A DNA stretch of 64,000 nt from Planctomycetota bacterium (lineage in GTDB: Bacteria > Planctomycetota > UBA1135 > GCA-002748355): the NCBI GenBank assembly GCA_026984035.1, contig JALSSW010000148.1, positions 1 through 64,000 on the forward strand. The letters run 5' to 3'. Below are positions 1 to 64,000 of this stretch, piece after piece; the stretch's first letter is position 1, and every line of letters begins with the position of its first letter. The translations under genes and the position numbers were made by a program. The notes below the pieces were generated by a model. That model was not told the DNA's origin and did not search any database. It worked only from the letters and a program-made list of their open reading frames with translations.

Positions 1-1731
1 GGGAAGGAGGTTGGGGATCCCATAGGGGGCGGTATGGGGTTGGAATGTAATGGGAGAACGGAAGGGGGCGAAGCGCTTTTCCTTGGGAAGCCAAAAGATC
101 GCTTCCATTTTTTGAAGGTAATCGATATGAAAGTTTTCGAAGAAATCCTTCCTCTTGCTCTTGAATTTTTGGTCCTTTCTGTCGACTCCGGCGGCTTTGC
201 GGTCAAAATCCTCTCCCAACTCGGAAAGAGCGTTGATAGACATCATATAGAGGACGCTATTCATGAAGGAGCGGGTCCTGCGATTCGGAGCATCGGCCGG
301 GAAAAAACAATTGGGTCCCACCCGTTGGGGAAAGAGGCTGAAGAAAGCCCCTCCCAGGTATTTTTCATCTCCACTCGAGGCGAAGCTTCCCAAGGGATCT
401 CCGCGCATTCCTTTGAGACAGGCTTCAAGGAAGGGCCAGCGTTCTGTGAGGAATTCCTGGTCCCAGGTCGTTCTGTAATACCACTCATGCATCAGAATCA
501 TCCAAGCCGGGATTTCGGTCTTGGGGAATTGGATGGATTTCCAGGAGAAGCTCTTTTGGCTGAGTTTGGCTTCAGCTTGAGAGAGGTCCAGGTTGAGAGG
601 GTAGGAAGCCCTGAGTTCTCCCGTCACGATTGCTGCCTTATAGAGATAGTCGAGGATGCGTTTTGCATCTTCGGTCATTCCATAACGGAGAAAGGCTAAG
701 ACCGGACCCACGGATTCTCGAACGCTTACTTCCCTCTTGTTGATCATGGGAATGACGGCTCCAGAGGGTTCGCTGACTTGGATCGTCATGAGAACCTTCC
801 AATCTTCCAAGAGGTCCTGGATATCCCGCCGATCGCTGGTGACTCGAGTCGTTCCCCTCAATTTTTTGGACCACCAACGTAGAGAGTCACTGAGAGCTTT
901 TTCGAAAGAAGCCTCGTCTGCCTTGGCATCTTCAAAGCCCTGGTTGGCAGCCCGGGTCTTTAGGTTGAGGATGAAGCTTTTGGTGGATGAGGGGGCCAGA
1001 GTTCCTAAATCGATACGGAGAGCATTCCCTTCGGTTTTTCCTTCCAAGCTGCAATCCAGTCGGGCTTGGAAACCCATCCCCGGATTTGTGGCAGAAAGCT
1101 GTCCCGCTTGGCCTTGACTCCCATCCCAGCTGAGGAGGAGACTGATGCGGCGAGGGGTTTTTCCCCGGTTTCGCACTTCGACCCAACGATGGATGGTTCT
1201 TCCCAGGGAAAAGGTCACGGTGGAAAGTGCAAGGGGACCTGGGTGGTTAAATTCCCCTTCGGCGTCTTCCGTGATGACCACATTGGCCCCCCGGACTTTC
1301 CAAAGGCTCTGGCTCTCTAGGGAGACCCTTTTGCCTCCTTCCATGAGGTCCAGGCTCATTTCTCCAAAATGTCCTTTGGGTGCCCAAGAGCGCTGTGTTT
1401 GGTAATTGGGACCCGTGAGAGCTTGCATGGTGTTGGCTCGACGCCCAAGCCCCATGTAGGTAAAAACTCTGCCATCTCCCACGGGAAAAACGCCTCCTTT
1501 CCGTTTATCGATGGTTTGCCCTTCGGGTTGCATGCGATGTTGCTGCCAATAGGAGAGATCCTCTAAAGCGGGGAAGGTCCGGGACAGAGAGATGTCCGGT
1601 CCATATTCGATCCGCTCTTTTTGGTTGCTGGGCATTTGTGCCAAAAGGGAGGCGCTAAAGTTCAGGCCAAAAAGCAGGAGGATCAGCCCGGGGAGGAACG
1701 AGTTTTTAGAGAAGGAGAAAAGTCCAAACAT
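1..1731 (-). CDS. Secreted six-hairpin-glycosidase-like protein (3' end outside window)
   Basis: Reading the minus strand from an ATG at 1731-1729 gives 577 codons without a stop up to the left edge, so the C-terminus is missing. The first ~31 residues form a signal peptide (hydrophobic core, Ala-Ser-Leu-Leu-Ala before the likely cut), so the protein is exported. A beta-rich N-terminal half is followed, from about residue 290, by a helical half rich in Trp, Tyr and acidic residues (for example FLRYGMTEDAKRILDYL), which resembles the alpha/alpha toroid of six-hairpin glycosidases such as GH65 or glycogen-debranching enzymes. I cannot identify catalytic residues or a substrate. It is divergent from the NRDE gene, with 237 bases between them. 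Family assignment is by resemblance only; a secreted protein of unknown function is the safe reading. Confidence 0.7.
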   Translation of the reverse strand, partial: MFGLFSFSKNSFLPGLILLLFGLNFSASLLAQMPSNQKERIEYGPDISLSRTFPALEDLSYWQQHRMQPEGQTIDKRKGGVFPVGDGRVFTYMGLGRRANTMQALTGPNYQTQRSWAPKGHFGEMSLDLMEGGKRVSLESQSLWKVRGANVVITEDAEGEFNHPGPLALSTVTFSLGRTIHRWVEVRNRGKTPRRISLLLSWDGSQGQAGQLSATNPGMGFQARLDCSLEGKTEGNALRIDLGTLAPSSTKSFILNLKTRAANQGFEDAKADEASFEKALSDSLRWWSKKLRGTTRVTSDRRDIQDLLEDWKVLMTIQVSEPSGAVIPMINKREVSVRESVGPVLAFLRYGMTEDAKRILDYLYKAAIVTGELRASYPLNLDLSQAEAKLSQKSFSWKSIQFPKTEIPAWMILMHEWYYRTTWDQEFLTERWPFLEACLKGMRGDPLGSFASSGDEKYLGGAFFSLFPQRVGPNCFFPADAPNRRTRSFMNSVLYMMSINALSELGEDFDRKAAGVDRKDQKFKSKRKDFFENFHIDYLQKMEAIFWLPKEKRFAPFRSPITFQPHTAPYGIPNLLP

Positions 1732-1968
1732 TGCGGTACCAACGAAGAATCAAAAACGATGGTTTCTTTCGGCGAGAATGCTAAGAAACGGGAGCTGAAA
1801 ATCTGCCTTTCTTTGTACCCTATGTTGCAGGCTAAAGAAATGGAAACCGGTGGAGCAGGGAGCCAGGGGGAATCCTGGGTCCGATTGTGGGGGGACGGCC
1901 AGGAGGATGGGAGACTCCCTAAGAGTAGAAATCCACCAGAAGAAACGAGGAACCGGGTGGATACCTGA

Positions 1969-2718
1969 ATGTGTGTACTTCTGCTAATAAAACGGCCTCT
2001 GCCCGGCTTTTCCTGGGTGATGGCAACCAATCGCGATGAGGATCCTCAGCGAGCTGCAACCCCTCCAGGGCTTCATTTGAGTCATGGAGTGAAGTTTTTG
2101 GCTCCCAGAGACAAAAAAGCAGGGGGGACCTGGATCGGGGTCAACGAAGTGGGTTTAGGATGTGCACTCACGAATATTGGGATGGGGAGCGGAGGGAAGA
2201 CTTTCTTTTCCCGGGGGTTACTCGTGTTTGAGGCCTTGGGGCACAGGCGCCTTGGTGAAGCTGCTGAAGCCATCCGAAAGCGCTGTTCGCAGGTCCCTTT
2301 GCAGCCTTTCCGCATGGTGCTCTTTGAGGGAGATCGATGTCTTTTGCTGGAATGGCACAAGGAGAAACTCCTGGAGCAAGGTTTTGAGGGGGATTTTCTG
2401 TTTTTTACCCATCAATGGGGACCTGGAGAGGCTTGGATCCCGGGTTTGGAGGAGGGCACAGCGAGCTTTGGAGACAAGGAAATAGAAGACCTCATCTACC
2501 ATTTGCAAGTGGTCTTGGCCACGGGAAGGGGACATGGGGTTCAGGGGCATGAAACTTTTCCGCTCTGTAGGTGCGAAGGCAATCCCCGAACCGTGAGCTG
2601 TTCAATGATTGCTGTTCCCGAAGAAATGCCGGAGGGACTTCGTTTCTTCCATTCGAATGGAGATCCTCTCTCTTCTCCGCTTTTGGACTATTCCGGCCTT
2701 TGGAAACGCCTGGTCTGA
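1969..2718 (+). CDS. NRDE family protein (TANGO2-like)
   Basis: The 249-residue product begins Met-Cys and carries the family motif ATNRDED at residues 23-29, which names the NRDE (Asn-Arg-Asp-Glu) / TANGO2 family, formerly DUF833. A free N-terminal Cys after Met removal is a conserved feature of this family and resembles Ntn-hydrolases, though no bacterial activity is firmly established; the eukaryotic homologue TANGO2 affects lipid and haem handling. No signal peptide is visible, so a cytoplasmic location is expected. The length matches the family. The start is fixed by the Met-Cys end; no strong Shine-Dalgarno precedes it. It is followed 90 bases later by a large repeat protein and is probably its own unit. 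Confidence 0.88.
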   Translation: MCVLLLIKRPLPGFSWVMATNRDEDPQRAATPPGLHLSHGVKFLAPRDKKAGGTWIGVNEVGLGCALTNIGMGSGGKTFFSRGLLVFEALGHRRLGEAAEAIRKRCSQVPLQPFRMVLFEGDRCLLLEWHKEKLLEQGFEGDFLFFTHQWGPGEAWIPGLEEGTASFGDKEIEDLIYHLQVVLATGRGHGVQGHETFPLCRCEGNPRTVSCSMIAVPEEMPEGLRFFHSNGDPLSSPLLDYSGLWKRLV

Positions 2719-2808
2719 TTTCGATAGAATCTCTGCTGGAATCCAGGCCGGAATGGATGCCAAATTTTCTGTCCCCGTCCTCCCCCATAGATCAAGAGAT
2801 CTATCCTT

Positions 2809-5800
2809 ATGGAAATCAAAGCCCGATCCTTTTTCTTTCTTGCCATTCCCCTCCTTCTGCTGGCCGTTCTTTTCTTTTTAAGGTCCCAAGTCGGTTTGGG
2901 TGGTGCTGATGCATTTCAGGAACCCGATGTCGAAACTTTGGGTGAGCTGAGAGAGTCGGATCCCAGCCCTTCCTTATGGGAAAAGAGAGCTTCTTTGGAG
3001 GGGGCCACCCGGAAAAAACAGGACACGGATCCGAGCCAGAGCGTCGTGGAAGGGCAAGTTTTTTTAGTAAAGGGGAGGAAACCAGCCCCCTTTGTTCAAA
3101 TCCTTGCCTTGGATCGTCCCTCTGCCTTCCAACAAATTGAGCTGCGTCTCCAGGACCTTTTTGCCAATGGTTTTTTCCAGTCCAAGGAAGTCCCAATTCC
3201 AAAGGTTTTGGGGAAGACCCGGGCAGATGCGGAAGGCCGATTTCGACTTACCGGCCTTCCCGCGGGGCGGATCTACTTGGATGCCCACTCGGATCAATGG
3301 TTTTCTCGGAGCCAACCTGCAGCCCTTGTTGCGCGGGGGGAGACCAGGTCCGGCATTCAACTCTTTGTCTCTCCCGGGTCGAGAGTGTTTGGGGAGATTC
3401 AGGGTCCCAAGGGAGAGCCCCTCCCCGGGGCTAGGGTTGTTCTTAGGCCGGACGCGAACGCCTTCCTTGCCCGGCTTTCCGAGAGGAATTACCGTTGGGT
3501 GGAAACTCTCACGGACAGCGAGGGGCGGTACTCAATTCCCGGGGTGCCCCCGGGCCGGGGCTATGCCCTCGTGGCCCTCCATCCAAAGATGGCTCCCGCC
3601 CAAAAGCGGGACATCCAAGTCTTCGCCATGCGAGCCCTGCGTGTTGATCTCAGAGGGACTCGCGGGGGGGTGATTCGAGGGCGCGTCCTGAGGGATCATG
3701 GTGAGCCTGCGGCCTTTGCCCGAGTGGGTTTTGCCTATATGGATCTTGCGCGCATTTTGTTTTCCGTGGGGCAAGGGAATCCTGTTCGAACGGACGCAGA
3801 GGGTCGTTTTGAAATCCGTGGGGTCGGGGCAGGGCTTCTGGCCATCACAGCTCTGGAGGACGGCTTTGCCCCTTCGGAGCCCAAGACCCTTCTGATGCCT
3901 GAGGGGGGAGTCCTTCAGACCGAGCTTGTTCTGAACAAGGGATGGTCTCTCAAGGGTCTCGTTTTGGATGAAAACAATAAAGCCCTTGCGGGAGTCCCTG
4001 TGGTGGCCCGGAGTTTTGAACAACCCCGTGGTCTTGATCTGGGGGCTTTGGTTCGGATCTATCCTGTCCGAACGAAGACAGACAAGCATGGGGCCTTCGT
4101 CATCAAGGGGCTTTTGGCGACCCGGGTTTTTGTCGAAGCCCGTAAGAAGGGTTTTTTCCCCGGGAGGGCTTCAAGAAAGCAGGAAGACGGAGAGAAACCG
4201 CTCCGGCTGATCTTGAGCCGTGGAGGATTCCTCCAGGGAAGGGTTGTGGGGCAGGGAGGGAAACCCCTGGAGCGTTTTCATGTCCTTGCTCTCCCAAAAA
4301 AGGGAAGAAGAATCCGGATCGGCCCTGAGTGGGGGCGCCCCTCCAGAAAGGGCAACCCCTATGTGGATCGAAGTCCCTGGCTGGGTCGCCAGGGCAAGGA
4401 AATCCAAAACCCGGAAGGTCGTTTTGTGTATGGGCCTCTCCCCTATGGGAAAATCAAGCTGCAGGTTTGGGCCCAAGGGTATTTAAAGACCGACCTTGAG
4501 GTGAACCTTGTTCGGGGGAAAAAGCTTCCTGAGATTGTATTGTCTCTCCTGCCAGGGGGAACGCTCGAAGGGCAAGTACTCGCGGGGGGACAACCTCTCC
4601 CCGAAGCCCAAGTGACCTGGCGGAGGTTTCGTGCCCCGCGCGGCCCTTCCTTTTTGCCCTTTCGCTTTGAGTCCGAACCCGAGGACCTGGATCTCATGGG
4701 GCTTTCTTCTTCTCTGTCTCATCGTTCGGTTCTTACAGATGGAAATGGGCGTTTCCATCTTGATGGCGTGGAACCTGGAAAGGTGCGGATCACTGCTCGC
4801 CATCCAGATTGGGCGAAGCGATCCCTGGGGCCAATCCCTGTTGAGGCGGGCAAAGCTCAAAAGGGAATTCTCCTCCAAATGATGGTGGGTGGAACCATTG
4901 AGGGGCGTGTCCTTGGACTCAAGGACCGAGGGCAAGCCGGTGCCATGGTGGTCGCGGCATCCATTGCCAAGGGGGCCCTCAAGGCTACTACGACCAAAAA
5001 GGACGGAAGCTTTGTCCTCAAGGCGCTTCCCCCCGGGCCCTACGTGGTGTTCAAGACACGGATTGATGCGACTCGCACGGATCTCTGGTCGCAAGTTGTC
5101 GGAAATGTCCGGCTGCGGGCCGCCACCGTTCGAGAGGGAAAGGTGACGCGTGTCGTGATTGAGGACCGGAGCGAAGGGGGAGTGGATCTTTACGGAATTT
5201 TGACCGCCCAAGGGAAGCCTGCTCCGGGTGCAGTCTTGACGCTCTTGGGGCAGGACAAACAGGGTCCCCTCGGCATTGGGGTTCGCTCGGCCACGGCCGA
5301 TGCCCGGGGGCATTACAAGCTTCCTTCCGTGAGGCCTGGGCGATACCTGGCCCGGATCACCAATTATACGCGTTCCCGCCCTGTGGGAGCGCAGGTGGCT
5401 GTCGAAGTCCGGAGCGGAGTGCGGCGGCAGAGACTCGACTTGCGTTTTCCTGATGGGGAGATGTTTGGCCGCATCATGGATTCTACAGGGAAGGGGGTCC
5501 CCGGCGTTCGTGTGCGGGCCATCTCCGAGGATGGCCGGCTTAGGGGAATCGGCTTGGTTGGCATGATCGCTGGGAATGCGGGTGCGGATCGGGATCGCAG
5601 TGCGGGGGATGGGAGTTTTCACCTGAACCGTTTAGCTGCAGGCCGCTGGACTCTTTCCGCGGAGCCACGAGGAGAACTCTCCAACCGGTTTTCCAGCGCA
5701 GAAAAAACAGGGATTGTCTTACAGCCCGGTCAAAAACTCCGGGGAATCGTCTTGGTCCTTCCTCGCGCAACGGTCCTTGAAGGCGATGTTGTGGATGGAC

Positions 5801-6417
5801 AAGGCCATCCGGTTCGGGCTGCCCGTATCACCCTGCATCCTCAGGATCGGATGAAGGATCCCACAGCCCTGGCAGAGGCCGCCTTGAGGGGGAAGGCCCC
5901 GGCCCGTGCTCTTGGGGCCTCTTTTCGAAAACAGGGCCGAAGTGATTCGCGGGGCCACTTCCGCATTCGCGGACTCCCTCCCGGGGCCTACCAGCTCTCT
6001 GTGGATCATCCCAAGCTGGTAAACCCCAAACCCATTCCCGTCCAACTCGCGTTGGGAAGCCCTACCAAGATCCATGTTCTTGTTGTCAGAGGCGGCCATG
6101 TTTGGGTCCGGGTCCTGGGTTTTGATGGCCGAACACTTCCGCGAGGAGGTGTGCGGGTTCTCAATAGTGAAGGCAAGGAGGTTGGAAAGCGGAATCTCTT
6201 CGGCCTCCTCCGAGGGCTCTTTGGAGGAAAGAAAAAATCGAAGAAAGATTCAGCCTGGATCGACTGCGGCTTACTTCCTCCTGACCGCTACACCCTGATC
6301 ATCAATGAAAAGGGATTGGAGAAAGAAAATAAAGTTACCAAAATTACTCGTGTCCTGCATGAGGGCGAGGAAGCTCGTTGGGAGATCCGCCTGGAGGATC
6401 TCAAAAAAGGGAAGTAA
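2809..6417 (+). CDS. Membrane-anchored protein with about eleven carboxypeptidase-regulatory-like repeats
   Basis: This 1202-residue protein starts with a short cytoplasmic stub and one hydrophobic helix (about residues 7-25), then has a long extracytoplasmic part. About every 90-120 residues a unit ends in the same pattern: a polar turn with Asp/Gly, G-R-F or G-H-F, then G-L-P-P-G-x-Y. Clear copies lie near residues 140, 230, 330, 425, 525, 645, 730, 825, 930 and 1045, with a degenerate last one near 1165. This is the Ig-like CarboxypepD_reg / CnaB-type fold, used in surface and envelope adhesion or scaffolding. No catalytic domain is visible. The Lys/Arg-rich C-terminal end near residues 1140-1150 is unusual. 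The role is inferred as an envelope scaffold; binding partner unknown. Confidence 0.8.
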   Translation: MEIKARSFFFLAIPLLLLAVLFFLRSQVGLGGADAFQEPDVETLGELRESDPSPSLWEKRASLEGATRKKQDTDPSQSVVEGQVFLVKGRKPAPFVQILALDRPSAFQQIELRLQDLFANGFFQSKEVPIPKVLGKTRADAEGRFRLTGLPAGRIYLDAHSDQWFSRSQPAALVARGETRSGIQLFVSPGSRVFGEIQGPKGEPLPGARVVLRPDANAFLARLSERNYRWVETLTDSEGRYSIPGVPPGRGYALVALHPKMAPAQKRDIQVFAMRALRVDLRGTRGGVIRGRVLRDHGEPAAFARVGFAYMDLARILFSVGQGNPVRTDAEGRFEIRGVGAGLLAITALEDGFAPSEPKTLLMPEGGVLQTELVLNKGWSLKGLVLDENNKALAGVPVVARSFEQPRGLDLGALVRIYPVRTKTDKHGAFVIKGLLATRVFVEARKKGFFPGRASRKQEDGEKPLRLILSRGGFLQGRVVGQGGKPLERFHVLALPKKGRRIRIGPEWGRPSRKGNPYVDRSPWLGRQGKEIQNPEGRFVYGPLPYGKIKLQVWAQGYLKTDLEVNLVRGKKLPEIVLSLLPGGTLEGQVLAGGQPLPEAQVTWRRFRAPRGPSFLPFRFESEPEDLDLMGLSSSLSHRSVLTDGNGRFHLDGVEPGKVRITARHPDWAKRSLGPIPVEAGKAQKGILLQMMVGGTIEGRVLGLKDRGQAGAMVVAASIAKGALKATTTKKDGSFVLKALPPGPYVVFKTRIDATRTDLWSQVVGNVRLRAATVREGKVTRVVIEDRSEGGVDLYGILTAQGKPAPGAVLTLLGQDKQGPLGIGVRSATADARGHYKLPSVRPGRYLARITNYTRSRPVGAQVAVEVRSGVRRQRLDLRFPDGEMFGRIMDSTGKGVPGVRVRAISEDGRLRGIGLVGMIAGNAGADRDRSAGDGSFHLNRLAAGRWTLSAEPRGELSNRFSSAEKTGIVLQPGQKLRGIVLVLPRATVLEGDVVDGQGHPVRAARITLHPQDRMKDPTALAEAALRGKAPARALGASFRKQGRSDSRGHFRIRGLPPGAYQLSVDHPKLVNPKPIPVQLALGSPTKIHVLVVRGGHVWVRVLGFDGRTLPRGGVRVLNSEGKEVGKRNLFGLLRGLFGGKKKSKKDSAWIDCGLLPPDRYTLIINEKGLEKENKVTKITRVLHEGEEARWEIRLEDLKKGK

Positions 6418-6518
6418 TCTCCTGATTCCTAAGAAACCCTTTTTGAAGGTTTATAGGATCTTTTTGGCGAATTTTTACTCCAAATCCTTTGGTAAGGGGA
6501 CAAGGCTTTGGAAGATGA

Positions 6519-6547
6519 GGGCCTCTCCCTGGTCGAGAGAGAGGCCC
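6519..6547. terminator. Hairpin between convergent genes
   Basis: Nine perfectly paired bases (GGGCCTCTC at 6519-6527 with GAGAGGCCC at 6539-6547) enclose an 11-base loop, in the 143-base gap between two convergent genes. Neither side has a convincing T-run, so it may act as a weak or bidirectional terminator or simply protect mRNA 3' ends. Confidence 0.4.
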
Positions 6548-6560
6548 GAAACCCTGGGGC

Positions 6561-8315
6561 TTAGAAGAAGGTCGTTTTCCCAATGTTGGAAGCGGACGCA
6601 AAGCTATTGCCCTTCAAAACGAGGATTTGGCTAAAAATACTTTTCCCTTTCAAGCTGAGCGGGACTGCTGTGGAGAAGTTTCCAACGCCTACCCCATTCA
6701 GGGTTCCCGCAGTGATGGGGAAAAGGTTGAGGAGAATGGGAAGCCCCTGAAAGGAAACCGTCTTGTTGTTGGGCGAAACTACCAGAATCCAGAGTCCACC
6801 GGGTTCCGATCCAAAGGCGTAGGTCACCGGAATGACTCCTGGGAAACCCAGAGCGGAGGCGGTCATTGCAGCAGGGCGCGTAACCTTGTAGGTGAGGTTG
6901 AGAGCGTTACTCAGTCCGTTTCCATTTTTAACGCGGACACTCACCAAGCCGAGTTTTGAGGGAGCGGGAGCCTGGAAGGTCAGCTTGGTATCGCTGAAAG
7001 CGAAGAAGTTTGTCAGTGTGTTGGAGCCCACTTGGACCGACTGGACGCTTGAGAGGCCCGTCCCGATCAAAGTGACCGTGCCGCCATTAAAAGCCTTGAC
7101 GCTGCTTGGGCTGATGCTGCTCAGTTTGGGAGCGCTGGGGTCACTAAGGCATCTGCGGGTATTCTTGTAAGAAATGATTTGGTTTTTACTGGTGTTGCCA
7201 AAGCGGGTGATGTCCCGTCCGCAACCACCGAGACCTGAGCACATGATTTTGCAGTCGTTTCCGGCATTATTACAATGTCTCGCGCTCCAGTTGTGTCCAA
7301 GCTCATGGGCGACGAGCCCAGCATTGGTCGAAACCCTGGAGCTGAAGGCCTTGGATGTCCCATATCCAACGGTTTGGCTGCAGATGACGCTCAAATAGGC
7401 GACTCCAATGACTCCCGAAAAAGAGCCAAGTCCAGTGAAGAGGTGGGCCACATCGCGTTTGACGCCACGATGGTTGGCATTCCAATAGGAGCGGAACTGC
7501 CCCAGGCGGGTTCCAAGGTTGGAGGTGCTCCCATAAACCCGGGAGGTTCGGACAATGATGGTGGTAATCTTATAGGTGATCCCCACGTCTCTCTTGTAGA
7601 TAGTATCTACCGCATTCATCACGGAATTGACCTGGGCTTGGACCCGAGAAACACTCGATCCGAATTTCCGGTAGAAATCGTTGTCCGCATCGATCGCGAT
7701 CTCAGCAACCTTGGTGGCGAGGATGGAAGGACCTCCGGGGAGAATCTTTCCCGCAGGGAGGACTTCCGTGTTCCCGCAACGGACATTCTGAGTTCTGACG
7801 TCTTTGTGGGCATAAACAATGTGCCGGTTTTTGGGCGCTTTGGGGTCCACTTCGCTTAAGGGTTGGATGGCGAGGAGTTGGTTTCCGGGCATGAGGATGG
7901 TGGCTGTGAGTTGGCCCTGAAACAGAGAAGCAGCCACCCGGCTTTCTGGAACTCCCGAGACCTGACCTCTGTAGGTGGTGGAGGCAGGGGCCTTCACTGG
8001 GTGGGTACCCGTCGCGTCGGTGACGAGTAGTTGGAAGTTTTTGGAACGGATGTCGTAAGCGAAGAGATTGAGGGAACGAAGTCTTCCATTCAAAACTACG
8101 CGGAGATGCATCGTTTTGGGGAGTCCTTTGGGAATGGAAAGATCTTCGAGGCTTGCCCTGAATAGCCCCATTGTTTTCAAGATGGAGGGTCCCGCCTGAT
8201 AGATCCGGGGGCTCATTGTGGATGCTGTGGGGGAACTCTGTGCACAAAGATGGGGAGAACAAAGGCCTATGGAAAGCACAAGCCCAGCGATAGCGGGGAA
8301 AGAAAAAGACTTCAT
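6561..8315 (-). CDS. Secreted reprolysin-type (M12) zinc metalloprotease with IPT/TIG domain
   Basis: The start is the ATG at 8315-8313: GGAG lies six bases upstream, whereas a longer reading from TTG at 8327 would place this ribosome site inside the gene. A signal peptide (about residues 1-25, ending Leu-Cys-Ala) precedes a propeptide-like region of roughly 150 residues. The catalytic domain has the metzincin motif HELGHNWSARH near residue 337 and a downstream Met-turn (KIMCSG), with several Cys for disulfides, as in M12B reprolysins. An IPT/TIG immunoglobulin-like domain follows at about residues 395-480. A C-terminal ~100-residue beta-rich domain resembles those on many planctomycete secreted proteins. 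The Gly usual in HExxHxxGxxH is Ser here. It is likely exported and digests extracellular protein. Confidence 0.88.
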   Translation of the reverse strand: MKSFSFPAIAGLVLSIGLCSPHLCAQSSPTASTMSPRIYQAGPSILKTMGLFRASLEDLSIPKGLPKTMHLRVVLNGRLRSLNLFAYDIRSKNFQLLVTDATGTHPVKAPASTTYRGQVSGVPESRVAASLFQGQLTATILMPGNQLLAIQPLSEVDPKAPKNRHIVYAHKDVRTQNVRCGNTEVLPAGKILPGGPSILATKVAEIAIDADNDFYRKFGSSVSRVQAQVNSVMNAVDTIYKRDVGITYKITTIIVRTSRVYGSTSNLGTRLGQFRSYWNANHRGVKRDVAHLFTGLGSFSGVIGVAYLSVICSQTVGYGTSKAFSSRVSTNAGLVAHELGHNWSARHCNNAGNDCKIMCSGLGGCGRDITRFGNTSKNQIISYKNTRRCLSDPSAPKLSSISPSSVKAFNGGTVTLIGTGLSSVQSVQVGSNTLTNFFAFSDTKLTFQAPAPSKLGLVSVRVKNGNGLSNALNLTYKVTRPAAMTASALGFPGVIPVTYAFGSEPGGLWILVVSPNNKTVSFQGLPILLNLFPITAGTLNGVGVGNFSTAVPLSLKGKSIFSQILVLKGNSFASASNIGKTTFF

Positions 8316-8822
8316 TGACAACTCCAAAAAGGGACTAAGAAAAGGAACAATGTGGGAATGAGAAGAATGAGAGGAGTTTTTGATATCCAGATGGGCGGAG
8401 GTTCCGTTCCAACTGCCGATTGTTTTGTCTCCAGGACCCGGACGGATCTTGTTTGTCCAGAGGTCCTTTTCGAGCTTTGACCCGGTTTCTTTAGGGTGTC
8501 GCCCAACCTGAGGTGAGCCTTTGGTCCAAGAAAAAGGAATCAGAGAATCCTTCTTAGTCTTCTCCGCATTACGAGGAGCCAGTGGGGAGCCAGTGAGGAG
8601 TCCCAGTAAGCTGATCGCAACGGGAAAAAACCATCTCGAAATAGGCAGCTTTTCCGCAGGTTTTTCAGACCAAGTCCTCTTTGGAGCTGATCTTCTTTTG
8701 ATACGAAATCCTGAAACCTTCAGGGCCGACCAACCCAGCGATCTTAAAACAAGCCCCTATTTTATGCAAAGGGGGGAATGGTTAGCCCTTCTTCCCAAAC
8801 CGCCTTCGAGTAATATGTTCCC
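8316..8822. other. 507-base divergent intergenic region, no gene seen
   Basis: This stretch separates the minus-strand protease from plus-strand pssA and must hold promoters for both. Open frames here (8521-8826 plus, 8312-8506 minus) have no recognisable protein features and overlap start sites of the real genes, so I leave them out. No RNA gene or clear hairpin was recognised. Confidence 0.5.
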
Positions 8823-9818
8823 ATGAACAGCCAACCTGGAAACAAACCAACCCGGCGGAAGAGGGCGATGAATGCCATTGCAAATGTCCCCTTTTTCCCG
8901 AGCCTAATTACCCTTGGAAACGCTTTCTGTGGTTTCTTGGCGATCATTAAAATTACCGATGCAGCTTTCATTGTCGGGTCTCATCCTTTGACGGAGGCTT
9001 TGAGGTCTCAAGTGTTTGCTAGAATCGAGACCGCCGGTCTTCTGATATTTTTGGCCATGATCTTTGATGCTCTTGATGGCAAGGTGGCCCGACTCACGGA
9101 TCAAACCACAGACTTTGGGGCCCAATTAGACAGCTTGGCGGATGTGATTACCTTTGGAGTCGCTCCGGCTGTCCTGGCAAAATTCATGGTGGATTTACAC
9201 CAACCACCCCATGGAAATCTCCTTCCAAGCCATCCCAAGTTTTATTATCTATGTGCAGCTCTTTTCGCTCTGTTTGCGGTCATGAGATTGGCGCGCTTCA
9301 ATGTGGAAACTCCGGATCATTCCGAGGAAGCCCACTCTGAATTTTCGGGACTTCCTACCCCGGCAGCGGCTGCGGCCATCGTTTCCTTGCTTCTTTTCAC
9401 TTGTGCGCAAAATGAAACAGGGGAAATCACCAACCTCCTGTTTTCTCCTGAGATCTATAACAACCTGATCCGCTTCCTTCCGCTTGTCCTTTTCTTGACT
9501 GGCCTGCTGATGATCAGCACCCTCCCCTATCCCCACTTCATGAACACTGTGTTCCGGGGAAAGAAGTCCTTCCCCTTTCTCGCTCTGGCGGTTTTTGTCC
9601 TTATTCTTGGGGCCTTGGAGTGGCGAATTGTTCTTCTGACCCTTTGCTCTCTCTATCTTCTCACGGGTCCCATTATTGGGATCACCCGTCTCTTTTTCGG
9701 TGGACCCAGTTCAGGATCTGGGGATGGAAAGGAGGAAGGTGAGGAGGAAGTCACGCAGACCTCCGACAGAAGTTCTTCTCAGATCTTGCGAAGGGTTGAG
9801 CCAGGCTCGGGGAATTAG
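8823..9818 (+). CDS. pssA: CDP-diacylglycerol-serine O-phosphatidyltransferase
   Basis: The 331-residue membrane protein carries the CDP-alcohol phosphatidyltransferase signature D-x2-D-G-x2-A-R-x8-G-x3-D-x3-D at about residues 82-108 (ALDGKVARLTD then GAQLDSLAD), whose aspartates bind metal and the CDP-lipid. A helix-rich remainder gives about seven or eight membrane segments. The arrangement FPSLITLGNAFCGF near the N-terminus is typical of the phosphatidylserine synthase (PssA type II) branch rather than PgsA, so the expected reaction is CDP-diacylglycerol plus serine to phosphatidylserine, precursor of phosphatidylethanolamine. A charged, Glu/Ser-rich cytoplasmic tail of ~45 residues is longer than usual. 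It is the first gene of the cluster that continues with folK 13 bases downstream. Confidence 0.9.
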   Translation: MNSQPGNKPTRRKRAMNAIANVPFFPSLITLGNAFCGFLAIIKITDAAFIVGSHPLTEALRSQVFARIETAGLLIFLAMIFDALDGKVARLTDQTTDFGAQLDSLADVITFGVAPAVLAKFMVDLHQPPHGNLLPSHPKFYYLCAALFALFAVMRLARFNVETPDHSEEAHSEFSGLPTPAAAAAIVSLLLFTCAQNETGEITNLLFSPEIYNNLIRFLPLVLFLTGLLMISTLPYPHFMNTVFRGKKSFPFLALAVFVLILGALEWRIVLLTLCSLYLLTGPIIGITRLFFGGPSSGSGDGKEEGEEEVTQTSDRSSSQILRRVEPGSGN

Positions 9819-9831
9819 GGAGTCCCTCCAA

Positions 9832-10308
9832 TTGTTACGTCTCCAAAATGCGCGAAAAGTACTCGTGGCCTTAGGATCCAATATGGGAGACCGAAAGGCT
9901 CATCTTGCCGGAGCGCGGGCATACCTTGCCTCCAATGGTTTGGAGTGCCTCGAACAAAGCCAGGTTCATGAACTTCCCCCCTATGGGGATCCCGGGGGGA
10001 ATCCATATTTAAACCAAGTTCTCCTTTATGCCAGTTTTCATCATCCCTGGAGTCTTCTGGAGATGGGGAAGGCTTGGGAAAAGAGCCAAGGCCGAAGTTT
10101 TTCCAGGCGCAATGGACCCAGGCCCATCGACGTGGATCTTTTAGCCTTTGAGGGGGTGACTATGACCAGTCCCCGATTGACTCTGCCTCATCCGAGGCTG
10201 GCGGGGAGGATCTTCTTGCTTCCCTTGCTGAGAGAAATCCCGTCTGCAACCGGGACAGTGGGCCGAATCCTACGGCCCCAGGAGGCCCTGAAATGTCTGA
10301 CCCCTTGA
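9832..10308 (+). CDS. folK: 2-amino-4-hydroxy-6-hydroxymethyldihydropteridine diphosphokinase (HPPK)
   Basis: The product (158 residues) begins, after a short stub, with VALGSNMGDR, the HPPK N-terminal motif, and has RPIDVDLLAF near residue 100, the metal- and pterin-binding motif, followed by LPHPRLAGRIF. It transfers pyrophosphate from ATP to 6-hydroxymethyl-dihydropterin in folate synthesis. The chosen start is TTG at 9832, preceded by AGGGAG nine bases upstream; the frame stays open further back into pssA but that part encodes nothing like HPPK. It overlaps panC by 16 bases, a usual sign of co-translation; folK and panC neighbours are known in other bacteria. Confidence 0.9.
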   Translation: MLRLQNARKVLVALGSNMGDRKAHLAGARAYLASNGLECLEQSQVHELPPYGDPGGNPYLNQVLLYASFHHPWSLLEMGKAWEKSQGRSFSRRNGPRPIDVDLLAFEGVTMTSPRLTLPHPRLAGRIFLLPLLREIPSATGTVGRILRPQEALKCLTP

Positions 10309-11165
10309 TTGTTTGTCGAACAACCTCCTCGCTTCGTGAAGCTTTGGCGCGGATTCCTCCCGAAAACCGTGGTTTCGTTCCCACAATGGGGGCCTTGCAT
10401 CGAGGCCATTTGAGCTTGGTAGAGGCAGCCAAGGCTCGAAGGGACAATCCTGTGGTGAGTATCTTTGTGAATCCGCTCCAGTTTGGGCCAGGGGAGGATT
10501 TGGATCGATACCCCCGAACCGAAGAAGAGGACCTGAAGCTGCTGAATGAAGCAGGAGTGGGCCTTGTTTTTTTGCCCAGTGTTGAGGAGATGTTTCCGGT
10601 GGGGATGGGAACCTTTGTGGAAGTGGCGGGGATTTCTGAAGAACTGGAGGGGAGTCTCAGGCCGGGGCACTTTCGAGGGGTAGCTACGGTTTGTGCCCGT
10701 CTTTTCCATTTGGTGGAGCCTGCACGGGCCTACTTCGGCTGGAAAGATATGCAACAATGCTGTCTTTTACAGAAGATGGTCCGAGATCTTGCCTTTCCTT
10801 TGGAGATCATTCCCTGTGAAATCGTGCGCGAGGAGGATGGTCTTGCCCTTTCTTCTCGAAATCGGTATTTGAGCGCAGAACAAAGAAAGGCGGCCAGCAC
10901 CCTCTCAAGGAGTTTGCGGAAGGCCTGTCAAGCTTTCGCAGAGGGAGAGCGTTCTTTCATGGCCCTGGAGGCTTTAGTGCGAAGAAACCTGGATCCATCT
11001 CTTTGCTGTGAATATGTGGCGGTCCGTCGAAGTATGGATTTTTCAAACCCCGGTCCCACCGTAGATGGAGGCCGCATTTTGGCTGCAGCAAAGCTGGGGG
11101 AAGTCCATTTGATTGATAATATGCCCCTTGAGGAGTTCGAGAAGGGTGAAGATCTACCGTCGTAA
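10293..11165 (+). CDS. panC: Pantothenate synthetase (pantoate-beta-alanine ligase)
   Basis: A 290-residue protein of the nucleotidyltransferase (HIGH) superfamily: PTMGALHRGH at residues 30-39 holds the HxGH ATP motif and LSSRNRYLS near residue 186 is the KMSKS-like loop. It condenses pantoate with beta-alanine using ATP, the last step to pantothenate for coenzyme A. FVNPLQFGPGEDLDRYPR, the pantoate site, is present. Length is standard. It overlaps folK upstream and ispE downstream (20 bases), so it sits in the middle of one operon. No panB or panD is in view, and the DUF2520 gene further on may supply the pantoate-forming reduction. Confidence 0.95.
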   Translation: MSDPLIVCRTTSSLREALARIPPENRGFVPTMGALHRGHLSLVEAAKARRDNPVVSIFVNPLQFGPGEDLDRYPRTEEEDLKLLNEAGVGLVFLPSVEEMFPVGMGTFVEVAGISEELEGSLRPGHFRGVATVCARLFHLVEPARAYFGWKDMQQCCLLQKMVRDLAFPLEIIPCEIVREEDGLALSSRNRYLSAEQRKAASTLSRSLRKACQAFAEGERSFMALEALVRRNLDPSLCCEYVAVRRSMDFSNPGPTVDGGRILAAAKLGEVHLIDNMPLEEFEKGEDLPS

Positions 11166-12264
11166 AGCCCCTGCAAAAGTCAATCTCCTACTTGAAGTTC
11201 TTGGTAAGCGGGATGATGGGTTTCATGAGCTTCGAACGGTCTTTGATGCCTTAGAATTTGGCGACGACCTGTCCTTTTACCCCGAAAAGGACTCAGGGTT
11301 TTCTCTCGAACTGGCAAATCCTCAGGTTCCAGAAGGTTTTCCCTTGAATGGGAGCAACCTGATTCTTCGAGCAGCAGAGGCCTATCGAAGCGCATATCCC
11401 GGATCTTTAGGGGGAACTTTTGTTTTGGAAAAACGGATCCCGATGGGGGCAGGTCTGGGGGGGGGATCCAGTGACGGGGCACAGGCACTTCTACTCCTCG
11501 AAGAGGCTGAACGTGGGGAAGGATATCTAGACTCCAAAAGAGACCCAAAGGATTTGCGAAAACTTGCAGCTTCTTTGGGGGCTGATCTCCCCTTTTTCTT
11601 GGAAGGAGGGAGAGCTTTCGCCGAGGGCCGGGGGGATGGGATTTGCCCTCTGGAGGAGCAAATCCCCCTGTTTTATCTTCTGATTTTTCCTCGGGTGCAC
11701 TGTGACACTGCTGCGGTCTTCCGCCAGTATCAACGGGGGTTGACAAGAAAGGGAGGCACTTTAGGGTTATTCCCAGGTAAGTATTTTTGTCAAGTTAAAT
11801 CGGATGAAGAGCACTGCCACCCCTCTCGGTTTGCAAGGCGGTTTTATTTCCAAGGTGTATCGCAACCCTTCTTTCAAAAAGAGGCCTCGTCAAGGTCTTT
11901 GTGCCACCCAATTCTTGCGAGTTCCGAGATTGCTCTAGGCTTTTTAAACTGGGCTCTGCAATTTGATGCTTCGGCAGATCCGCTTACCCAGCTCTTTAAT
12001 GATCTCCGTTGTGCAGCGATACGGGAGTATCCTGAGCTGGAAGAGATCCTTCGGTTGTTGCGGGATCTTGGCCTTCCTCCCCCCCACCTTTCCGGGAGTG
12101 GTTCTACCTTCTTTCTGGTGTTCCAAGACAGAGGAGCGTGTGAGGCTATGGCAAGCGATCTTGCTTCTCAGTGGGAGAATTTGCCTCAGGAAAAAAAAGA
12201 TCTGATTTCTTTCGTTACAACTCGGTCTTTTCCGCGCCTTCTTAGGGAGGAGGAAGATTCCTAG
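11146..12264 (+). CDS. ispE: 4-diphosphocytidyl-2-C-methyl-D-erythritol kinase
   Basis: A GHMP-family kinase: substrate motif APAKVNLLLEV near the start, GHMP ATP loop PMGAGLGGGSSDGAQAL at about residues 99-115 and the C-terminal motif HLSGSGSTFF. It phosphorylates the 2-position of CDP-methylerythritol in the non-mevalonate (MEP) isoprenoid route. I chose GTG 11146 (product 372 residues) because AGGAG lies ten bases upstream and homology begins at once; a TTG at 11113 is possible. The protein is longer than the usual ~290 residues, mostly from an aromatic/basic-rich stretch around residues 205-255 inserted before the C-terminal substrate region. panC overlaps its start; spoVG follows 152 bases later. 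Confidence 0.9.
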   Translation: MKIYRRKAPAKVNLLLEVLGKRDDGFHELRTVFDALEFGDDLSFYPEKDSGFSLELANPQVPEGFPLNGSNLILRAAEAYRSAYPGSLGGTFVLEKRIPMGAGLGGGSSDGAQALLLLEEAERGEGYLDSKRDPKDLRKLAASLGADLPFFLEGGRAFAEGRGDGICPLEEQIPLFYLLIFPRVHCDTAAVFRQYQRGLTRKGGTLGLFPGKYFCQVKSDEEHCHPSRFARRFYFQGVSQPFFQKEASSRSLCHPILASSEIALGFLNWALQFDASADPLTQLFNDLRCAAIREYPELEEILRLLRDLGLPPPHLSGSGSTFFLVFQDRGACEAMASDLASQWENLPQEKKDLISFVTTRSFPRLLREEEDS

Positions 12265-12416
12265 TCTGGACGACAAAGGATCTCATGGATCCCTGGCTTC
12301 GTTTTTTAAGGCAGGAGCCGCTCCTCCTGGTCCTGAATGTTTCTGCATGGCGGCAGAATTCCAAGACCAAATCCCCAGTTCCTTTCTAGATATCCAACAT
12401 GGAAGGAGGAGAGCAA

Positions 12417-12890
12417 GTGAAGGTAACCGAAGTTCGCATCAAGCTCATGGATGGCTCCCAAAGGAATGGAGACGTGAAGCTCAAGGCTTTTTGTTCCGTT
12501 ACTCTGGACGGAGCTTTTGTGATCCGAGATCTCAAGGTGATTCAAGGGACCAATGGTCTCTTCGTAGCCATGCCCAGTCGCAAGGTGATGAGTCACTGCC
12601 CCTGCTGTGAGACAAAAAACTTTCTCTTGGCCCGATACTGTAATGACTGTGGAAAAGAACTTCCTCGTGTTTCAGAAAAGGAGATTGATGGGTCTAGGAA
12701 ACGGTATGCAGACATTGTGCATCCTGTGCATTCCAAGGCGCGTAAGCTTCTTCATGACGCTGTGTTGAATGCATACCAGAGGGAGCTTGGGGACAGGGGG
12801 AACTCGGGAGGGAAGAGGGGGATTCCGGGGCCTCCCCACATCTCGGGTTCTGATTCGGGGAAATTAGAGTGTTTTGAGGGGGAAGCCTAA
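12417..12890 (+). CDS. spoVG: SpoVG family protein with C-terminal zinc ribbon
   Basis: Residues 1-58 match SpoVG (VTEVRIKLMDG, VTLDGAFVIRDLKVI, GLFVAMPSRK), a small nucleic-acid-binding regulator known from Bacillus, Listeria and Borrelia. The classic protein ends about residue 85; here residues 60-82 instead form a four-Cys zinc ribbon (C61-x2-C64, then CNDC), followed by a conserved-looking segment (YADIVHPVHSKARKLL) and a Gly/Pro-rich tail. GTG 12417 is chosen because GGAGG lies immediately upstream at usual distance; the ATG at 12399 would bury it. SpoVG binds RNA and DNA, so the ribbon probably adds another nucleic-acid or protein contact. It lies behind ispE as in Bacillus. Confidence 0.88.
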   Translation: MKVTEVRIKLMDGSQRNGDVKLKAFCSVTLDGAFVIRDLKVIQGTNGLFVAMPSRKVMSHCPCCETKNFLLARYCNDCGKELPRVSEKEIDGSRKRYADIVHPVHSKARKLLHDAVLNAYQRELGDRGNSGGKRGIPGPPHISGSDSGKLECFEGEA

Positions 12891-12990
12891 GGAGCCCATG
12901 GTTCTCATGGGGACGGGTTCTAGGGGGAGTTTCTTGGGGACCGTGTTCTGGGGACAGGGGGGCAGAGGTCAGGAGGGAGGGTTTCGGGGG
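12789..12990 (+). repeat. Array of G-runs with G-quadruplex potential
   Basis: The plus strand carries about a dozen runs of three to six G. Five runs at 12789-12821 are spaced by 3, 5, 1 and 4 bases and fit the G-quadruplex pattern; further groups occur at 12909-12939 and 12957-12990. The first lies in the tail of spoVG, the others in the gap before the DUF2520 gene. As these are on the non-template strand, an RNA quadruplex could form in the transcript. Confidence 0.5.
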
Positions 12991-13068
12991 TAAGTAGGTA
13001 AGCTGGGGTGATTCATTTCTGGATTTTTTTGACATCTTTGTGTGGAACTCAGGAATAATCCAAGCTGG

Positions 13069-13941
13069 ATGAACTTAACTGCGGGAATGATCGGAACGGG
13101 TCGAATGGCCGAAGTCCTGGGAAAGGCCTTTTCTTGGGATCCAAAGGGCCTTTTAAGATTCCGGTTTTTTATGGGGCGGGATCGGCAACGAACCAAAGAT
13201 CTATCCAGTGTTTTGGGGGCAGACGCGCTCAGCTTTGGAGATCCGCTCCCCAGAGTGGATCTCCTTTGGATTGCCGTTCGGGATGACGCTCTCGAAGAAG
13301 TCGCTGACGGACTGGCTCGAGCCTCCTGGCCAGAGGGTCCCCCCAAACTTGTCATCCATGGCTCGGGAGCAAAGGGGGTTGAGGCTCTCAAGAGTTTTCG
13401 GAACATGGGTGTCCCTCTTGGAGTTTTGCATCCCCTTTTCAGCCTTCAAGTTGGGATGGGGATGAAGGGACGATTGTTTATTCTTACTGGGGATCCCGAA
13501 GCAAGAGGGCTTCTTGAGCCCTTGGTGAGATCCATTGGGGCTCGGCCCAGATATATAAAGAACCTGAATCCGGCGCTCTACCACTGCGCTGCATCGATGT
13601 TGGCGAATGGGACCACTGCTTTGTATGCAGGGGGAGTGGAATTGCTTCAAAAGGCGAGTGCTGGGGCCTTAGGGAAAGAGGAGGCCGTTTTGCTTATGCG
13701 TGCTTCCCTCGAAGCTTTGGAGCAGGGAGAGCCTGAGGAGGTTCTGACGGGGCCTGTGCAACGGGGAGATTTGGAGACGGTGGCCAGCCATCTGGCAAGC
13801 TTGGAAGGGCAGACAGGAGAGCAACAAAAGCTCTACCGGGCTCTCATGGGATATGCATTATCTTTGGCTGCCCAAGGGGGGCTGCCCGAAGGCCTTCGGC
13901 GGGACCTCGAACTCATGCTCGAATGGGAGGGGGAGGCGTGA
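13069..13941 (+). CDS. Rossmann-like oxidoreductase with DUF2520 domain (possible ketopantoate reductase)
   Basis: The protein has an N-terminal NAD(P)-binding fold (GMIGTGRMAEVLGKAF at residues 7-22; LLWIAVRDDALEEVA; LVIHGSGAKG) and a helical second half with GVLHPLFSLQ and LNPALYHCAASMLANGTTALYAG, the hallmarks of the DUF2520/COG5495 family. These are distant relatives of pyrroline-carboxylate and ketopantoate reductases. ATG 13069 places the nucleotide-binding loop seven residues from the end as usual; GTG 13042 is the alternative. It ends at 13941 with a 4-base GTGA overlap with the aroDE gene. Because panC is in the same cluster, I infer that it may reduce ketopantoate to pantoate; a role in shikimate metabolism is the alternative. 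Confidence 0.82.
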   Translation: MNLTAGMIGTGRMAEVLGKAFSWDPKGLLRFRFFMGRDRQRTKDLSSVLGADALSFGDPLPRVDLLWIAVRDDALEEVADGLARASWPEGPPKLVIHGSGAKGVEALKSFRNMGVPLGVLHPLFSLQVGMGMKGRLFILTGDPEARGLLEPLVRSIGARPRYIKNLNPALYHCAASMLANGTTALYAGGVELLQKASAGALGKEEAVLLMRASLEALEQGEPEEVLTGPVQRGDLETVASHLASLEGQTGEQQKLYRALMGYALSLAAQGGLPEGLRRDLELMLEWEGEA

Positions 13942-15467
13942 CCCGCTTTGTGGCAAGTGTCTTCCCAAAAGGGGTAGAAGAAGGGCGAGAGCAAGGGAGA
14001 TCTGCTCTTCGCTCCGGGGCAGATTTGATCGAGTTTCGCGTCGACCGTCTTCGACATCCATCGGAGGTCGCGACTCTGGTTTCACTCTTCCCTGAGAACT
14101 CTTTGATCTCATGCCGAGTCCCCGAAGATGGGGGGGAGTGGGCAGGAACCGTGGAAGAACGCCGAAGAATGCTCATTGCCGCCGTGGGGGCTGGAGCGAA
14201 ATGGGTGGATCTGGAGCATTGGGAAACCCTGGGGCTCCCTCCCGGAAGTTCCACAAAGATTCTTCGCTCCTATCATCGTCTTCATGGCGCCCCTTCCCAA
14301 CCCGAGGAACTCATGAGGCGCATGTGTCGTTCGGGTGCAGATGCTCTCAAGATTGTCTGGATGGGTTATGACGCGGCAGATTATTCCAAGATCCATGAAC
14401 TATATTCGATGGTTCCCGATCTTCCCCTTACGGCTTTTCTCGTGGGAAAGGCCGGCCGTTCCTCACGATTTCTCGCCATCTTGGAAGGGGCCCCTTTTCT
14501 CTATTGCGCTCCGGGCCCCGGCCTTGCTGTGGCGGAGGGGCAACCCGACCTCTTCGAAGCCTCTCAGGTCTACCGATTGGGGAATGCAAAACCGGGTGAC
14601 CGGTTCTGGGGCCTTTGTGGATCCCCCGTTGAACACTCTCTGGGTTATCGCTTACACAATGGGCTGGGGCGGTGGATCCCAAACCTTCCAAGGTATTTCC
14701 CCTTTGAAACTCAGGAACCTGAGGCTCTTGCACGGATGCTTTGGGGGATTTATGGGGAGAGTTTTTTGGGACTGTCGGTCACCGCTCCTCACAAGCGGAG
14801 GGCTTATCGTTTTTCCTGCCAGCGGGACGAATGGGCCGAGGCCTGTGGGGCCGTCAATACCCTTAAAGCAAGCCCTGAAGGTTTCCTTGGCTACAATACC
14901 GATGCGCCGGCCATTGCCCGCTGTTTGGCCGAGGCTTCCCCCCATGGTCTCGCAGGGATGACGGCCCTTGTCGTTGGGGGGGGTGGGGTCGCCCGCTCGG
15001 CCTGTGTGGCACTCCAATCCCTTGGTTGTCGAGTCGCGATTGCCGCCCGATCACGGAAAAAGATCTTAGGTTTTGCGAAGGAGAGAGGAGTCACCGTACT
15101 CCCCTTCGAAGCAAGCCTTCTCAAAGATCTTTCTGCCAGGGTTCTGATTCATGCAACCCCTGTGGGGCAAGAGGGTGAAAAAGCCGAGGGTCAATCCCTG
15201 TTCTCGGAAGCCGACATCCCCCATGGCCTCCTGACATTGGATTTAGTGTATCGGCCCACAATGACACCACTTCTCCAAAGGGTTCGTCGGGCCGGTGGAA
15301 TTGCTGTTTCTGGGCTTCGAGTGTTTTTGCACCAGGCTGCATTGCAGGTTGAAGTTTTGCTTGGTGAACGTATCCCCCCACTGGGCGGAATCGAAGATTT
15401 GGCTGTTTTGGTGGGACCTGAAGGGAGGGAGTTGGAGCAGGAAGGGTTGTGGGGAGGCTGTCCTTGA
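13938..15467 (+). CDS. aroDE: Bifunctional 3-dehydroquinate dehydratase (type I) / shikimate dehydrogenase
   Basis: Residues 1-215 are a type I dehydroquinase barrel: IEFRVDRL, catalytic His113 in SYHRLHG and Schiff-base Lys138 in ADALKIVW. Residues 225-490 are shikimate dehydrogenase: SVTAPHKRRA (catalytic Lys), CGAVNTL, GYNTDAPAIA (catalytic Asp) and the NADP loop VVGGGGVARSA. Together they convert 3-dehydroquinate to shikimate. In the substrate motif GSPVEHSLGYRLHN the usual second Ser and the Pro (HSxSPxxHN) are Gly and Tyr, which may alter shikimate binding. The GTG start at 13938 overlaps the previous stop and has GGGAGG seven bases before it. aroD-aroE fusions are known from plants and from planctomycetes, chlamydiae and others. 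Confidence 0.92.
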   Translation: MTRFVASVFPKGVEEGREQGRSALRSGADLIEFRVDRLRHPSEVATLVSLFPENSLISCRVPEDGGEWAGTVEERRRMLIAAVGAGAKWVDLEHWETLGLPPGSSTKILRSYHRLHGAPSQPEELMRRMCRSGADALKIVWMGYDAADYSKIHELYSMVPDLPLTAFLVGKAGRSSRFLAILEGAPFLYCAPGPGLAVAEGQPDLFEASQVYRLGNAKPGDRFWGLCGSPVEHSLGYRLHNGLGRWIPNLPRYFPFETQEPEALARMLWGIYGESFLGLSVTAPHKRRAYRFSCQRDEWAEACGAVNTLKASPEGFLGYNTDAPAIARCLAEASPHGLAGMTALVVGGGGVARSACVALQSLGCRVAIAARSRKKILGFAKERGVTVLPFEASLLKDLSARVLIHATPVGQEGEKAEGQSLFSEADIPHGLLTLDLVYRPTMTPLLQRVRRAGGIAVSGLRVFLHQAALQVEVLLGERIPPLGGIEDLAVLVGPEGRELEQEGLWGGCP

Positions 15468-16012
15468 AAGGCCCAAGCTTAGGCTTGATTCTAATCGGGC
15501 AACGAGGAACCGGCAAAACCACCTTAGGGGGACTGCTTGCCCGGCATTGGGGACTTCCCTTTTCCGACAGTGATCAGGAGTTTCAGCGGGAACATGCTTG
15601 CACTTCTGGAGATTGGATCCGCCGTTTTGGAGAGGTTTCTTTTCGGGTGGAGGAGGAGCGAATCGTCGGGCGTCTTTTTCATGATTTGAGGAAAGCCCCA
15701 AGGATTTTGGCTCTTGGGGGGGGAGCTCCGACCACTGGGACCACGAAGAAGGGGCTTGAAGAACTTCGCCTCTTTGGGAGCAGCATTCTTTATTTGACCT
15801 GCCCCATGGAACTTGCCCTGAGTCGTATGGAGAAACGCTTCGAGGCGGAACCCCTTCTGAGGGAGGGAACACCCAAGGGGGATTGGGAGCAGCTCTTTTT
15901 GGAGCGGCATCGTTCATATGCTGCTTTAGCGGATCACCAGTTTGAGAATGATTTCGAAAACCCGGAGACTGCTTTGAAAGCCCTGCTCCCTATGTTGGAG
16001 AGATCTGATTAA
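15464..16012 (+). CDS. aroK: Shikimate kinase
   Basis: A 182-residue P-loop kinase: GQRGTGKTT at residues 11-19 (Walker A), DSDQEF (Mg and shikimate aspartates), FRVEEERIV (shikimate-binding Arg/Glu) and LGGGAPT. It phosphorylates shikimate at O3, the next step after the fused upstream enzyme. Start TTG 15464 forms a TTGA overlap with the aroDE stop and has GGGGAGG six bases upstream; GTG 15449 is less likely. The lid region contains Arg in RFEAEPLLRE as in the family. With the fusion gene it makes a compact shikimate operon; no aroA, aroB or aroC is in the window. Confidence 0.93.
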   Translation: MKGPSLGLILIGQRGTGKTTLGGLLARHWGLPFSDSDQEFQREHACTSGDWIRRFGEVSFRVEEERIVGRLFHDLRKAPRILALGGGAPTTGTTKKGLEELRLFGSSILYLTCPMELALSRMEKRFEAEPLLREGTPKGDWEQLFLERHRSYAALADHQFENDFENPETALKALLPMLERSD

Positions 16013-16228
16013 CCCAAAAGCAAGCCAAAGAAGGGGAGGAATGGCTCTTTCAGAGGCTGTAGGCCCCTATGTCGGGCAATCGGACCCGATTCATTGAGTT
16101 GAGGCTCCTCCAGGTTCCTCTTGGCTTATTTTCCCCTTTTCCTTCGAAACAATGGACTTCTGTTCTAATGTAGAGGGAATAAGAGGTCGAGAAGGAAAGA
16201 GGCAGAGAAGAAAACGAGGAGATCGCGT

Positions 16229-19200
16229 GTGAAGTCAGAGTTGATGCCCAAAGAGGCGGGGATTTTTGACCAAAGCTGCCTTTTTGTTTGCGCTCTGTTC
16301 GCTTTCAATTTGTTCGTGTTTACTCTTTGGATTCCTTCGCGAGCCCTTTTTGCTACAAAAGGGGCTTACAGGCTGGAGGACCATGGGGGAGCCAGGCCAA
16401 GGCAAACCAAACCAAGTCAAAACCGGATTGCCCTTTACAAGAAGTTCCTCCTTGGGCCCGATCCGAAGCCGGAGATGAGTGAAGAGCGGCGCCTTGCGAT
16501 CCTCAGCCTCGTGAGGAATCCGGCTCCCCAAGCCCATGCCGTTTTACAAGAAGTCCTGGCTTTGGCTGGAAATCCCTCACGAGTTCCCCGTTCCACCGTC
16601 CAGAAAATCTGTCAGGCTCTCACTGAGCAAGAAATTTTGGATCTGAGTACCACAACTTTGGTCAGTACAGGCTCGGGGGACTCCAAAAAACTTGAGATCT
16701 ACCGGAGTTATGTCCCCGTTATGATTGCTCTGCGGGCGAAGAAGATTGGAGAGGATCCCACGATCCTCCCTCTCATCCACCGGTTTTTTCTTCTCCTCCC
16801 TACCAAAATACGTCGGGAGGTTCTTTCCCGGGAAGTGGAAAATAAGGATCCCAAACTCCAGGCGGCCGCGCTGCGAATTGTGGGGATCACAAGGGATTTG
16901 GACCTGGCTCCATCCATAGCCCCTCTCTTAAGGGATAAGACTCTTAAGCCAATTGTCCAAGAATCACTTGCCCGATTGACCCTCAGGGCAGAGCTATTTA
17001 AGAACGAAAAGGAATTCCAAAAATGGTATAAGGCGCATAAAGGAAAAAGCTTCGAATCGCTTGCGGAAGAAGCCCTTCAAAGAGGACTTCGTAGAGGAAT
17101 TCAAGCAGAAGAAAAGTTCCGAAAAGTGGTCTTGAATTTTGCCAACGAAGCCATTGATCTGGGCCTTAAGGTTCGGCCTCTCCCCTTTGATTCCTTTCAA
17201 TCCCTTTTATCCAAGGTTGAGGGAGCACAAGATCGGGCTCTTTTGGGTAAGAGGCTGTTCCAGGGGCTTCGAATCCTTGCTGGAAGGAATGGGGTAGGCC
17301 TTCCTTGGAAAGCTACAGATCCCGGCTTGAAAGAATTTTTTGAATTCGCCAGGAAAGAATATGCTGGATCACAGGACCCAAAAAGAAAGGGGTATTGGCT
17401 CTCTCTAGCCACTCTTCTGGGAAAAGCCTTGGGCGGAAAATCTGCCAATTGGGCGAGGCTTACTCTTCAGTCCATTCTTCTTGGAAAAGCACCTTTTGAT
17501 TTGGAACAGACCTTGGATTTGTTGTCACTTTTTCCTTCGGATGGTGTTCGAGAGACCATCTTGAAATTTATTAATGAGGAACTTCTCCAAAATGTACCAT
17601 TGCCCCATCGGGCTGACATTATGGGTTTTGCCGTTGATGTCTTGGGCAAGATGGGGCCTCCCAGCGATCGGGTTTTGGTCAAAGGGATTCGCGAGTTAAC
17701 GCTTCGAATGGTCCGGAAAAAAGGTCTTCCCATGAAGCTCCGAGAGGCTGCATTGGATCTTGGGGGAAAGTTGGATGGGGCTGGAGTATTGGAGGCCTTT
17801 CAACCCCTTGTCCTTGCCAGTTCGGAAGAAGTCCCCCCCTCTCTCCGCATGAGAGCCTTTGGTTGGGTGGAGACTTTGGGGACGGGAATGCTCCAGGCCG
17901 AGAAGGGTCCCTCTTCGATAGCAGTGGCCGAACGGATCTTGAGTTTTTTCTTTAAATGCCTTGGGGATCCTGAGTCAAGGTTACGAGAGCAGGTCTGTAA
18001 AGCTCTTGAGTCTTTTCCCCCTTCTCCCAAAAACTTTCCGGAGGAAAAACGCCGGGAATGGTGGGGACGAATCCTAGGAAGGATCGGCAAGATTCTTCGA
18101 GAAGAAAAGGATTCCCATGTAATTGATTCCCTCCGCAGGGTGTTTCTCTCAGCTCCCGGCAACAGCCTTCCCGGGGCTACCGTAATTGAGCACTTTGTTG
18201 GGGTCCTCCTTTATTGGGGGGAAAAACGAAGGGCGGATTATGAGAAACAACTCCCTTTCTTCTTGAAAGATCTTGAGCTTCTTCTCAAAAGCAAAGGACT
18301 CCTGCCTAAGACTCTGGTTGCGTTTGCCCGTTCCCTAAAAAATGCCGGATTAAAGCGGCCCGCATCCTTGATACTTGCGGCTCCTTCCCTTGTCGCATTG
18401 GATTCGATGGCGGAAACCCTCCCCGAGAAGCAGCGGATCGAAGCACTTAGGATTCGAAAGGAGCGTGCCTCTCTCCTACTTTCCCTCCTCGTCGAAGAGG
18501 GGATTCCGGTGGATTGGAAGGATGCAACAAAGACTCTCCAGGCACAGAGAATCTTGGGAGCAAAAAAGGGACTTTTGGATCTTGGAAATGAGAGTCCGAG
18601 AGCAGTGTTTTATCTTGCTTGGGCTGAACTCTTTTCCGGAAATCCTTCCAAGGCCGAAAGCCTGTTTACAAGGTTCCGCAACTCTAAGCCCGCACCTTCT
18701 CCCCAAATTTTGGGAATTGCTACTTTGTTGCACGCAAAGGCTCTTCTAAGGATCGGGAAGCCTCGAGCTGCTTCCGCCCTTCTTTCCTCTCGAAAGGATC
18801 TTGAGGGAATGACCCTTCTTCTGGAGGCCCGTAAGGCAGCTGGGGATCACGCTGGAGTCGTTTCCCTTGTTCAGGATTTATTGCAATCTCCGAATATTCC
18901 TGCTTCGGGGCCTAAGCATGTCGACCTTCTTTTGGATTTAGCGGAGGCGCAAATAGCCATGAAGGATTTGGAGGCATGCCTATCCACTGTGAAGAGTCTC
19001 CCGCTTTTGACTCGTGACAGTGCTCAAAGCAGGCTCAAACTCCTGCGTTCTCAGATCCGTTCTCTTCTTAAAGAGTTCGAAAAGAAGAAAAAGAAGGGAA
19101 CTCCGAAGCCTGTCCCTTCAAAAAAAACAGCCACTCAAAATGCTTCTCCCGGGTCGGGGAAAAAGACGGGAAGCTCCCCAGCTAAGGGGGCCCAACCTGG

Positions 19201-19246
19201 GGGTAAGAAGGCCGAGGGGGAAAAGAAAAAAAAAGGAAGGAAGTGA
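16229..19246 (+). CDS. Large membrane-anchored or exported HEAT/TPR-like helical repeat protein
   Basis: The 1005-residue product has one hydrophobic segment at about residues 17-42, acting as signal or anchor, then an almost wholly helical body. Repeats of 35-45 residues with the HEAT pattern (for example LQAAALRIVGITRDLDLAPSI and the 'LVLASSEEVPPSLRMRAF' stretch) fill residues 60-660, and TPR-like pairs (SPRAVFYLAWAELFSGNPSKAES) lie at 800-935. The last ~60 residues are a Lys/Gly/Ser-rich tail ending in repeated Lys, likely to bind acidic polymers or membrane. GTG 16229 has GAGGAG about nine bases upstream. I recognise no catalytic motif; a protein-interaction scaffold is the likely role. 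It is alone between aroK and tRNA-fMet. Confidence 0.75.
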   Translation: MKSELMPKEAGIFDQSCLFVCALFAFNLFVFTLWIPSRALFATKGAYRLEDHGGARPRQTKPSQNRIALYKKFLLGPDPKPEMSEERRLAILSLVRNPAPQAHAVLQEVLALAGNPSRVPRSTVQKICQALTEQEILDLSTTTLVSTGSGDSKKLEIYRSYVPVMIALRAKKIGEDPTILPLIHRFFLLLPTKIRREVLSREVENKDPKLQAAALRIVGITRDLDLAPSIAPLLRDKTLKPIVQESLARLTLRAELFKNEKEFQKWYKAHKGKSFESLAEEALQRGLRRGIQAEEKFRKVVLNFANEAIDLGLKVRPLPFDSFQSLLSKVEGAQDRALLGKRLFQGLRILAGRNGVGLPWKATDPGLKEFFEFARKEYAGSQDPKRKGYWLSLATLLGKALGGKSANWARLTLQSILLGKAPFDLEQTLDLLSLFPSDGVRETILKFINEELLQNVPLPHRADIMGFAVDVLGKMGPPSDRVLVKGIRELTLRMVRKKGLPMKLREAALDLGGKLDGAGVLEAFQPLVLASSEEVPPSLRMRAFGWVETLGTGMLQAEKGPSSIAVAERILSFFFKCLGDPESRLREQVCKALESFPPSPKNFPEEKRREWWGRILGRIGKILREEKDSHVIDSLRRVFLSAPGNSLPGATVIEHFVGVLLYWGEKRRADYEKQLPFFLKDLELLLKSKGLLPKTLVAFARSLKNAGLKRPASLILAAPSLVALDSMAETLPEKQRIEALRIRKERASLLLSLLVEEGIPVDWKDATKTLQAQRILGAKKGLLDLGNESPRAVFYLAWAELFSGNPSKAESLFTRFRNSKPAPSPQILGIATLLHAKALLRIGKPRAASALLSSRKDLEGMTLLLEARKAAGDHAGVVSLVQDLLQSPNIPASGPKHVDLLLDLAEAQIAMKDLEACLSTVKSLPLLTRDSAQSRLKLLRSQIRSLLKEFEKKKKKGTPKPVPSKKTATQNASPGSGKKTGSSPAKGAQPGGKKAEGEKKKKGRK

Positions 19247-19306
19247 GGCTTGCTTTCAATCGACTCCTTCTTAGACTCCTCTTCCCGCATTTGAGCGGAA
19301 TACCGG

Positions 19307-19383
<77 letters not shown>

Positions 19384-19391
19384 AACAAGAA

Positions 19392-19434
19392 GGAAGCCCC
19401 TTTGAGAAAGTTTCTCTGGGGGCTTCCTTTTTTT
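19392..19434 (+). terminator. Rho-independent terminator after tRNA-fMet
   Basis: GGAAGCCCC at 19392-19400 pairs perfectly with GGGGCTTCC at 19419-19427, followed by seven T. It lies eight bases past the tRNA 3' end and should end its transcript. Confidence 0.9.
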
Positions 19435-19849
19435 ATCCGCTCGCTTCATGGGAGTGGGTCAAGAGCATCCAAGCTCTGTTTTACAAGGGGGCGGGCTCAA
19501 ATTTACGAGGAAGGATGAAGTTCGTTGGCGGGTTCGGTCATGCTTGAAAGGATGTTGGCACGGGCTTTCGCTGGATATGCTCACCGGCGACACCATGAAT
19601 TCTCCCATGATTGTGGGGGGATTGCTTGCAAGCCTTGCTGCATTCATCTAATCTTCTGCTTTAGAGTGCTTGGAATGGTTTGGGTCGTCTGGGTCTCCCC
19701 TTGTCCTTTTCGGTTTCGGTACTTGCATTACTAGTACTCGTTGTACTTGTTGTGATTTTTTTGTAGGCATTGCTGCTCGGTTTCTGCGTCTCCAGGGAAA
19801 CCCATTGGGATTTCAGAGCTGGGCAGTTGAAAAGGAAAAAGAGGTAACC
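19435..19849 (+). promoter_or_regulatory. 415-base region before the cold-shock gene (promoter and probable long 5' leader)
   Basis: No gene is convincing here. Cold-shock mRNAs often carry long structured 5' leaders, and this region, bounded by a terminator on the left and the csp start on the right, leaves room for one. A repetitive stretch (ACTAGTACTCGTTGTACTTG near 19730) lies about 120 bases before the start. I could not fix a promoter. Confidence 0.4.
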
Positions 19850-20065
19850 ATGTCTGAGCAATCAGCTACGGGCGTCGTCAAGTGGTTTAACGAAGAAAAA
19901 GGATACGGTTTCATCCAGCAGGAAAGCGGTCCGGACGTTTTCGTTCACTTCCGGCAAATCAATGGAACAGGACACCGCACTCTAAATGAGGGGCAAAAGG
20001 TGACCTTTGATATCGTTCAAACGGACAAGGGTCTCCAGGCTGAAAACGTTTCCATCCTTGACTGA
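19850..20065 (+). CDS. csp: Cold-shock domain protein
   Basis: The 71-residue protein is a single CspA-type beta barrel: [15 protein letters not shown] (RNP1 at KGYGFI), DVFVHFRQI (RNP2 VFVHF) and a final QAENVSIL. It binds single-stranded RNA and DNA and melts RNA secondary structure. AGAGGT lies six bases before ATG 19850. The family usually reads VFVHFSAI; here it is VFVHFRQI, a mild change. It stands alone, with its own terminator downstream. Confidence 0.96.
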
Positions 20066-20127
20066 TCCCGTTTCTCTTTGCATCAAGTCTTCTCTTTCTT
20101 TTTGAGGGTGATTTCTTGGGGCGGAGC

Positions 20128-20166
20128 AGAGCCCTCTAAATCCTTTTGGGTTTGGGGGGCTCTTTC
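20128..20166 (+). terminator. Probable terminator after the cold-shock gene
   Basis: AGAGCCC at 20128-20134 pairs with GGGCTCT at 20157-20163, and an inner AAATCC/GGGTTT helix with a TTTT loop lengthens it. A short TT/CC tail follows rather than a clean T-run, so efficiency is uncertain. Confidence 0.5.
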
Positions 20167-20214
20167 CTTGTACCCTCTCTCGATCTCATGAATCATGTGG
20201 GTTAGGCTTCTTCC

Positions 20215-21003
20215 ATGCGGATAAGGGACGGCGTACCAAAGGATAGGAACTCCTGGGGGAAGGGGATCACAAAGGGGGATTACCTCTTATTGGGAACTGG
20301 GCTCTTTTTTTTCCTCTTATCCGGGATGGTCTGGTTTTTCGTAGAGAAGGGGACTCGATGGGAATCCTTGGAAACATGGATTGTGGCGTGGACGGGCGGG
20401 AAGCAAGCAAGGGGGGTTGTCTGGTACGCTGCCACGACGCTGAGTGACCTGGGCCATGGTCTTTTTCTGGGTGCTTTGCTGTGGAATTTATGGATTTGGG
20501 GAATGAATCGGGAACGCCTCCAAGAAGGCATTCTTTGGCTTCTTTTCTCCGGTCTTGCCTGCAGTTTTTTAAAGTTTTTGGTGGACCGAGATCGCCCCTT
20601 TGGGGCTGGACCCCACTCATGGCCCTCCGGGCATTCCGCTGCGGTATTTTCGATGGCTTTGTTTCTCGGAAAGGGATGTCGGAGACCTTGGGCTGCCTTG
20701 TATCTCTTTTTGAGTGTTTTGGTGGGGGGGAGCCGTGTGTTTCACTTAAGACACTATCCTTCCGACGTGCTTGGAGGGTTTGGCCTTGCGGCCCTTTTAG
20801 GTCCCCTTGTTCGGAGGATTCCCCCCTTTTTTCCGAAAGCGCTGGAAGAGAGATTTCCGAGGCAGGTGGCCCTTGGGATCGGGCTTTTTGTTTTCTTGGT
20901 GGGGGTCCAAGGCATGCCCCAAAGGCCTGATCCCAGCGTTGGTTTCGTGGGAATCCTCCTTTTCCTTGGCCTGTCCGGGCTTTTCCAGGAGAAAGGAGCA
21001 TGA
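20215..21003 (+). CDS. PAP2-family membrane phosphatase
   Basis: A 262-residue polytopic protein with the three phosphatidic-acid-phosphatase motifs: KFLVDRDRP near residue 120, PSGH near 139 and SRVFHLRHYPSD near 175-186. The His of the second and third motifs carry out phosphate transfer at the outer face of the membrane. Likely substrates are lipid phosphates such as undecaprenyl pyrophosphate or phosphatidylglycerophosphate. It is coupled by a 4-base ATGA overlap to a GT39 glycosyltransferase, which uses a polyprenyl-phosphate sugar, so recycling of a polyprenyl carrier is a reasonable guess. Confidence 0.88.
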   Translation: MRIRDGVPKDRNSWGKGITKGDYLLLGTGLFFFLLSGMVWFFVEKGTRWESLETWIVAWTGGKQARGVVWYAATTLSDLGHGLFLGALLWNLWIWGMNRERLQEGILWLLFSGLACSFLKFLVDRDRPFGAGPHSWPSGHSAAVFSMALFLGKGCRRPWAALYLFLSVLVGGSRVFHLRHYPSDVLGGFGLAALLGPLVRRIPPFFPKALEERFPRQVALGIGLFVFLVGVQGMPQRPDPSVGFVGILLFLGLSGLFQEKGA

Positions 21004-22688
21004 GCCGCTCTCTCCGCCGAGCCATTCTTCGTCGGCCACGGACAAGTCTCTTTGTTCTTTTCCTGCTTGCCTTTCTCGTTTCTGTTTCTGGAATCTCCCA
21101 TTTTTCTCTGTTGGATGTGGATGAACCCCGTTTTGCCGCGGCATCCAGAGAAATGTTGAAGGCGGGGGGGGATTGGATCATTCCCCATTTCAATGGGGAG
21201 GAGCGCTTTGACAAACCCATTCTGATTTACTGGCTTCAAGCAGGGGCCATGAGGATCTTTGGTGAAAATGCCCTTGGGGCTCGGCTTCCTTCCTCCATAG
21301 CGCTTGGTTTGGCCGCCCCCGTGACAGCTTTGATCGGCATCGAATTGGGCCTTTCCTTTTTGCTTTCCCTTGTTGCAGGTGTGGTCCTCAGTACCTCCGC
21401 TCAAGCGCAGATCATGGGACATGCCGCTACTGCGGATGGAGTCATGCTCTTTTTTGTTCTTCTGGCTTCCTTTTTCCAAATCCGCAGATTTCATCGGGGA
21501 GCAAGTGTGGGGAGTTTCTTTGGGCTTTGGGGGGCCTTGGGATTCGCTTTTCTCACAAAAGGGCCACCAGCTTTGGTCGCACCCATGGCTTTAGGAGCGG
21601 GGATTCTTTGGGCGGGAGGACGACCCAAGATCCGTTCGGTTCTCTGGGGTTGCCTCTTATTGCTTGCCATGATCCTTGCCTGGGGGCTCCCTGCATTGGA
21701 GCGGAGTGATGGGAGGCTTTGGACCCTCGGGTTGATGAAGCATGTGGTGGAAAGGAGCCTTCGTCCCTTTGAAGGTCATGGGGGGTTCGCTCCTTGGTGG
21801 TATCTATTCTATCTTGTAAGCGTTCCTCTGACTTTCCTACCTTGGTCCCCCTTTTTGGTGTATGGCTTTTCCTGGTGGAAGCGTGCCCTTTTCGGTGTCG
21901 AGGCTCAGGCCGCAAAAATCTTAGGGGTATGGGTCTTGGGGACAATCCTGGTGTTCACTCTTGTGACTAGCAAGATGCCCCATTACCCCCTTCCATGTTT
22001 TCCGGCCTTAGCCCTTATTGTGGCCTTTGGACTGGAGCGAAGGGTTTATTCTGGAACCAGGGTGGCCTTTGTCTTTATCGGGCTTGGATTGTTGCTCCTG
22101 ATCCTATTTCCCATCCTCCCCTTGGTCGAAGGGCTCCCTCAATCCTTCCTTCCTGCCATGCAGATAGGTCTTGCTCTTTTTCTGGGCTTTTTCTTTGCAG
22201 GGCGGGAGGTCCTCCAAAAAAATCCTCTGAAAGCAGCCATGGGCTTGGGGCTTGGCGCAGTCGTGGGTTTTGCCCTTCTTGGAGGGAGGCTCTTACCTTC
22301 TGCGAGTCCCTTCTTTTTGACTCCAAGGGTTGCCCCTCTCCTTCGACCCTATCTTGCGGATGGCCTTCCCATTCATAGGTTTCGTATTGTCGTCCCTTCC
22401 TTAGTGTTTACCCTCGATCACCCTCTTCCCGTTTTGGAAGAGCATGGGGGGGCTTATCCCTATGCATGGGGACTTGAGGCCATTGGGAAGGGCAGAATGC
22501 GAATCCTGACTCGAAGCCGTAAACTCTCTTTCCTTAAAGATGAATTGAAAGGCATCAAAGATCCGGGGCTTCGCGACAGGGTAAGGGAGTATTTGAACCA
22601 TCCGCTTCTTCAGTGCCGAGGATGGTACCCGGGCCGAGGAAGATGGGTCACCCTGGTTTTGTTGGGGAAGGACTTGCCCCGAAAATAG
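21000..22688 (+). CDS. GT39-family (ArnT-like) membrane glycosyltransferase
   Basis: A 562-residue integral membrane protein with about 11-12 helices. After the first helix, the periplasmic loop LLDVDEPRFAAASREML carries the Asp-Glu pair typical of GT39/PMT enzymes such as ArnT and is followed by ERFDKPILIYWLQA. A soluble ~120-residue C-terminal part lies outside the membrane. Such enzymes move a sugar from a polyprenyl phosphate to lipid A or protein. Start ATG 21000 overlaps the PAP2 stop. The acceptor cannot be told from sequence. Confidence 0.87.
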   Translation: MSRSLRRAILRRPRTSLFVLFLLAFLVSVSGISHFSLLDVDEPRFAAASREMLKAGGDWIIPHFNGEERFDKPILIYWLQAGAMRIFGENALGARLPSSIALGLAAPVTALIGIELGLSFLLSLVAGVVLSTSAQAQIMGHAATADGVMLFFVLLASFFQIRRFHRGASVGSFFGLWGALGFAFLTKGPPALVAPMALGAGILWAGGRPKIRSVLWGCLLLLAMILAWGLPALERSDGRLWTLGLMKHVVERSLRPFEGHGGFAPWWYLFYLVSVPLTFLPWSPFLVYGFSWWKRALFGVEAQAAKILGVWVLGTILVFTLVTSKMPHYPLPCFPALALIVAFGLERRVYSGTRVAFVFIGLGLLLLILFPILPLVEGLPQSFLPAMQIGLALFLGFFFAGREVLQKNPLKAAMGLGLGAVVGFALLGGRLLPSASPFFLTPRVAPLLRPYLADGLPIHRFRIVVPSLVFTLDHPLPVLEEHGGAYPYAWGLEAIGKGRMRILTRSRKLSFLKDELKGIKDPGLRDRVREYLNHPLLQCRGWYPGRGRWVTLVLLGKDLPRK

Positions 22689-22725
22689 AGTCAAATCCAA
22701 TCGAGTCGAAGACCGGCCATGTGGG

Positions 22726-24200
22726 TTATCGCCATTTCAAGATGAGAAGAGGGGCTGTTTCCAGGTCCAGACGATGGAGCCAGTCCAAAAGGAAACGCTC
22801 CGCATTGAGGTCTCCCCTAAGGCGTTTTCGGCTGTGGTTCCAACGAACCAATATTCGGTGGCCTGGGTCAGGAGGAAGGAGGGTTCTTGGAAGCAGGAGC
22901 TCAAAATTTTTGATTCCCTTGGTCTTGAGTGTGAATTGGGGATTGCCATGAACTTTTTTCCATTCAGCTTCGACTTGAGCCGTCCGTTCCAAAGCTTTTT
23001 TCGCGAAAAGTCTCCGCTTGGCTTCGAGAGACATTCGTTTCCATTTATTTGGCGAGATTGCGATGCCCACTGAATCCTGGATTTTTTTTTCATCCAATTT
23101 CGTTGCTTGGAACCAAAAGGATCGAGAATGAGCCAAGCGTGCACAGCGGAAAAGGAGATGCTCGGGACAGGGACTCAAGCGCCTTTTGGAGAAAAAGGAA
23201 TCCCAAGGGGCCTTCGACATATCATAGGAATGCCCCAAGAGGGGGAAGGTCAGGAACTGTTTATTTGGAGCTTTCTTTTTGTGGAAATAATCAAAGGCAT
23301 AGCGGAGGTTCCAAAGCAGGCCGGGATCATCTCGGAGACCTTGAAGGTCCAAAATGGGAATTCCCCAGAGATTGTCCAAGAGACGCAGGTTGTTTTGTCC
23401 TCCCCTTGTTGTGAGACGAGGTCCACCAATCATCGGGGCTACTCCTGCCCAACGATCCGGATAACGAAGCGCCAAATCCCAGGAGAGATGCCCTCCCCTA
23501 CTTGTACCGCCAAGAAAAACTCTGTTTAAGTCAATGGGAAAATGTAAGAGAGCAATACGAAGAGTGGAAAGTTCGGCTTGTCGTTCTCGTTCAGAAAACC
23601 CGTATCCTTCCCCAGCATTTTTTCCGGTACTCGCTACGAGGATCAGCTGGTTGCGATCAGCCCATCCGCTCCATTGCTGGATTTGGTTCTGGGCTTTTCC
23701 TCCTGAGCCATGCATGGAAAGAAGAAGGGGGTATTTTTTTTCTTTTGGTAACCCTTTGGAAGATAGATCAGAATTTCACGCTGCTGAGTTCCTTCCTTGG
23801 CACCCAAAAAGACTTGAGCTTGAAAGGTTTGCGTGCTGCCTGGCTTGGAACCGGACAAGGGCAGCAGAGGATGGGGAAGTTTTAAAACTCTTCTTTCCCA
23901 TTCCAGGGAGTCTCCTTTGTATTGGGAAAGAAGAACTCTCAGCTTTTTCTTTCGAAGATTTGGGTCTGGAATGGCTGCCAGAGAGAGCAGGTTCTCTGAA
24001 AGATTGTTTGCTTCCCTCTGATGACTCGGGGGCGTTCCTTGGAAGCCCATGGATCTATCAGGCGGTTTCAAAGAAAGAGGCAGAGGATCCAATGAACCTT
24101 CGGCTTTTGCGCAAAAGCTCTCTTTAGCTTTGGGCAGGTGATGAATAAGGATAGTTAAACCAAGGCTTGTGAAAAGAAAGGGAAGGATCATCCTTCTCAT
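22726..24200 (-). pseudogene. Exported alpha/beta-hydrolase (esterase/PHB-depolymerase-like), frame broken by one base
   Basis: Two minus-strand frames make one protein. The upstream frame (from ATG 24200) gives a signal peptide or anchor and ~130 residues ending in REILIYLPKGYQKKK; the downstream frame begins at the oxyanion motif (SMHGSGGK) and continues with the nucleophile motif GGTSRGGH, a later Asp and GHSYD, the esterase triad layout, to a stop at 22726. The switch is at eight A (T8 at plus-strand 23734-23741): nine A, or a -1 slip, joins the two halves exactly. AAAAAAT in the right phase is a canonical slippery heptamer. It may be a sequencing error, a real mutation or programmed frameshifting. 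It is convergent with the GT39 gene. Confidence 0.8.
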
Positions 24201-24359
24201 GTTCCTGGATTCTTCTGTGGGGTAAAGAAGAAAGAATCTCATAGAGATTTCGCTTTTTTCCCTGTATTGGAGTGGTTCCTCCCCTTATGGTTCAAATCAG
24301 TGTTATTCATGGCCTCAGTCCTCTAGCGGGCACTTTTCCATTCAGAGGTTTCATGAATA

Positions 24360-26294
24360 ATGGGTACCATGAAACAATGTACCGGGGAATGCCTCCTCCC
24401 AACCTGGTCCATACGGATGGAAAAAAAGAAGAACCGAGTGCCTCTCGGGGAAATTGCCTCATCGATTTGTCCGAATAGCTCCGATCCAGATCCTCGGGGC
24501 TCCTTTGGGAAGAAATCCTCCTTTTCCCGTTCTGCGGCGGTGATTTCTCCATTGTTTTCCTCAATCAAACCTTCAAGAAAAACTTCAAGAAAACCTTCGA
24601 CAAGGGTTTCTTTAAGGGTTTCTTTAGAAGATTTGGGAGCCTTATCCCATTTGCAAAATCGGATTTTGGAGTCCTGTGCCCTTGGGATCTCAACTTCAGA
24701 GTCCTTGGACCAACTCTGCCTTTTGGTTGAGGAGATGGTTCCGGGATCCGTGGCCTCACTTTTTTTGTATGATTCCGGGAAGGGGGTTCTCACTTGGGGA
24801 GCAGGCCCTAATCTCCCTCCCGATTTGAAAGAGGAGATGTTTCCTCTTTCTGTAGAGCCGGGCTTTGGTTCGTGTCCTGCTTCCATCCTATCCCAAGGGG
24901 AGAATTATGTGGAAGATACCTTGGTGGACGAACGTTGGAACAAGGCCCGTCACATTGCCGAGAAATATGGATTTCGAAGCTGTTGGTCTCTCCCGATCAC
25001 CGATGGAGAAGCCAGAGTTTTTGGAACCTTTGCGATTTCTAGCAAACAGAAGGGGGGACCGAATGAGTTCCAGAAGGAATTGCTTCAGACCGCCCGATAT
25101 CTGGCGGCAGTTGCATTGATGAAGGATCGTTATGAAAAGGAACAGGTGCAGCTCAATCGTTCCCTCCAAAACCATCGGCGCTTGGAATCCTTAGGGCGCT
25201 TTACCGGAGAAATCGCTCATGAGTTCAACAACATTTTGACCGCCCTGCTCGCCTATTGCGATCTTTTGAAGGGGAAGGCGTTGGATGACGGATCCTTTGG
25301 CCCAGGCAGTTTAGAGGATCTCAAGGAAATCGAACAGGCGGGCTTTCGGGGTGTGGAGATCGTTCGCAAGCTTCTTTTGTTTTGTAAGGAGAAACCCTTT
25401 GAGGAAAGCGTTTTTTCTCCCAATCGCGTGATCGAAGAGCTTTGTTTCATGTTACGTCAAGTATTAAGGGAAGATCTTGAATTGAACCTGAGCCTGACCA
25501 GGAAAGAAATAAGCATTCGTACGGATGAAACGACCTTTGGACAATCTCTTCTTTCTCTCATTTTGAATGTAAGGGATCAACTTTCTAGGGGAGGCCGGGT
25601 TCTCGTGAAAACCGATTCCCGTGATTCCGACCCGGAAATGAAGCCCCAAGAAAGAAAGGATGAGGTTTTTTTGTTGCATGTTTGCGGAGTCTCTGCTGAT
25701 CGTCAGAGAACCTTCAAGGCAGATCTTCATCGAGAGGGGCTTGGCATGGTTCAGAACTTTGCAAAAAGGGCAGGAGGAAAGTTTAATTCCATTCAGGATT
25801 CGATGGACCATTCGTGCTGGGAATTGTCGCTTCCTGTTTTCGGTTCCTCAGGATCCTCATCGGCCTATGAGTCGATCCCCTCTCAAAAAAGAGGATTTTT
25901 TGGAAAAGGAAAGAAAATCCTCGTTTGCGAGGATGAACCATCGATTCGAACTCTCCTTAAGCGAATCCTTGAGGAACAAGGATTCGAGGTTTGCTTGGCC
26001 CCGGATGCTGAATGGGCGGAGAAACTCTTTAAGGAAGACCCTGAGGGATTCGATCTTCTTTTTACGGATATCGTCCTTCCAGGAAAAAATGGTTTCGAGC
26101 TGGCCTGTGGTTTACGGGGACAGAGAGATGATTTGCCTGTCATTCTCACATCTGGATATTCTCATGAGATTGTTCCTTTGAGTTCAGATGTTCCTATGAG
26201 TTTCCCTATCCTCAAAAAACCTTTTTATTCCAAAGAGCTTCTTCAGGCCATTGGCCACCTTCTTTTCAACGAACCCAAGCCTCTGAATTTTTAA
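24360..26294 (+). CDS. Hybrid sensor: GAF - histidine kinase (eroded ATP domain) - receiver
   Basis: Residues 1-90 are a Ser/Lys-rich lead; 95-260 a GAF sensor domain (FGTFAISSKQKG); then a dimerisation helix with phospho-His287 (EIAHEFNNILTALL). The catalytic ATPase domain (about 350-480) keeps an N-box-like LILNVRDQL but lacks the DxGxGM (G1) box, and the following Gly-rich loop is only GLGMVQNFAKRAGG. A receiver (518-635) has CEDEP, phospho-Asp570 (LLFTDIVLPGKNGF), TSGYS and KKPF. It has no membrane segment, so it is cytoplasmic. The start is uncertain (ATG 24360, 24369 or 24417). A PAS chemoreceptor follows 415 bases later. Confidence 0.85.
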   Translation: MGTMKQCTGECLLPTWSIRMEKKKNRVPLGEIASSICPNSSDPDPRGSFGKKSSFSRSAAVISPLFSSIKPSRKTSRKPSTRVSLRVSLEDLGALSHLQNRILESCALGISTSESLDQLCLLVEEMVPGSVASLFLYDSGKGVLTWGAGPNLPPDLKEEMFPLSVEPGFGSCPASILSQGENYVEDTLVDERWNKARHIAEKYGFRSCWSLPITDGEARVFGTFAISSKQKGGPNEFQKELLQTARYLAAVALMKDRYEKEQVQLNRSLQNHRRLESLGRFTGEIAHEFNNILTALLAYCDLLKGKALDDGSFGPGSLEDLKEIEQAGFRGVEIVRKLLLFCKEKPFEESVFSPNRVIEELCFMLRQVLREDLELNLSLTRKEISIRTDETTFGQSLLSLILNVRDQLSRGGRVLVKTDSRDSDPEMKPQERKDEVFLLHVCGVSADRQRTFKADLHREGLGMVQNFAKRAGGKFNSIQDSMDHSCWELSLPVFGSSGSSSAYESIPSQKRGFFGKGKKILVCEDEPSIRTLLKRILEEQGFEVCLAPDAEWAEKLFKEDPEGFDLLFTDIVLPGKNGFELACGLRGQRDDLPVILTSGYSHEIVPLSSDVPMSFPILKKPFYSKELLQAIGHLLFNEPKPLNF

Positions 26295-26709
26295 CGATCC
26301 TCCTGAATTCGTTGCATGAACGATGCTGTTTTCTTTTAGATCAGGATCCGAGGCTCTGCAGGTTCTTTCCAAGCTGAAAGAAGCTAAGCAAATTCAGGAA
26401 ATGACATTGGGGCATTTCACAAGGCTTTGTTTCCCATTTCCTGCTCCATAGAGGGGGCCTGAACGACCTTCTTTTGTTGGGAAGAAGGGAAAATATCCAT
26501 TTCCCCCTAAGGCTTGCCCCACGGTGTGGGTGACCTTAATTCCAAAAATCCAAGGGAGCCGATTCATTAGCTTGAAATTTTCCCTATGGAGTCAGCTTTT
26601 TATGACTTGGTAGCTGAGGTTGGGCTCTGTTTGGTTGTGCTGGCTAAAGAATTAGCTTGGGGCCCTCCGAGAGAGAGAGAAGGATGCCTATGTGGACCAA
26701 GGAGAATGA
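26295..26709. other. 415-base intergenic region upstream of the chemoreceptor
   Basis: No open frame with coding character and no RNA gene seen. It presumably holds the chemoreceptor promoter; a sequence GCCGATTC near 26557 recalls the flagellar sigma-28 -10 element, but no matching -35 lies at the right distance, so I do not call it. Confidence 0.4.
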
Positions 26710-28296
26710 ATGCGGATTAACGAACCAAACACCGGTAGAGAAGTTCAGTTTGGAAAAGATGAGATTCTCTTATCCACCACTGATCCCAATGGTGTAATCA
26801 CCTTTGCAAATAAAGATTTCTCCAAGGTAGCGGGTTTCACTCTTGAGGAATTGGTTGGGCAACCCCACAATTTGGTTCGCCACAAAGACATGCCCTCCCT
26901 TGCTTTCAAGGACCTTTGGGAAACGATCAAAGGGGGCCGTTCGTGGCTGGGAATGGTCAAAAACCATTGCAAGAATGGAGATCATTATTGGGTGGATGCC
27001 TATGTGACTCCGATTCATAAGAATGGAAAAATAGTTGAGTTCCAATCCGTTCGCGTTTTGCCGGAGAGAAACCGGGTGGACCGTGCGGAAGCGCTTTATG
27101 CAAAGCTGCGGAATTCACCCAAGGGATCCCTTCCGAGAGAAATCCAAGCTCCAAAGTTCAGCCTCCAGCAGAAGGTGTTCGCCGTTTTGGGTGTTTCCCT
27201 CCTGATTGCGGCCCTTCCCATCCTAATGATGGGAACAGGACTTGCCTGGTATTGGTTGGTGGCAGGATTTGCTGCGGGGGGGCTTTTGGGATTGGCGGGC
27301 TTGGGAAGGGTCTTGCATCCGGTTTTGGAGGTCGCCAAAGAGGCGAAAGAGGCTTATGACAACCCTCTTGCCCATTATATTTATTCGGGAAGAACAGATG
27401 AGGCGGGTGCCCTTCGCTTCCTTCTACATTATAGAAATATGGAAGCCGTAGGGATCTTGGGCCGTCTCAGGGAGTCTGCCGAGGGTCTTGTCCAAAGTGC
27501 CGAGGGCCTGAAAGAGGGGGCCAAGGTTACGAGTGAGAAATTGCAGGGACAACGGAACGCGACCGAACTTGTGGCGGCAGCCATGGAAGAGATGAGCGCT
27601 TCGGCGACAGAAGTGGCGAACCACACTGAGAATGCCACCGATCATGCTAAGGATTCCGCTCTTCAGGTTGGTGAAGCTCTTCCTGTTGTGGAGGGGGCCG
27701 AGTCGTCCATGAATTCTCTCTCCTCTTCGGTGCAAAGCGCTGCCGAAGAGATTGAGACTTTGGTGAAGGAAAATGATCGAATCCGTAAGGTTTTAGGGAT
27801 CATCACTGACATCGCCGAACAGACGAATCTGCTGGCCTTGAATGCGACCATTGAAGCCGCGAGAGCTGGTGAGCAGGGCCGGGGCTTTGCAGTGGTCGCG
27901 GATGAAGTTCGGGCTCTTGCCCAAAGGACGGAGAAGGCAACGGGAGAAATTGAAGAAGTCATTCAAAAATTACGATCTCGAGCGGAGGAGGCAAGAGAGA
28001 TCATGGTCCGTGGCCGGAGCTTAAGTGAAAAAACGGCCCAGGATGTCCAATTAGGTGCTGAAGCTTTGAGGCAAATAGGGAATGGGATCCACTTCATCCA
28101 GCAAATGAGCGAGGGAATTTCCCTCGGAGCCAATGAGCAGAAAAAGGTCTCCATGGAAATGGTGGAGAAGGTCGTCAACATCAGCCAATCGGGTGCTGAA
28201 CTCAATGAACTTGCGGAACAAAATGCCGAAGAGGGGGATCGCCTTCTCAAGATTTCCCAGGGGCTCAAGGATCTTGTGATCCAGTTCAGGGGTTAA
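26710..28296 (+). CDS. PAS-domain methyl-accepting chemotaxis protein (Aer-like)
   Basis: The 528-residue protein starts with a cytoplasmic PAS domain (about residues 15-120; [19 protein letters not shown], then [18 protein letters not shown]), two adjacent membrane helices at about 158-205 with almost no loop, a linker in place of HAMP, and an MCP signalling domain to the end. The hairpin tip [20 protein letters not shown] at about residues 370-389 is nearly invariant and binds CheA/CheW. This layout is that of the Aer energy/redox receptors. The PAS residues would decide whether FAD is bound. ATG 26710 has AAGGAG about six bases upstream. No che genes are in the window. Confidence 0.93.
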
Positions 28297-28420
28297 AAAA
28301 AGGGGGTGGATCCCTCACCTCCCGAGGGGGGACTGCGACACCAAGCCCCGGAAAAAACTTAGGCAATATCTTTGCCTGAGAGGGGCCTCCTCGCAACACT
28401 GTTGCGCCGGAGGATAGATG
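28297..28420 (+). promoter_or_regulatory. Hairpin-rich leader before the transhydrogenase operon
   Basis: Within 121 bases lie several inverted repeats: AGGCAA...TTGCCT (loop of five) near 28360-28377, and CGCAAC (28392-28397) with GTTGCG (28401-28406), loop ACT, ending three bases before the GGAGG at 28409-28413. A Pro/Gly-independent Shine-Dalgarno placed directly after a stem suggests control of translation. It does not match a riboswitch class that I know. Confidence 0.4.
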
Positions 28421-29572
28421 ATGAAGGTCGGAGTTCCCCGCGAGTTGAATCCTGTTGAAACCAGGGTCGCGTTAAGTCCAGAGTCAGCGGCGCGATTTAA
28501 GCGCCTCGGAGTCGAGGTCCTTTTCGAGAAGGGCTTGGGCGTAGGCTGCCATTGGGAGGATGCCCTTTATGAAAAGGCTGGAGCCAAGGTCGTCAATGAC
28601 CGGAACCAGCTCCTTTCGGAGAGTGACATCCTCTTACGGGTTCAAAATGGGCCACCTGAAGAGATTCCCAAGCTGAAAAAGGGCCTTATCCAAGTTTGCT
28701 TTCTGGACCCTTTCCGAAACCGAGAGGGTGTTGAAGCCCTGCGACAGGCGGGAGTTTCGGCCCTCAGCATGGAAATGGTTCCTCGGTCTACCTATGCCCA
28801 GAAAATGGATGCCCTCAGTTCTCAGCATTCTATCGCGGGTTACGCGATGGTGGTCTTGGCGGCAGATCGGCTAGATCGGGTATTTCCAATGATGATGACC
28901 CCTGCTGGAAATATTGGACCCGCACGAGTTTTTGTCATTGGCGCCGGCGTTGCTGGTTTGCAGGCCATTGCGACAGCTAAGAGAATGGGGGCTCGGGTGG
29001 AAGCCTTCGATACACGGCCTGTTGTCGAAGAACAGGTTCGTTCCTTAGGAGCGAAATTCGTCAAGATTCAACTTGGCGAGACCGGGCAGACTGAGCAGGG
29101 CTATGCCAAAGAGTTGACAGAAGAACAAAAGGCCCTCCAACGAGCGGGGATGAAGAAGATTTGCTCCCAAAGTGATGTGGTGATTACCACGGCTCAGCTC
29201 TTTGGGCGACCGGCTCCTATTGTCGTCACTAAGGAAATGCTTTCCTCCATGCGGCCTGGGTCTCTAGTTGTGGATTATGCGGTGGAGAGTGGAGGTAACG
29301 TCGAGGGAAGCAAACCCGGGGAAGAAATCGATGTGGGCGGAGTCAAGGTTTTGGGATTCCGTAACATCCCCGGTCGCATTGCTGCGGATGCAAGCCGCAT
29401 GTATGCGAACAACCTTTATTACTTCCTTGAAGAGTTTTTCGACAAGGAAGCCAAGCAGTTCCATTTCGATCCTGAAAATGAGATCTATAAAGCTTGTCTC
29501 ATCACTTCCGAGGGCAAGGTGGTCAATCCCATGGTTCTTGAGATCTACAGCAAAGAGGAGGGAGGATCATGA
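28421..29572 (+). CDS. pntAA: NAD(P) transhydrogenase subunit alpha part 1 (NAD-binding domain)
   Basis: The 383-residue protein begins MKVGVPRELNPVETRVALSP, the alanine dehydrogenase/PntA N-terminal motif, and has the NAD-binding Rossmann loop VFVIGAGVAGLQAIATAKRMGA near residue 168 and the mobile loop region RPAPIVVTKEMLSSMRPGSL. It oxidises NADH and passes hydride to subunit beta while protons cross the membrane. It is soluble (domain I). In planctomycetes and many alphaproteobacteria alpha is split into two genes, as here. ATG 28421 sits seven bases from GGAGG; ATG 28418 is possible. It overlaps the next gene by four bases (ATGA). Confidence 0.95.
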   Translation: MKVGVPRELNPVETRVALSPESAARFKRLGVEVLFEKGLGVGCHWEDALYEKAGAKVVNDRNQLLSESDILLRVQNGPPEEIPKLKKGLIQVCFLDPFRNREGVEALRQAGVSALSMEMVPRSTYAQKMDALSSQHSIAGYAMVVLAADRLDRVFPMMMTPAGNIGPARVFVIGAGVAGLQAIATAKRMGARVEAFDTRPVVEEQVRSLGAKFVKIQLGETGQTEQGYAKELTEEQKALQRAGMKKICSQSDVVITTAQLFGRPAPIVVTKEMLSSMRPGSLVVDYAVESGGNVEGSKPGEEIDVGGVKVLGFRNIPGRIAADASRMYANNLYYFLEEFFDKEAKQFHFDPENEIYKACLITSEGKVVNPMVLEIYSKEEGGS

Positions 29573-29868
29573 GTTTTGAAATCCTTGCCTTTCTGTTCAT
29601 GCTTTCGATGTTTTTAGGATTGGAGTTGATCGCCAAAGTGCCATCACAGCTCCATACACCTCTGATGTCGGGTTCCAATGCGATTTCGGGGATTACCCTG
29701 ATCGGTGCCATGGTCTTGGCGTACAACCAAGGAAGCACCTTTGCCTTGATTTTGGCGGCTGTGGCCGTCTTTTTTGCCTCGATCAATGTGGTCGGAGGAT
29801 ACCTCGTGACCGACCGAATGCTGGAGATGTTTAAGAAGAAGGATGAGAAGAAGGGGGGAGGGCAATAA
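29569..29868 (+). CDS. pntAB: NAD(P) transhydrogenase subunit alpha part 2 (membrane)
   Basis: A 99-residue membrane protein with three helices (residues 4-22, 38-58, 60-82) and a Lys/Glu-rich tail. It corresponds to the C-terminal membrane part of enterobacterial PntA (domain II), as in Rhodospirillum PntAB. The motif TPLMSGSNAISGI, at the start of the second helix, is a strong family hallmark. Its start overlaps the pntAA stop and its stop shares its last base with the pntB start, so the three subunits should be made together in fixed ratio. Confidence 0.95.
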   Translation: MSFEILAFLFMLSMFLGLELIAKVPSQLHTPLMSGSNAISGITLIGAMVLAYNQGSTFALILAAVAVFFASINVVGGYLVTDRMLEMFKKKDEKKGGGQ

Positions 29869-31268
29869 TGGACTCCATTCGGATTCTCCTGCTTTTGATT
29901 GCTGCAGCATGCTTCATCTTAGGCCTGAAGCTTCTGGGTAAGCCCGAAACGGCGCGGAAGGGCAACATGATCTCCGCAATGGGGATGTTGGCCGCCGTCC
30001 TGGGCACATCTTTGATCGTCTGGGAGCACCATGGATCGTTTTGGCCAATGAGCATCGCTATCCTTGCGGGGGCTGCTATTGGGATTCCTACCGCAAAGAG
30101 GGTCAAGATGACCGCCATGCCGGAGATGGTGGCTCTTTTCAATGGCTTTGGGGGGATCGCAAGCCTCTTGGTCGGATGGTCTCAACTCCATTTATTCATG
30201 GTCCAAGAGAAAGCGGCATCCCTTCTCTTTTTTGCAGGGATTTCCATTTTCTTAGCCATGTTGATCGGGGGGATTACTTTTACAGGAAGCCTCGTTGCTT
30301 TTGGGAAACTTGCAGGGCATATCCCAACAAAGCCAATTATCCTTCCCCACCAAAATCTTATCAATGGAGCTGTTTTACTCCTGGTCTTAGTCGGTGCAGT
30401 GGTTTTTGGTTTTTACCCTGACCAATACTGGATTTTCTTAATCGCTGCTGTCATCAGCCTTGGAATGGGGATTACCGCCGTGATTCCTATCGGAGGGGCG
30501 GACATGCCTGTCGTGATTTCCTTGCTGAACAGCTATTCGGGGTTGGCAGCTTGTGCGGCGGGCTTGGCGATCCAAAACACTCTTTTGATTATTACCGGGG
30601 CCTTGGTCGGTGCTTCGGGGATCATCCTGACCAACATCATGTGCAAAGCGATGAATCGAAGCTTGGCCAATGTGTTGTTCTCAGGGTTTGGGGCTTCTTC
30701 CCCAAATGCAGCTGGGGGAGGAAGCGGGGAGAAGCGCGAGGCCAAATCCAAAACGCCTGAAGATGTTTACTACCTTCTTGAAGCGGCCAATTCGGTGGTT
30801 TTCATTCCGGGATATGGAATGGCTGTTGCCCAAGCGCAGCATGCTGTTCGTGAGTTGGCTGATATCCTTATGGAAAATGGAACAGACGTAAAGTTTGCAA
30901 TCCACCCCGTTGCAGGCCGCATGCCCGGGCACATGAATGTTCTCCTTGCTGAGGCGAACGTAGACTACGATCAGCTCGTGACCATGGATGACATCAACCC
31001 CATCATGGATACCATGGATGTTGCCGTAGTCATTGGGGCAAACGACGTCGTGAACCCTTCAGCCCGGGATGATCCCAATTCAAGCATTTATGGGATGCCG
31101 ATCATCGAGGCAGACCGCGCCCGAACTGTTTTGATTCTGAAGCGTTCCCTCGGTTCGGGGTTTGCTGGAATCGAAAATCCCCTGTTCTATGCAGATAATG
31201 GTTACATGGTCTTTGGGGATGCGAAAAAAACCCTGGAGGCAATCGTTTCTGAGTTCAAGGAAGACTGA
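29868..31268 (+). CDS. pntB: NAD(P) transhydrogenase subunit beta
   Basis: The 466-residue protein has eight or nine membrane helices (domain II) followed by a soluble NADP(H)-binding domain III at about 290-466, with VIFPGYGMAVAQAQHAV-like GYGMAVAQ, FAIHPVAGRMPGHMNVLLAE and VIGANDVVNPSARDD, all conserved. With PntAA and PntAB it forms the proton-translocating transhydrogenase that makes NADPH at the expense of the proton gradient. Conserved polar residues within helices, such as SGLAACAAG, mark the proton channel. It ends 221 bases before the superoxide dismutase gene. Linking NADPH supply with oxidative defence is reasonable but inferred. Confidence 0.95.
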   Translation: MDSIRILLLLIAAACFILGLKLLGKPETARKGNMISAMGMLAAVLGTSLIVWEHHGSFWPMSIAILAGAAIGIPTAKRVKMTAMPEMVALFNGFGGIASLLVGWSQLHLFMVQEKAASLLFFAGISIFLAMLIGGITFTGSLVAFGKLAGHIPTKPIILPHQNLINGAVLLLVLVGAVVFGFYPDQYWIFLIAAVISLGMGITAVIPIGGADMPVVISLLNSYSGLAACAAGLAIQNTLLIITGALVGASGIILTNIMCKAMNRSLANVLFSGFGASSPNAAGGGSGEKREAKSKTPEDVYYLLEAANSVVFIPGYGMAVAQAQHAVRELADILMENGTDVKFAIHPVAGRMPGHMNVLLAEANVDYDQLVTMDDINPIMDTMDVAVVIGANDVVNPSARDDPNSSIYGMPIIEADRARTVLILKRSLGSGFAGIENPLFYADNGYMVFGDAKKTLEAIVSEFKED

Positions 31269-31326
31269 TCTTCTTTTTCGGGTTGGTCCCAGGAAAAAAC
31301 TGGTTGAAAACCTTTCCTATCTCCCA

Positions 31327-31368
31327 TTGTGGGGAGGCGAGGTCTCCCTATTATGTGACCGTCACGTG
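31327..31368 (+). promoter_or_regulatory. Candidate sodium-independent sigma-70-type promoter and operator before sodB
   Basis: TTGTGG at 31327-31332 and TATTAT at 31349-31354 are 16 bases apart, a fair vegetative promoter match. Just downstream a perfect 11-base palindrome, GTGACCGTCAC (31355-31365), overlaps CACGTG, where a repressor could sit across the transcription start. No known Fur or OxyR box is visible. This is pattern-based only. Confidence 0.35.
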
Positions 31369-31410
31369 GAGGAACCTGCAGGTGGCAGGAACCCCGCGCG
31401 GTGCCAATGA

Positions 31411-31435
31411 GGGGGGAGAAGGTTCTCCCCCCTTT
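31411..31435 (+). terminator. Strong G/C hairpin between pntB and sodB
   Basis: GGGGGGAGAA at 31411-31420 faces TTCTCCCCCC at 31423-31432, followed by TTT. It might end the pnt transcript or, being 57 bases before sodB in its leader, attenuate sodB. The short T-run makes either weak. Confidence 0.4.
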
Positions 31436-31488
31436 CCCAGATAACCATCTGCGGGAATCCCGCGGAGAAAATAAATGGAGGAGACCTC

Positions 31489-32064
31489 ATGGGTTTCGAA
31501 TTACCTGAATTGCCTTTTGCCATGGATGCTCTTGCCCCCGCGATTTCTAAGGAAACGCTCGAGTACCACTACGGAAAGCATCACCAAGCCTACGTCAATA
31601 ACATCAACAAACTCGTCCCCGGGACTCAATGGGAGGGAAAGAGCCTGGAAGAAATCATCAAAGGTGCTGAGGGTGGCGTATTCAACAATGCTGCTCAAGT
31701 CTGGAATCATACTTTCTACTGGAATGGCTTGAGTCCCAATGGGGGAGGGGAACCCGGCGGGGCCATTGGAGATGCGATTGCAAGCGCCTTTGGGTCCTTC
31801 GAGGAATTTAAGTCCCAATTCAGTGCGGCGGCAGCAACCCTCTTCGGCTCAGGTTGGGCTTGGTTGGTAAAAAACGCTGAGGGCGGGCTTGCGATTGTCC
31901 AAACCAGCAATGCAGGGAATCCTCTTCGGGATGGCCTGACCCCGGTTTTGACTTGTGATGTTTGGGAGCATGCTTATTACATCGATTACAGGAATGCGCG
32001 CCCCAAATACATTGAATCCTTTTGGGATCTTGTGAACTGGGAAGCTGCAGAAAAAAATCTGTAG
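31489..32064 (+). CDS. sodB: Superoxide dismutase (Fe type)
   Basis: The 191-residue enzyme has all four metal ligands: His in KETLEYHYGKHHQAYV, His73-equivalent in NAAQVWNHTFYWNGL, and Asp/His in DVWEHAYYIDY. AQVWNHTFYW and the preceding FNNAAQ with the second-sphere Gln point to the iron form, though Mn is not excluded without modelling. It turns superoxide into hydrogen peroxide and oxygen in the cytoplasm. Length is normal; no export signal. GGAGGA is eight bases before ATG 31489. A strong terminator follows. The leader holds palindromes that might bind a regulator. Confidence 0.96.
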   Translation: MGFELPELPFAMDALAPAISKETLEYHYGKHHQAYVNNINKLVPGTQWEGKSLEEIIKGAEGGVFNNAAQVWNHTFYWNGLSPNGGGEPGGAIGDAIASAFGSFEEFKSQFSAAAATLFGSGWAWLVKNAEGGLAIVQTSNAGNPLRDGLTPVLTCDVWEHAYYIDYRNARPKYIESFWDLVNWEAAEKNL

Positions 32065-32084
32065 TTCTGATCCCTCTCCATCTC

Positions 32085-32129
32085 CGGTTGGCGGTTTTTT
32101 TGATTTCACCCCGCCAACCGAGGTTTTTT
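32085..32129 (+). terminator. Terminator downstream of sodB
   Basis: CGGTTGGCGG at 32085-32094 pairs perfectly over ten bases with CCGCCAACCG at 32111-32120, and six T follow at 32124-32129. The loop begins with seven T as well. Confidence 0.9.
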
Positions 32130-32239
32130 GTCATTGTTTCCAAAATTTAGCCCCCTTTTTTCTACAGACTTGTTACGGCTTTTCCCCAAAGGGGACTCCT
32201 TTTCTCCGATACACTTCACTGAAGTCGTTGGTGAATCAA

Positions 32240-33307
32240 ATGGAGTCAGCTGTAGATTTGGATTGGTTCGGAAAGGAACCTTCCCAGGGTGTAAGGAAGA
32301 TTTGGAGAGCCCTCCAGGTCCTTTTCTTTGGATTGGGGGTGGGTCTTCTTGTTTTGCTGGGAATCAAGCCCAAGTTGGGGCTCAATTTGTTTTGGAACCT
32401 CTGGATTCCTCTTGCACCTGCTCTTCTTTTACTCATTCCTGGCTTTTGGCGAAATGTCTGCCCCCTTGCTACCGGTTCTCTGATCCCCCGAAGATTTTCT
32501 TTAGCCCTGGGCTTGCGCGCCGGGAGGCTAACCATGGGTTTCTTTCGTGGTCTTGGGGTTCTGGCTCTTCTCATCATTGTTCCTCTCAGACATCCTTTTT
32601 TCGATCATGACGCCTCTCTGACTCTTCTTCTCTTTGCCCTTTTGATTTTTTCCGCATTGGTTTTTGGGATGGTTTTTGAATGGAAAGCGGGATGGTGTGC
32701 CGGTGCTTGCCCCATTCATCCCGTCGAGCGACTCTATGGAAAAAGGTCTCTTGCTCAGTTCTCCAACGTGCAATGCGATCATTGCGCAAGTTGCGTTCCT
32801 CGTTGTCCCGATTCGATCCCCAATGACAGACCCTTTCGTGGGAAAAGAAGTGGCTTCTTCCAATTCCTCGATGGTGCATTTTTCCCCGGCTTCTTCCCTG
32901 GCTTCATTTGGGGTTGGTTCCAGGTGCCCAATTTCCTTGGTCATTGGATATGGGGGGACTTAGTTTCAACCTATTCCTACCCCTTGCTTGGAGGACTTTT
33001 CACCCTTTTTCTATTCTCTGTTTTGCTGGCTCTCATCCCCCAACAACGGCGCCCGCTCCTCCCCTTGTTTTTCGCGAATATCGCCATTGGTTGTTATTAC
33101 TGGTTTCGGATTCCGGCCCTATTCGGGATGGGCCCCTATCCAGGGGATGGGATGCTCATCAACTTGAAGGCGAGCTTCCCGGGCTGGATTGAGCCCTTGA
33201 TCCACTTGGGAGTTTTTCTTCTGATGTTGCTGTGGTTTCTCCGAGGAATCCAAAGGAAATCTTCGAGTTGGCTGCATCGACCTCGGATTTCGTCCACCCT
33301 TCGATAA
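32240..33307 (+). CDS. Polytopic membrane protein with 4Fe-4S motifs (NapH/NosR-like)
   Basis: About seven helices surround a cytoplasmic loop holding CAGACPIHPVERLYG near residue 151 and a complete ferredoxin motif CDHCASCVPRCPDS near 179, plus a lone CP earlier (RNVCPLATG near 74). In NapH, FixG and NosR proteins, CxxxCP and CxxCxxCxxxCP motifs coordinate clusters that carry electrons from quinol through the membrane. Only one full ferredoxin motif is seen here, so it would be a minimal member of that class. ATG 32240 is preferred over TTG 32228. It lies between sodB and a TPR/peptidase gene (nine bases downstream). Confidence 0.78.
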   Translation: MESAVDLDWFGKEPSQGVRKIWRALQVLFFGLGVGLLVLLGIKPKLGLNLFWNLWIPLAPALLLLIPGFWRNVCPLATGSLIPRRFSLALGLRAGRLTMGFFRGLGVLALLIIVPLRHPFFDHDASLTLLLFALLIFSALVFGMVFEWKAGWCAGACPIHPVERLYGKRSLAQFSNVQCDHCASCVPRCPDSIPNDRPFRGKRSGFFQFLDGAFFPGFFPGFIWGWFQVPNFLGHWIWGDLVSTYSYPLLGGLFTLFLFSVLLALIPQQRRPLLPLFFANIAIGCYYWFRIPALFGMGPYPGDGMLINLKASFPGWIEPLIHLGVFLLMLLWFLRGIQRKSSSWLHRPRISSTLR

Positions 33308-33316
33308 GATGGGGGT

Positions 33317-36271
33317 ATGCGAGCAAGCCTGTTTTCCCTTTTTCTGATCCTCTTTTTTCCATGCTTTTTTCTCCCCAACCTTTCTTGTCAGGAAGGATAT
33401 GGCCTTGAGATCAAGCAAGCAGAAGACCTCTTGGCCCGGGGTAAAAGGGCGCGTGCTCGCAATGCCTTTGAAGACATCTTGGATGCGGTGGAAGAAGAAG
33501 CTCCAGAGGATCGCCCTTCTCCTGCGGAAAGGGGACGTTCACTACGGGGCCTGGCTCGGATCAATCTTGAAACCGGTCGGTATGAAGAAGCACTCGTAAA
33601 TCTGGAACGGGCTCGCAAGATCTTTCCCGAACCTAGGACCAGGCTGATGGAAGCCCGGGTCCGTTCCCGTCTCGGCCAATATGAAAAAGCGATTTCATTG
33701 ATCACGGTTCCCCTTCAGGACAAAGGAATCGATCGCAGTTTTCAATTGGAAGCTCTCTATCGACTATCCCGTTGGCAGGATGCAATAGGGCATAAAAAAC
33801 AAGCAAATCAAAGCCTGAATAAGATTGTTCAAATCGGGGAGAGCAGCAGTTTGAAAGCTCCCTCAGATCTCCTTTGGTATGCCAAGGCTCTGATTGCGAT
33901 CGGAGGAGGGGAGAACCTGCAGCAGGCTGCGGCACTTCTGATTGAGGCCACGAAAAAAGATCCGCGCTTGGCGGAGGCCTATGTGACTCGAGGGGATTTG
34001 CTCTTTCTGGTGTATCGAGAAGCTCGGGGGTATCCGAGTGGGGAAAGCGAATACAAGCGAGCCCTCCGGTTTTGCGGGGAAGTCGAGGATGCCCTTGTCG
34101 GTTTGTTTCGGACCAGAAAGGATAACTTTCTATTGGATTACACAAAAACTCTCCGGTTTTTGGCCCGTGCTTTGGCTTTGAATCCCCGGTCGGTTCCCGC
34201 CTTGGTGGCCAAGGGAAGCCAGCGGATCAATGATCGCGCTTTTGAGTCGGCCCGCAGGCTTCTCCAAAAAGCCTTGAGCATCAATCCACGGGATAAGGGG
34301 GCTCTCGCCGAGATGGCAGCAGTTTCTTTTTTGACTTATCGCAAAAAAGACTATGAGCGTTTCCGAAAAAAAGTTGAGATTTTGGACCAGAACGCCTTTC
34401 TCGTGGATTCCATTTTGGGATCGCACATGGTCTCTCTCTATCGTTTCCCCGAGAGCCTTCCCCTTTTTGCAAGTGCTCGCAAGGAGCGTCCCAACGACTA
34501 TGACACATTGATTGCCTCGGGAAGAGGCTTGATTTATGCGGGGAGGGCCAACGAGGGAGCCAAATTCTTAGAGGCCTCCAAGAAAGTGCATCCAGGTTTT
34601 GTGCATCCCTGGAGGGACAATCAACTCCTGCTGCAAAAACGAATTGATGAGGAATATAAACTCTACCCCAAGGGCAATTTCCTCATGGTGATGAAGCCAG
34701 AAGAGAAGGGGGTCTTGCTTCCTTATTTGAGTTTGACTTACGAGAAGGCCTGGCGGGAACTCGGGCTCAAGTATGGGATCTATCCTGACTGCAAGGTGCG
34801 AGTGGAAGACTTTGAGCGCTTCGGAGACTTTTCCGTTCGAACTATCGGTTATCAGGGGTTTGGGGCCTTAGGGGCTTGCTTCGGCTGTTTCATTACTTCT
34901 GTCTCTCCCACCGCTCCCGAGTTGCGCACGCAATTTTCCTGGCGTGTTACCGCACGGCACGAGTTTTCCCATGTCTTACATCTCATACTCTCAAAAGGCC
35001 GTGTTCCCAGATGGTTGACTGAAGGCCTGGCGGTTTTTGAGGAATTGGCCATGGACCCATCAAATGACCGCCGCATGGAACGGGAACTTTTCACTTATTG
35101 GAAAAACGGTGAAGTCTTTCCTGTCTCTGAGCTCAACACTGCCTTCCGAGGGCCCACAATTCTTTTCGGATATTACCAAGGTGGTCTGATTGTACGTCAC
35201 ATTGCGAGGGACTTTGGGTTTCCCAAGCTTGTGGAGATTGTCAAAGCTTTTGGGAAGGATATGGGGACGGAAGCCATTTTTCGCAATGTTCTGGGGATTC
35301 CCAGCAAGGAATATGATCGCCGATTCTTAAACTATGTTGCCTCCAAGGTGGGGAGGCTTCGTTTGGTTCCGAGTGTTCATGAAAGGTGGTTGCAAAGGCT
35401 TCTCCTCCAAGTGGAACGCAATCCTGGAGATGTCGGAGCTCGTCTTCTCCTCGCACAGGCTTTTTCTCAGCGTCACAACGAAGTGGACGCTGGGACACAG
35501 ATTGCTGCATTAAAAAAACTGGATCCTGACAACGGTGGGGTTTACCTGCTCCGGGCGAATCTGGCCCTCCAAAGGAATGATCTCAGGGGGGCTCGCAAGC
35601 TCTTCGAGTTGGGTTTTTCCCATGGAGGAGATGACTTTGATTCAAGGATGGCCTATGCGGGGATCCTTGAGAAGGCCGGCAGGAAAAAAAAGGCTCTAGA
35701 ACAGGTGGAGAGTGCCATTGCCTGTTGGCCGACCTGTCCGATCAGTGGTAACGGCTCTCCTTTTGCCATGAAAGCCAGGCTCTTGAGGGCCATGGGCAAG
35801 GAAGACGAAGGGCTCCGTGTCTTGGAAACCTATGTCCGATTCAATTCTCGCGACTATGGAGTGTTTCGATATCTTGCTAAGGCCTTTCGGAAACGCGGGG
35901 ATCGGGAAAAAGAAAAAACCTATTTGATGAAGGCAAGGGATATTGACCCTTTTGATCGGGCCCTCCATGAGAGATTGGCGGAGATTCTGCTCCAAGAAGG
36001 TAAAGATTCGCGTGCTCTTTTTCTTTTGCAAATAGCCTTAGCTACTCCCCTTTCGAAGGATCGCTCTGCTCTGAAATCAGCTCCCGGACTCAAAGGAAAA
36101 AAAGTTGAGGATCCAAGGACTGTGGAGGCACGGATTCGAATCCGAATCGCAGAGATCTTACGGGGGGCAGGGGATTCTGAAGGGGCCAAGGCCATGGCAA
36201 AGCAGGCAAAGGGATTGAGGGCTAAGCTTAGCCAGGAGTTTCAGGAGCGATTGGAGGAGGTCTTGAGATAA
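33317..36271 (+). CDS. Exported TPR protein with gluzincin (peptidase MA-like) domain
   Basis: The 984-residue protein begins with a signal peptide (residues 1-24, ending Leu-Ser-Cys, possibly a lipoprotein), then TPR-like helical pairs to about residue 460. A zinc-peptidase core follows: HEFSH at residues 548-552 and EGLAVFEE about 23 residues later, the HExxH plus downstream-Glu arrangement of gluzincins (peptidase MA family). A second TPR array fills 690-984. Such TPR-peptidase-TPR proteins are frequent in planctomycetes and other bacteria and are thought to act in the periplasm; substrate unknown. It follows the iron-sulfur membrane gene by nine bases, so the two are probably cotranscribed. 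Confidence 0.85.
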   Translation: MRASLFSLFLILFFPCFFLPNLSCQEGYGLEIKQAEDLLARGKRARARNAFEDILDAVEEEAPEDRPSPAERGRSLRGLARINLETGRYEEALVNLERARKIFPEPRTRLMEARVRSRLGQYEKAISLITVPLQDKGIDRSFQLEALYRLSRWQDAIGHKKQANQSLNKIVQIGESSSLKAPSDLLWYAKALIAIGGGENLQQAAALLIEATKKDPRLAEAYVTRGDLLFLVYREARGYPSGESEYKRALRFCGEVEDALVGLFRTRKDNFLLDYTKTLRFLARALALNPRSVPALVAKGSQRINDRAFESARRLLQKALSINPRDKGALAEMAAVSFLTYRKKDYERFRKKVEILDQNAFLVDSILGSHMVSLYRFPESLPLFASARKERPNDYDTLIASGRGLIYAGRANEGAKFLEASKKVHPGFVHPWRDNQLLLQKRIDEEYKLYPKGNFLMVMKPEEKGVLLPYLSLTYEKAWRELGLKYGIYPDCKVRVEDFERFGDFSVRTIGYQGFGALGACFGCFITSVSPTAPELRTQFSWRVTARHEFSHVLHLILSKGRVPRWLTEGLAVFEELAMDPSNDRRMERELFTYWKNGEVFPVSELNTAFRGPTILFGYYQGGLIVRHIARDFGFPKLVEIVKAFGKDMGTEAIFRNVLGIPSKEYDRRFLNYVASKVGRLRLVPSVHERWLQRLLLQVERNPGDVGARLLLAQAFSQRHNEVDAGTQIAALKKLDPDNGGVYLLRANLALQRNDLRGARKLFELGFSHGGDDFDSRMAYAGILEKAGRKKKALEQVESAIACWPTCPISGNGSPFAMKARLLRAMGKEDEGLRVLETYVRFNSRDYGVFRYLAKAFRKRGDREKEKTYLMKARDIDPFDRALHERLAEILLQEGKDSRALFLLQIALATPLSKDRSALKSAPGLKGKKVEDPRTVEARIRIRIAEILRGAGDSEGAKAMAKQAKGLRAKLSQEFQERLEEVLR

Positions 36272-36323
36272 CTTCCCCTCTGCTATTTTTCCTTTGCCGC
36301 CAAGGATTTCGGAGAGGAAAGAA

Positions 36324-36398
36324 TGGTTACCCGGCCTGGACTCGAACCAGAACTGGAAGAATCAAAATCTTCTGTGCTACCGATTACACCACCGGGTA
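36324..36398 (-). tRNA. tRNA-Gln (UUG), CCA encoded
   Basis: A 75-base cloverleaf on the minus strand: acceptor TACCCGG/CCGGGTA, seven perfect pairs, anticodon loop TTTTGAT with anticodon TTG, T arm CTGG TTCGAGT CCAG, discriminator A and encoded CCA. It pairs with the CUG copy beside it. Confidence 0.95.
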
Positions 36399-36442
36399 TT
36401 GCAATCCCGCATTGCGGGGAAGCTGAAAACACGACGAAGGGA

Positions 36443-36517
36443 TGGTTACCCGGCCTGGACTCGAACCAGGAATGGAAGAATCAGAATCTTCAGTGTTACC
36501 AATTACACCACCGGGTA
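36443..36517 (-). tRNA. tRNA-Gln (CUG), CCA encoded
   Basis: A 75-base cloverleaf nearly identical in acceptor and T arm to its neighbour, with anticodon loop TTCTGAT (CTG). The two lie 44 bases apart and clearly arose by duplication; together they read CAA and CAG. Confidence 0.95.
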
Positions 36518-36792
36518 TCGGATCCCATCGCCATGTCTGTTCAGTAAAAGAAACAGGCAAAGAACTTACTTTGAGAAGGAGAAACCTCCTCCTAAGGAGG
36601 GGAAAAGTAGCAGATTTACGTCATGGGTCAAGGCTGACCTCGTGGAGCTTGTCTCTTTAAAAAAGGGGGCTTCAGCCGGCATGTTCCAGTCCTCTTTAAA
36701 CTCTCCTTTCATGACCTAGTTTCTTTGCTTTTCTCTCTTCAGAATCCCCAAGGGGGCATCCCAAGGTCTCTCCCAGGGAGGGGACAAAGGGC

Positions 36793-37521
36793 TTAGGAGG
36801 ATCCATGCTGGGGGCCAAACATTTGAAGCCATTCTTCTTCGGTCTTGGGTTTAAAGACATAGTTGAGCTTTTTTGTTTCCTCGAGAGTCCCGGATGAGGC
36901 TTCGGAGTAAAGATGCCCAGGGAAGATGATGGTCTCATTGGGAAGCTTCGCAAGTTTGTCGTGGATGGAATGGTATAGGTCTTGGGTATTTCCCCCAGGG
37001 AGGTCGGTTCGCCCACATCCCTGTAAAAAAAGGGTGTCCCCTGCAACCAGGTTTCCATCGACCAAGAAACATTGGCTTCCCGGCGTATGACCTGGAGTAT
37101 GAATCAAGCGGATCGGGATCTTCCCTACTTCGAGCAGATCGCCGGATTCGTGCAATTCCATGTCGGTCTTGGAGATCCCTGTCATTTCTTGGATCCAGGG
37201 GGCTTCGATTTTTTGGGCATGGATTTTTACAGGATGGAGCTGGAGAAGCTCGTGGATCCCCTGCACAGGGTGCCCCATGAGATCTCCTCCAATGTGATCG
37301 GGATGGAAGTGCGTGGCTAAGACTCCCTCAATTTCCATCTCATCCAAAGCAGCGATGTCAAGAATCTCTTGAATGGCATAGGCCGGATCAACCACAACGC
37401 ATTTTTTTGATTCAAGGTCTCCGATGAGGTAAACAAAGTTGACCATCCCGGAAGCCACAGGGTTTCCCTGGGCGAAGTCTCGACCTGAAAGGAGTTGTCG
37501 AAAGTAGAGAGGGTTGTTCAT
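36793..37521 (-). CDS. Metallo-beta-lactamase-fold hydrolase (persulfide dioxygenase / glyoxalase II-like)
   Basis: The 242-residue protein has the metal-binding motif THFHPDHIGG near residue 80, HTPGHTPGS near 160, GDTLF with a bridging Asp near 180 and GCGRTDLPGG, then PGH near 220. HFHPDH plus GCGRTD is typical of the branch with persulfide dioxygenase (ETHE1-like) and small-molecule hydrolases rather than beta-lactamases. The reaction is thus either sulfur oxidation or thioester hydrolysis. Start ATG 37521 (MNNPLYFRQL) is preferred over ATG 37554. It is between tRNA-Gln and tRNA-Pro genes on the same strand and probably has its own promoter. Confidence 0.87.
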   Translation of the reverse strand: MNNPLYFRQLLSGRDFAQGNPVASGMVNFVYLIGDLESKKCVVVDPAYAIQEILDIAALDEMEIEGVLATHFHPDHIGGDLMGHPVQGIHELLQLHPVKIHAQKIEAPWIQEMTGISKTDMELHESGDLLEVGKIPIRLIHTPGHTPGSQCFLVDGNLVAGDTLFLQGCGRTDLPGGNTQDLYHSIHDKLAKLPNETIIFPGHLYSEASSGTLEETKKLNYVFKPKTEEEWLQMFGPQHGSS

Positions 37522-37566
37522 GACAGGTTGAGGGTAATGGGGAAGGGAGCCCAAAGAGGGGGAAAA

Positions 37567-37644
37567 TGGTCGGGCAGGTGGGATTCGAACCCACGACCTT
37601 CGGCTCCCAAAGCCGACACGCTAGCCAAGCTGCGCTACTGCCCG
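37567..37644 (-). tRNA. tRNA-Pro (UGG), CCA encoded
   Basis: A 78-base cloverleaf: acceptor CGGGCAG/CTGCCCG, anticodon stem TCGGC/GCCGA with loop TTTGGGA (anticodon TGG), T arm GTGGG TTCGAAT CCCAC, discriminator A and CCA. A possible minus-strand promoter (TTGTGT, 17 bases, TAGATC) lies about 50 bases upstream. Confidence 0.95.
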
Positions 37645-37703
37645 CCTGTGTCCACCTTAAGGAAGTTGGTAGGACAAAATTGAGGCGAATGATCTAGCAG
37701 GCC

Positions 37704-37737
37704 GAGGGCTTAAACACAAGGTCCGAGCCCTCTTTTT
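37704..37737 (+). terminator. Hairpin with T-run, oriented for the plus strand
   Basis: GAGGGCT (37704-37710) pairs with AGCCCTC (37726-37732), followed by five T on the plus strand. All nearby genes are on the minus strand, so its purpose is unclear; it could stop plus-strand or antisense transcripts. Confidence 0.35.
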
Positions 37738-37785
37738 CGCCTGACACTTTGCAGGAAATAGGAAACTGGAAGAAGAGGGGCGGTT

Positions 37786-39642
37786 TTATTGCACTTCGAG
37801 GCGGTAAAGAGTGAACTTGGTTCCTGGGGGAACCTGGAATAGGGCTCCAATTCCCCGCTGAATGCGCCCAAAACCCCTTCCAAGCGAACTTCGTTTGGGT
37901 TTGGGAGGGGCTGGCAATTCCAGGTTTCCGATTTTAACAAATTCAGCGCCTTCCGGCAGTTTGGATTGTACGCTCTCTACAGTGCGAGTGCTGCGGGCGA
38001 GCCAAAAGACCTCTTTGCCTTCATTGATCGCCAGGGCAAGGAGGTCCTTTGCAATGCGCTTCCCTCGTTCGGTTCGGTCCTTGACCGCATAGGCCTTGCG
38101 AAGCTTTTTTCCTTTGTTGCGTTGCATCGGGCTTGCCCGATTCGGTTGTGTTGGATTGGAGGGATTCTTTTTGGGGCCTCTTGGGGCTCTTCCCGTGGTT
38201 CCCCCTCCAACGGGACCGCGGGGCGATGGGGGTCTTGGGGCTTTCGCATTCGTTCTTGCAGGTTCTTGGGAAGGGTTCCGACCCCTACGGTTTCTTCGGA
38301 AGAATCGAGACCAGCGACTCCTTCTCCCTGAAATGGAAGCGATGAGGGATTCATCCAGCAGAGTCCATTTGGGGTAGTATTCCAAGCTCGAGTCAAGGCG
38401 GCGATCGGTGATTAAGGCTGCTCCACTAGGGACTTGTTTCTGAAGGTAGGAAACAGCAATTTGGACGTCTTCCAACTTTTGATGGATGCGATCCATTTTT
38501 TCGAAGGTTTTGGGAGCCCAGATTCCGGTTTGGAGGAGAAGCATCAAGGCGATTCCCAGGCGGGCCCCGTTGATTGAGAGCATTTTGTGGAGGCACAGCC
38601 CTGCGGGGATTAACCAAAGAGGGATGGTCGGAACCAAAAAGCGAAGGCCACTCATAAGGCTTCGGCCGCCGGAACCCCAATAATAGGCGGAATACACAAT
38701 GGTGATGGGAAGGCAGATGCCTGCGATGAGAATACCCATGGGGCGATGATTCTTCGCTCGGAGCATGAGGATCAATCCCAGGACAGCAAAGCCAAAAAGG
38801 AGACCCACTCCTTGCCCCATCAATGTTTCAAAATAGGTGTTCCATTTGTCAGCGAAAAAATCCAGCCGAAAACCAGTGCTGAATTGCTGTTCTCCTGTAA
38901 GAGCGTAACCGGTCAAGAAGGGGGAGCCGAAAGCGTGGGCGTTTCTCCACATCAAAGCTCCAATGGGGAGAAGCGCTCCGAGGAGCCCCCATCCCAGGTC
39001 TTTGTACCGCTTGTTTTCGTTGATGATGACATAAAGGAGAAAACCCGCGACTCCTAAGCCGGCGACGACCTCGGCATAGCGGAAGCTGGGGATGGCTCCG
39101 AAAGCGAAACCTGCGAGGAGAACTTTCCACCAGCTGGGATTGTTTCTCCATGAGTCCAGGAGAAAAGATCCTAGGAGTAGGAAAAAGCCAACTTGGGTGT
39201 GTGCACCCCAATTGAGGGCTTGTTCGTTGAGATCAGGATGGAAGGCAAAGGGGAGGATAAGTCCGAGGGAGAGCCATGGACCGGCACGTTTTTGGATGAG
39301 TAGGAAGGCGAGGAGCAGGGAAAGGCTGGCTAGGAGAAGGGTGAGACGAAGAGCAGGTCCGGGTCCGAAGACTTTGTAAGGAATAAGCATCAAGATGCCC
39401 ACGCCAGGGGGGTAACGACTGAAGAAGCGGCCGTCTGCGGTTTCAAGCCAATGAGTCCCAAGATAGCGGAGAGGGGTTTGGGGGCGAAACCAGTCATGGC
39501 CGGTCTCTGCGATCAAAGCCGTTTGAGGGTAATACCCCCCCGCGTCGGGAGAGGAGAAAACGGGGGGAGAGATCTGCCTGAGCCAGAGAAAGTGCCCCAG
39601 GGCGAGAAGAAGAGCCAAGAAGAGAGGGAGTTTTTTGCTCAT
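37786..39642 (-). CDS. Polytopic glycosyltransferase-like membrane protein with a basic Pro/Arg-rich tail
   Basis: From ATG 39642 the 618-residue protein has about ten helices up to residue ~405, with an early periplasmic loop (SSPDAGGYYPQ) and RYPPGVGILMLIPY, a layout shared by GT39/GT83-like dolichyl-phosphate sugar transferases. The usual Asp-Glu pair of the first loop is not evident. A C-terminal soluble part contains a ~70-residue stretch rich in Arg, Pro and Gly near 480-545, followed by a folded-looking end. TTG 39708 is an alternative start with a nearby GAGGAG. It lies 134 bases downstream of ileS. Substrate unknown. Confidence 0.72.
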   Translation of the reverse strand: MSKKLPLFLALLLALGHFLWLRQISPPVFSSPDAGGYYPQTALIAETGHDWFRPQTPLRYLGTHWLETADGRFFSRYPPGVGILMLIPYKVFGPGPALRLTLLLASLSLLLAFLLIQKRAGPWLSLGLILPFAFHPDLNEQALNWGAHTQVGFFLLLGSFLLDSWRNNPSWWKVLLAGFAFGAIPSFRYAEVVAGLGVAGFLLYVIINENKRYKDLGWGLLGALLPIGALMWRNAHAFGSPFLTGYALTGEQQFSTGFRLDFFADKWNTYFETLMGQGVGLLFGFAVLGLILMLRAKNHRPMGILIAGICLPITIVYSAYYWGSGGRSLMSGLRFLVPTIPLWLIPAGLCLHKMLSINGARLGIALMLLLQTGIWAPKTFEKMDRIHQKLEDVQIAVSYLQKQVPSGAALITDRRLDSSLEYYPKWTLLDESLIASISGRRSRWSRFFRRNRRGRNPSQEPARTNAKAPRPPSPRGPVGGGTTGRAPRGPKKNPSNPTQPNRASPMQRNKGKKLRKAYAVKDRTERGKRIAKDLLALAINEGKEVFWLARSTRTVESVQSKLPEGAEFVKIGNLELPAPPKPKRSSLGRGFGRIQRGIGALFQVPPGTKFTLYRLEVQ

Positions 39643-39776
39643 AGGCGGTTTACGCCCCAGAGTCTTTCTGTGTTGGAAGAAAACCTTCTCTTTGTTTTTT
39701 TGATCCAACTCCTCGGAACTGCTCTAGTTGCGTGGAATCCCAAGCAAAAGGGCCGTTGGGGAGGTCTCCTTGCTTC

Positions 39777-42700
39777 TTACTGGCACTTTCTTACGGCAAT
39801 CCTGCTGGGTTTTCCTTCAATCTCCAGTTCCCGGACAAAAAGCCCTTCCTCACTCCCTGGGATGGGAGCTTCCAGGGTGGAAGCCAGGGTCTGTTCCTGA
39901 AGAAAACCCGCGAACGATCGGGCAGCGGTCAAGTAATCCTCGGGAACGTCCAAATAGAGGCGAATCCGATCTGATATATGAAGATCGGCTTCTTTCCTGG
40001 TTTGTTGGACGGCTCGAATCAAATCCCGGATCTTCCCCTCCTGGATCAGTTCTTCGTCGAGATGCGTGTCAAGGACGACGATGGCCCGATTCCCCTGGAG
40101 AGCATGACAGAGGACGCCTTCCTTGGGTTGAAGAAGGAGCTGAAATTCTTCACCTTCGAGGATTTCTCCGGCGACTTCCACCCTGTTTTTATCCAGACTC
40201 TTCCAATGGCCAGCCTTCGCTTCTTTAAGGACCTCCTTCATTTTGGGACCAAGGCGTGGGCCGAGAATCCGTGCTTTTGCCTGAAGGACAAAGTCTGCGT
40301 ACTGGGAAAAATCCTCTTCGAAACAGACTTCTTTGATATTGACTTCCTCACGGATCAGGGCGCTACGCTCTTCCGATTCCCAAGCTTTGACCCCTGGCCC
40401 AGCAACGGTGAGGCGACGGAGCGGTTGGCGGACCCTAAGGTCGGCCTTACGTCGGAGGGCGAGGGCCACCGAGCAAACATCCCGGACACGATCCATGGCT
40501 TCTACCAGGGCCTCGTCGGAGGGATACAGATTTGGGTCCGGCCAATCCTCGAGATGGACGCTTTCCCTCTGGGTCAGCCCTTGATAAATCTCCTCGCAAA
40601 GGAAGGGAAGGAAGGGGGCGCATACCCGGCAAAAGGCCGACAGGGCGGTATAAAGAGTGTCATAGGCAGCCTTTTTGTCTTGATCTTTTTTTTCTTTCCA
40701 AAACCGATCGCGGCTGCGCCTGATGTACCAATTGTTAAGAGCATCCAAATACCCGGCGATATGCCTGCAGGCTCCAGGAATATCATAGGCATCCATCCGC
40801 TGAGTGACTCCTTCGATGAGGATGCGTGTCTTAGCCAGGATATAGCGATCCAGAAAATGAGTGGCCTCCAGCTGTTCTTCGCCACGGATTCCATCGGCGT
40901 TCGCATAGAGGCTGAAAAAGGACCAGGCATTCCAAACGGGGTTCAGAACGAGTCGAACGACCTCGGCGATCTCTTTGCCTTCACGGTCGATGGAAAGGTC
41001 GGAACCCCGAAGGATTGCAGAAGACATGAGAAACCAGCGCAAAGCATCCGATCCCAAGGTTTCGAAGATCTCATCCGGGTTGGGATAGTTGCGCAGCCTC
41101 TTGCTTAGCTTTTGACCGTTCTCATCGACAACCACACCATGGCAGATGACATTGGAGAAAGGAATCCGATTGAACAAAGCGGTCGCGAGAACGACCATCG
41201 TGTAGAACCAGCCTCGGGTTTGTGCGATATACTCGACGATGAAATCGGCCGGGAAGTGGTTTTCGAACCACTCTTTGGACTCAAAAGGGTAGTGGACTTG
41301 CGCGTAGGGCATGGACCCTGATTCGAACCAGCAGTCCAGGACATCCGGGTCCCTCACCATCATGCTTTTGCCGGTCGGGTCATCAGGGTTGGGCCGGGTC
41401 AGCTTGTCAATAAAGGGGCGGTGCAGATCCTTGGGTCTTACACCGAAATCCCGTTCCAGCTCGTCAAGGCTTCCGTAGACATCGATGCGTGGGTATTTGG
41501 GGTCGGTGCTCCGCCAAATGGGGATGGGGGCCCCCCAAAAGCGGTTGCGGCTGATGGACCAATCCCTTGCTCCTTCAAGCCACTTTCCGAAGGCTCCCTC
41601 TCGGATGTGTTCGGGGATCCAGTGGATCTTTTTGTTGTTGGCGACCATCTGGTCCCGGAAAGCCGTGACCTTTACGTACCAAGAACGCATGGCTCGATAG
41701 ATTAAAGGAGTATCTGTTCGCCAGCAGTGGGGGTAATTATGCAGGTAGGTCTCTTGGCGGACGACTCGGCCCTGCTCTTTGAGGGTTCGCTGGATGGGTT
41801 TGTTGGCTTCGAAAACTTGCATCCCTTCCCAAGTGGGGACTTCGGAGGTAAAGAGACCTGCCTCATCCACAGGGCAAACGATGGGGATTCCGGCTTGCTT
41901 GCAGGCTTCGAGATCGTCTTCTCCGAAGCCGGGAGCCATATGAACCACTCCCGTCCCGTCCTCCGTTGTGACGAAGTCTGCACCCAGGATCACAAAGCTC
42001 TTTTCGTTGTCTTTGAAGAAAGGAAACAGGGGTTCGTAGGAGAGGCCGATCAGCTCCGCCCCCTTGCGGGTCCTGATCCTGCTTGCACCTTCAAGCTCCT
42101 TGGCGTAGCGGGTGGTCGCAGCCTCCGCGAGGAGGATGTGGGTGCCATCTTTTTCAAATTCGGCATAGTCCAAATCGGGGCCAACGGCGAGGGCCAAGTT
42201 GGAGGGCAGCGTCCAAGGAGTTGTGGTCCATGCCCAGATTTCGGTCGGGACCTCTTGTTCCCTGAGGGTAAAACGCACCGTCAGCGCGGGGTCTTGCCGT
42301 TCGCGGTAAGCGTTATCGATGCGTGTTTCAAAGTTGGAAACCGGGGTCTGGGCAGCCCAGGAATAGGGCATGACCCGAAAACCTTCGTAGATCAAGCCCT
42401 TGTCATAGAGGGCTTTGAAAGCCCAAAGCACGCTCTCCATGTAGGAGAGATCCATGGTTTTGTAGTCCTTCGAGAAATCGACCCACCGTCCCATACGGTG
42501 GACCTGGCGCTGCCACTCCTTCGTGTATTTAAGGACGCTGCACCGGCAGGCCTCATTGAAGGCTTCGACTCCGAATTCTTCGATTTCTTTCTTGCCGGAA
42601 ATTTCCAGTTCTCGTTCCGTTTCCAGTTCCGCCGGAAGTCCGTGGCAGTCCCAACCAAAGCGCCGCTCCACCCGTTTGCCGCGCATAGTTTGATATCGGG

Positions 42701-42935
42701 GCACCAGATCCTTGACATAACCGGTCAGAATATGGCCATAGTGAGGGAGCCCGTTGGCAAAGGGAGGTCCATCGTAGAAAACGAACTCGTTTTTCCCGTT
42801 TTCCCCTCTCGGCCTCTGCTCGACCGATCGCTCAAAAATCCGGTTCTCGTCCCAAAAGGCGAGAATCTTTTTCTCGATCTGTGGGAAGTTCGCCTTGGGC
42901 GGTGCATTCGGATAAGTCGGTTCCTGCGCGGTCAT
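39777..42935 (-). CDS. ileS: Isoleucyl-tRNA synthetase, eukaryotic-like (IleS2) type
   Basis: The 1052-residue enzyme has a HIGH-type motif HYGH in PPFANGLPHYGHILTG, near residue 60-70, then GWDCHGLPAELE, and a KMSKS-type motif KLSKR near residue 607. The architecture includes the editing (CP1) domain with TTPWTLPSNLALAV, and an anticodon region. The opening FPQIEKKILAFWDEN and the KRVERRFGWDCHGLP arrangement are of the IleS2 branch shared with eukaryotes and several bacteria, known for lower sensitivity to mupirocin. It charges tRNA-Ile. No T-box leader was found upstream. It ends 134 bases before the membrane protein. Confidence 0.96.
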   Translation of the reverse strand: MTAQEPTYPNAPPKANFPQIEKKILAFWDENRIFERSVEQRPRGENGKNEFVFYDGPPFANGLPHYGHILTGYVKDLVPRYQTMRGKRVERRFGWDCHGLPAELETERELEISGKKEIEEFGVEAFNEACRCSVLKYTKEWQRQVHRMGRWVDFSKDYKTMDLSYMESVLWAFKALYDKGLIYEGFRVMPYSWAAQTPVSNFETRIDNAYRERQDPALTVRFTLREQEVPTEIWAWTTTPWTLPSNLALAVGPDLDYAEFEKDGTHILLAEAATTRYAKELEGASRIRTRKGAELIGLSYEPLFPFFKDNEKSFVILGADFVTTEDGTGVVHMAPGFGEDDLEACKQAGIPIVCPVDEAGLFTSEVPTWEGMQVFEANKPIQRTLKEQGRVVRQETYLHNYPHCWRTDTPLIYRAMRSWYVKVTAFRDQMVANNKKIHWIPEHIREGAFGKWLEGARDWSISRNRFWGAPIPIWRSTDPKYPRIDVYGSLDELERDFGVRPKDLHRPFIDKLTRPNPDDPTGKSMMVRDPDVLDCWFESGSMPYAQVHYPFESKEWFENHFPADFIVEYIAQTRGWFYTMVVLATALFNRIPFSNVICHGVVVDENGQKLSKRLRNYPNPDEIFETLGSDALRWFLMSSAILRGSDLSIDREGKEIAEVVRLVLNPVWNAWSFFSLYANADGIRGEEQLEATHFLDRYILAKTRILIEGVTQRMDAYDIPGACRHIAGYLDALNNWYIRRSRDRFWKEKKDQDKKAAYDTLYTALSAFCRVCAPFLPFLCEEIYQGLTQRESVHLEDWPDPNLYPSDEALVEAMDRVRDVCSVALALRRKADLRVRQPLRRLTVAGPGVKAWESEERSALIREEVNIKEVCFEEDFSQYADFVLQAKARILGPRLGPKMKEVLKEAKAGHWKSLDKNRVEVAGEILEGEEFQLLLQPKEGVLCHALQGNRAIVVLDTHLDEELIQEGKIRDLIRAVQQTRKEADLHISDRIRLYLDVPEDYLTAARSFAGFLQEQTLASTLEAPIPGSEEGLFVRELEIEGKPSRIAVRKCQ

Positions 42936-43165
42936 CCTCGTTGAGGCCTCCTCTATGGAAAAACGAGCCGAGGATCATAGCACCGGGATCTTTTGGTGCC
43001 TCAATTTCCTCCTGGTCCTAGACCCAAGAAATGGTACAAGGCCCTCCTGTCCCCAGCTCAGTATTGCAGGGACCTTCTCTCCACGGCATCCTTATGGGCG
43101 AATATTCCAGGGGGCAGGAATCCTTGGGAACATGCCTGGAGCACCGTGGGTCGAAGGAGCGAGTT

Positions 43166-44446
43166 TTGGATATTCTAGTTGTTGGATCGGGGGGGCGGGA
43201 GCACGCTCTTGCCTGGAAACTCTCTCAGTCTCCTGATGTGGAGACGGTCTTTTGCGCTCCTGGAAATGGGGGGATCTCTCTGGATGCGACCTGTGTCCCC
43301 ATTGAGGCGACGGATTTTCGAAACCTGATTGCTTTTGCGAAAGAGAAGAACATCGGTTTGACCGTCGTTGGCCCCGAAGTTCCGCTCTGCGATGGGATTG
43401 TCGATGCTTTTCAAAAGGAAGGGCTGCTGATTTTTGGTCCCAACCGTCGGGCGGCTGAGATCGAGGGTTCCAAAGCTTTTGCTCGGGATCTTTGCCTCAA
43501 CCACCACATCCCCGGTCCTCATTCCTGGACCTTTACCAATCTGGCCCAGGCCTACGGCTTTTTGCAGGCTTACAATGGTGAACAAATTGTGGTCAAGGCT
43601 TCGGGTTTGGCAGCGGGCAAGGGGGTCCGCATCTGTTCCTCTCTGGATGAGGCGCGACGGGCAGTCTCCGACATGATGGATGCGAACCTGTTTGGGGAGG
43701 CGGGGCACAAGGTCGTCTTTGAGCAATTCCTTCAAGGCGAAGAGTGCTCCATTCTCGCCCTGACAGATGGTGACACGATCGTTCCCCTCGAGTCCGCGAT
43801 GGATCACAAGGCCCTCCTTGAAGGGGATCAAGGACCGAACACCGGGGGGATGGGAGCCATTTCTCCTGCACCTGCGGCCAATCCTCGGACGATCAAGCAG
43901 GTTGAAAGCCATGTTTTAGTTCAGACGATTCATGCCATGGCGCAGGAGGGGAGGAAATATTGTGGGGTTCTTTATGCTGGGCTTATGGTGACTCCTCTCG
44001 GACCACGGGTGCTCGAGTTCAATGCCCGTTTTGGGGACCCGGAGACGCAAGTCCTGATGATCCGAATGAAATCGGATCTCCTCCCCTTTTTGATTGCATC
44101 ATCCAAGGGGGATCTCAGTGCATTGAAAGCCGGTCCGGTTTGGGATCAGCGGCCGGCCGCAACGGTCGTCGCTGTTTCCGGGGGCTATCCTGGGCCTTAC
44201 GAAAAGGGAAAGCCAATTGAGGGCTTGGATTCTCTTCGGGAAGAGGAGGATTTGGTGGTCTTTCATAGTGGAACTGTGCGTGACCCCGAGGGTGTTTTCC
44301 GGACTAATGGGGGGCGTGTTTTGAGTGTGACAGCCCTGGGGTCCAATATGGATCAAGCCCTTGCACGCTGCTATGCGGCATTGGATAAAATCCACTTCGA
44401 AGGCATGAGCTTTCGCAAGGACATCGGACGAAGGAAGAAAAAATGA
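43166..44446 (+). CDS. purD: Phosphoribosylamine-glycine ligase
   Basis: An ATP-grasp ligase of 426 residues: VVGSGGREHALAWKL at the N-terminus, KASGLAAGKGV (ATP-grasp loop), NTGGMGA and LEFNARFGDPETQ. It joins glycine to phosphoribosylamine in the second step of purine synthesis. I set the start at TTG 43166, since AAGGAG lies six bases upstream and homology begins immediately (MDILVVGSGG); the longer frame back to 43031 encodes nothing like PurD. It is divergent from ileS and overlaps the Fur-family gene by four bases. Confidence 0.95.
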   Translation: MDILVVGSGGREHALAWKLSQSPDVETVFCAPGNGGISLDATCVPIEATDFRNLIAFAKEKNIGLTVVGPEVPLCDGIVDAFQKEGLLIFGPNRRAAEIEGSKAFARDLCLNHHIPGPHSWTFTNLAQAYGFLQAYNGEQIVVKASGLAAGKGVRICSSLDEARRAVSDMMDANLFGEAGHKVVFEQFLQGEECSILALTDGDTIVPLESAMDHKALLEGDQGPNTGGMGAISPAPAANPRTIKQVESHVLVQTIHAMAQEGRKYCGVLYAGLMVTPLGPRVLEFNARFGDPETQVLMIRMKSDLLPFLIASSKGDLSALKAGPVWDQRPAATVVAVSGGYPGPYEKGKPIEGLDSLREEEDLVVFHSGTVRDPEGVFRTNGGRVLSVTALGSNMDQALARCYAALDKIHFEGMSFRKDIGRRKKK

Positions 44447-44943
44447 CAGGAGATCCAGGGGAATTCAAAACCGACTTGCAGGGGGAAGTTGCTCAGGTGC
44501 GTGAACATTTTCGCGAGAAAGGTTTCCGATGGACTCGTCAAAGACAGACAATTGTTGAAACCGCCTTTGAGACCCATCGGCATTTTTCCGCAGAAGATCT
44601 TCTTCACATGGTGGAGGAGAAGATTGGGCCGGGTGTGGCTCATTTGGCAACGATTTACCGTACTTTACAAGCCCTTGAAGAGGGTGGATTTATTGAAGGT
44701 TTGGAGGTTGGAAAGGGTGGGCGGCTTTTCGAGCATGTGTTGGGGCATGCGCATCACGACCATATTATCTGTTTGGATTGTGGTGCCCTGATCGAATTTC
44801 ATGATGAGGCTTTAGAAGCCAAAAAGCTGGAGGTGGCCGAGGCGAATGGATTTGAAATGGAGTCGCATTCGCTGCGGATTTATGGGCATTGTAAGGCCAA
44901 GCAAGAAGGTCGCTGCCCAAGGAAGGAAAAAGGCTATTCTTAA
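44443..44943 (+). CDS. Fur-family metal-responsive transcription regulator
   Basis: The 166-residue protein has a winged-helix domain (residues 20-90; RWTRQRQTIVETAF, HFSAEDLL, ATIYRTLQALEEGG) and a dimerisation domain with HAHHDHIICLDCGALIEFHDE, the Fur metal-binding region. The structural Cys pair CLDC is present; a second Cys pair near the end (HCKAKQEGRC) may complete a zinc site. Iron, zinc and peroxide (PerR) types cannot be told apart without modelling. ATG 44443 overlaps the purD stop (ATGA). No metal-transport gene adjoins, so its targets are elsewhere; the sodB leader would be a natural one to test. Confidence 0.92.
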   Translation: MTGDPGEFKTDLQGEVAQVREHFREKGFRWTRQRQTIVETAFETHRHFSAEDLLHMVEEKIGPGVAHLATIYRTLQALEEGGFIEGLEVGKGGRLFEHVLGHAHHDHIICLDCGALIEFHDEALEAKKLEVAEANGFEMESHSLRIYGHCKAKQEGRCPRKEKGYS

Positions 44944-45077
44944 GCGATGATCAGGGGTTCTTCGTCATCTTCCTCAGGCTGAGCCGAAGGCTGGAAATCT
45001 TCGGGTTCGGGAGCTTTTTCATTCTTTTGAATCCCATGCTCAGAAGCTCTTTCAAAAGGGAGGCTAATCCAAATTTC
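44940..45077 (-). other. Open frame without start codon (possible gene remnant)
   Basis: In the 245-base gap between fur and DUF1800 a minus-strand frame of 45 codons ends in a very acidic, Pro-rich tail (for example PEPEDFQPSAQPEEDDEE then a hydrophobic end). It has no ATG, GTG or TTG, and is closed upstream by TAA. It may be a relic of a lost gene or chance. Confidence 0.25.
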
Positions 45078-45188
45078 TTACATTTGTTTGGGGCTTGGAG
45101 GGGGAATCATCAGGTAAGATTGATTCATTGCTTCCCCTCTTGATCAGCCCCAAAGATCGGGAGACCTTTTTGGCCAGGATGGATTTTG

Positions 45189-46868
45189 ATGGAACGAAGA
45201 CTTCTTCTGTTTTGCGTTCTCGTGATTGCAACAGCCACCTCCTCGCTGGATTCCCAGGGGACCAAACGGAAGCAAGGAACGCATGTTTTAGAACTGTCTG
45301 AGACCCAAAAAATCCGACATGTTTTGAGTCGTTTTGCTTTTGGGCCGACTCCAGGGCTCGTCGAACGAGTGCGTCGTCAAGGTCTGGATGCATGGTTCGA
45401 AGACCAATTGAATCAAAAGGGAAAGAGCCCGAAGATCCTCCAAGATCGGCTTGCGGATTTGGACACTTGGGGGCGTTCTGCCGGGGATATTTTGTTGGAG
45501 TTGCAGCGGGTTCGGGAGGATATCGGACCCGATCCCAAACAAAAAGATCGTGCTCGTCTGAATCGAGCCCGAAACCTAAGCCGAAACCAGCTAAAGGATG
45601 CTGTCCTTTTCCAAGCGATCTACTCGGGGAACCAGGTAATTGAAACGGCCACTGACTTTTTCCGAAACCATTTCAATGTGTCGGTCAACAAGGGAAGCGT
45701 TCGCTACTATGCGACAGAATACGAGCGGGACGTCCTCCGAAAGGGGGCTCTGGGGAATTTTGCTTGGCTCCTCGAGCACAGCGCCAAGAGTCCCGCCATG
45801 TTGTTCTATTTGGATAACTATCTCTCCAGGCGCCCTCCCTCCAAGCAAGAGCTCAAAGGGATTGGGCGTCGAGTCCGAAGAAAAACAAAATCCAAGAAAC
45901 GGGCGGAGGAAGAGGTTGAGATCGCAAAACAACGAGGCCTGAATGAAAACTATGGACGTGAGTTGTTGGAATTGCATACCCTCGGTGTCGATCATTACTA
46001 CCGTCAAAAGGACGTGATCGAGGTTGCCAAGGCTTTGACCGGCTGGACCATCCATCGGGATCGAAAAAAGAACACGATTTCATTCTCGTTCCGGCCGGAC
46101 ATGCACATCCAGGGAGCGAAAACCTTTTTGGGCAAGGTGATTCCGGAAAACAAAAAGAATCCGATTCGTGAAGGGGAGATGGTCCTTGAAAGGCTCGTTC
46201 GCCATAAGGGGACTGCGCATTTTCTCGCTTGGAAGTTGTGCCGATGGTTTATAAACGACAACCCATCAGAAAGCTGCGTACAAAGAATCGCCAAGGTTTT
46301 TCAGAAGACACGAGGAGACATGAAGGCGGTTTTTCGGGCCATCTATCACGATTCCGAATTTTGGAGTCCCGAAAACTTCCAAGCCAAGTTTAAGCGGCCC
46401 TTCGAGTTTGTGGTGAGTGCTCTTCGTGTGACTGGGGCTGAAGTTCGTTCCACTCGTGCTTTACACCGTGCTCTGGCTCTTCTTAGCGAACCCATTTACG
46501 AGTGCGAAGACCCCACTGGGTACTATGATCAAGCTGAGGCATGGAATGATCCGGGGGTTTTGGCCGTGCGTTGGTCCTTTGCGATGAAATTGGCTACGAA
46601 TAAAATCCCCGGGGTACGGATCCCGGATTCGTTTTATGCGGATTTGCATCCCTCCATCCCTCAAGTGTGGAAGGACCAACTCGCCAGAAAAATGCTCCCT
46701 GCAGGTATTGGGGAAAAAACCGACGCCATTTTGGATGACATCATCAAAAAGGTGGTCAAGAAGTATAAAGGCGGAAAGGTTGGCCGAAGAAGGAAGCCCC
46801 TCAAAAAAGTTCTCGCTCCTCTTCTTGTGGGGCTCCTTCTCGGCTCCCCGGAATTTCAAAAGCAATGA
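45189..46868 (+). CDS. DUF1800 family protein, exported
   Basis: A signal peptide (residues 1-22) precedes a 559-residue protein with the DUF1800 signatures HVLSRFAFGPTPG near the start, NENYGRELLELHTLGV near residue 255 and EVAKALTGWT shortly after, then DPTGYYDQAEAWNDPG in the C-terminal half. DUF1800 proteins nearly always sit beside DUF1501, as here, and are expanded in planctomycetes and related bacteria; their function is unknown, though a role in the envelope or a haem/cytochrome-linked export unit has been guessed. ATG 45189 is chosen (TTG 45186 would merely add one residue). It overlaps the DUF1501 gene by four bases. Confidence 0.9.
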   Translation: MERRLLLFCVLVIATATSSLDSQGTKRKQGTHVLELSETQKIRHVLSRFAFGPTPGLVERVRRQGLDAWFEDQLNQKGKSPKILQDRLADLDTWGRSAGDILLELQRVREDIGPDPKQKDRARLNRARNLSRNQLKDAVLFQAIYSGNQVIETATDFFRNHFNVSVNKGSVRYYATEYERDVLRKGALGNFAWLLEHSAKSPAMLFYLDNYLSRRPPSKQELKGIGRRVRRKTKSKKRAEEEVEIAKQRGLNENYGRELLELHTLGVDHYYRQKDVIEVAKALTGWTIHRDRKKNTISFSFRPDMHIQGAKTFLGKVIPENKKNPIREGEMVLERLVRHKGTAHFLAWKLCRWFINDNPSESCVQRIAKVFQKTRGDMKAVFRAIYHDSEFWSPENFQAKFKRPFEFVVSALRVTGAEVRSTRALHRALALLSEPIYECEDPTGYYDQAEAWNDPGVLAVRWSFAMKLATNKIPGVRIPDSFYADLHPSIPQVWKDQLARKMLPAGIGEKTDAILDDIIKKVVKKYKGGKVGRRRKPLKKVLAPLLVGLLLGSPEFQKQ

Positions 46869-48178
46869 GAGATCCCATCATGAATCATCGAATGGATCGA
46901 CGTTCTTTCCTCCGACGTACAGGCTCCGCTGCACTTGCGTTGGGTTTTCCTGTTCCTTTGCGCCATGGCCTTTCGACCTTGGAGCGAAGCGGAAAAAAAC
47001 CTCCGATCCTTGTCGTGATCTTCCTTCGTGGGGGACAGGATGCTGTCAATACAGTCATCCCCTATACCGAACCTCATTACGAAGAGTTCCGCCCCACCAT
47101 CCATATCCCTGTCAAAGGGGATCAGGGAGAGCGAACTGTCCTTAAACTCACAGCTGACTTGGGGCTGCATCCAGGGCTCGCCTCCTTTCTTCCTCTGTGG
47201 AAGGCGAAGCGTTTTGCTCCCGTGGTGGCGGTCGGGTCGCCCCACCCGACTCGAAGTCACTTTGATGCGCAGGACTTTATGGAACATGCTGCTCCAGGAC
47301 TCCGAACTGTACGCAGTGGTTGGCTAAATAGGTATCTTGCCTTGACGGCCGACCGAAACGGAAAGGACTCTCATTTGCGGGCTTTGGCTATGCAGGGCCT
47401 CTTGCCACGTTCTCTTCGGGGTGAGTATCCAGTGTTTGCTGTTCCCAGAGGTTTGGATGGAAAAACAGGCAAGGTTCTTGACCTCTTCGGCGAGCTTTAT
47501 GGGGCGGATGACAAGGGAATGGGACAGGAAATGAGCGAGGGGATGGGGGGCCGCAGAGGGAAGGAAGGCGCCCCGGAGGATCCCGTTGTCGCTGCTGGAC
47601 GGACCACGATCGAAGCCCTTCGACGTTTTCAAGAACTCCAAAAAAGGACTCCCAAGTCCAAGGTCAAATATCCCCGAGGGCCTCTTTCTTCCAAGCTGCA
47701 GGGCATCGCAAAGGTGATCCGTGCGGGTGAAGCCTTGGAAGTGGCTTGTGCTGACTGGAACGGTTGGGATCATCATGCGCAGGAGGGGAGTTTGGATGGC
47801 AAAATGGACCGAATGCATCAGGAGGTTTCGGGGTCCATCCACGCTTTCCTTCAGGATCTGGGCGAAGATGCTAGGCGGACGGTGGTCTTGACGATGACGG
47901 AATTTGGAAGAACCGTTCGTGAAAATGGGAATTCCGGGACGGACCATGGTCATGGAGGGACCATGTTTTTGGCTGGGGGCCCAGTGAAAGGAGGGAAAAT
48001 CTATGGGAAGTGGCCAGGAATCGATCCCATGTCCCTTTACCAGGGGCGGGATCTTGCCGTTACAACTGATTTCCGAGATGTGATGGCGGAAGTTCTGCAA
48101 AAGCATATGGGATTGCGAAGGATTCCGAAGGATTTCTTCCCAGACTACCGGCCTGGCAAAGCTCTTGGCCTTCTGTAA
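46865..48178 (+). CDS. DUF1501 family protein, Tat-exported
   Basis: The start is followed by a twin-arginine signal (DRRSFLRRTGSAAL), so the folded protein is exported. The body belongs to DUF1501, of the alkaline-phosphatase/sulfatase superfamily: FLRGGQDAVNTVIP, WDHHAQEG, TEFGRTVRENGNSGTDHGHGG and a final FRDVMAEVLQKHMG are conserved. These proteins keep the superfamily fold but the metal ligands are not certain. It is translationally coupled to the DUF1800 gene, indicating a two-protein unit. Confidence 0.92.
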   Translation: MRDPIMNHRMDRRSFLRRTGSAALALGFPVPLRHGLSTLERSGKKPPILVVIFLRGGQDAVNTVIPYTEPHYEEFRPTIHIPVKGDQGERTVLKLTADLGLHPGLASFLPLWKAKRFAPVVAVGSPHPTRSHFDAQDFMEHAAPGLRTVRSGWLNRYLALTADRNGKDSHLRALAMQGLLPRSLRGEYPVFAVPRGLDGKTGKVLDLFGELYGADDKGMGQEMSEGMGGRRGKEGAPEDPVVAAGRTTIEALRRFQELQKRTPKSKVKYPRGPLSSKLQGIAKVIRAGEALEVACADWNGWDHHAQEGSLDGKMDRMHQEVSGSIHAFLQDLGEDARRTVVLTMTEFGRTVRENGNSGTDHGHGGTMFLAGGPVKGGKIYGKWPGIDPMSLYQGRDLAVTTDFRDVMAEVLQKHMGLRRIPKDFFPDYRPGKALGLL

Positions 48179-48226
48179 AAACCGGGTAGGGGTTTTCACT
48201 GAGGATTTGGGTAAGATCTCGAGTCT

Positions 48227-49891
48227 ATGAAGATTCTACTCCCGAGTATTTTCGCCTGTTCTTTTGTCTCCCTTCCCCTTTTGGGGTTCTCTGCCTTTCC
48301 CCAGGGTGGGCAGGATCGTCCTCATTGGAAAGACCAGGGGGACACTCTGATCGTTGCCGTATCAGGTGATGCGGACGGTTTTCTCCCCATTGTAAATGAA
48401 CAGGCCACCGCGGGCGCAATCATGAGCCTCATTATGCCCGCTCCCACAGACTCTGCCTTTGATGGGAAGATCATTACCCTTCCGTCGGCCGCAAAAAGCT
48501 GGGAATGGGATAAAACCCACACAAAGTTGACCTACCATTTTCGCAAGGATCTTAAATGGACTGATGGGCAAGCCCTAACAGCCGAGGACATGGCCTTTGC
48601 TTATAAGCTTTATGGGGACCCCGAAGTTGCGAGCCCGCGCCAATCTTATCTTGAGCGGATGGACCCCAAAAAACCCTTTGAGTTGCTCGGCCCCTATACA
48701 ATTCGATTTAATTTTTTGTGGCCTTACAACGAACAAACCATGATGGCCCACGCTGGACTCAGTTTGGTTCCGAAACATATCCTCGAGAAGGCCGACAAAA
48801 AACGACTCCTTTACCATCCTCTTCACACAACAAAACCGATCGGCCACGGCCCTTTTCGTCTTCTCAAATGGGTGCATAACCAACGCATTGTGATCTCGCG
48901 TTGGCGGGGAGTGAAGACAACTCCTGTCCCCTATCTCAAGCGGATCATTTTTAAAATCCTTCCTGAATACCAAACCCAGCTCAAGGAACTTGAGACCGGC
49001 AAGATTGATATGATGGAGACCGTGCAGGAAAAGGATTTAGCGAGAGTCAGTTCATGGAAAAATGTCAAGGTCTACAAAAGGGGTTTCCGTTTCTTTGACT
49101 ATCTTGCCTGGAATCTGAAAAACCCTCTTTTCAAAGAACGGAGGGTGCGTCGAGCCTTGACCATGGCGATCAACATCGACGGCTTGATCAAGGCTCTTTT
49201 GAGTTTTGACGGGAAGGTCTACGGGACCAAAGCGTATTCCACGTTTACCCCGGAACTCAGGGAGTTCTATGACCCCCATTTTCAATTCCTTCCCTTCGAT
49301 CCCAAAAAAGCCAAAACGGAGTTGGCGGCCATGGGTTGGAAAGACAGTGACGGGGATGGAGTTTTGGACAAGGATGGGAAGAAATTCGAGTTCACCCTCG
49401 TTACCAATAGTGGGAACCCCCGCCGAGCGGACGCTGTGCAAATCATTCAACAGGATTTGGCTAAGATCGGGGTCAAGGCCAACCTGGAGTCCCGCGAACC
49501 TGTGACCTTTTTTGCCGATCTCCGAAAGAAAAATTTTGAAGCAGCCCTTGCCGGATGGTCCGCCGGTCTTTTTCCGGATCCTTCGGATATTTGGCAGACT
49601 CCAGATGCCGAACACCCCAGATTGTTCAATTTCACAAGCTACAGCAATCCCGAAGCGGATAAGCTGATTGATGCAGGTTTGCACACAGCAAATCCAGCAA
49701 AAGAAGCCCGCATCTGGCGCAAGCTCCTCAAAATCATTTACGAAGACCAGCCCTATACCTTCTTATATTGGAAGTCCTCCCATTTTGCAGTTCACAAGCG
49801 GTTTCGAGGAATTCAACCGAATGTCCTCAGTGTCCTTTATAGGGTCTGGGATTGGTGGGTTCCCAAGGCGGAACACAAGGTTAAGTATTGA
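48227..49891 (+). CDS. Peptide-type ABC transporter solute-binding protein (family 5)
   Basis: A signal peptide (residues 1-26) precedes a 554-residue family 5 binding protein: YHFRKDLKWTDGQALTAEDMAFAYKLY near residue 108, FKERRVRRALTMAINIDGLIKA near 305 and ADKLIDAG late. It captures oligopeptides or similar polar solutes outside the inner membrane and delivers them to the permeases encoded downstream. The family also includes nickel and sugar-peptide binders, so peptide is only the likeliest ligand. It heads a five-gene transporter; the first permease begins 64 bases on. Confidence 0.92.
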   Translation: MKILLPSIFACSFVSLPLLGFSAFPQGGQDRPHWKDQGDTLIVAVSGDADGFLPIVNEQATAGAIMSLIMPAPTDSAFDGKIITLPSAAKSWEWDKTHTKLTYHFRKDLKWTDGQALTAEDMAFAYKLYGDPEVASPRQSYLERMDPKKPFELLGPYTIRFNFLWPYNEQTMMAHAGLSLVPKHILEKADKKRLLYHPLHTTKPIGHGPFRLLKWVHNQRIVISRWRGVKTTPVPYLKRIIFKILPEYQTQLKELETGKIDMMETVQEKDLARVSSWKNVKVYKRGFRFFDYLAWNLKNPLFKERRVRRALTMAINIDGLIKALLSFDGKVYGTKAYSTFTPELREFYDPHFQFLPFDPKKAKTELAAMGWKDSDGDGVLDKDGKKFEFTLVTNSGNPRRADAVQIIQQDLAKIGVKANLESREPVTFFADLRKKNFEAALAGWSAGLFPDPSDIWQTPDAEHPRLFNFTSYSNPEADKLIDAGLHTANPAKEARIWRKLLKIIYEDQPYTFLYWKSSHFAVHKRFRGIQPNVLSVLYRVWDWWVPKAEHKVKY

Positions 49892-49955
49892 GTTCATGAG
49901 GTCTTACGGCCGGCAATCACCTTGGCTTGATCAACGCTGAAGAGGAGACGCTCGT

Positions 49956-50975
49956 TTGTTTGCCTATATTCTTCGGAGAGTCTTGACCAGCATTCCCCTA
50001 CTGTTCTTACTCGCGACTCTTCTTTTCATCCTCATTCATCTCGTTCCCGGAGACCCTTCGGATCTCCACATTGGAGATCGTTTTTCTCCCGAGTATGTTG
50101 AGCAAATCAAAAAGAACATGGGTTTGGATCAACCCGTCATCGTTCAATATGGGAAATGGCTCCGCAATGTAGCCCTCTTTGATTTTGGTGAATCTTTTGC
50201 CAACAATCGGACTGTTTCGTCCCGGGTCCTCGAGGCGCTTCCGAATACCCTGCTCCTTTCCACGATCTCTCTTGTCCTGATTTTTGGTCTTGGAGTGTTG
50301 ATGGGGATCATCTCGGCCGTTCGCCAGTATCATCTCAGCGACTTTATTCTTACCTTGGTCTCCCTCTTTTTGTATTCCATGCCATCCTTTTGGTTGGCTT
50401 TGATGATGATCCTTCTCAGCGCCCATTTCATGCCATCTTGGCCTCTTTCGGGGATGGTTGGGGAGGAAATTATTGGGAAGCTGGCGGCGATTCAGGAGGC
50501 CAAGGAATTTGGGGAACCGCTGACCGTTCACCTTTCCAATTGGGAGATTCTTCTGGATCGAGCTCGACATTTGGTGATGCCTGCCTTTGCCCTCGGGATT
50601 GCCGGGGCTGCTGGAGTTGCACGCTTTACGCGTTCTTCCATGCTGGAGATCATTCGGCAGGATTTTATCCGCACTGCTCGGGCCAAGGGCGTCCCCGGAC
50701 GCATGGTGATTATGAAGCATGCATTGCGAAATGGATTAATCCCAGTGATTACTTTGCTTGGGCTTTACTTACCCTTTCTTGTCTCGGGGGCGGTTCTGAT
50801 CGAATCCATTTTTGCCTGGCCGGGGATGGGAAGGCTCATTGTCACCGCGATCAACCAGCGGGATTATCCTGTCATCATGGCCACGAGCCTCCTCTTGGCC
50901 TTCTTGGTTGTCATCGGCAATTTGTTGGCCGATATCCTTTACGCGGTCGTAGACCCGAGGATTCGCTATGACTGA
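49956..50975 (+). CDS. Peptide ABC transporter permease (DppB/OppB type)
   Basis: The 339-residue membrane protein has six helices and the binding-protein-dependent permease EAA loop (RTARAKGVPGRMVIMKHALRNGL near residue 235). The N-terminus FAYILRRVLTSIPLLF is typical of DppB. TTG 49956 is supported by AGAGGAG eight bases before. It ends inside the next gene (8-base overlap). Confidence 0.93.
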   Translation: MFAYILRRVLTSIPLLFLLATLLFILIHLVPGDPSDLHIGDRFSPEYVEQIKKNMGLDQPVIVQYGKWLRNVALFDFGESFANNRTVSSRVLEALPNTLLLSTISLVLIFGLGVLMGIISAVRQYHLSDFILTLVSLFLYSMPSFWLALMMILLSAHFMPSWPLSGMVGEEIIGKLAAIQEAKEFGEPLTVHLSNWEILLDRARHLVMPAFALGIAGAAGVARFTRSSMLEIIRQDFIRTARAKGVPGRMVIMKHALRNGLIPVITLLGLYLPFLVSGAVLIESIFAWPGMGRLIVTAINQRDYPVIMATSLLLAFLVVIGNLLADILYAVVDPRIRYD

Positions 50976-52347
50976 GTCCTCCTCCGAAACCCCCACCTTC
51001 TTACTTCGGGATTTACCAGGATTGGGGCAATTGCTCAGGGGACCTCATTGGGTGGGCCTCGGGCTCCTGCTTGCCTTCCTTCTTCCCTTTGGGATCCTGA
51101 CCTTCGTTCCTTCCAGAGTCCTTGGGACTTTTAACTCCCTGCACCTATGGGGGAAGGGACTGTTGTTCCTTTTCTTGCTCTTAGGCCTGATGGGGATCTG
51201 GTGGAAAAAAGTTGGCATCATCCTCTTTTCCAGTGGCATTGCCTTTTTACTTGCCTTCCTCCTTTTTGGGCAGCAGTGGTTTTCACTCTACTTTCTAGTG
51301 CTCTCTCCCCTTCTTGTTTGGCGCTTTGGCAAACCCCGCAAGGAAGGACCGAGGCATGGAAAGAGTCAATGGGTCCTCCTGAGCGAACGGTTTCTTCGCT
51401 CCAACCTGGCCCAGATCGGTTTATTCGGAGTGATGTTCTTCTATTTGATCACCTTTTTCGGTCCTTTCCTTTGGCCCATGGATCCGCTTTTGCAAGTGGA
51501 TGCAGGGAACCTCAAGCTGGTTGGGCCGGGAACGCATGGATACCTCTTCGGCTCGGATCAATTCTCTCGAGACATCCTTTCCAGATTGATTGCCGGGGCT
51601 TGGATCAGCATGACCATCGGCCTTTTTGCGGTGGGGCTTTCGATCAGTTTGGGCTTCTTTTTTGGTTTGATGGCAGGGTTTTTTGGTGGCTGGGTTGAGT
51701 TTGTGGTAATGCGCTTGGTGGACCTCCTTCTTGGGATTCCCCGCCTGGTTCTTTTATTGGTTGTCGTTGCCTTCTTCAAAGATTCGGTTCCTTCTCAGTA
51801 CCGCATGCATCTCATTGTGGTGATCCTCGGATTGACCGGTTGGATGGGGACAAGTCGCTTGGTCCGCGGTGAGGTTCTGACCATTAAGGAACGGGATTTT
51901 GTACAAGCCGGGCGGGCGCTGGGTTTTTCCAACCTTCGCCTGATGGTAAAGCACATTGCCCCCAACTGCCTGGCCCCCGTCATCGTTTCCGCCGCCTTGG
52001 GGATCGGAGGAACTATCCTGGTTGAAGCTGCACTCTCCTTCTTGGGGCTTGGGGTTCCTCCTCCGACTCCCTCTTGGGGAAGTATGGTAGCTGATGGAAA
52101 AGAGTATTTGACCAAAGCTTGGTGGATCTCGACTTTGTCAGGTTTCACCATTGTTGCGGCGGTTGTTTCTTTCAATCTCCTTGGAGACGGGATTCGGGAT
52201 GCCTTGGACCCGAGACTGGCGAGCAAACGATTGAATCGCAAGCAGATGGATCTTGCGATGAAGCGGGCCGCAGAAAAAGAACGGTCAGAAAAGGAACAAG
52301 ACGCTTTGATGGAGAGTCCTTCAGAGCTGCAAAAAGGAGCTTCATGA
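50968..52347 (+). CDS. Peptide ABC transporter permease (DppC/OppC type) with N-terminal helical extension
   Basis: At 459 residues this is about 150 longer than usual DppC. The extra N-terminal block (residues 1-135) contains about four additional hydrophobic helices (near 25-45, 60-78, 82-100 and 102-118) and a basic linker, before the normal core starts ([14 protein letters not shown] near 148). The core holds [15 protein letters not shown] and the EAA loop [22 protein letters not shown] charged Lys/Glu tail follows. It overlaps dppB by eight bases and the ATPase gene by four. Confidence 0.9.
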
Positions 52348-53384
52348 TGGAAGAGGAAAAACCGACAAGGGTCGGCCCTGGATCTACCCTTCAAAGGAAG
52401 GGGCCGATATTGGAGGTGAGAAATCTCCAAACTTGGTTCTTTACTGAAGACGGGGTCGCCAAAGCCGTGGATGATGTTTCATACTCGATCCAATCGGGGA
52501 AAATTCTTGCGGTGGTGGGGGAGTCGGGTTGTGGGAAATCCGTGACTGCGCTTTCCATCATGCGGCTGATTCCTGATCCCCCTGGCAAAATTGTTGGAGG
52601 AAAAATCTTCTTTGAAGGCAAAGACCTCGCGACTCTCAGTGAAACCGAAATGAGGAGGGTCCGTGGGAATGAGATCTCAATGATTTTCCAGGAGCCCATG
52701 ACCTCCCTTAATCCGGTGTTTACCGTCGGGGATCAGATCATGGAAGCCATCCTCTTGCATCGAGGAGTGAAAAAGGCCCAGGCCCGTGAAATTGCCATTG
52801 AGATGCTGGACCGGGTGGGGATCCCCTCTCCGGCATCAAGGATCGATGAGTATCCCCACCAAATGTCGGGAGGGATGCGGCAAAGGGTGATGATTGCGAT
52901 GGCTCTTTCTTGTGAACCGAGCCTTTTGATTGCGGATGAACCGACCACGGCCCTTGATGTGACGATCCAAGCTCAGATTTTGGATCTGATCCGTGGCTTG
53001 CAAAAAACCATGGGGATGTCCGTCCTTTTGATTACGCATGATTTAGGGGTCGTAGCGGAGATGGCGGATGATGTGGTGGTCATGTATGCCGGCAAAATCG
53101 TCGAAACAGGGGACGTGCGGACCTTGTTCAAAAACTATATCCACCCATATACAGAGGGACTCTTTGGGAGTTTGCCAAGCATTGGGGCGCCCCATCAGCG
53201 ACTCAAGACCATCCAAGGAAATGTCCCTCCTCCCTATGATTTTCCGAGTGGTTGTCACTTTAGGGATCGCTGTCCCATCGCGGAGCCTCGTTGCGGTCAG
53301 GAGGAACCTCCTTTGATCGAAGTTTCCCCCGGCCACCAAGTTGCCTGTCACCTTCGAACTTCTGTTCCCCTGGAGGCACGATGA
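52344..53384 (+). CDS. Peptide ABC transporter ATP-binding protein (DppD/OppD type)
   Basis: A 346-residue ABC ATPase: Walker A GESGCGKS at 59-66, signature MSGGMRQR, Walker B LLIADEPT and the H-loop LITHDLG. The C-terminal oligopeptide/dipeptide region has four Cys ([15 protein letters not shown] and ACHL), which in OppD-type proteins have been seen to bind an iron-sulfur cluster. ATG 52344 overlaps the permease stop, with AGGAG directly upstream. It partners the next ATPase to power the permeases. Confidence 0.95.
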
Positions 53385-54418
53385 GCCAGAATGCACACGA
53401 AGATCTCCCTCTTTTGCGGGTTCGGAATTTGCGAAAGTTTTTTCCGATCAAACGCGGGTTGTTCAGTCATACGGTCGGTCATGTACGGGCGGTGGACGGT
53501 GTGTCCTTTGACCTGAAAAAAGGTGAAACTTTGGGGCTGGTCGGCGAGTCGGGTTGCGGCAAAACTACAGCTGGGCGGACACTCCTCAAACTCCTTCCCC
53601 CGACGGATGGTGAAGTCCTTTTTAAGGGCGAATCGGTTTTTGCTCTGGGGCATGAAGGTTTGCGGCTCCTTCGGCAGAAGATGCAAATCATTTTCCAAGA
53701 TCCTTATTCCTCTCTCAATCCTCGTATGACCATTGCGAGGATTGTGGGAGAAGCTCTTCTCGTCCATAAACTTGTCCGAACGAAGGAAGAGGCTAAGGCT
53801 CGCGTTTGCAGCCTTCTCGAACGAGTGGGGCTGAGCGCCAAATACGTCAATCGCTATCCCCATGAGTTTTCTGGAGGGCAACGGCAACGCATCGGAATTG
53901 CCAGGGCCCTGGCCATGGAGCCTGAGTTTATTGTTTGTGACGAGGCTGTTTCGGCCCTTGACGTCTCTGTGCAAGCCCAAATCATCAATCTTTTGATGGA
54001 TTTGCAGGAGGAGATGGGGCTTTCCTATCTTTTTATTGCGCATGACCTCTCGGTTGTACGGCACATTTCCGATCGAATTGCAGTGATGTATCTTGGGAGG
54101 ATTGTGGAAACCGCAGTGTCAGAAGATCTTTTTGCGCAAGCTGCCCACCCCTATACAAAGGCTCTGCTCTCAGCCATTCCTGTTCCGGACCCCGATAAAA
54201 AACCTGAGCGCACTCTTCTTGAGGGGGATGTTCCGACTCCGATCCATCCACCCTCAGGTTGTCACTTTCATCCGAGATGTCCCGAAGTCATGGAGCAGTG
54301 TCGCATTGATTCTCCCCCTGATTTTGATCTGGGTAAGGGACATTGTGTTCGCTGTTGGCTCTTTGAAGGCAAAGCACCTTTGGCAAAAGATCAAGGGAGG
54401 AAGATGGAAGAGGTATGA
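53381..54418 (+). CDS. Peptide ABC transporter ATP-binding protein (DppF/OppF type)
   Basis: A 345-residue ABC ATPase with Walker [10 protein letters not shown], signature FSGGQRQR, Walker [13 protein letters not shown] and the H-loop FIAHDLSVV. It has the same C-terminal Cys pattern ([15 protein letters not shown] and CW). [19 protein letters not shown] marks the OppF branch. GGAGG lies just before ATG 53381, which overlaps the previous stop. Its own stop overlaps the M16 peptidase start, so transporter and peptidase are co-translated. Confidence 0.95.
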
Positions 54419-55803
54419 GCTTCGCTCTTTGCTGCCTTTGCGTGGTCTTACAGAACCTTGGTGAGCCATCCCAGAATTCCAAGCCTTCTCCTGTTCCCAA
54501 AAAGCCGGTAAATGGGATCCCTACAACCGTTCCTCTTTTTCACCTGAAGAGTCATGCGAAATTGATGCCCCGAGCTCTTCCCGGTGCTTCCGGAATGGGG
54601 GTGTTCTTGTTCATGCGCTGTGGTTATGGAGCTGACCCCAAGGGAAAAGAAGGGCTTGCTCACTTTGTTGAGCATCTTTCAATGACAGGGGAGAGCAAGG
54701 ATCGTAAGCCCGGTTGGACGATCCAAGAGTGGTTTCGAAGGCGTCCGATGGGGACCAATGCCATGACACGGAAGGCTTGGACTGTCTTTTTCTCGATTGG
54801 AAAACGGGCCAAGCTTTTGAAGGATCTTCGCTTTTTTGCTCAGCTTGCGAAGGGCAAGATTGGGTTCAGCCAGGAAGCCATGCTGCGCGAGCGTGGACGG
54901 TTGTTGTCGGAAGTGGAAAACATGACTTCGCGAATGCCTGGCGGTGTCCTCATGTGGAAGCAACGAACTCTCTTGGATCCACTTGGGCGTACGGGCATAG
55001 GAACCGTAAAGGACGTCAAGCGCCTTGCACTTAAAGACTGCGAAGCTTTTCGGGACCGTTATTACAAGCCTGAACGTGCACTGTTTGTCTTAGTCGGAGA
55101 TGTGAAGGTTGAGCAGGATCGGAGGCTCTTGGACCGCCTCCTGGGAGAGGGGGAGAAGGAACCCTTCACCGCTCCTCACTTTTCCCGCCAAGATCCTCCA
55201 ACCCCTCTCAAACCGCCCTCATGGATAGGAAAAAACCCTAGAGTCGGAGCCCCCTTTTTGAGTCTAGCCTTTCGTGCCCCAGGTCCGAAGACCAAAGAAG
55301 CCCCGGGCTTCACCCTTGCCGCTTTCTACATGATGCGAAAAGCGATGGCTTCCTTTAGGCCTCGAGGACGAGAGTTCCAGGCCTTCTTCCCACCAGCGCA
55401 GTATCCCTTTTTGGAGGATCCCACTTTGTTTTTTTTAAATCGCAGAGCAAAGAAGGGGGAAAGTTTGGAAGAACTCAAAAGGGAAATGCGGACTTGGATT
55501 GAGGCTCGGAGGAAGGATCCCATCCGCAAAAGCACGCTTTCTTTCCTGCTTCGGGGAATGGAGGTTTTCTTTTGGCCGGAGCCTCTCCGGGAATCCACCA
55601 AAGGCTTTTTGATGCGGAATCCCCGAGCCCTGTATTCTTTGGGACTCTCTACCGGGACTCTGTATCTGCATGGCTTTCGTCAGGATTTTTTCACTCGTTT
55701 GAAACAGCTGGGTCCCAAAGGCTTGAAGAAAGCCCTTGCAGAGAGTTTCAGCTTTGAACGGGCGGGGCAGGCGGCGCTTCTTCCCAGTAAACCTGGGAAA
55801 TGA
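54415..55803 (+). CDS. M16-family zinc peptidase (insulinase-like)
   Basis: The 462-residue protein has the inverted zinc motif HFVEH (HxxEH) at residues 83-87, with the third ligand Glu about 80 residues on (LLSEVENM near 166). A 'CGYGADPKGKEGLAHF' stretch precedes it, as in processing peptidases. Length fits a one-chain M16 of bacterial type, which usually act in pairs. A Cys-rich N-terminus ([10 protein letters not shown]) may be a lipoprotein-like signal, putting it at the envelope. Its start overlaps the OppF-type ATPase stop. Inference: it may trim peptides supplied to or taken by the transporter. Confidence 0.83.
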   Translation: MSFALCCLCVVLQNLGEPSQNSKPSPVPKKPVNGIPTTVPLFHLKSHAKLMPRALPGASGMGVFLFMRCGYGADPKGKEGLAHFVEHLSMTGESKDRKPGWTIQEWFRRRPMGTNAMTRKAWTVFFSIGKRAKLLKDLRFFAQLAKGKIGFSQEAMLRERGRLLSEVENMTSRMPGGVLMWKQRTLLDPLGRTGIGTVKDVKRLALKDCEAFRDRYYKPERALFVLVGDVKVEQDRRLLDRLLGEGEKEPFTAPHFSRQDPPTPLKPPSWIGKNPRVGAPFLSLAFRAPGPKTKEAPGFTLAAFYMMRKAMASFRPRGREFQAFFPPAQYPFLEDPTLFFLNRRAKKGESLEELKREMRTWIEARRKDPIRKSTLSFLLRGMEVFFWPEPLRESTKGFLMRNPRALYSLGLSTGTLYLHGFRQDFFTRLKQLGPKGLKKALAESFSFERAGQAALLPSKPGK

Positions 55804-56206
55804 CCCCCCTCTTGTCAGAATGACCAGCCCGCATTAAACTCCTCTCCTGGTTAGGGAGGAAAAGGGATCCTCCAAAAAAATGGGAAGGTTTGTCTCTCCT
55901 TGGGCGGTTTTGGGAACTGTCCTCTCCCTCGTGAAGCTGTAGGGGTTTTGCGTGGGAGGTGGGAGAGCCATCCAAAAGGGCCCTCGGGCTTGTCCTGTTT
56001 TTCCTAGACGACGCATCCAGCTTGGATCTCTAGACCCTCTCGGGAATGTTCAGTTCTTGGGGCTTTGGGCCTCAAGCCTGTTCTTTTTCGCGATTCCACT
56101 CCATCAATCATGCCGGGCCCCAGGGGCTTTGCTTGGCTTGTAGGGACTCAAGAAGAAGGCGGGAAAGGAATCAGAATGCCTGCCTATAGGCTTGGGAGAG
56201 GGTTTG
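55804..56206. other. 403-base intergenic region before the alpha-2-macroglobulin gene
   Basis: It contains no convincing gene; small frames on both strands lack known features. Presumed to hold the promoter of the alpha-2-macroglobulin/PBP1C unit. Short G/C repeats are present but no clear terminator. Confidence 0.4.
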
Positions 56207-59200
56207 ATGCAACGTGTCATTTTTTGGGCCAACTTGGTGCTCTTTGTTGTCCTTCTGTTTTTGGTTGGATTGGCCCTGGGAGGAGGCCAAGATTCTTCCC
56301 TGAGGGTCCAGGCCCAAGAGAAAACGAAGGCTAGCCCCTCTTCCCAAAAGGGAGCGGTACCAAAGGAAGTTCAAAGGTCTTCCAGCAGACTTCCTGGAAG
56401 CATTCACTTAGTCGGACTTCCTGATTGGAAGCACAAGATTGTTGTCCCCGAAGGGGGCACCCTGAGACTTGAAAAATGGCCGATGAGACTGGGGCTTAGC
56501 TTTGAGGGGCTGGGTTCTCCTGCTCCCATGCATTTCGAAGTCTTGGACCGCCAGGGGAAACGAACAAAGGTTCGGGTGGAGAGCAGGAGCTTTACGAAAG
56601 ATGGGGCCAGGCTGAATCTTTGGGGCTTTCATCCCATTGGAAAACGTTACATCCTGCGGGGTTCGTTGGGGAAACGCTCCTTTACCTTTCACCTTGAAGG
56701 TCCCGCGCCTTCCCTTCTTTCAGCAAGGATTTTTGTTAGGGGGAAAGCCGGATCTTTTCATTATCACCTTCGCCTTGGTTTCAATGCGCCCGTGGACTTG
56801 GCGAAGCTGCGTCCCCTGCTGAGCTTGGAAACGATCGAAGGACGAAAACTTGCCTTTTCTCTCCGTCCCAGTTTGGGAAGCAAGGGCATGGCCATTGATC
56901 GCCATTTTATTTTGACCCCGAAAGTCAAAAGCAGCGTCTTCGTAAATCCCCAAGGGGTCGTGAACCTCCGGCTTCATTTGCGCCCTGGCTTGACTCTTCC
57001 CGGGCAGGATGTGGAGCAGAAGAATCGCCTTACGAAAGATTTGACTTTCGGTGGCCCGATCCGTTTGGCTTGGATCAAGGGGGGGCCCTCAACTCTTACG
57101 CTTTGTTTCGGAAAGCCTTTAATGGGGGTGGATCCCCGCAAGATCCACTTGAATCCCCGAGTACCCTTTGAGATTGAAACCACGGATCGTGGGATCAAAC
57201 TCAAGGGCTCATTCCAACCCGGAAAGGTCTATCATCTGACCCTGGCAAAAGGATTCCCCGGTGTGGGGGCCTTCCGCCTGGATCGAAAGGAAGTTCGTTC
57301 CTTTCGAAGTCCCGATCTCCCTTGGAGGGGGGATTTTGTCAGGAACGGAAATCTCCTTTCGAATAAGGCCCTTCCAGAGATCCAGGTCCAGGGAGTCAAC
57401 CTATCCAAGCTTCGATTGGAAGTGCGCAAGGTTCTTCCTGGGAATGCACTTGCCTTTTTACGAAACCCCAGGGCGCCTATCGTCGACAGTGCTTTTCTGG
57501 GTTCCGTACATTCGAAAGTTTTTTTCTTGGCTCCCCGAAAAAATGAACTCTTTCGAAAGCGCCTTGACCTGTCATCCCTTCTTCCTGAAGAACGGGAAGG
57601 ACTTTTCCTGATCCGGTTGGAAACAACTTCTTTGGAGGGAGATCAGAGTTATTGGCCCAAACAACGTCTTCTGCAAATCACCGGTTTGGGGGCCCAGGTC
57701 AGGCATGGGGCAGGCACTTTGATTGCCAGAGTGCATCGTTTGGAAAATGCTGCGGGGGTGAAGGGTGCATTGGTTCGTGTCTTGTCTCCAAAAAACCAAG
57801 TTCTTGCCTACGGAAAAACGGATTCCCATGGGATCTGCCGCTTGGAATGGATCCGTGGAAAGGGACGAGAACCCCGGATGCTTGAAATCCGAAAGGGGAA
57901 AGATCAAGCCTTTGTGGATGTGGATAGAAACAGCGTTGAGCTGGCAGGAAAGGGCTTTGAAGGAAGAGCTTTTTTGCCCGAAGGTAAGGTGGAAGCCTAT
58001 GCCTGGACCGATCAAGGGATTGTTCGTCCCGGACGGGAGATCCGAGCGATCTTCTTGGTGGAAGATGCCCATGGGCGGGCTCCTGTCGGCGAGGATCTGA
58101 GGATTCAATGGTTGCGGCCCGGGGGACGGGTTTTTCGGGAGCGTGTTTTACAGGTTCCTGTGGATGGTTTTCTCCGAGAGGCTTTAAGGGTCCCGAGCTA
58201 TGCCGAGAGTGGCCGTTGGGGGGCTGTTCTCCTCCGAGGGAAAGAGGTCGTAGGAAGGGTCGGTTTTTCGGTGAAGGCCTTTGTTCCAGATCGCATTGAA
58301 GTGGATGGAGGCTTTCTTGGGACTTCCGTTCTTGGAAGGACAGCAGATCTTTGGGCCCAGGCGCGGTGGTTAGATGGAGGAGCCGCTTCCGGTCTCAAAA
58401 CTAAGGCCAAGGTTTTTTTGCGAGAGGGCGATCATGAGGTCCGATTAGACGGGAAGACTTGGGTTGTGGGGAGCCAGGGCCAGCAGCCGAAGAAACTCCC
58501 CGCATTTGACGCAATGGTCGCTGTCATGAGCGAAGAAGGGAAATGCCGGTTCAACATTTCCCTTCCTCCGATTTCCTCGGATCTTGGTGGATGGGCGCAA
58601 CTGAGTCTCAGAGCACGGATTGAGGTCGCGGATCCTTCGGGGCGTATGGTTCGAGTTTGGGCGAAAACCACTGCCAAGGCTCCTCGGAGACTCCTCTTGC
58701 GTCGTAAGAGTAAAAGGGAGGTCGAAGCTCTTCTTATTGATCCCAATGAAAAGGTTTTGGGGGGACAGGTTTCCTTTCGGCTTGAGCGAAGATGGTGGGT
58801 TCGAGAATACAAGGTGGACCCCCGGGGGATTGGGCGAACCCAGTTTCGTCTGCAACGAGAAGTCCTCATGGAGGGGCGTCGGACCATGGGGCCCAAGGAG
58901 CTTCATATTGCCCTTCCAAAACTAAAGAAGCTCAAAGAGGGTTGGGTCGTCCTGGTTGGATTGAGCCGAGGGGCCCGGACGGAACTTACCTTAACAGAGA
59001 AGAATAAGTCCGGATCCGAACTCCGGGTCATTGCCCTAGGAAGTAAGTTCGAATCTGGAGCCAATCTGCATTTGCGAGTTCAAAGTCCAGTGAAGGGAAA
59101 GGCTCTTCTAACTTTTGAAGATCGCCGAGTGCTGGGCGGGCAAGAAGTGTCCTTGAAAAAGGGTTGGAATGAACTGACAGTGAAGCTTCCCAAGGTAAGG

Positions 59201-61630
59201 GCCACTCCGAATCTCTATGTTGTCCTGGGGATTGTTGCATCGCAGCGAGGGAGGTCCCATGGGCCCTATTCTTGGACAGGGGGGGTACCGGTGTTTTTGG
59301 AACGAAAGGAGCGGATCCTTCGGCCCCGATTGATTCTTCCCTCTGAGACAAAACCGGGAGCTTTGATCCGGGTGCAGGTCCGGGCTCCCGGTGCGCGAAG
59401 GGTCTTTGTTGCTCTGGTGGACCAGGGAGTGTTAAGGATCACAGGTCACCAGGATCCCGATCCTCTCGGTTTCTTTTTAGGAAAGCGGCGTTTGGGGACG
59501 AGAGGAGCGGACAGCAATCTTGCCATGATGGAAGAAGTACGTTTTCCCCAGTCTCATGCAACCGGAGGGGGGGCAGGTAGGATTTCTTTTTCAGGGACAG
59601 GGGCTTTGACGGGGACGATCAGCCCCTGGATCCAAACCCTGGCCCTTGCCAGCGATTTGGTTTTTCCGAGCAAGGGAGGAGAAGCGGGTGTCTTCCATAC
59701 CGAGTTTCGCCTCCCACGAGTTTATGAAGGAAGGCTTCGTGTCTTCGCGATTGCTGCAGGGGCTAAGGCCTCGGGGGCTATCGCGAAGGACTTGTTTGTT
59801 CGGGCCCCTCTGAGCCTGCGACTCGCGGGTCCTAGAAGACTGAGTCCCGGGGACCAGTGCCGCCTGAGTGTTGTTGTGCGGAATCTGACCAAACAGGCTG
59901 GATTGCTGGACCTGAAATTCCAAGGGAAAGGTGGCTTGGAAGTTTTAGACTCTTCTTTCAAAAAACTCCCGATGAAACAGGGAGAACAGAAGGTTTTGTT
60001 TGTCCGGGTTCGCGCCGGAAAGGCAGGTGCGGGTCCCCAGGTATTTAAGGCCCTGGGCCGCTTGGGAACCGAAACCAGGATGAGTTCTCTGGACATTGAT
60101 GTTCGCCCTCCTCTCTTCCCTGCAAGGCGATTGCTTGGGCTCGTCCTTGATCGGGGGAGGCAGCGGATTCCATGCCCTAGCTCTCTTTTCCCCGAAGGGC
60201 GTTCTCTGAAAATTCGCGTGGGGGGGGATCCTTTGGAACGTCTTCGGCCTGCCTTCCGTTCGCTGATGGGGTACCCTTATGGTTGCGTGGAGCAAACGGC
60301 GTCCAAGGCCCGGGTCCTCATGGCTTTTGCCCCTCAGCTTGGAAGGGTCGGAGGAGGGGGCAAAGGGCCCAGTAACCTTCGAGAAAAGATCGGGTTTGCC
60401 CTGGACCGAATTGCAGGCATGACCCGGCCCTATGATGGAATGGGTTTTTGGGGAGTCTATGGATTTCATCCCCTCCCGACTCTGCACGCCTTGGAGTTTG
60501 CATTGGATGCCGAGAGCCGAGGATTGGGGAGGATGCCCATGGCCTGGCGCAAGATCCTCAAGAGGTTGGGGAACAGAACTTGGAAAATGGGGGATCAAGC
60601 TATGAATGCTTGGACACTCTATGTCATGGAGAAGGCCCACCTCCCCATGCGTCGAGCTCTGGAAGATCAACTCCTCCCATCTCTTAAGGACCCCTTTGGG
60701 CGCTGCTGGGCAGCTTTGGCTCTGCAAGCTATGGGCGAAGATCAAAAGGCACAAGAGGTCCTAAAGGGCCTGCAAGGGGACTCCTTCCCCTCGAGTCGTT
60801 TTTATCTGACGCCTCTGGTGGGTCGGTCTCTCCTCTTGCGAGCCCTCCTCAAGGCGATCCCGGGGGCTCAACAAATCCCCAGCCTCGCAGAGGGCATCAT
60901 TCGAAGCTGCATGGATCCTTCCCGTCTCACGACCTTTGAGGTCGCGAATGCCTTGGGGGCTTTGGCCCAATACCGGGAAACCCGTTCCCTTGGGCCCCTG
61001 GCAACGAAAGTCAAACTGCATTGGAAGGGGAAGACAAAGCTCCTTGGAGAAGGGGAGGAAATCAAAATTTCCATTCCCATGGGCGAAGATGGCCCTGAGT
61101 TGGAATCCGATGGCCGGGCCTACCTCCTTTTGGATTGGAATGGCTATGAGCGAGCCACTCCGATTGATCCCCAAACAAAGAAGAGTTTTCAAGGCGCTTC
61201 GAACCTTGATCGCAAAGTGTTCATGCCCGGCACCAAGATCCTGGCGAAAGCTTACAAGCGCGGGGAGATCTATGAGGTCCACATGCGGGTTGAGACTAGG
61301 GGTGATTTTGAAAATATCTGTTTAGCCGATCTTTTTTCGGGAGGGATGGAAGCGGAGGAAGGCGGTTCCAAGGTGCTGTTTTTCTCGCAGCTTGCCAAGA
61401 CCCGGAAGGCTCTGAAAGGAAGGGCTCTTCCCTTTAAGCGAGAGCTGCGGGATGACCGAATTCTCTTCTTTCTCCCGAGAGGGAAAGGCCCTGGAATCTA
61501 TGAATTCCAATACAGGCTTCGGGCGGTAACCCAGGGGAAGTTTTGCAAGGCAGCCCCCCGTTTGGAGGGGCTCTACCAACCAGGCTTGGTTATGTATGGA
61601 CCAAAGGAAAGTCCGATTGAGGTGCGCTGA
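56207..61630 (+). CDS. Bacterial alpha-2-macroglobulin with thioester motif
   Basis: The 1807-residue protein has an N-terminal hydrophobic segment (residues 5-25) as signal or anchor, then a series of beta-sandwich macroglobulin domains; the A2M core is visible from about residue 1060 (VALVDQGVLRITGHQDPDPLGFF; VFHTEFRLPRVYEGRLRVFAIA). The thioester motif is GCVEQ, Cys at about residue 1360, with an alpha-alpha barrel domain around it. On cleavage of a bait region such proteins covalently trap proteases and protect the envelope. ATG 56207 fits GGAGAGG five to eight bases upstream; TTG 56192 is the alternative. It lies two bases before the PBP1C gene, the classic YfhM-PbpC pairing. Confidence 0.93.
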   Translation: MQRVIFWANLVLFVVLLFLVGLALGGGQDSSLRVQAQEKTKASPSSQKGAVPKEVQRSSSRLPGSIHLVGLPDWKHKIVVPEGGTLRLEKWPMRLGLSFEGLGSPAPMHFEVLDRQGKRTKVRVESRSFTKDGARLNLWGFHPIGKRYILRGSLGKRSFTFHLEGPAPSLLSARIFVRGKAGSFHYHLRLGFNAPVDLAKLRPLLSLETIEGRKLAFSLRPSLGSKGMAIDRHFILTPKVKSSVFVNPQGVVNLRLHLRPGLTLPGQDVEQKNRLTKDLTFGGPIRLAWIKGGPSTLTLCFGKPLMGVDPRKIHLNPRVPFEIETTDRGIKLKGSFQPGKVYHLTLAKGFPGVGAFRLDRKEVRSFRSPDLPWRGDFVRNGNLLSNKALPEIQVQGVNLSKLRLEVRKVLPGNALAFLRNPRAPIVDSAFLGSVHSKVFFLAPRKNELFRKRLDLSSLLPEEREGLFLIRLETTSLEGDQSYWPKQRLLQITGLGAQVRHGAGTLIARVHRLENAAGVKGALVRVLSPKNQVLAYGKTDSHGICRLEWIRGKGREPRMLEIRKGKDQAFVDVDRNSVELAGKGFEGRAFLPEGKVEAYAWTDQGIVRPGREIRAIFLVEDAHGRAPVGEDLRIQWLRPGGRVFRERVLQVPVDGFLREALRVPSYAESGRWGAVLLRGKEVVGRVGFSVKAFVPDRIEVDGGFLGTSVLGRTADLWAQARWLDGGAASGLKTKAKVFLREGDHEVRLDGKTWVVGSQGQQPKKLPAFDAMVAVMSEEGKCRFNISLPPISSDLGGWAQLSLRARIEVADPSGRMVRVWAKTTAKAPRRLLLRRKSKREVEALLIDPNEKVLGGQVSFRLERRWWVREYKVDPRGIGRTQFRLQREVLMEGRRTMGPKELHIALPKLKKLKEGWVVLVGLSRGARTELTLTEKNKSGSELRVIALGSKFESGANLHLRVQSPVKGKALLTFEDRRVLGGQEVSLKKGWNELTVKLPKVRATPNLYVVLGIVASQRGRSHGPYSWTGGVPVFLERKERILRPRLILPSETKPGALIRVQVRAPGARRVFVALVDQGVLRITGHQDPDPLGFFLGKRRLGTRGADSNLAMMEEVRFPQSHATGGGAGRISFSGTGALTGTISPWIQTLALASDLVFPSKGGEAGVFHTEFRLPRVYEGRLRVFAIAAGAKASGAIAKDLFVRAPLSLRLAGPRRLSPGDQCRLSVVVRNLTKQAGLLDLKFQGKGGLEVLDSSFKKLPMKQGEQKVLFVRVRAGKAGAGPQVFKALGRLGTETRMSSLDIDVRPPLFPARRLLGLVLDRGRQRIPCPSSLFPEGRSLKIRVGGDPLERLRPAFRSLMGYPYGCVEQTASKARVLMAFAPQLGRVGGGGKGPSNLREKIGFALDRIAGMTRPYDGMGFWGVYGFHPLPTLHALEFALDAESRGLGRMPMAWRKILKRLGNRTWKMGDQAMNAWTLYVMEKAHLPMRRALEDQLLPSLKDPFGRCWAALALQAMGEDQKAQEVLKGLQGDSFPSSRFYLTPLVGRSLLLRALLKAIPGAQQIPSLAEGIIRSCMDPSRLTTFEVANALGALAQYRETRSLGPLATKVKLHWKGKTKLLGEGEEIKISIPMGEDGPELESDGRAYLLLDWNGYERATPIDPQTKKSFQGASNLDRKVFMPGTKILAKAYKRGEIYEVHMRVETRGDFENICLADLFSGGMEAEEGGSKVLFFSQLAKTRKALKGRALPFKRELRDDRILFFLPRGKGPGIYEFQYRLRAVTQGKFCKAAPRLEGLYQPGLVMYGPKESPIEVR

Positions 61631-61632
61631 AA

Positions 61633-63294
61633 ATGCGCATCCAAGGGCATAGAAAGGAAGGAAATGTGGGGATTCCTTTACTTCTTCCTTTGCGGCCGTT
61701 GTGCTTCCCGCTCTTGTTTGTTTTTGGATTCTTGGGGTTTGAAAAGGTGTTGGATCTTTGGCAGCCCTTTGAACCCAAAGACCCATACGGGATCTCGCGC
61801 CAGATCCTTTCCGCTGAGGGAGTCTTGCTTCAATTGCTCCCCAACTCTCTTGGGGAGCGCCGGATGGTGCTTCCCTCTTCAGGCTTCTCCAAGGCCCTCA
61901 AGCAGGCCGTGATCGCGGGGGAGGATCATAATTTTTACAAGCATTCAGGGATCGATCCTTGGGCCTTGGGGCGTGCAGTCTTCTCAAATCTGTGGGCCGG
62001 GAGAAGAGTTTCCGGAGCTTCCACCATTTCCATGCAGGTCTGTCGGCTTTTGGAACCCAGGCCTCGGACCCTTCACTCCAAGCTCCTCGAATTCTTCCGG
62101 ACACGCCAACTGGAGCGGATCTGGACCAAGGAGCGGATCCTGACGTACTATCTCAATTCGGCTCCCCTTGGGGGGACTTTGCGAGGGTTTGAAGCCGCTT
62201 CCCTCTTTTGGTTTGGTGTCCATGCAAAAGACTTGGATCCCGCTCAGGCCGCTACCCTTGCTGCCCTTTTGCCGGCCCCCAGTGCGAGGTCACCCAAAAG
62301 GAACCCGAAAAAACTCCTGGCTGCTCGGAATCGAATTCTGTTCCGGATGACCGCCCAAGGAATGCTCCAGAGACAAGAATTGGAGTTTTTTTTACGGCGC
62401 ACCTTGGGAACCCGAGTCCACCCTTGGCCCTTTCGGGCACCCCATGCGGTTTTTTGGTTCCTCCGTCATATGAGGGGGGAGCATCTCCAGACCAGTCTTC
62501 GGTGGTGGATGCAACAGAGGGTTCAAAAGCTTATGAAAGGTCATGATCCAGGTCCAGGCTTGGGGCTTGCCGTCCTGGTTCTTGATAGAAAGAAGGGGGA
62601 TGTACTTGCTATGGCGGGCTCTCCCGACTGGAAGAGGACTCAGGTCAATGCTCTTTTCTCCCCTCGTTGCGTGGGGAGCACGCTGAAACCCTTTTTATAT
62701 GCCCTTGCTCTTGATCTTGGAGTGGGATCTCCGGTCCAAGCTCTCCCCGATCAACCGAGCCATTTTGCCAATTGGAACCCCAAGAACTTTGATCGGAAGT
62801 TTTTTTCCTGGGTTGGCTTTTCTGAGGCACTTCGTTCTTCTCGGAATCTTCCAGCAATTACCTTGTTGCAAAGGGTGGGGACGGCTCGTTTCCGCGATCT
62901 CCTTGTTCAGTTGGGTCTAAAGGTGCCAGAAGATCAACTTCTTGGGCTTGATGCGGCCTTGGGGACCCTTTCCCTGACCCCGTTCCAGTTGGCCCAGGCC
63001 TATAGGATCTTTGGAGACGCTCAACAAAGATTAACTCCCTCTCCTGCCTCCCGGCAGGCGATTCTCAGAATCTTGAAACGGCCCAAGATGCCGGGGCTCC
63101 TCCTGCATCCTGAGGTGGCTTGGAAAACGGGGACTTCCTCGGGGCGGCGAGACGCTTGGAGCATTGGGCTCACAAAACACTATGTCATCCTGGTTTGGAT
63201 GGGTTCCTTAATTGGAGCTGGCTCTCCTCTTTGCGTTGGGGGAGGTGTGACAACGGATCTTCTTTTCGATCTTGCCTCTTTTTTCGAGGCCTGA
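61633..63294 (+). CDS. pbpC: Penicillin-binding protein 1C (glycosyltransferase and transpeptidase)
   Basis: A 553-residue class A PBP with an N-terminal membrane helix, a GT51 domain (AGEDHNFYKHSGIDPWAL near residue 96 with the catalytic Glu; GASTISMQ) and a transpeptidase domain with SxxK in GSTLKPF, SRN and WKTGTSSGRRDAW (KTG). It is shorter than E. coli PbpC and lacks its C-terminal domain. PbpC and A2M act together in envelope repair and defence. All catalytic motifs are intact, so it should make peptidoglycan. It sits directly after the alpha-2-macroglobulin gene. Confidence 0.93.
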   Translation: MRIQGHRKEGNVGIPLLLPLRPLCFPLLFVFGFLGFEKVLDLWQPFEPKDPYGISRQILSAEGVLLQLLPNSLGERRMVLPSSGFSKALKQAVIAGEDHNFYKHSGIDPWALGRAVFSNLWAGRRVSGASTISMQVCRLLEPRPRTLHSKLLEFFRTRQLERIWTKERILTYYLNSAPLGGTLRGFEAASLFWFGVHAKDLDPAQAATLAALLPAPSARSPKRNPKKLLAARNRILFRMTAQGMLQRQELEFFLRRTLGTRVHPWPFRAPHAVFWFLRHMRGEHLQTSLRWWMQQRVQKLMKGHDPGPGLGLAVLVLDRKKGDVLAMAGSPDWKRTQVNALFSPRCVGSTLKPFLYALALDLGVGSPVQALPDQPSHFANWNPKNFDRKFFSWVGFSEALRSSRNLPAITLLQRVGTARFRDLLVQLGLKVPEDQLLGLDAALGTLSLTPFQLAQAYRIFGDAQQRLTPSPASRQAILRILKRPKMPGLLLHPEVAWKTGTSSGRRDAWSIGLTKHYVILVWMGSLIGAGSPLCVGGGVTTDLLFDLASFFEA

Positions 63295-63382
63295 CCTTTG
63301 CCAGAGGCTGGATCCCGGCTTTAGACTCAGGTATGGAGCCCTCCATTCGGTTGAGGCTGATCCTTGGAGAAACAAAAGGCCA

Positions 63383-63604
63383 ATGAACGAACAAGAAACA
63401 AACCCAGAAAGCATGCTCAAGGAAGCTCTCGTTTTTGCTGGCCTCGGTCCTCAATACAGGGATCTGGTTCGTGAATATGTGAACCGTCCGGATCCCAGCT
63501 GGCGCCAGTGCTGTGAAGGAGGGTGCATTCCCTGTGTGGACCAGATAGGCCTTGCCGTGGATTACTTGCGGGAGCGTGGTTTTGGAAAAGAGGGGTCTTC
63601 ATGA
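63383..63604 (+). CDS. Small cysteine-motif protein (Oxidored-like type)
   Basis: A 73-residue protein with the motif CCEGGCIPCV near residues 47-56, resembling the short 'oxidoreductase-like' (Oxidored-like) motif CCxxGCxxCV, found in otherwise unrelated small proteins. ATG 63383 has AAGG four bases upstream. Its function is unknown; a metal or disulfide role is a guess. It lies 88 bases after pbpC and its end overlaps a minus-strand TonB-domain gene by 43 bases. Confidence 0.62.
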   Translation: MNEQETNPESMLKEALVFAGLGPQYRDLVREYVNRPDPSWRQCCEGGCIPCVDQIGLAVDYLRERGFGKEGSS

Positions 63605-64000
63605 ATCCCTTCGATCTCTACGGCTCCATTTCCTCTGGCGAGCTTAAAGATCACCTGCTCGCGGACTTTTCCGGGGCCTCCGTCATAGCGCCATTGGCCC
63701 AAACATTTTCGGCAAACCAGGTCGAGTAGGGGAGAACCGCTCCCCTTGAGAATGCGGGTTTTGGTGACGAAACCCTTGGAATTGATCTCCAGTTCGAGAA
63801 GAACGCTCCCCTCTTGGCCCAAGGAGATGGCATGTGGGGGATAGGGAGGTGGAGAGTTCCAACCTTCGACAGGGCTGAGGGTTTTGGTTTGGGCTTTGCT
63901 GGGTGGAGTGAAATTGCTTTTCTTTTCCTTGAGGGGGGGATGATGGGTGTCCTTGTGGACAGTTCTTGGCGGGAATGGTTTTGTCAAGCTTGTGGAGTCC
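63562..64000 (-). CDS. TonB-domain protein (5' end outside window)
   Basis: The minus-strand frame is open to the right edge (no start is certain; TTG 63987 is only one option), so the N-terminus with its likely membrane helix is missing. The visible part has a Pro/Lys/Thr-rich linker (for example PPLKEKKSNFTPPSKAQTK) followed by a TonB C-terminal domain (YPPHAISLGQEGSVLLELEI ... QWRYDGGPGKV), the part that contacts outer-membrane receptors or other periplasmic partners. A ~25-residue tail follows the domain. It is convergent with the small Cys-motif gene, with the 3' ends overlapping by 43 bases. Confidence 0.82.
   Translation of the reverse strand, partial: DSTSLTKPFPPRTVHKDTHHPPLKEKKSNFTPPSKAQTKTLSPVEGWNSPPPYPPHAISLGQEGSVLLELEINSKGFVTKTRILKGSGSPLLDLVCRKCLGQWRYDGGPGKVREQVIFKLARGNGAVEIEGIHEDPSFPKPRSRK

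Follow-up and report, generated by a model that had tools for sequence, protein, structure and literature searches.

The 64,000-nucleotide stretch of planctomycete DNA analyzed here (the window) carries a gene that a sequence-only reading had described as a standard SpoVG fold followed by a four-Cys ribbon and a third conserved block, and it raises the question of whether this ribbon is real, where in the protein it lies, and whether it could give SpoVG a further contact with nucleic acid. The open reading frame occupies positions 12417–12890 of the forward strand, as that reading had it, with 157 codons from a GTG at 12417 and a stop codon at 12888–12890. A second start, an ATG at 12399, is also open and would yield a 163-aa form, but a Shine-Dalgarno-like AAGGAGG (12403–12409, forward strand) sits 7 nt 5′ of the GTG, which is therefore the better start; R55, C61, and the other residues named below are counted from it.

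The Pfam SpoVG model (PF04026) matched the protein at 90.7 bits (cut-off 29.6) over profile positions 2–81 of 82, and the match covers residues 8–127 of the 163-aa form, straight across the cysteine region. With phmmer, the match to 2ia9 came in two pieces, 8–63 and 102–132, one on either side of the ribbon. Because the Pfam match spans the cysteines and the phmmer match is split, the protein is best described as one SpoVG domain interrupted by an insert. The SpoVG fold is thus still incomplete where the ribbon begins, and the anatomy has to be corrected from an extension to an insert. The supposed third block, DIVHPVHSKARKLL, corresponds to the normal SpoVG C terminus (DIAHPINS...), which is present in every insert-free SpoVG, and the Pfam and phmmer matches rule it out as a new third domain. 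The insert also splits the match to the NCBIfam equivalog NF009749 (septation regulator SpoVG), which reached 82.6 bits against a cut-off of 108, and so the protein is not filed as that equivalog. A search of the genome found SpoVG in this reading frame only; by these profile matches, the genome has one bona fide SpoVG, and it is of the planctomycete type.

Within the gene (all coordinates on the forward strand), the N-terminal part of the core, residues 1–56 (12417–12584), aligns by phmmer with 2ia9, 2i9x, and 2i9z, has its strands in the structural model, and ends in MPSRK. The last two residues form the basic doublet R55-K56 (12579–12584), the presence of which we checked as a mark of SpoVG and which is equivalent by alignment to S. 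aureus K50-R51 (PMC3688583); both positions are basic in 104 of the 108 ribboned domains of the phylum. There follows a loop of 42 aa, residues 57–98 (12585–12710), where ribbonless SpoVGs have 7, and this loop holds the ribbon C61-x2-C64-x3-N68-x6-C75-x2-C78 (12597–12650). The canonical C-terminal part, residues 99–130 (12711–12806), is recognized by Pfam, phmmer, and the model and includes the helix on which DNA specificity depends in other SpoVGs. The tail, residues 131–157 (12807–12887), is probably disordered (pLDDT 57–65) and hardly conserved, with 14 of 26 aligned residues differing from the homologue in the same genus (L052). The window protein thus has the core fold, MPS[RK][RK], DIxHP, C-terminal helix, and ispE neighborhood in common with the SpoVG family (PF04026; B. 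subtilis 2ia9, S. epidermidis 2i9x and 2i9z), and differs from these structures in the four-Cys insert, about 35 aa long and placed in the turn ahead of DIxHP, in the low-complexity tail, and in a loop near residue 16 that is longer by 5 residues. As judged from these alignments, the ribbon adds a net 35 residues inside the SpoVG domain, between R55-K56 and the C-terminal helix.

The sequence-only reading had allowed that the ribbon would be chance should its cysteines vary among homologues, and we found that they do not. SpoVG is present in 172 of the 294 genomes of the window's phylum; among the matches listed, full-domain SpoVGs of the phylum span about 336–378 nt for about 80 profile positions, and all of them would therefore have at least 30-odd residues inserted. 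The loci that we fetched gave 113 distinct SpoVG-like domains, 108 of which have the four-Cys motif; by a strict count, the spacing is exactly 2-10-2 in 104. The five without it are four divergent, insert-free domains (L166, L178, L179, and L182) and L158. Since having the motif was what put a domain into the ribbon class, conservation is more fairly judged on insert-bearing domains: all four cysteines are present in 108 of 109 distinct ones in the phylum and in 26 of 26 in Omnitrophota. The loop from the doublet to D-x-x-HP has a median of 43 residues in the phylum, compared with 7 in ribbonless SpoVG. In an alignment of 94 sequences the four Cys columns are invariant, and cysteine makes up 1.5% of residues outside the ribbon. 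C63, a fifth cysteine, is not conserved and is Asn in L052. Other ribbon positions are nearly as constant: K67 and N68 are near-invariant across the phylum (of 107 aligned ribbons, 106 have the Asn), as is Gly79. Over 40 codons, the insert differs from that of L052 by 18 synonymous and 11 amino-acid changes, with all four cysteines kept. We give practically no credence to a chance pattern of cysteines in an unconserved insertion, and rejected it, as they are conserved in 134 distinct homologues and were kept relative to L052 while 11 residues of the insert changed.

In L158 (genome G084), the ribbon appears to be frame-shifted just ahead of the third cysteine, by sequencing error or in a pseudogene. 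The other four exceptions are second, divergent, ribbonless SpoVG-like copies beside a main SpoVG.

An AlphaFold2 model built with the 94-sequence alignment had a mean pLDDT of 85.1, with residues 61–80 at about 96. In a Foldseek search of the PDB, SpoVG chains took the first ten places (E 5e-7 to 1.6e-5), led by 2i9z (E 5e-7; TM 0.86, by target length). RanBP2/NZF fingers (TRABID, Nup153, and ZRANB2 with RNA) followed as weaker matches, about 27 columns long at roughly 1 Å rmsd, which we assigned to the ribbon from match length and type, as the query range was not printed; their probability was 0.72–0.97 and their E-value above 1, which is to be expected of such a short piece. The consensus of RanBP2-type fingers is C-x2-C-x3-N-x6-C-x2-C, and the spacing C-x(2-4)-C-x3-N-x6-C-x2-C is found here at C61, C64, N68, C75, and C78. 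The SpoVG ribbon therefore shares spacing and a local fold of about 27 residues with RanBP2-type, NZF, and DZR ribbons. Unlike them, it forms just one knuckle, set within a different domain, and it lacks the Trp that RanBP2 fingers carry. Pfam ribbon models all scored below their cut-offs (DZR 16.7 against 27.3, Zn_ribbon_6 17.6 against 25, RanBP 11.8 against 27), and the window protein has Leu at ribbon position 11, where relatives commonly have Arg. We conclude that this is a RanBP2/DZR-like ribbon but not a member of those families, and that it very likely binds zinc. The four-Cys ribbon of the sequence-only reading is thus real and conserved, although it lies inside the SpoVG domain, not behind it as that reading had it.

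The insert itself is not new. Gupta et al. 2012 (PMC3444138) reported an insert of 32–36 aa in SpoVG as a signature found only in Planctomycetes, and the net insert is 35 aa in the window protein and has a phylum median of 36. As far as the available text of that account allows, the two have in common the protein, the conserved region, the insert length (net 35–36 aa), and the phylum type; the window insert would be the 2012 insert, an equation that at residue level rests on length, place, and phylum. The window protein is then a plain member of a variant known since 2012. In the available part of the 2012 account, the indel is exclusive to Planctomycetes and is described as an indel, with neither zinc nor function, whereas here it is a four-Cys ribbon that also occurs in Omnitrophota and phages. 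We found no reading of SpoVG as carrying a zinc ribbon, and no account of SpoVG in Omnitrophota, in the open-licence literature. Our additions are modest: the identity of the ribbon, its wider distribution, and the phage copies. With them, the 2012 indel can be read as a likely zinc ribbon with a likely place beside the nucleic-acid contacts.

Although SpoVG is named as a septation regulator, FtsZ was found neither in the window's genome nor in 39 of 40 genomes of the phylum, and in the remaining one a partial match fell below the cut-off. FtsZ is present in 13 of 14 controls. PSCyt2 occurs in 22 of the 40 phylum genomes (57 copies in one) and SBP_bac_10/DUF1559 in 21 at E ≤ 0.001 (17 above cut-off; 48 copies in one); in the window's genome, no PSCyt2 was detected and the SBP_bac_10 match was below cut-off. 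Taken with the 2012 signature, this gene content points to Planctomycetota; the 16S matches listed from a plasmid collection, only about 77% identical, were uninformative as to phylum. The resemblance to planctomycete proteins proposed in the sequence-only reading looks right, given an FtsZ-less, PSCyt2-bearing phylum and, in the text available, the insert reported from Planctomycetes in 2012. More than half of the 294 genomes searched in the phylum retain SpoVG despite the absence of FtsZ in the sampled relatives, so a general role in nucleic-acid binding fits better than a role at the FtsZ ring.

In S. aureus SpoVG, K50 and R51 are each required for DNA binding, as is the R53-R54 pair in Borrelia, and DNA specificity is set by six residues of the C-terminal helix, SDMRQE or QDFRKA (Jutras et al. 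2013, PMC3688583); Listeria SpoVG binds RNA (PMC4959528). In the window protein, the six positions align with about S106–L111. The predicted zinc ribbon is thus inserted in the turn between two elements with known tasks in other SpoVGs, the MPSRK doublet as the contact to the DNA backbone and the C-terminal helix as the reader of the sequence, and from its place between R55-K56 and about S106–L111 it should sit at the edge, or rim, of the proposed binding pocket. There it may add a zinc-stabilized contact with nucleic acid that alters affinity or specificity, in a protein that would otherwise act as other SpoVGs do, as a DNA- and RNA-binding global regulator. From the position of the insert such an extra contact surface is plausible, and we consider a planctomycete-type SpoVG with a predicted zinc ribbon as an additional nucleic-acid contact beside its pocket to be probable, if moderately so. 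The doublet kept in nearly all ribboned domains, the near-invariant Lys-Asn, and RNA-bound ZRANB2 among the fold matches favor it; we counted against it the E-values above 1, the sub-cut-off Pfam ribbons, the missing Trp, and the Leu at position 11.

Many small bacterial ribbons contact proteins instead, and the main rival reading is that the ribbon does so too: nucleic acid would be bound as elsewhere in the family, and the ribbon would recruit a partner such as RNA polymerase, an RNase, or the ribosome, or make a contact within the SpoVG multimer. The best fold matches include ubiquitin-binding NZF fingers and the Ran-binding fingers of Nup153, and S. aureus SpoVG is multimeric and tetramer-sized (PMC3688583). 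On the other hand, two elements known to contact DNA flank the insert, which favors a nucleic-acid role, and there is no known protein partner; we regard a protein contact as rather unlikely. More doubtful still is a ribbon with no contact of its own, whether a structural zinc staple that keeps a long loop stable or a lineage-specific insertion of neutral effect. One Omnitrophota clade has apparently dropped the ribbon while keeping SpoVG, and the insert is one of the conserved signature indels, many of them without a known function (PMC3444138), but a staple alone would not need Lys67, Asn68, and Gly79 all to be near-invariant across the phylum.

The ribbon is not exclusive to Planctomycetes but is widespread in Omnitrophota, where it occurs in 26 of the 34 distinct full SpoVG domains fetched (L032–L034, L036, and L098–L127), and most of the remaining Omnitrophota matches listed have ribbon-sized spans; these figures come from a survey that left out other phyla such as Verrucomicrobiota and Elusimicrobiota. 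In a tree, one clade of Omnitrophota that lacks the ribbon branches from inside the ribboned sequences of that phylum (support 95/85 with L098). One of its members, L110, has an intermediate linker and no cysteines, so the ribbon was probably lost in this clade, as the sequences suggest. Ribbonless delta-type SpoVG groups beside Omnitrophota in this tree of about 84 columns; we set aside a single origin of the ribbon, as so few columns do not decide between one gain and two. Omnitrophota also have second copies, of which the 11 fetched (L167–L177) are short, divergent, and ribbonless. A 432-nt match on a Paenibacillus cellulosilyticus megaplasmid (E 2e-4) was dropped as a ribboned SpoVG, as re-search found no SpoVG open frame there.

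Tailed phages encode the ribbon as well: ribboned SpoVG occurs on ten viral contigs from IMG/VR (L192–L201), with no ispE in the fetched flanks. Clear phage genes flank three of the copies: a Gp23-type capsid gene in L193 (SpoVG at 2977–3411), portal and head morphogenesis genes in L194 (2992–3429), and a terminase gene in L201 (2932–3453). In a tree built on few columns, the phage copies are scattered among planctomycete-type sequences. SpoVG carried by phages has been seen before, spoVG being among the sporulation genes listed for gut phages (PMC10294663), and the ribboned copies suggest a function in takeover. It is conceivable, though as a whole we think it improbable, that ribboned SpoVG is a regulator subfamily in its own right, shared by FtsZ-less Planctomycetota and Omnitrophota, in which the ribbon would give zinc-dependent recognition of RNA or DNA, and that tailed phages of these hosts acquired it on more than one occasion as a regulator of host takeover.

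Directly upstream of spoVG in the window lies ispE (11113–12264, forward strand), identified by its Pfam GHMP kinase N and C domains and by synteny, with its start codon not settled. The order is panC-ispE-spoVG and then a DUF2520/Rossmann protein (by Pfam), compared with ispE-purR-ridA-spoVG in B. subtilis. ispE adjoins spoVG upstream in most loci of the phylum and of Omnitrophota and in most ribbonless loci of other groups, some ispE calls having been scored as downstream because stop-to-stop frames overlap. As ribboned and ribbonless loci have this neighborhood in common, the ribbon was gained or lost in otherwise stable surroundings. Farther along the window, a 514-aa open reading frame (13923–15467) resembles, by eye, a fused 3-dehydroquinate dehydratase and shikimate dehydrogenase, and is followed by one that looks like a shikimate kinase (15449–16012).
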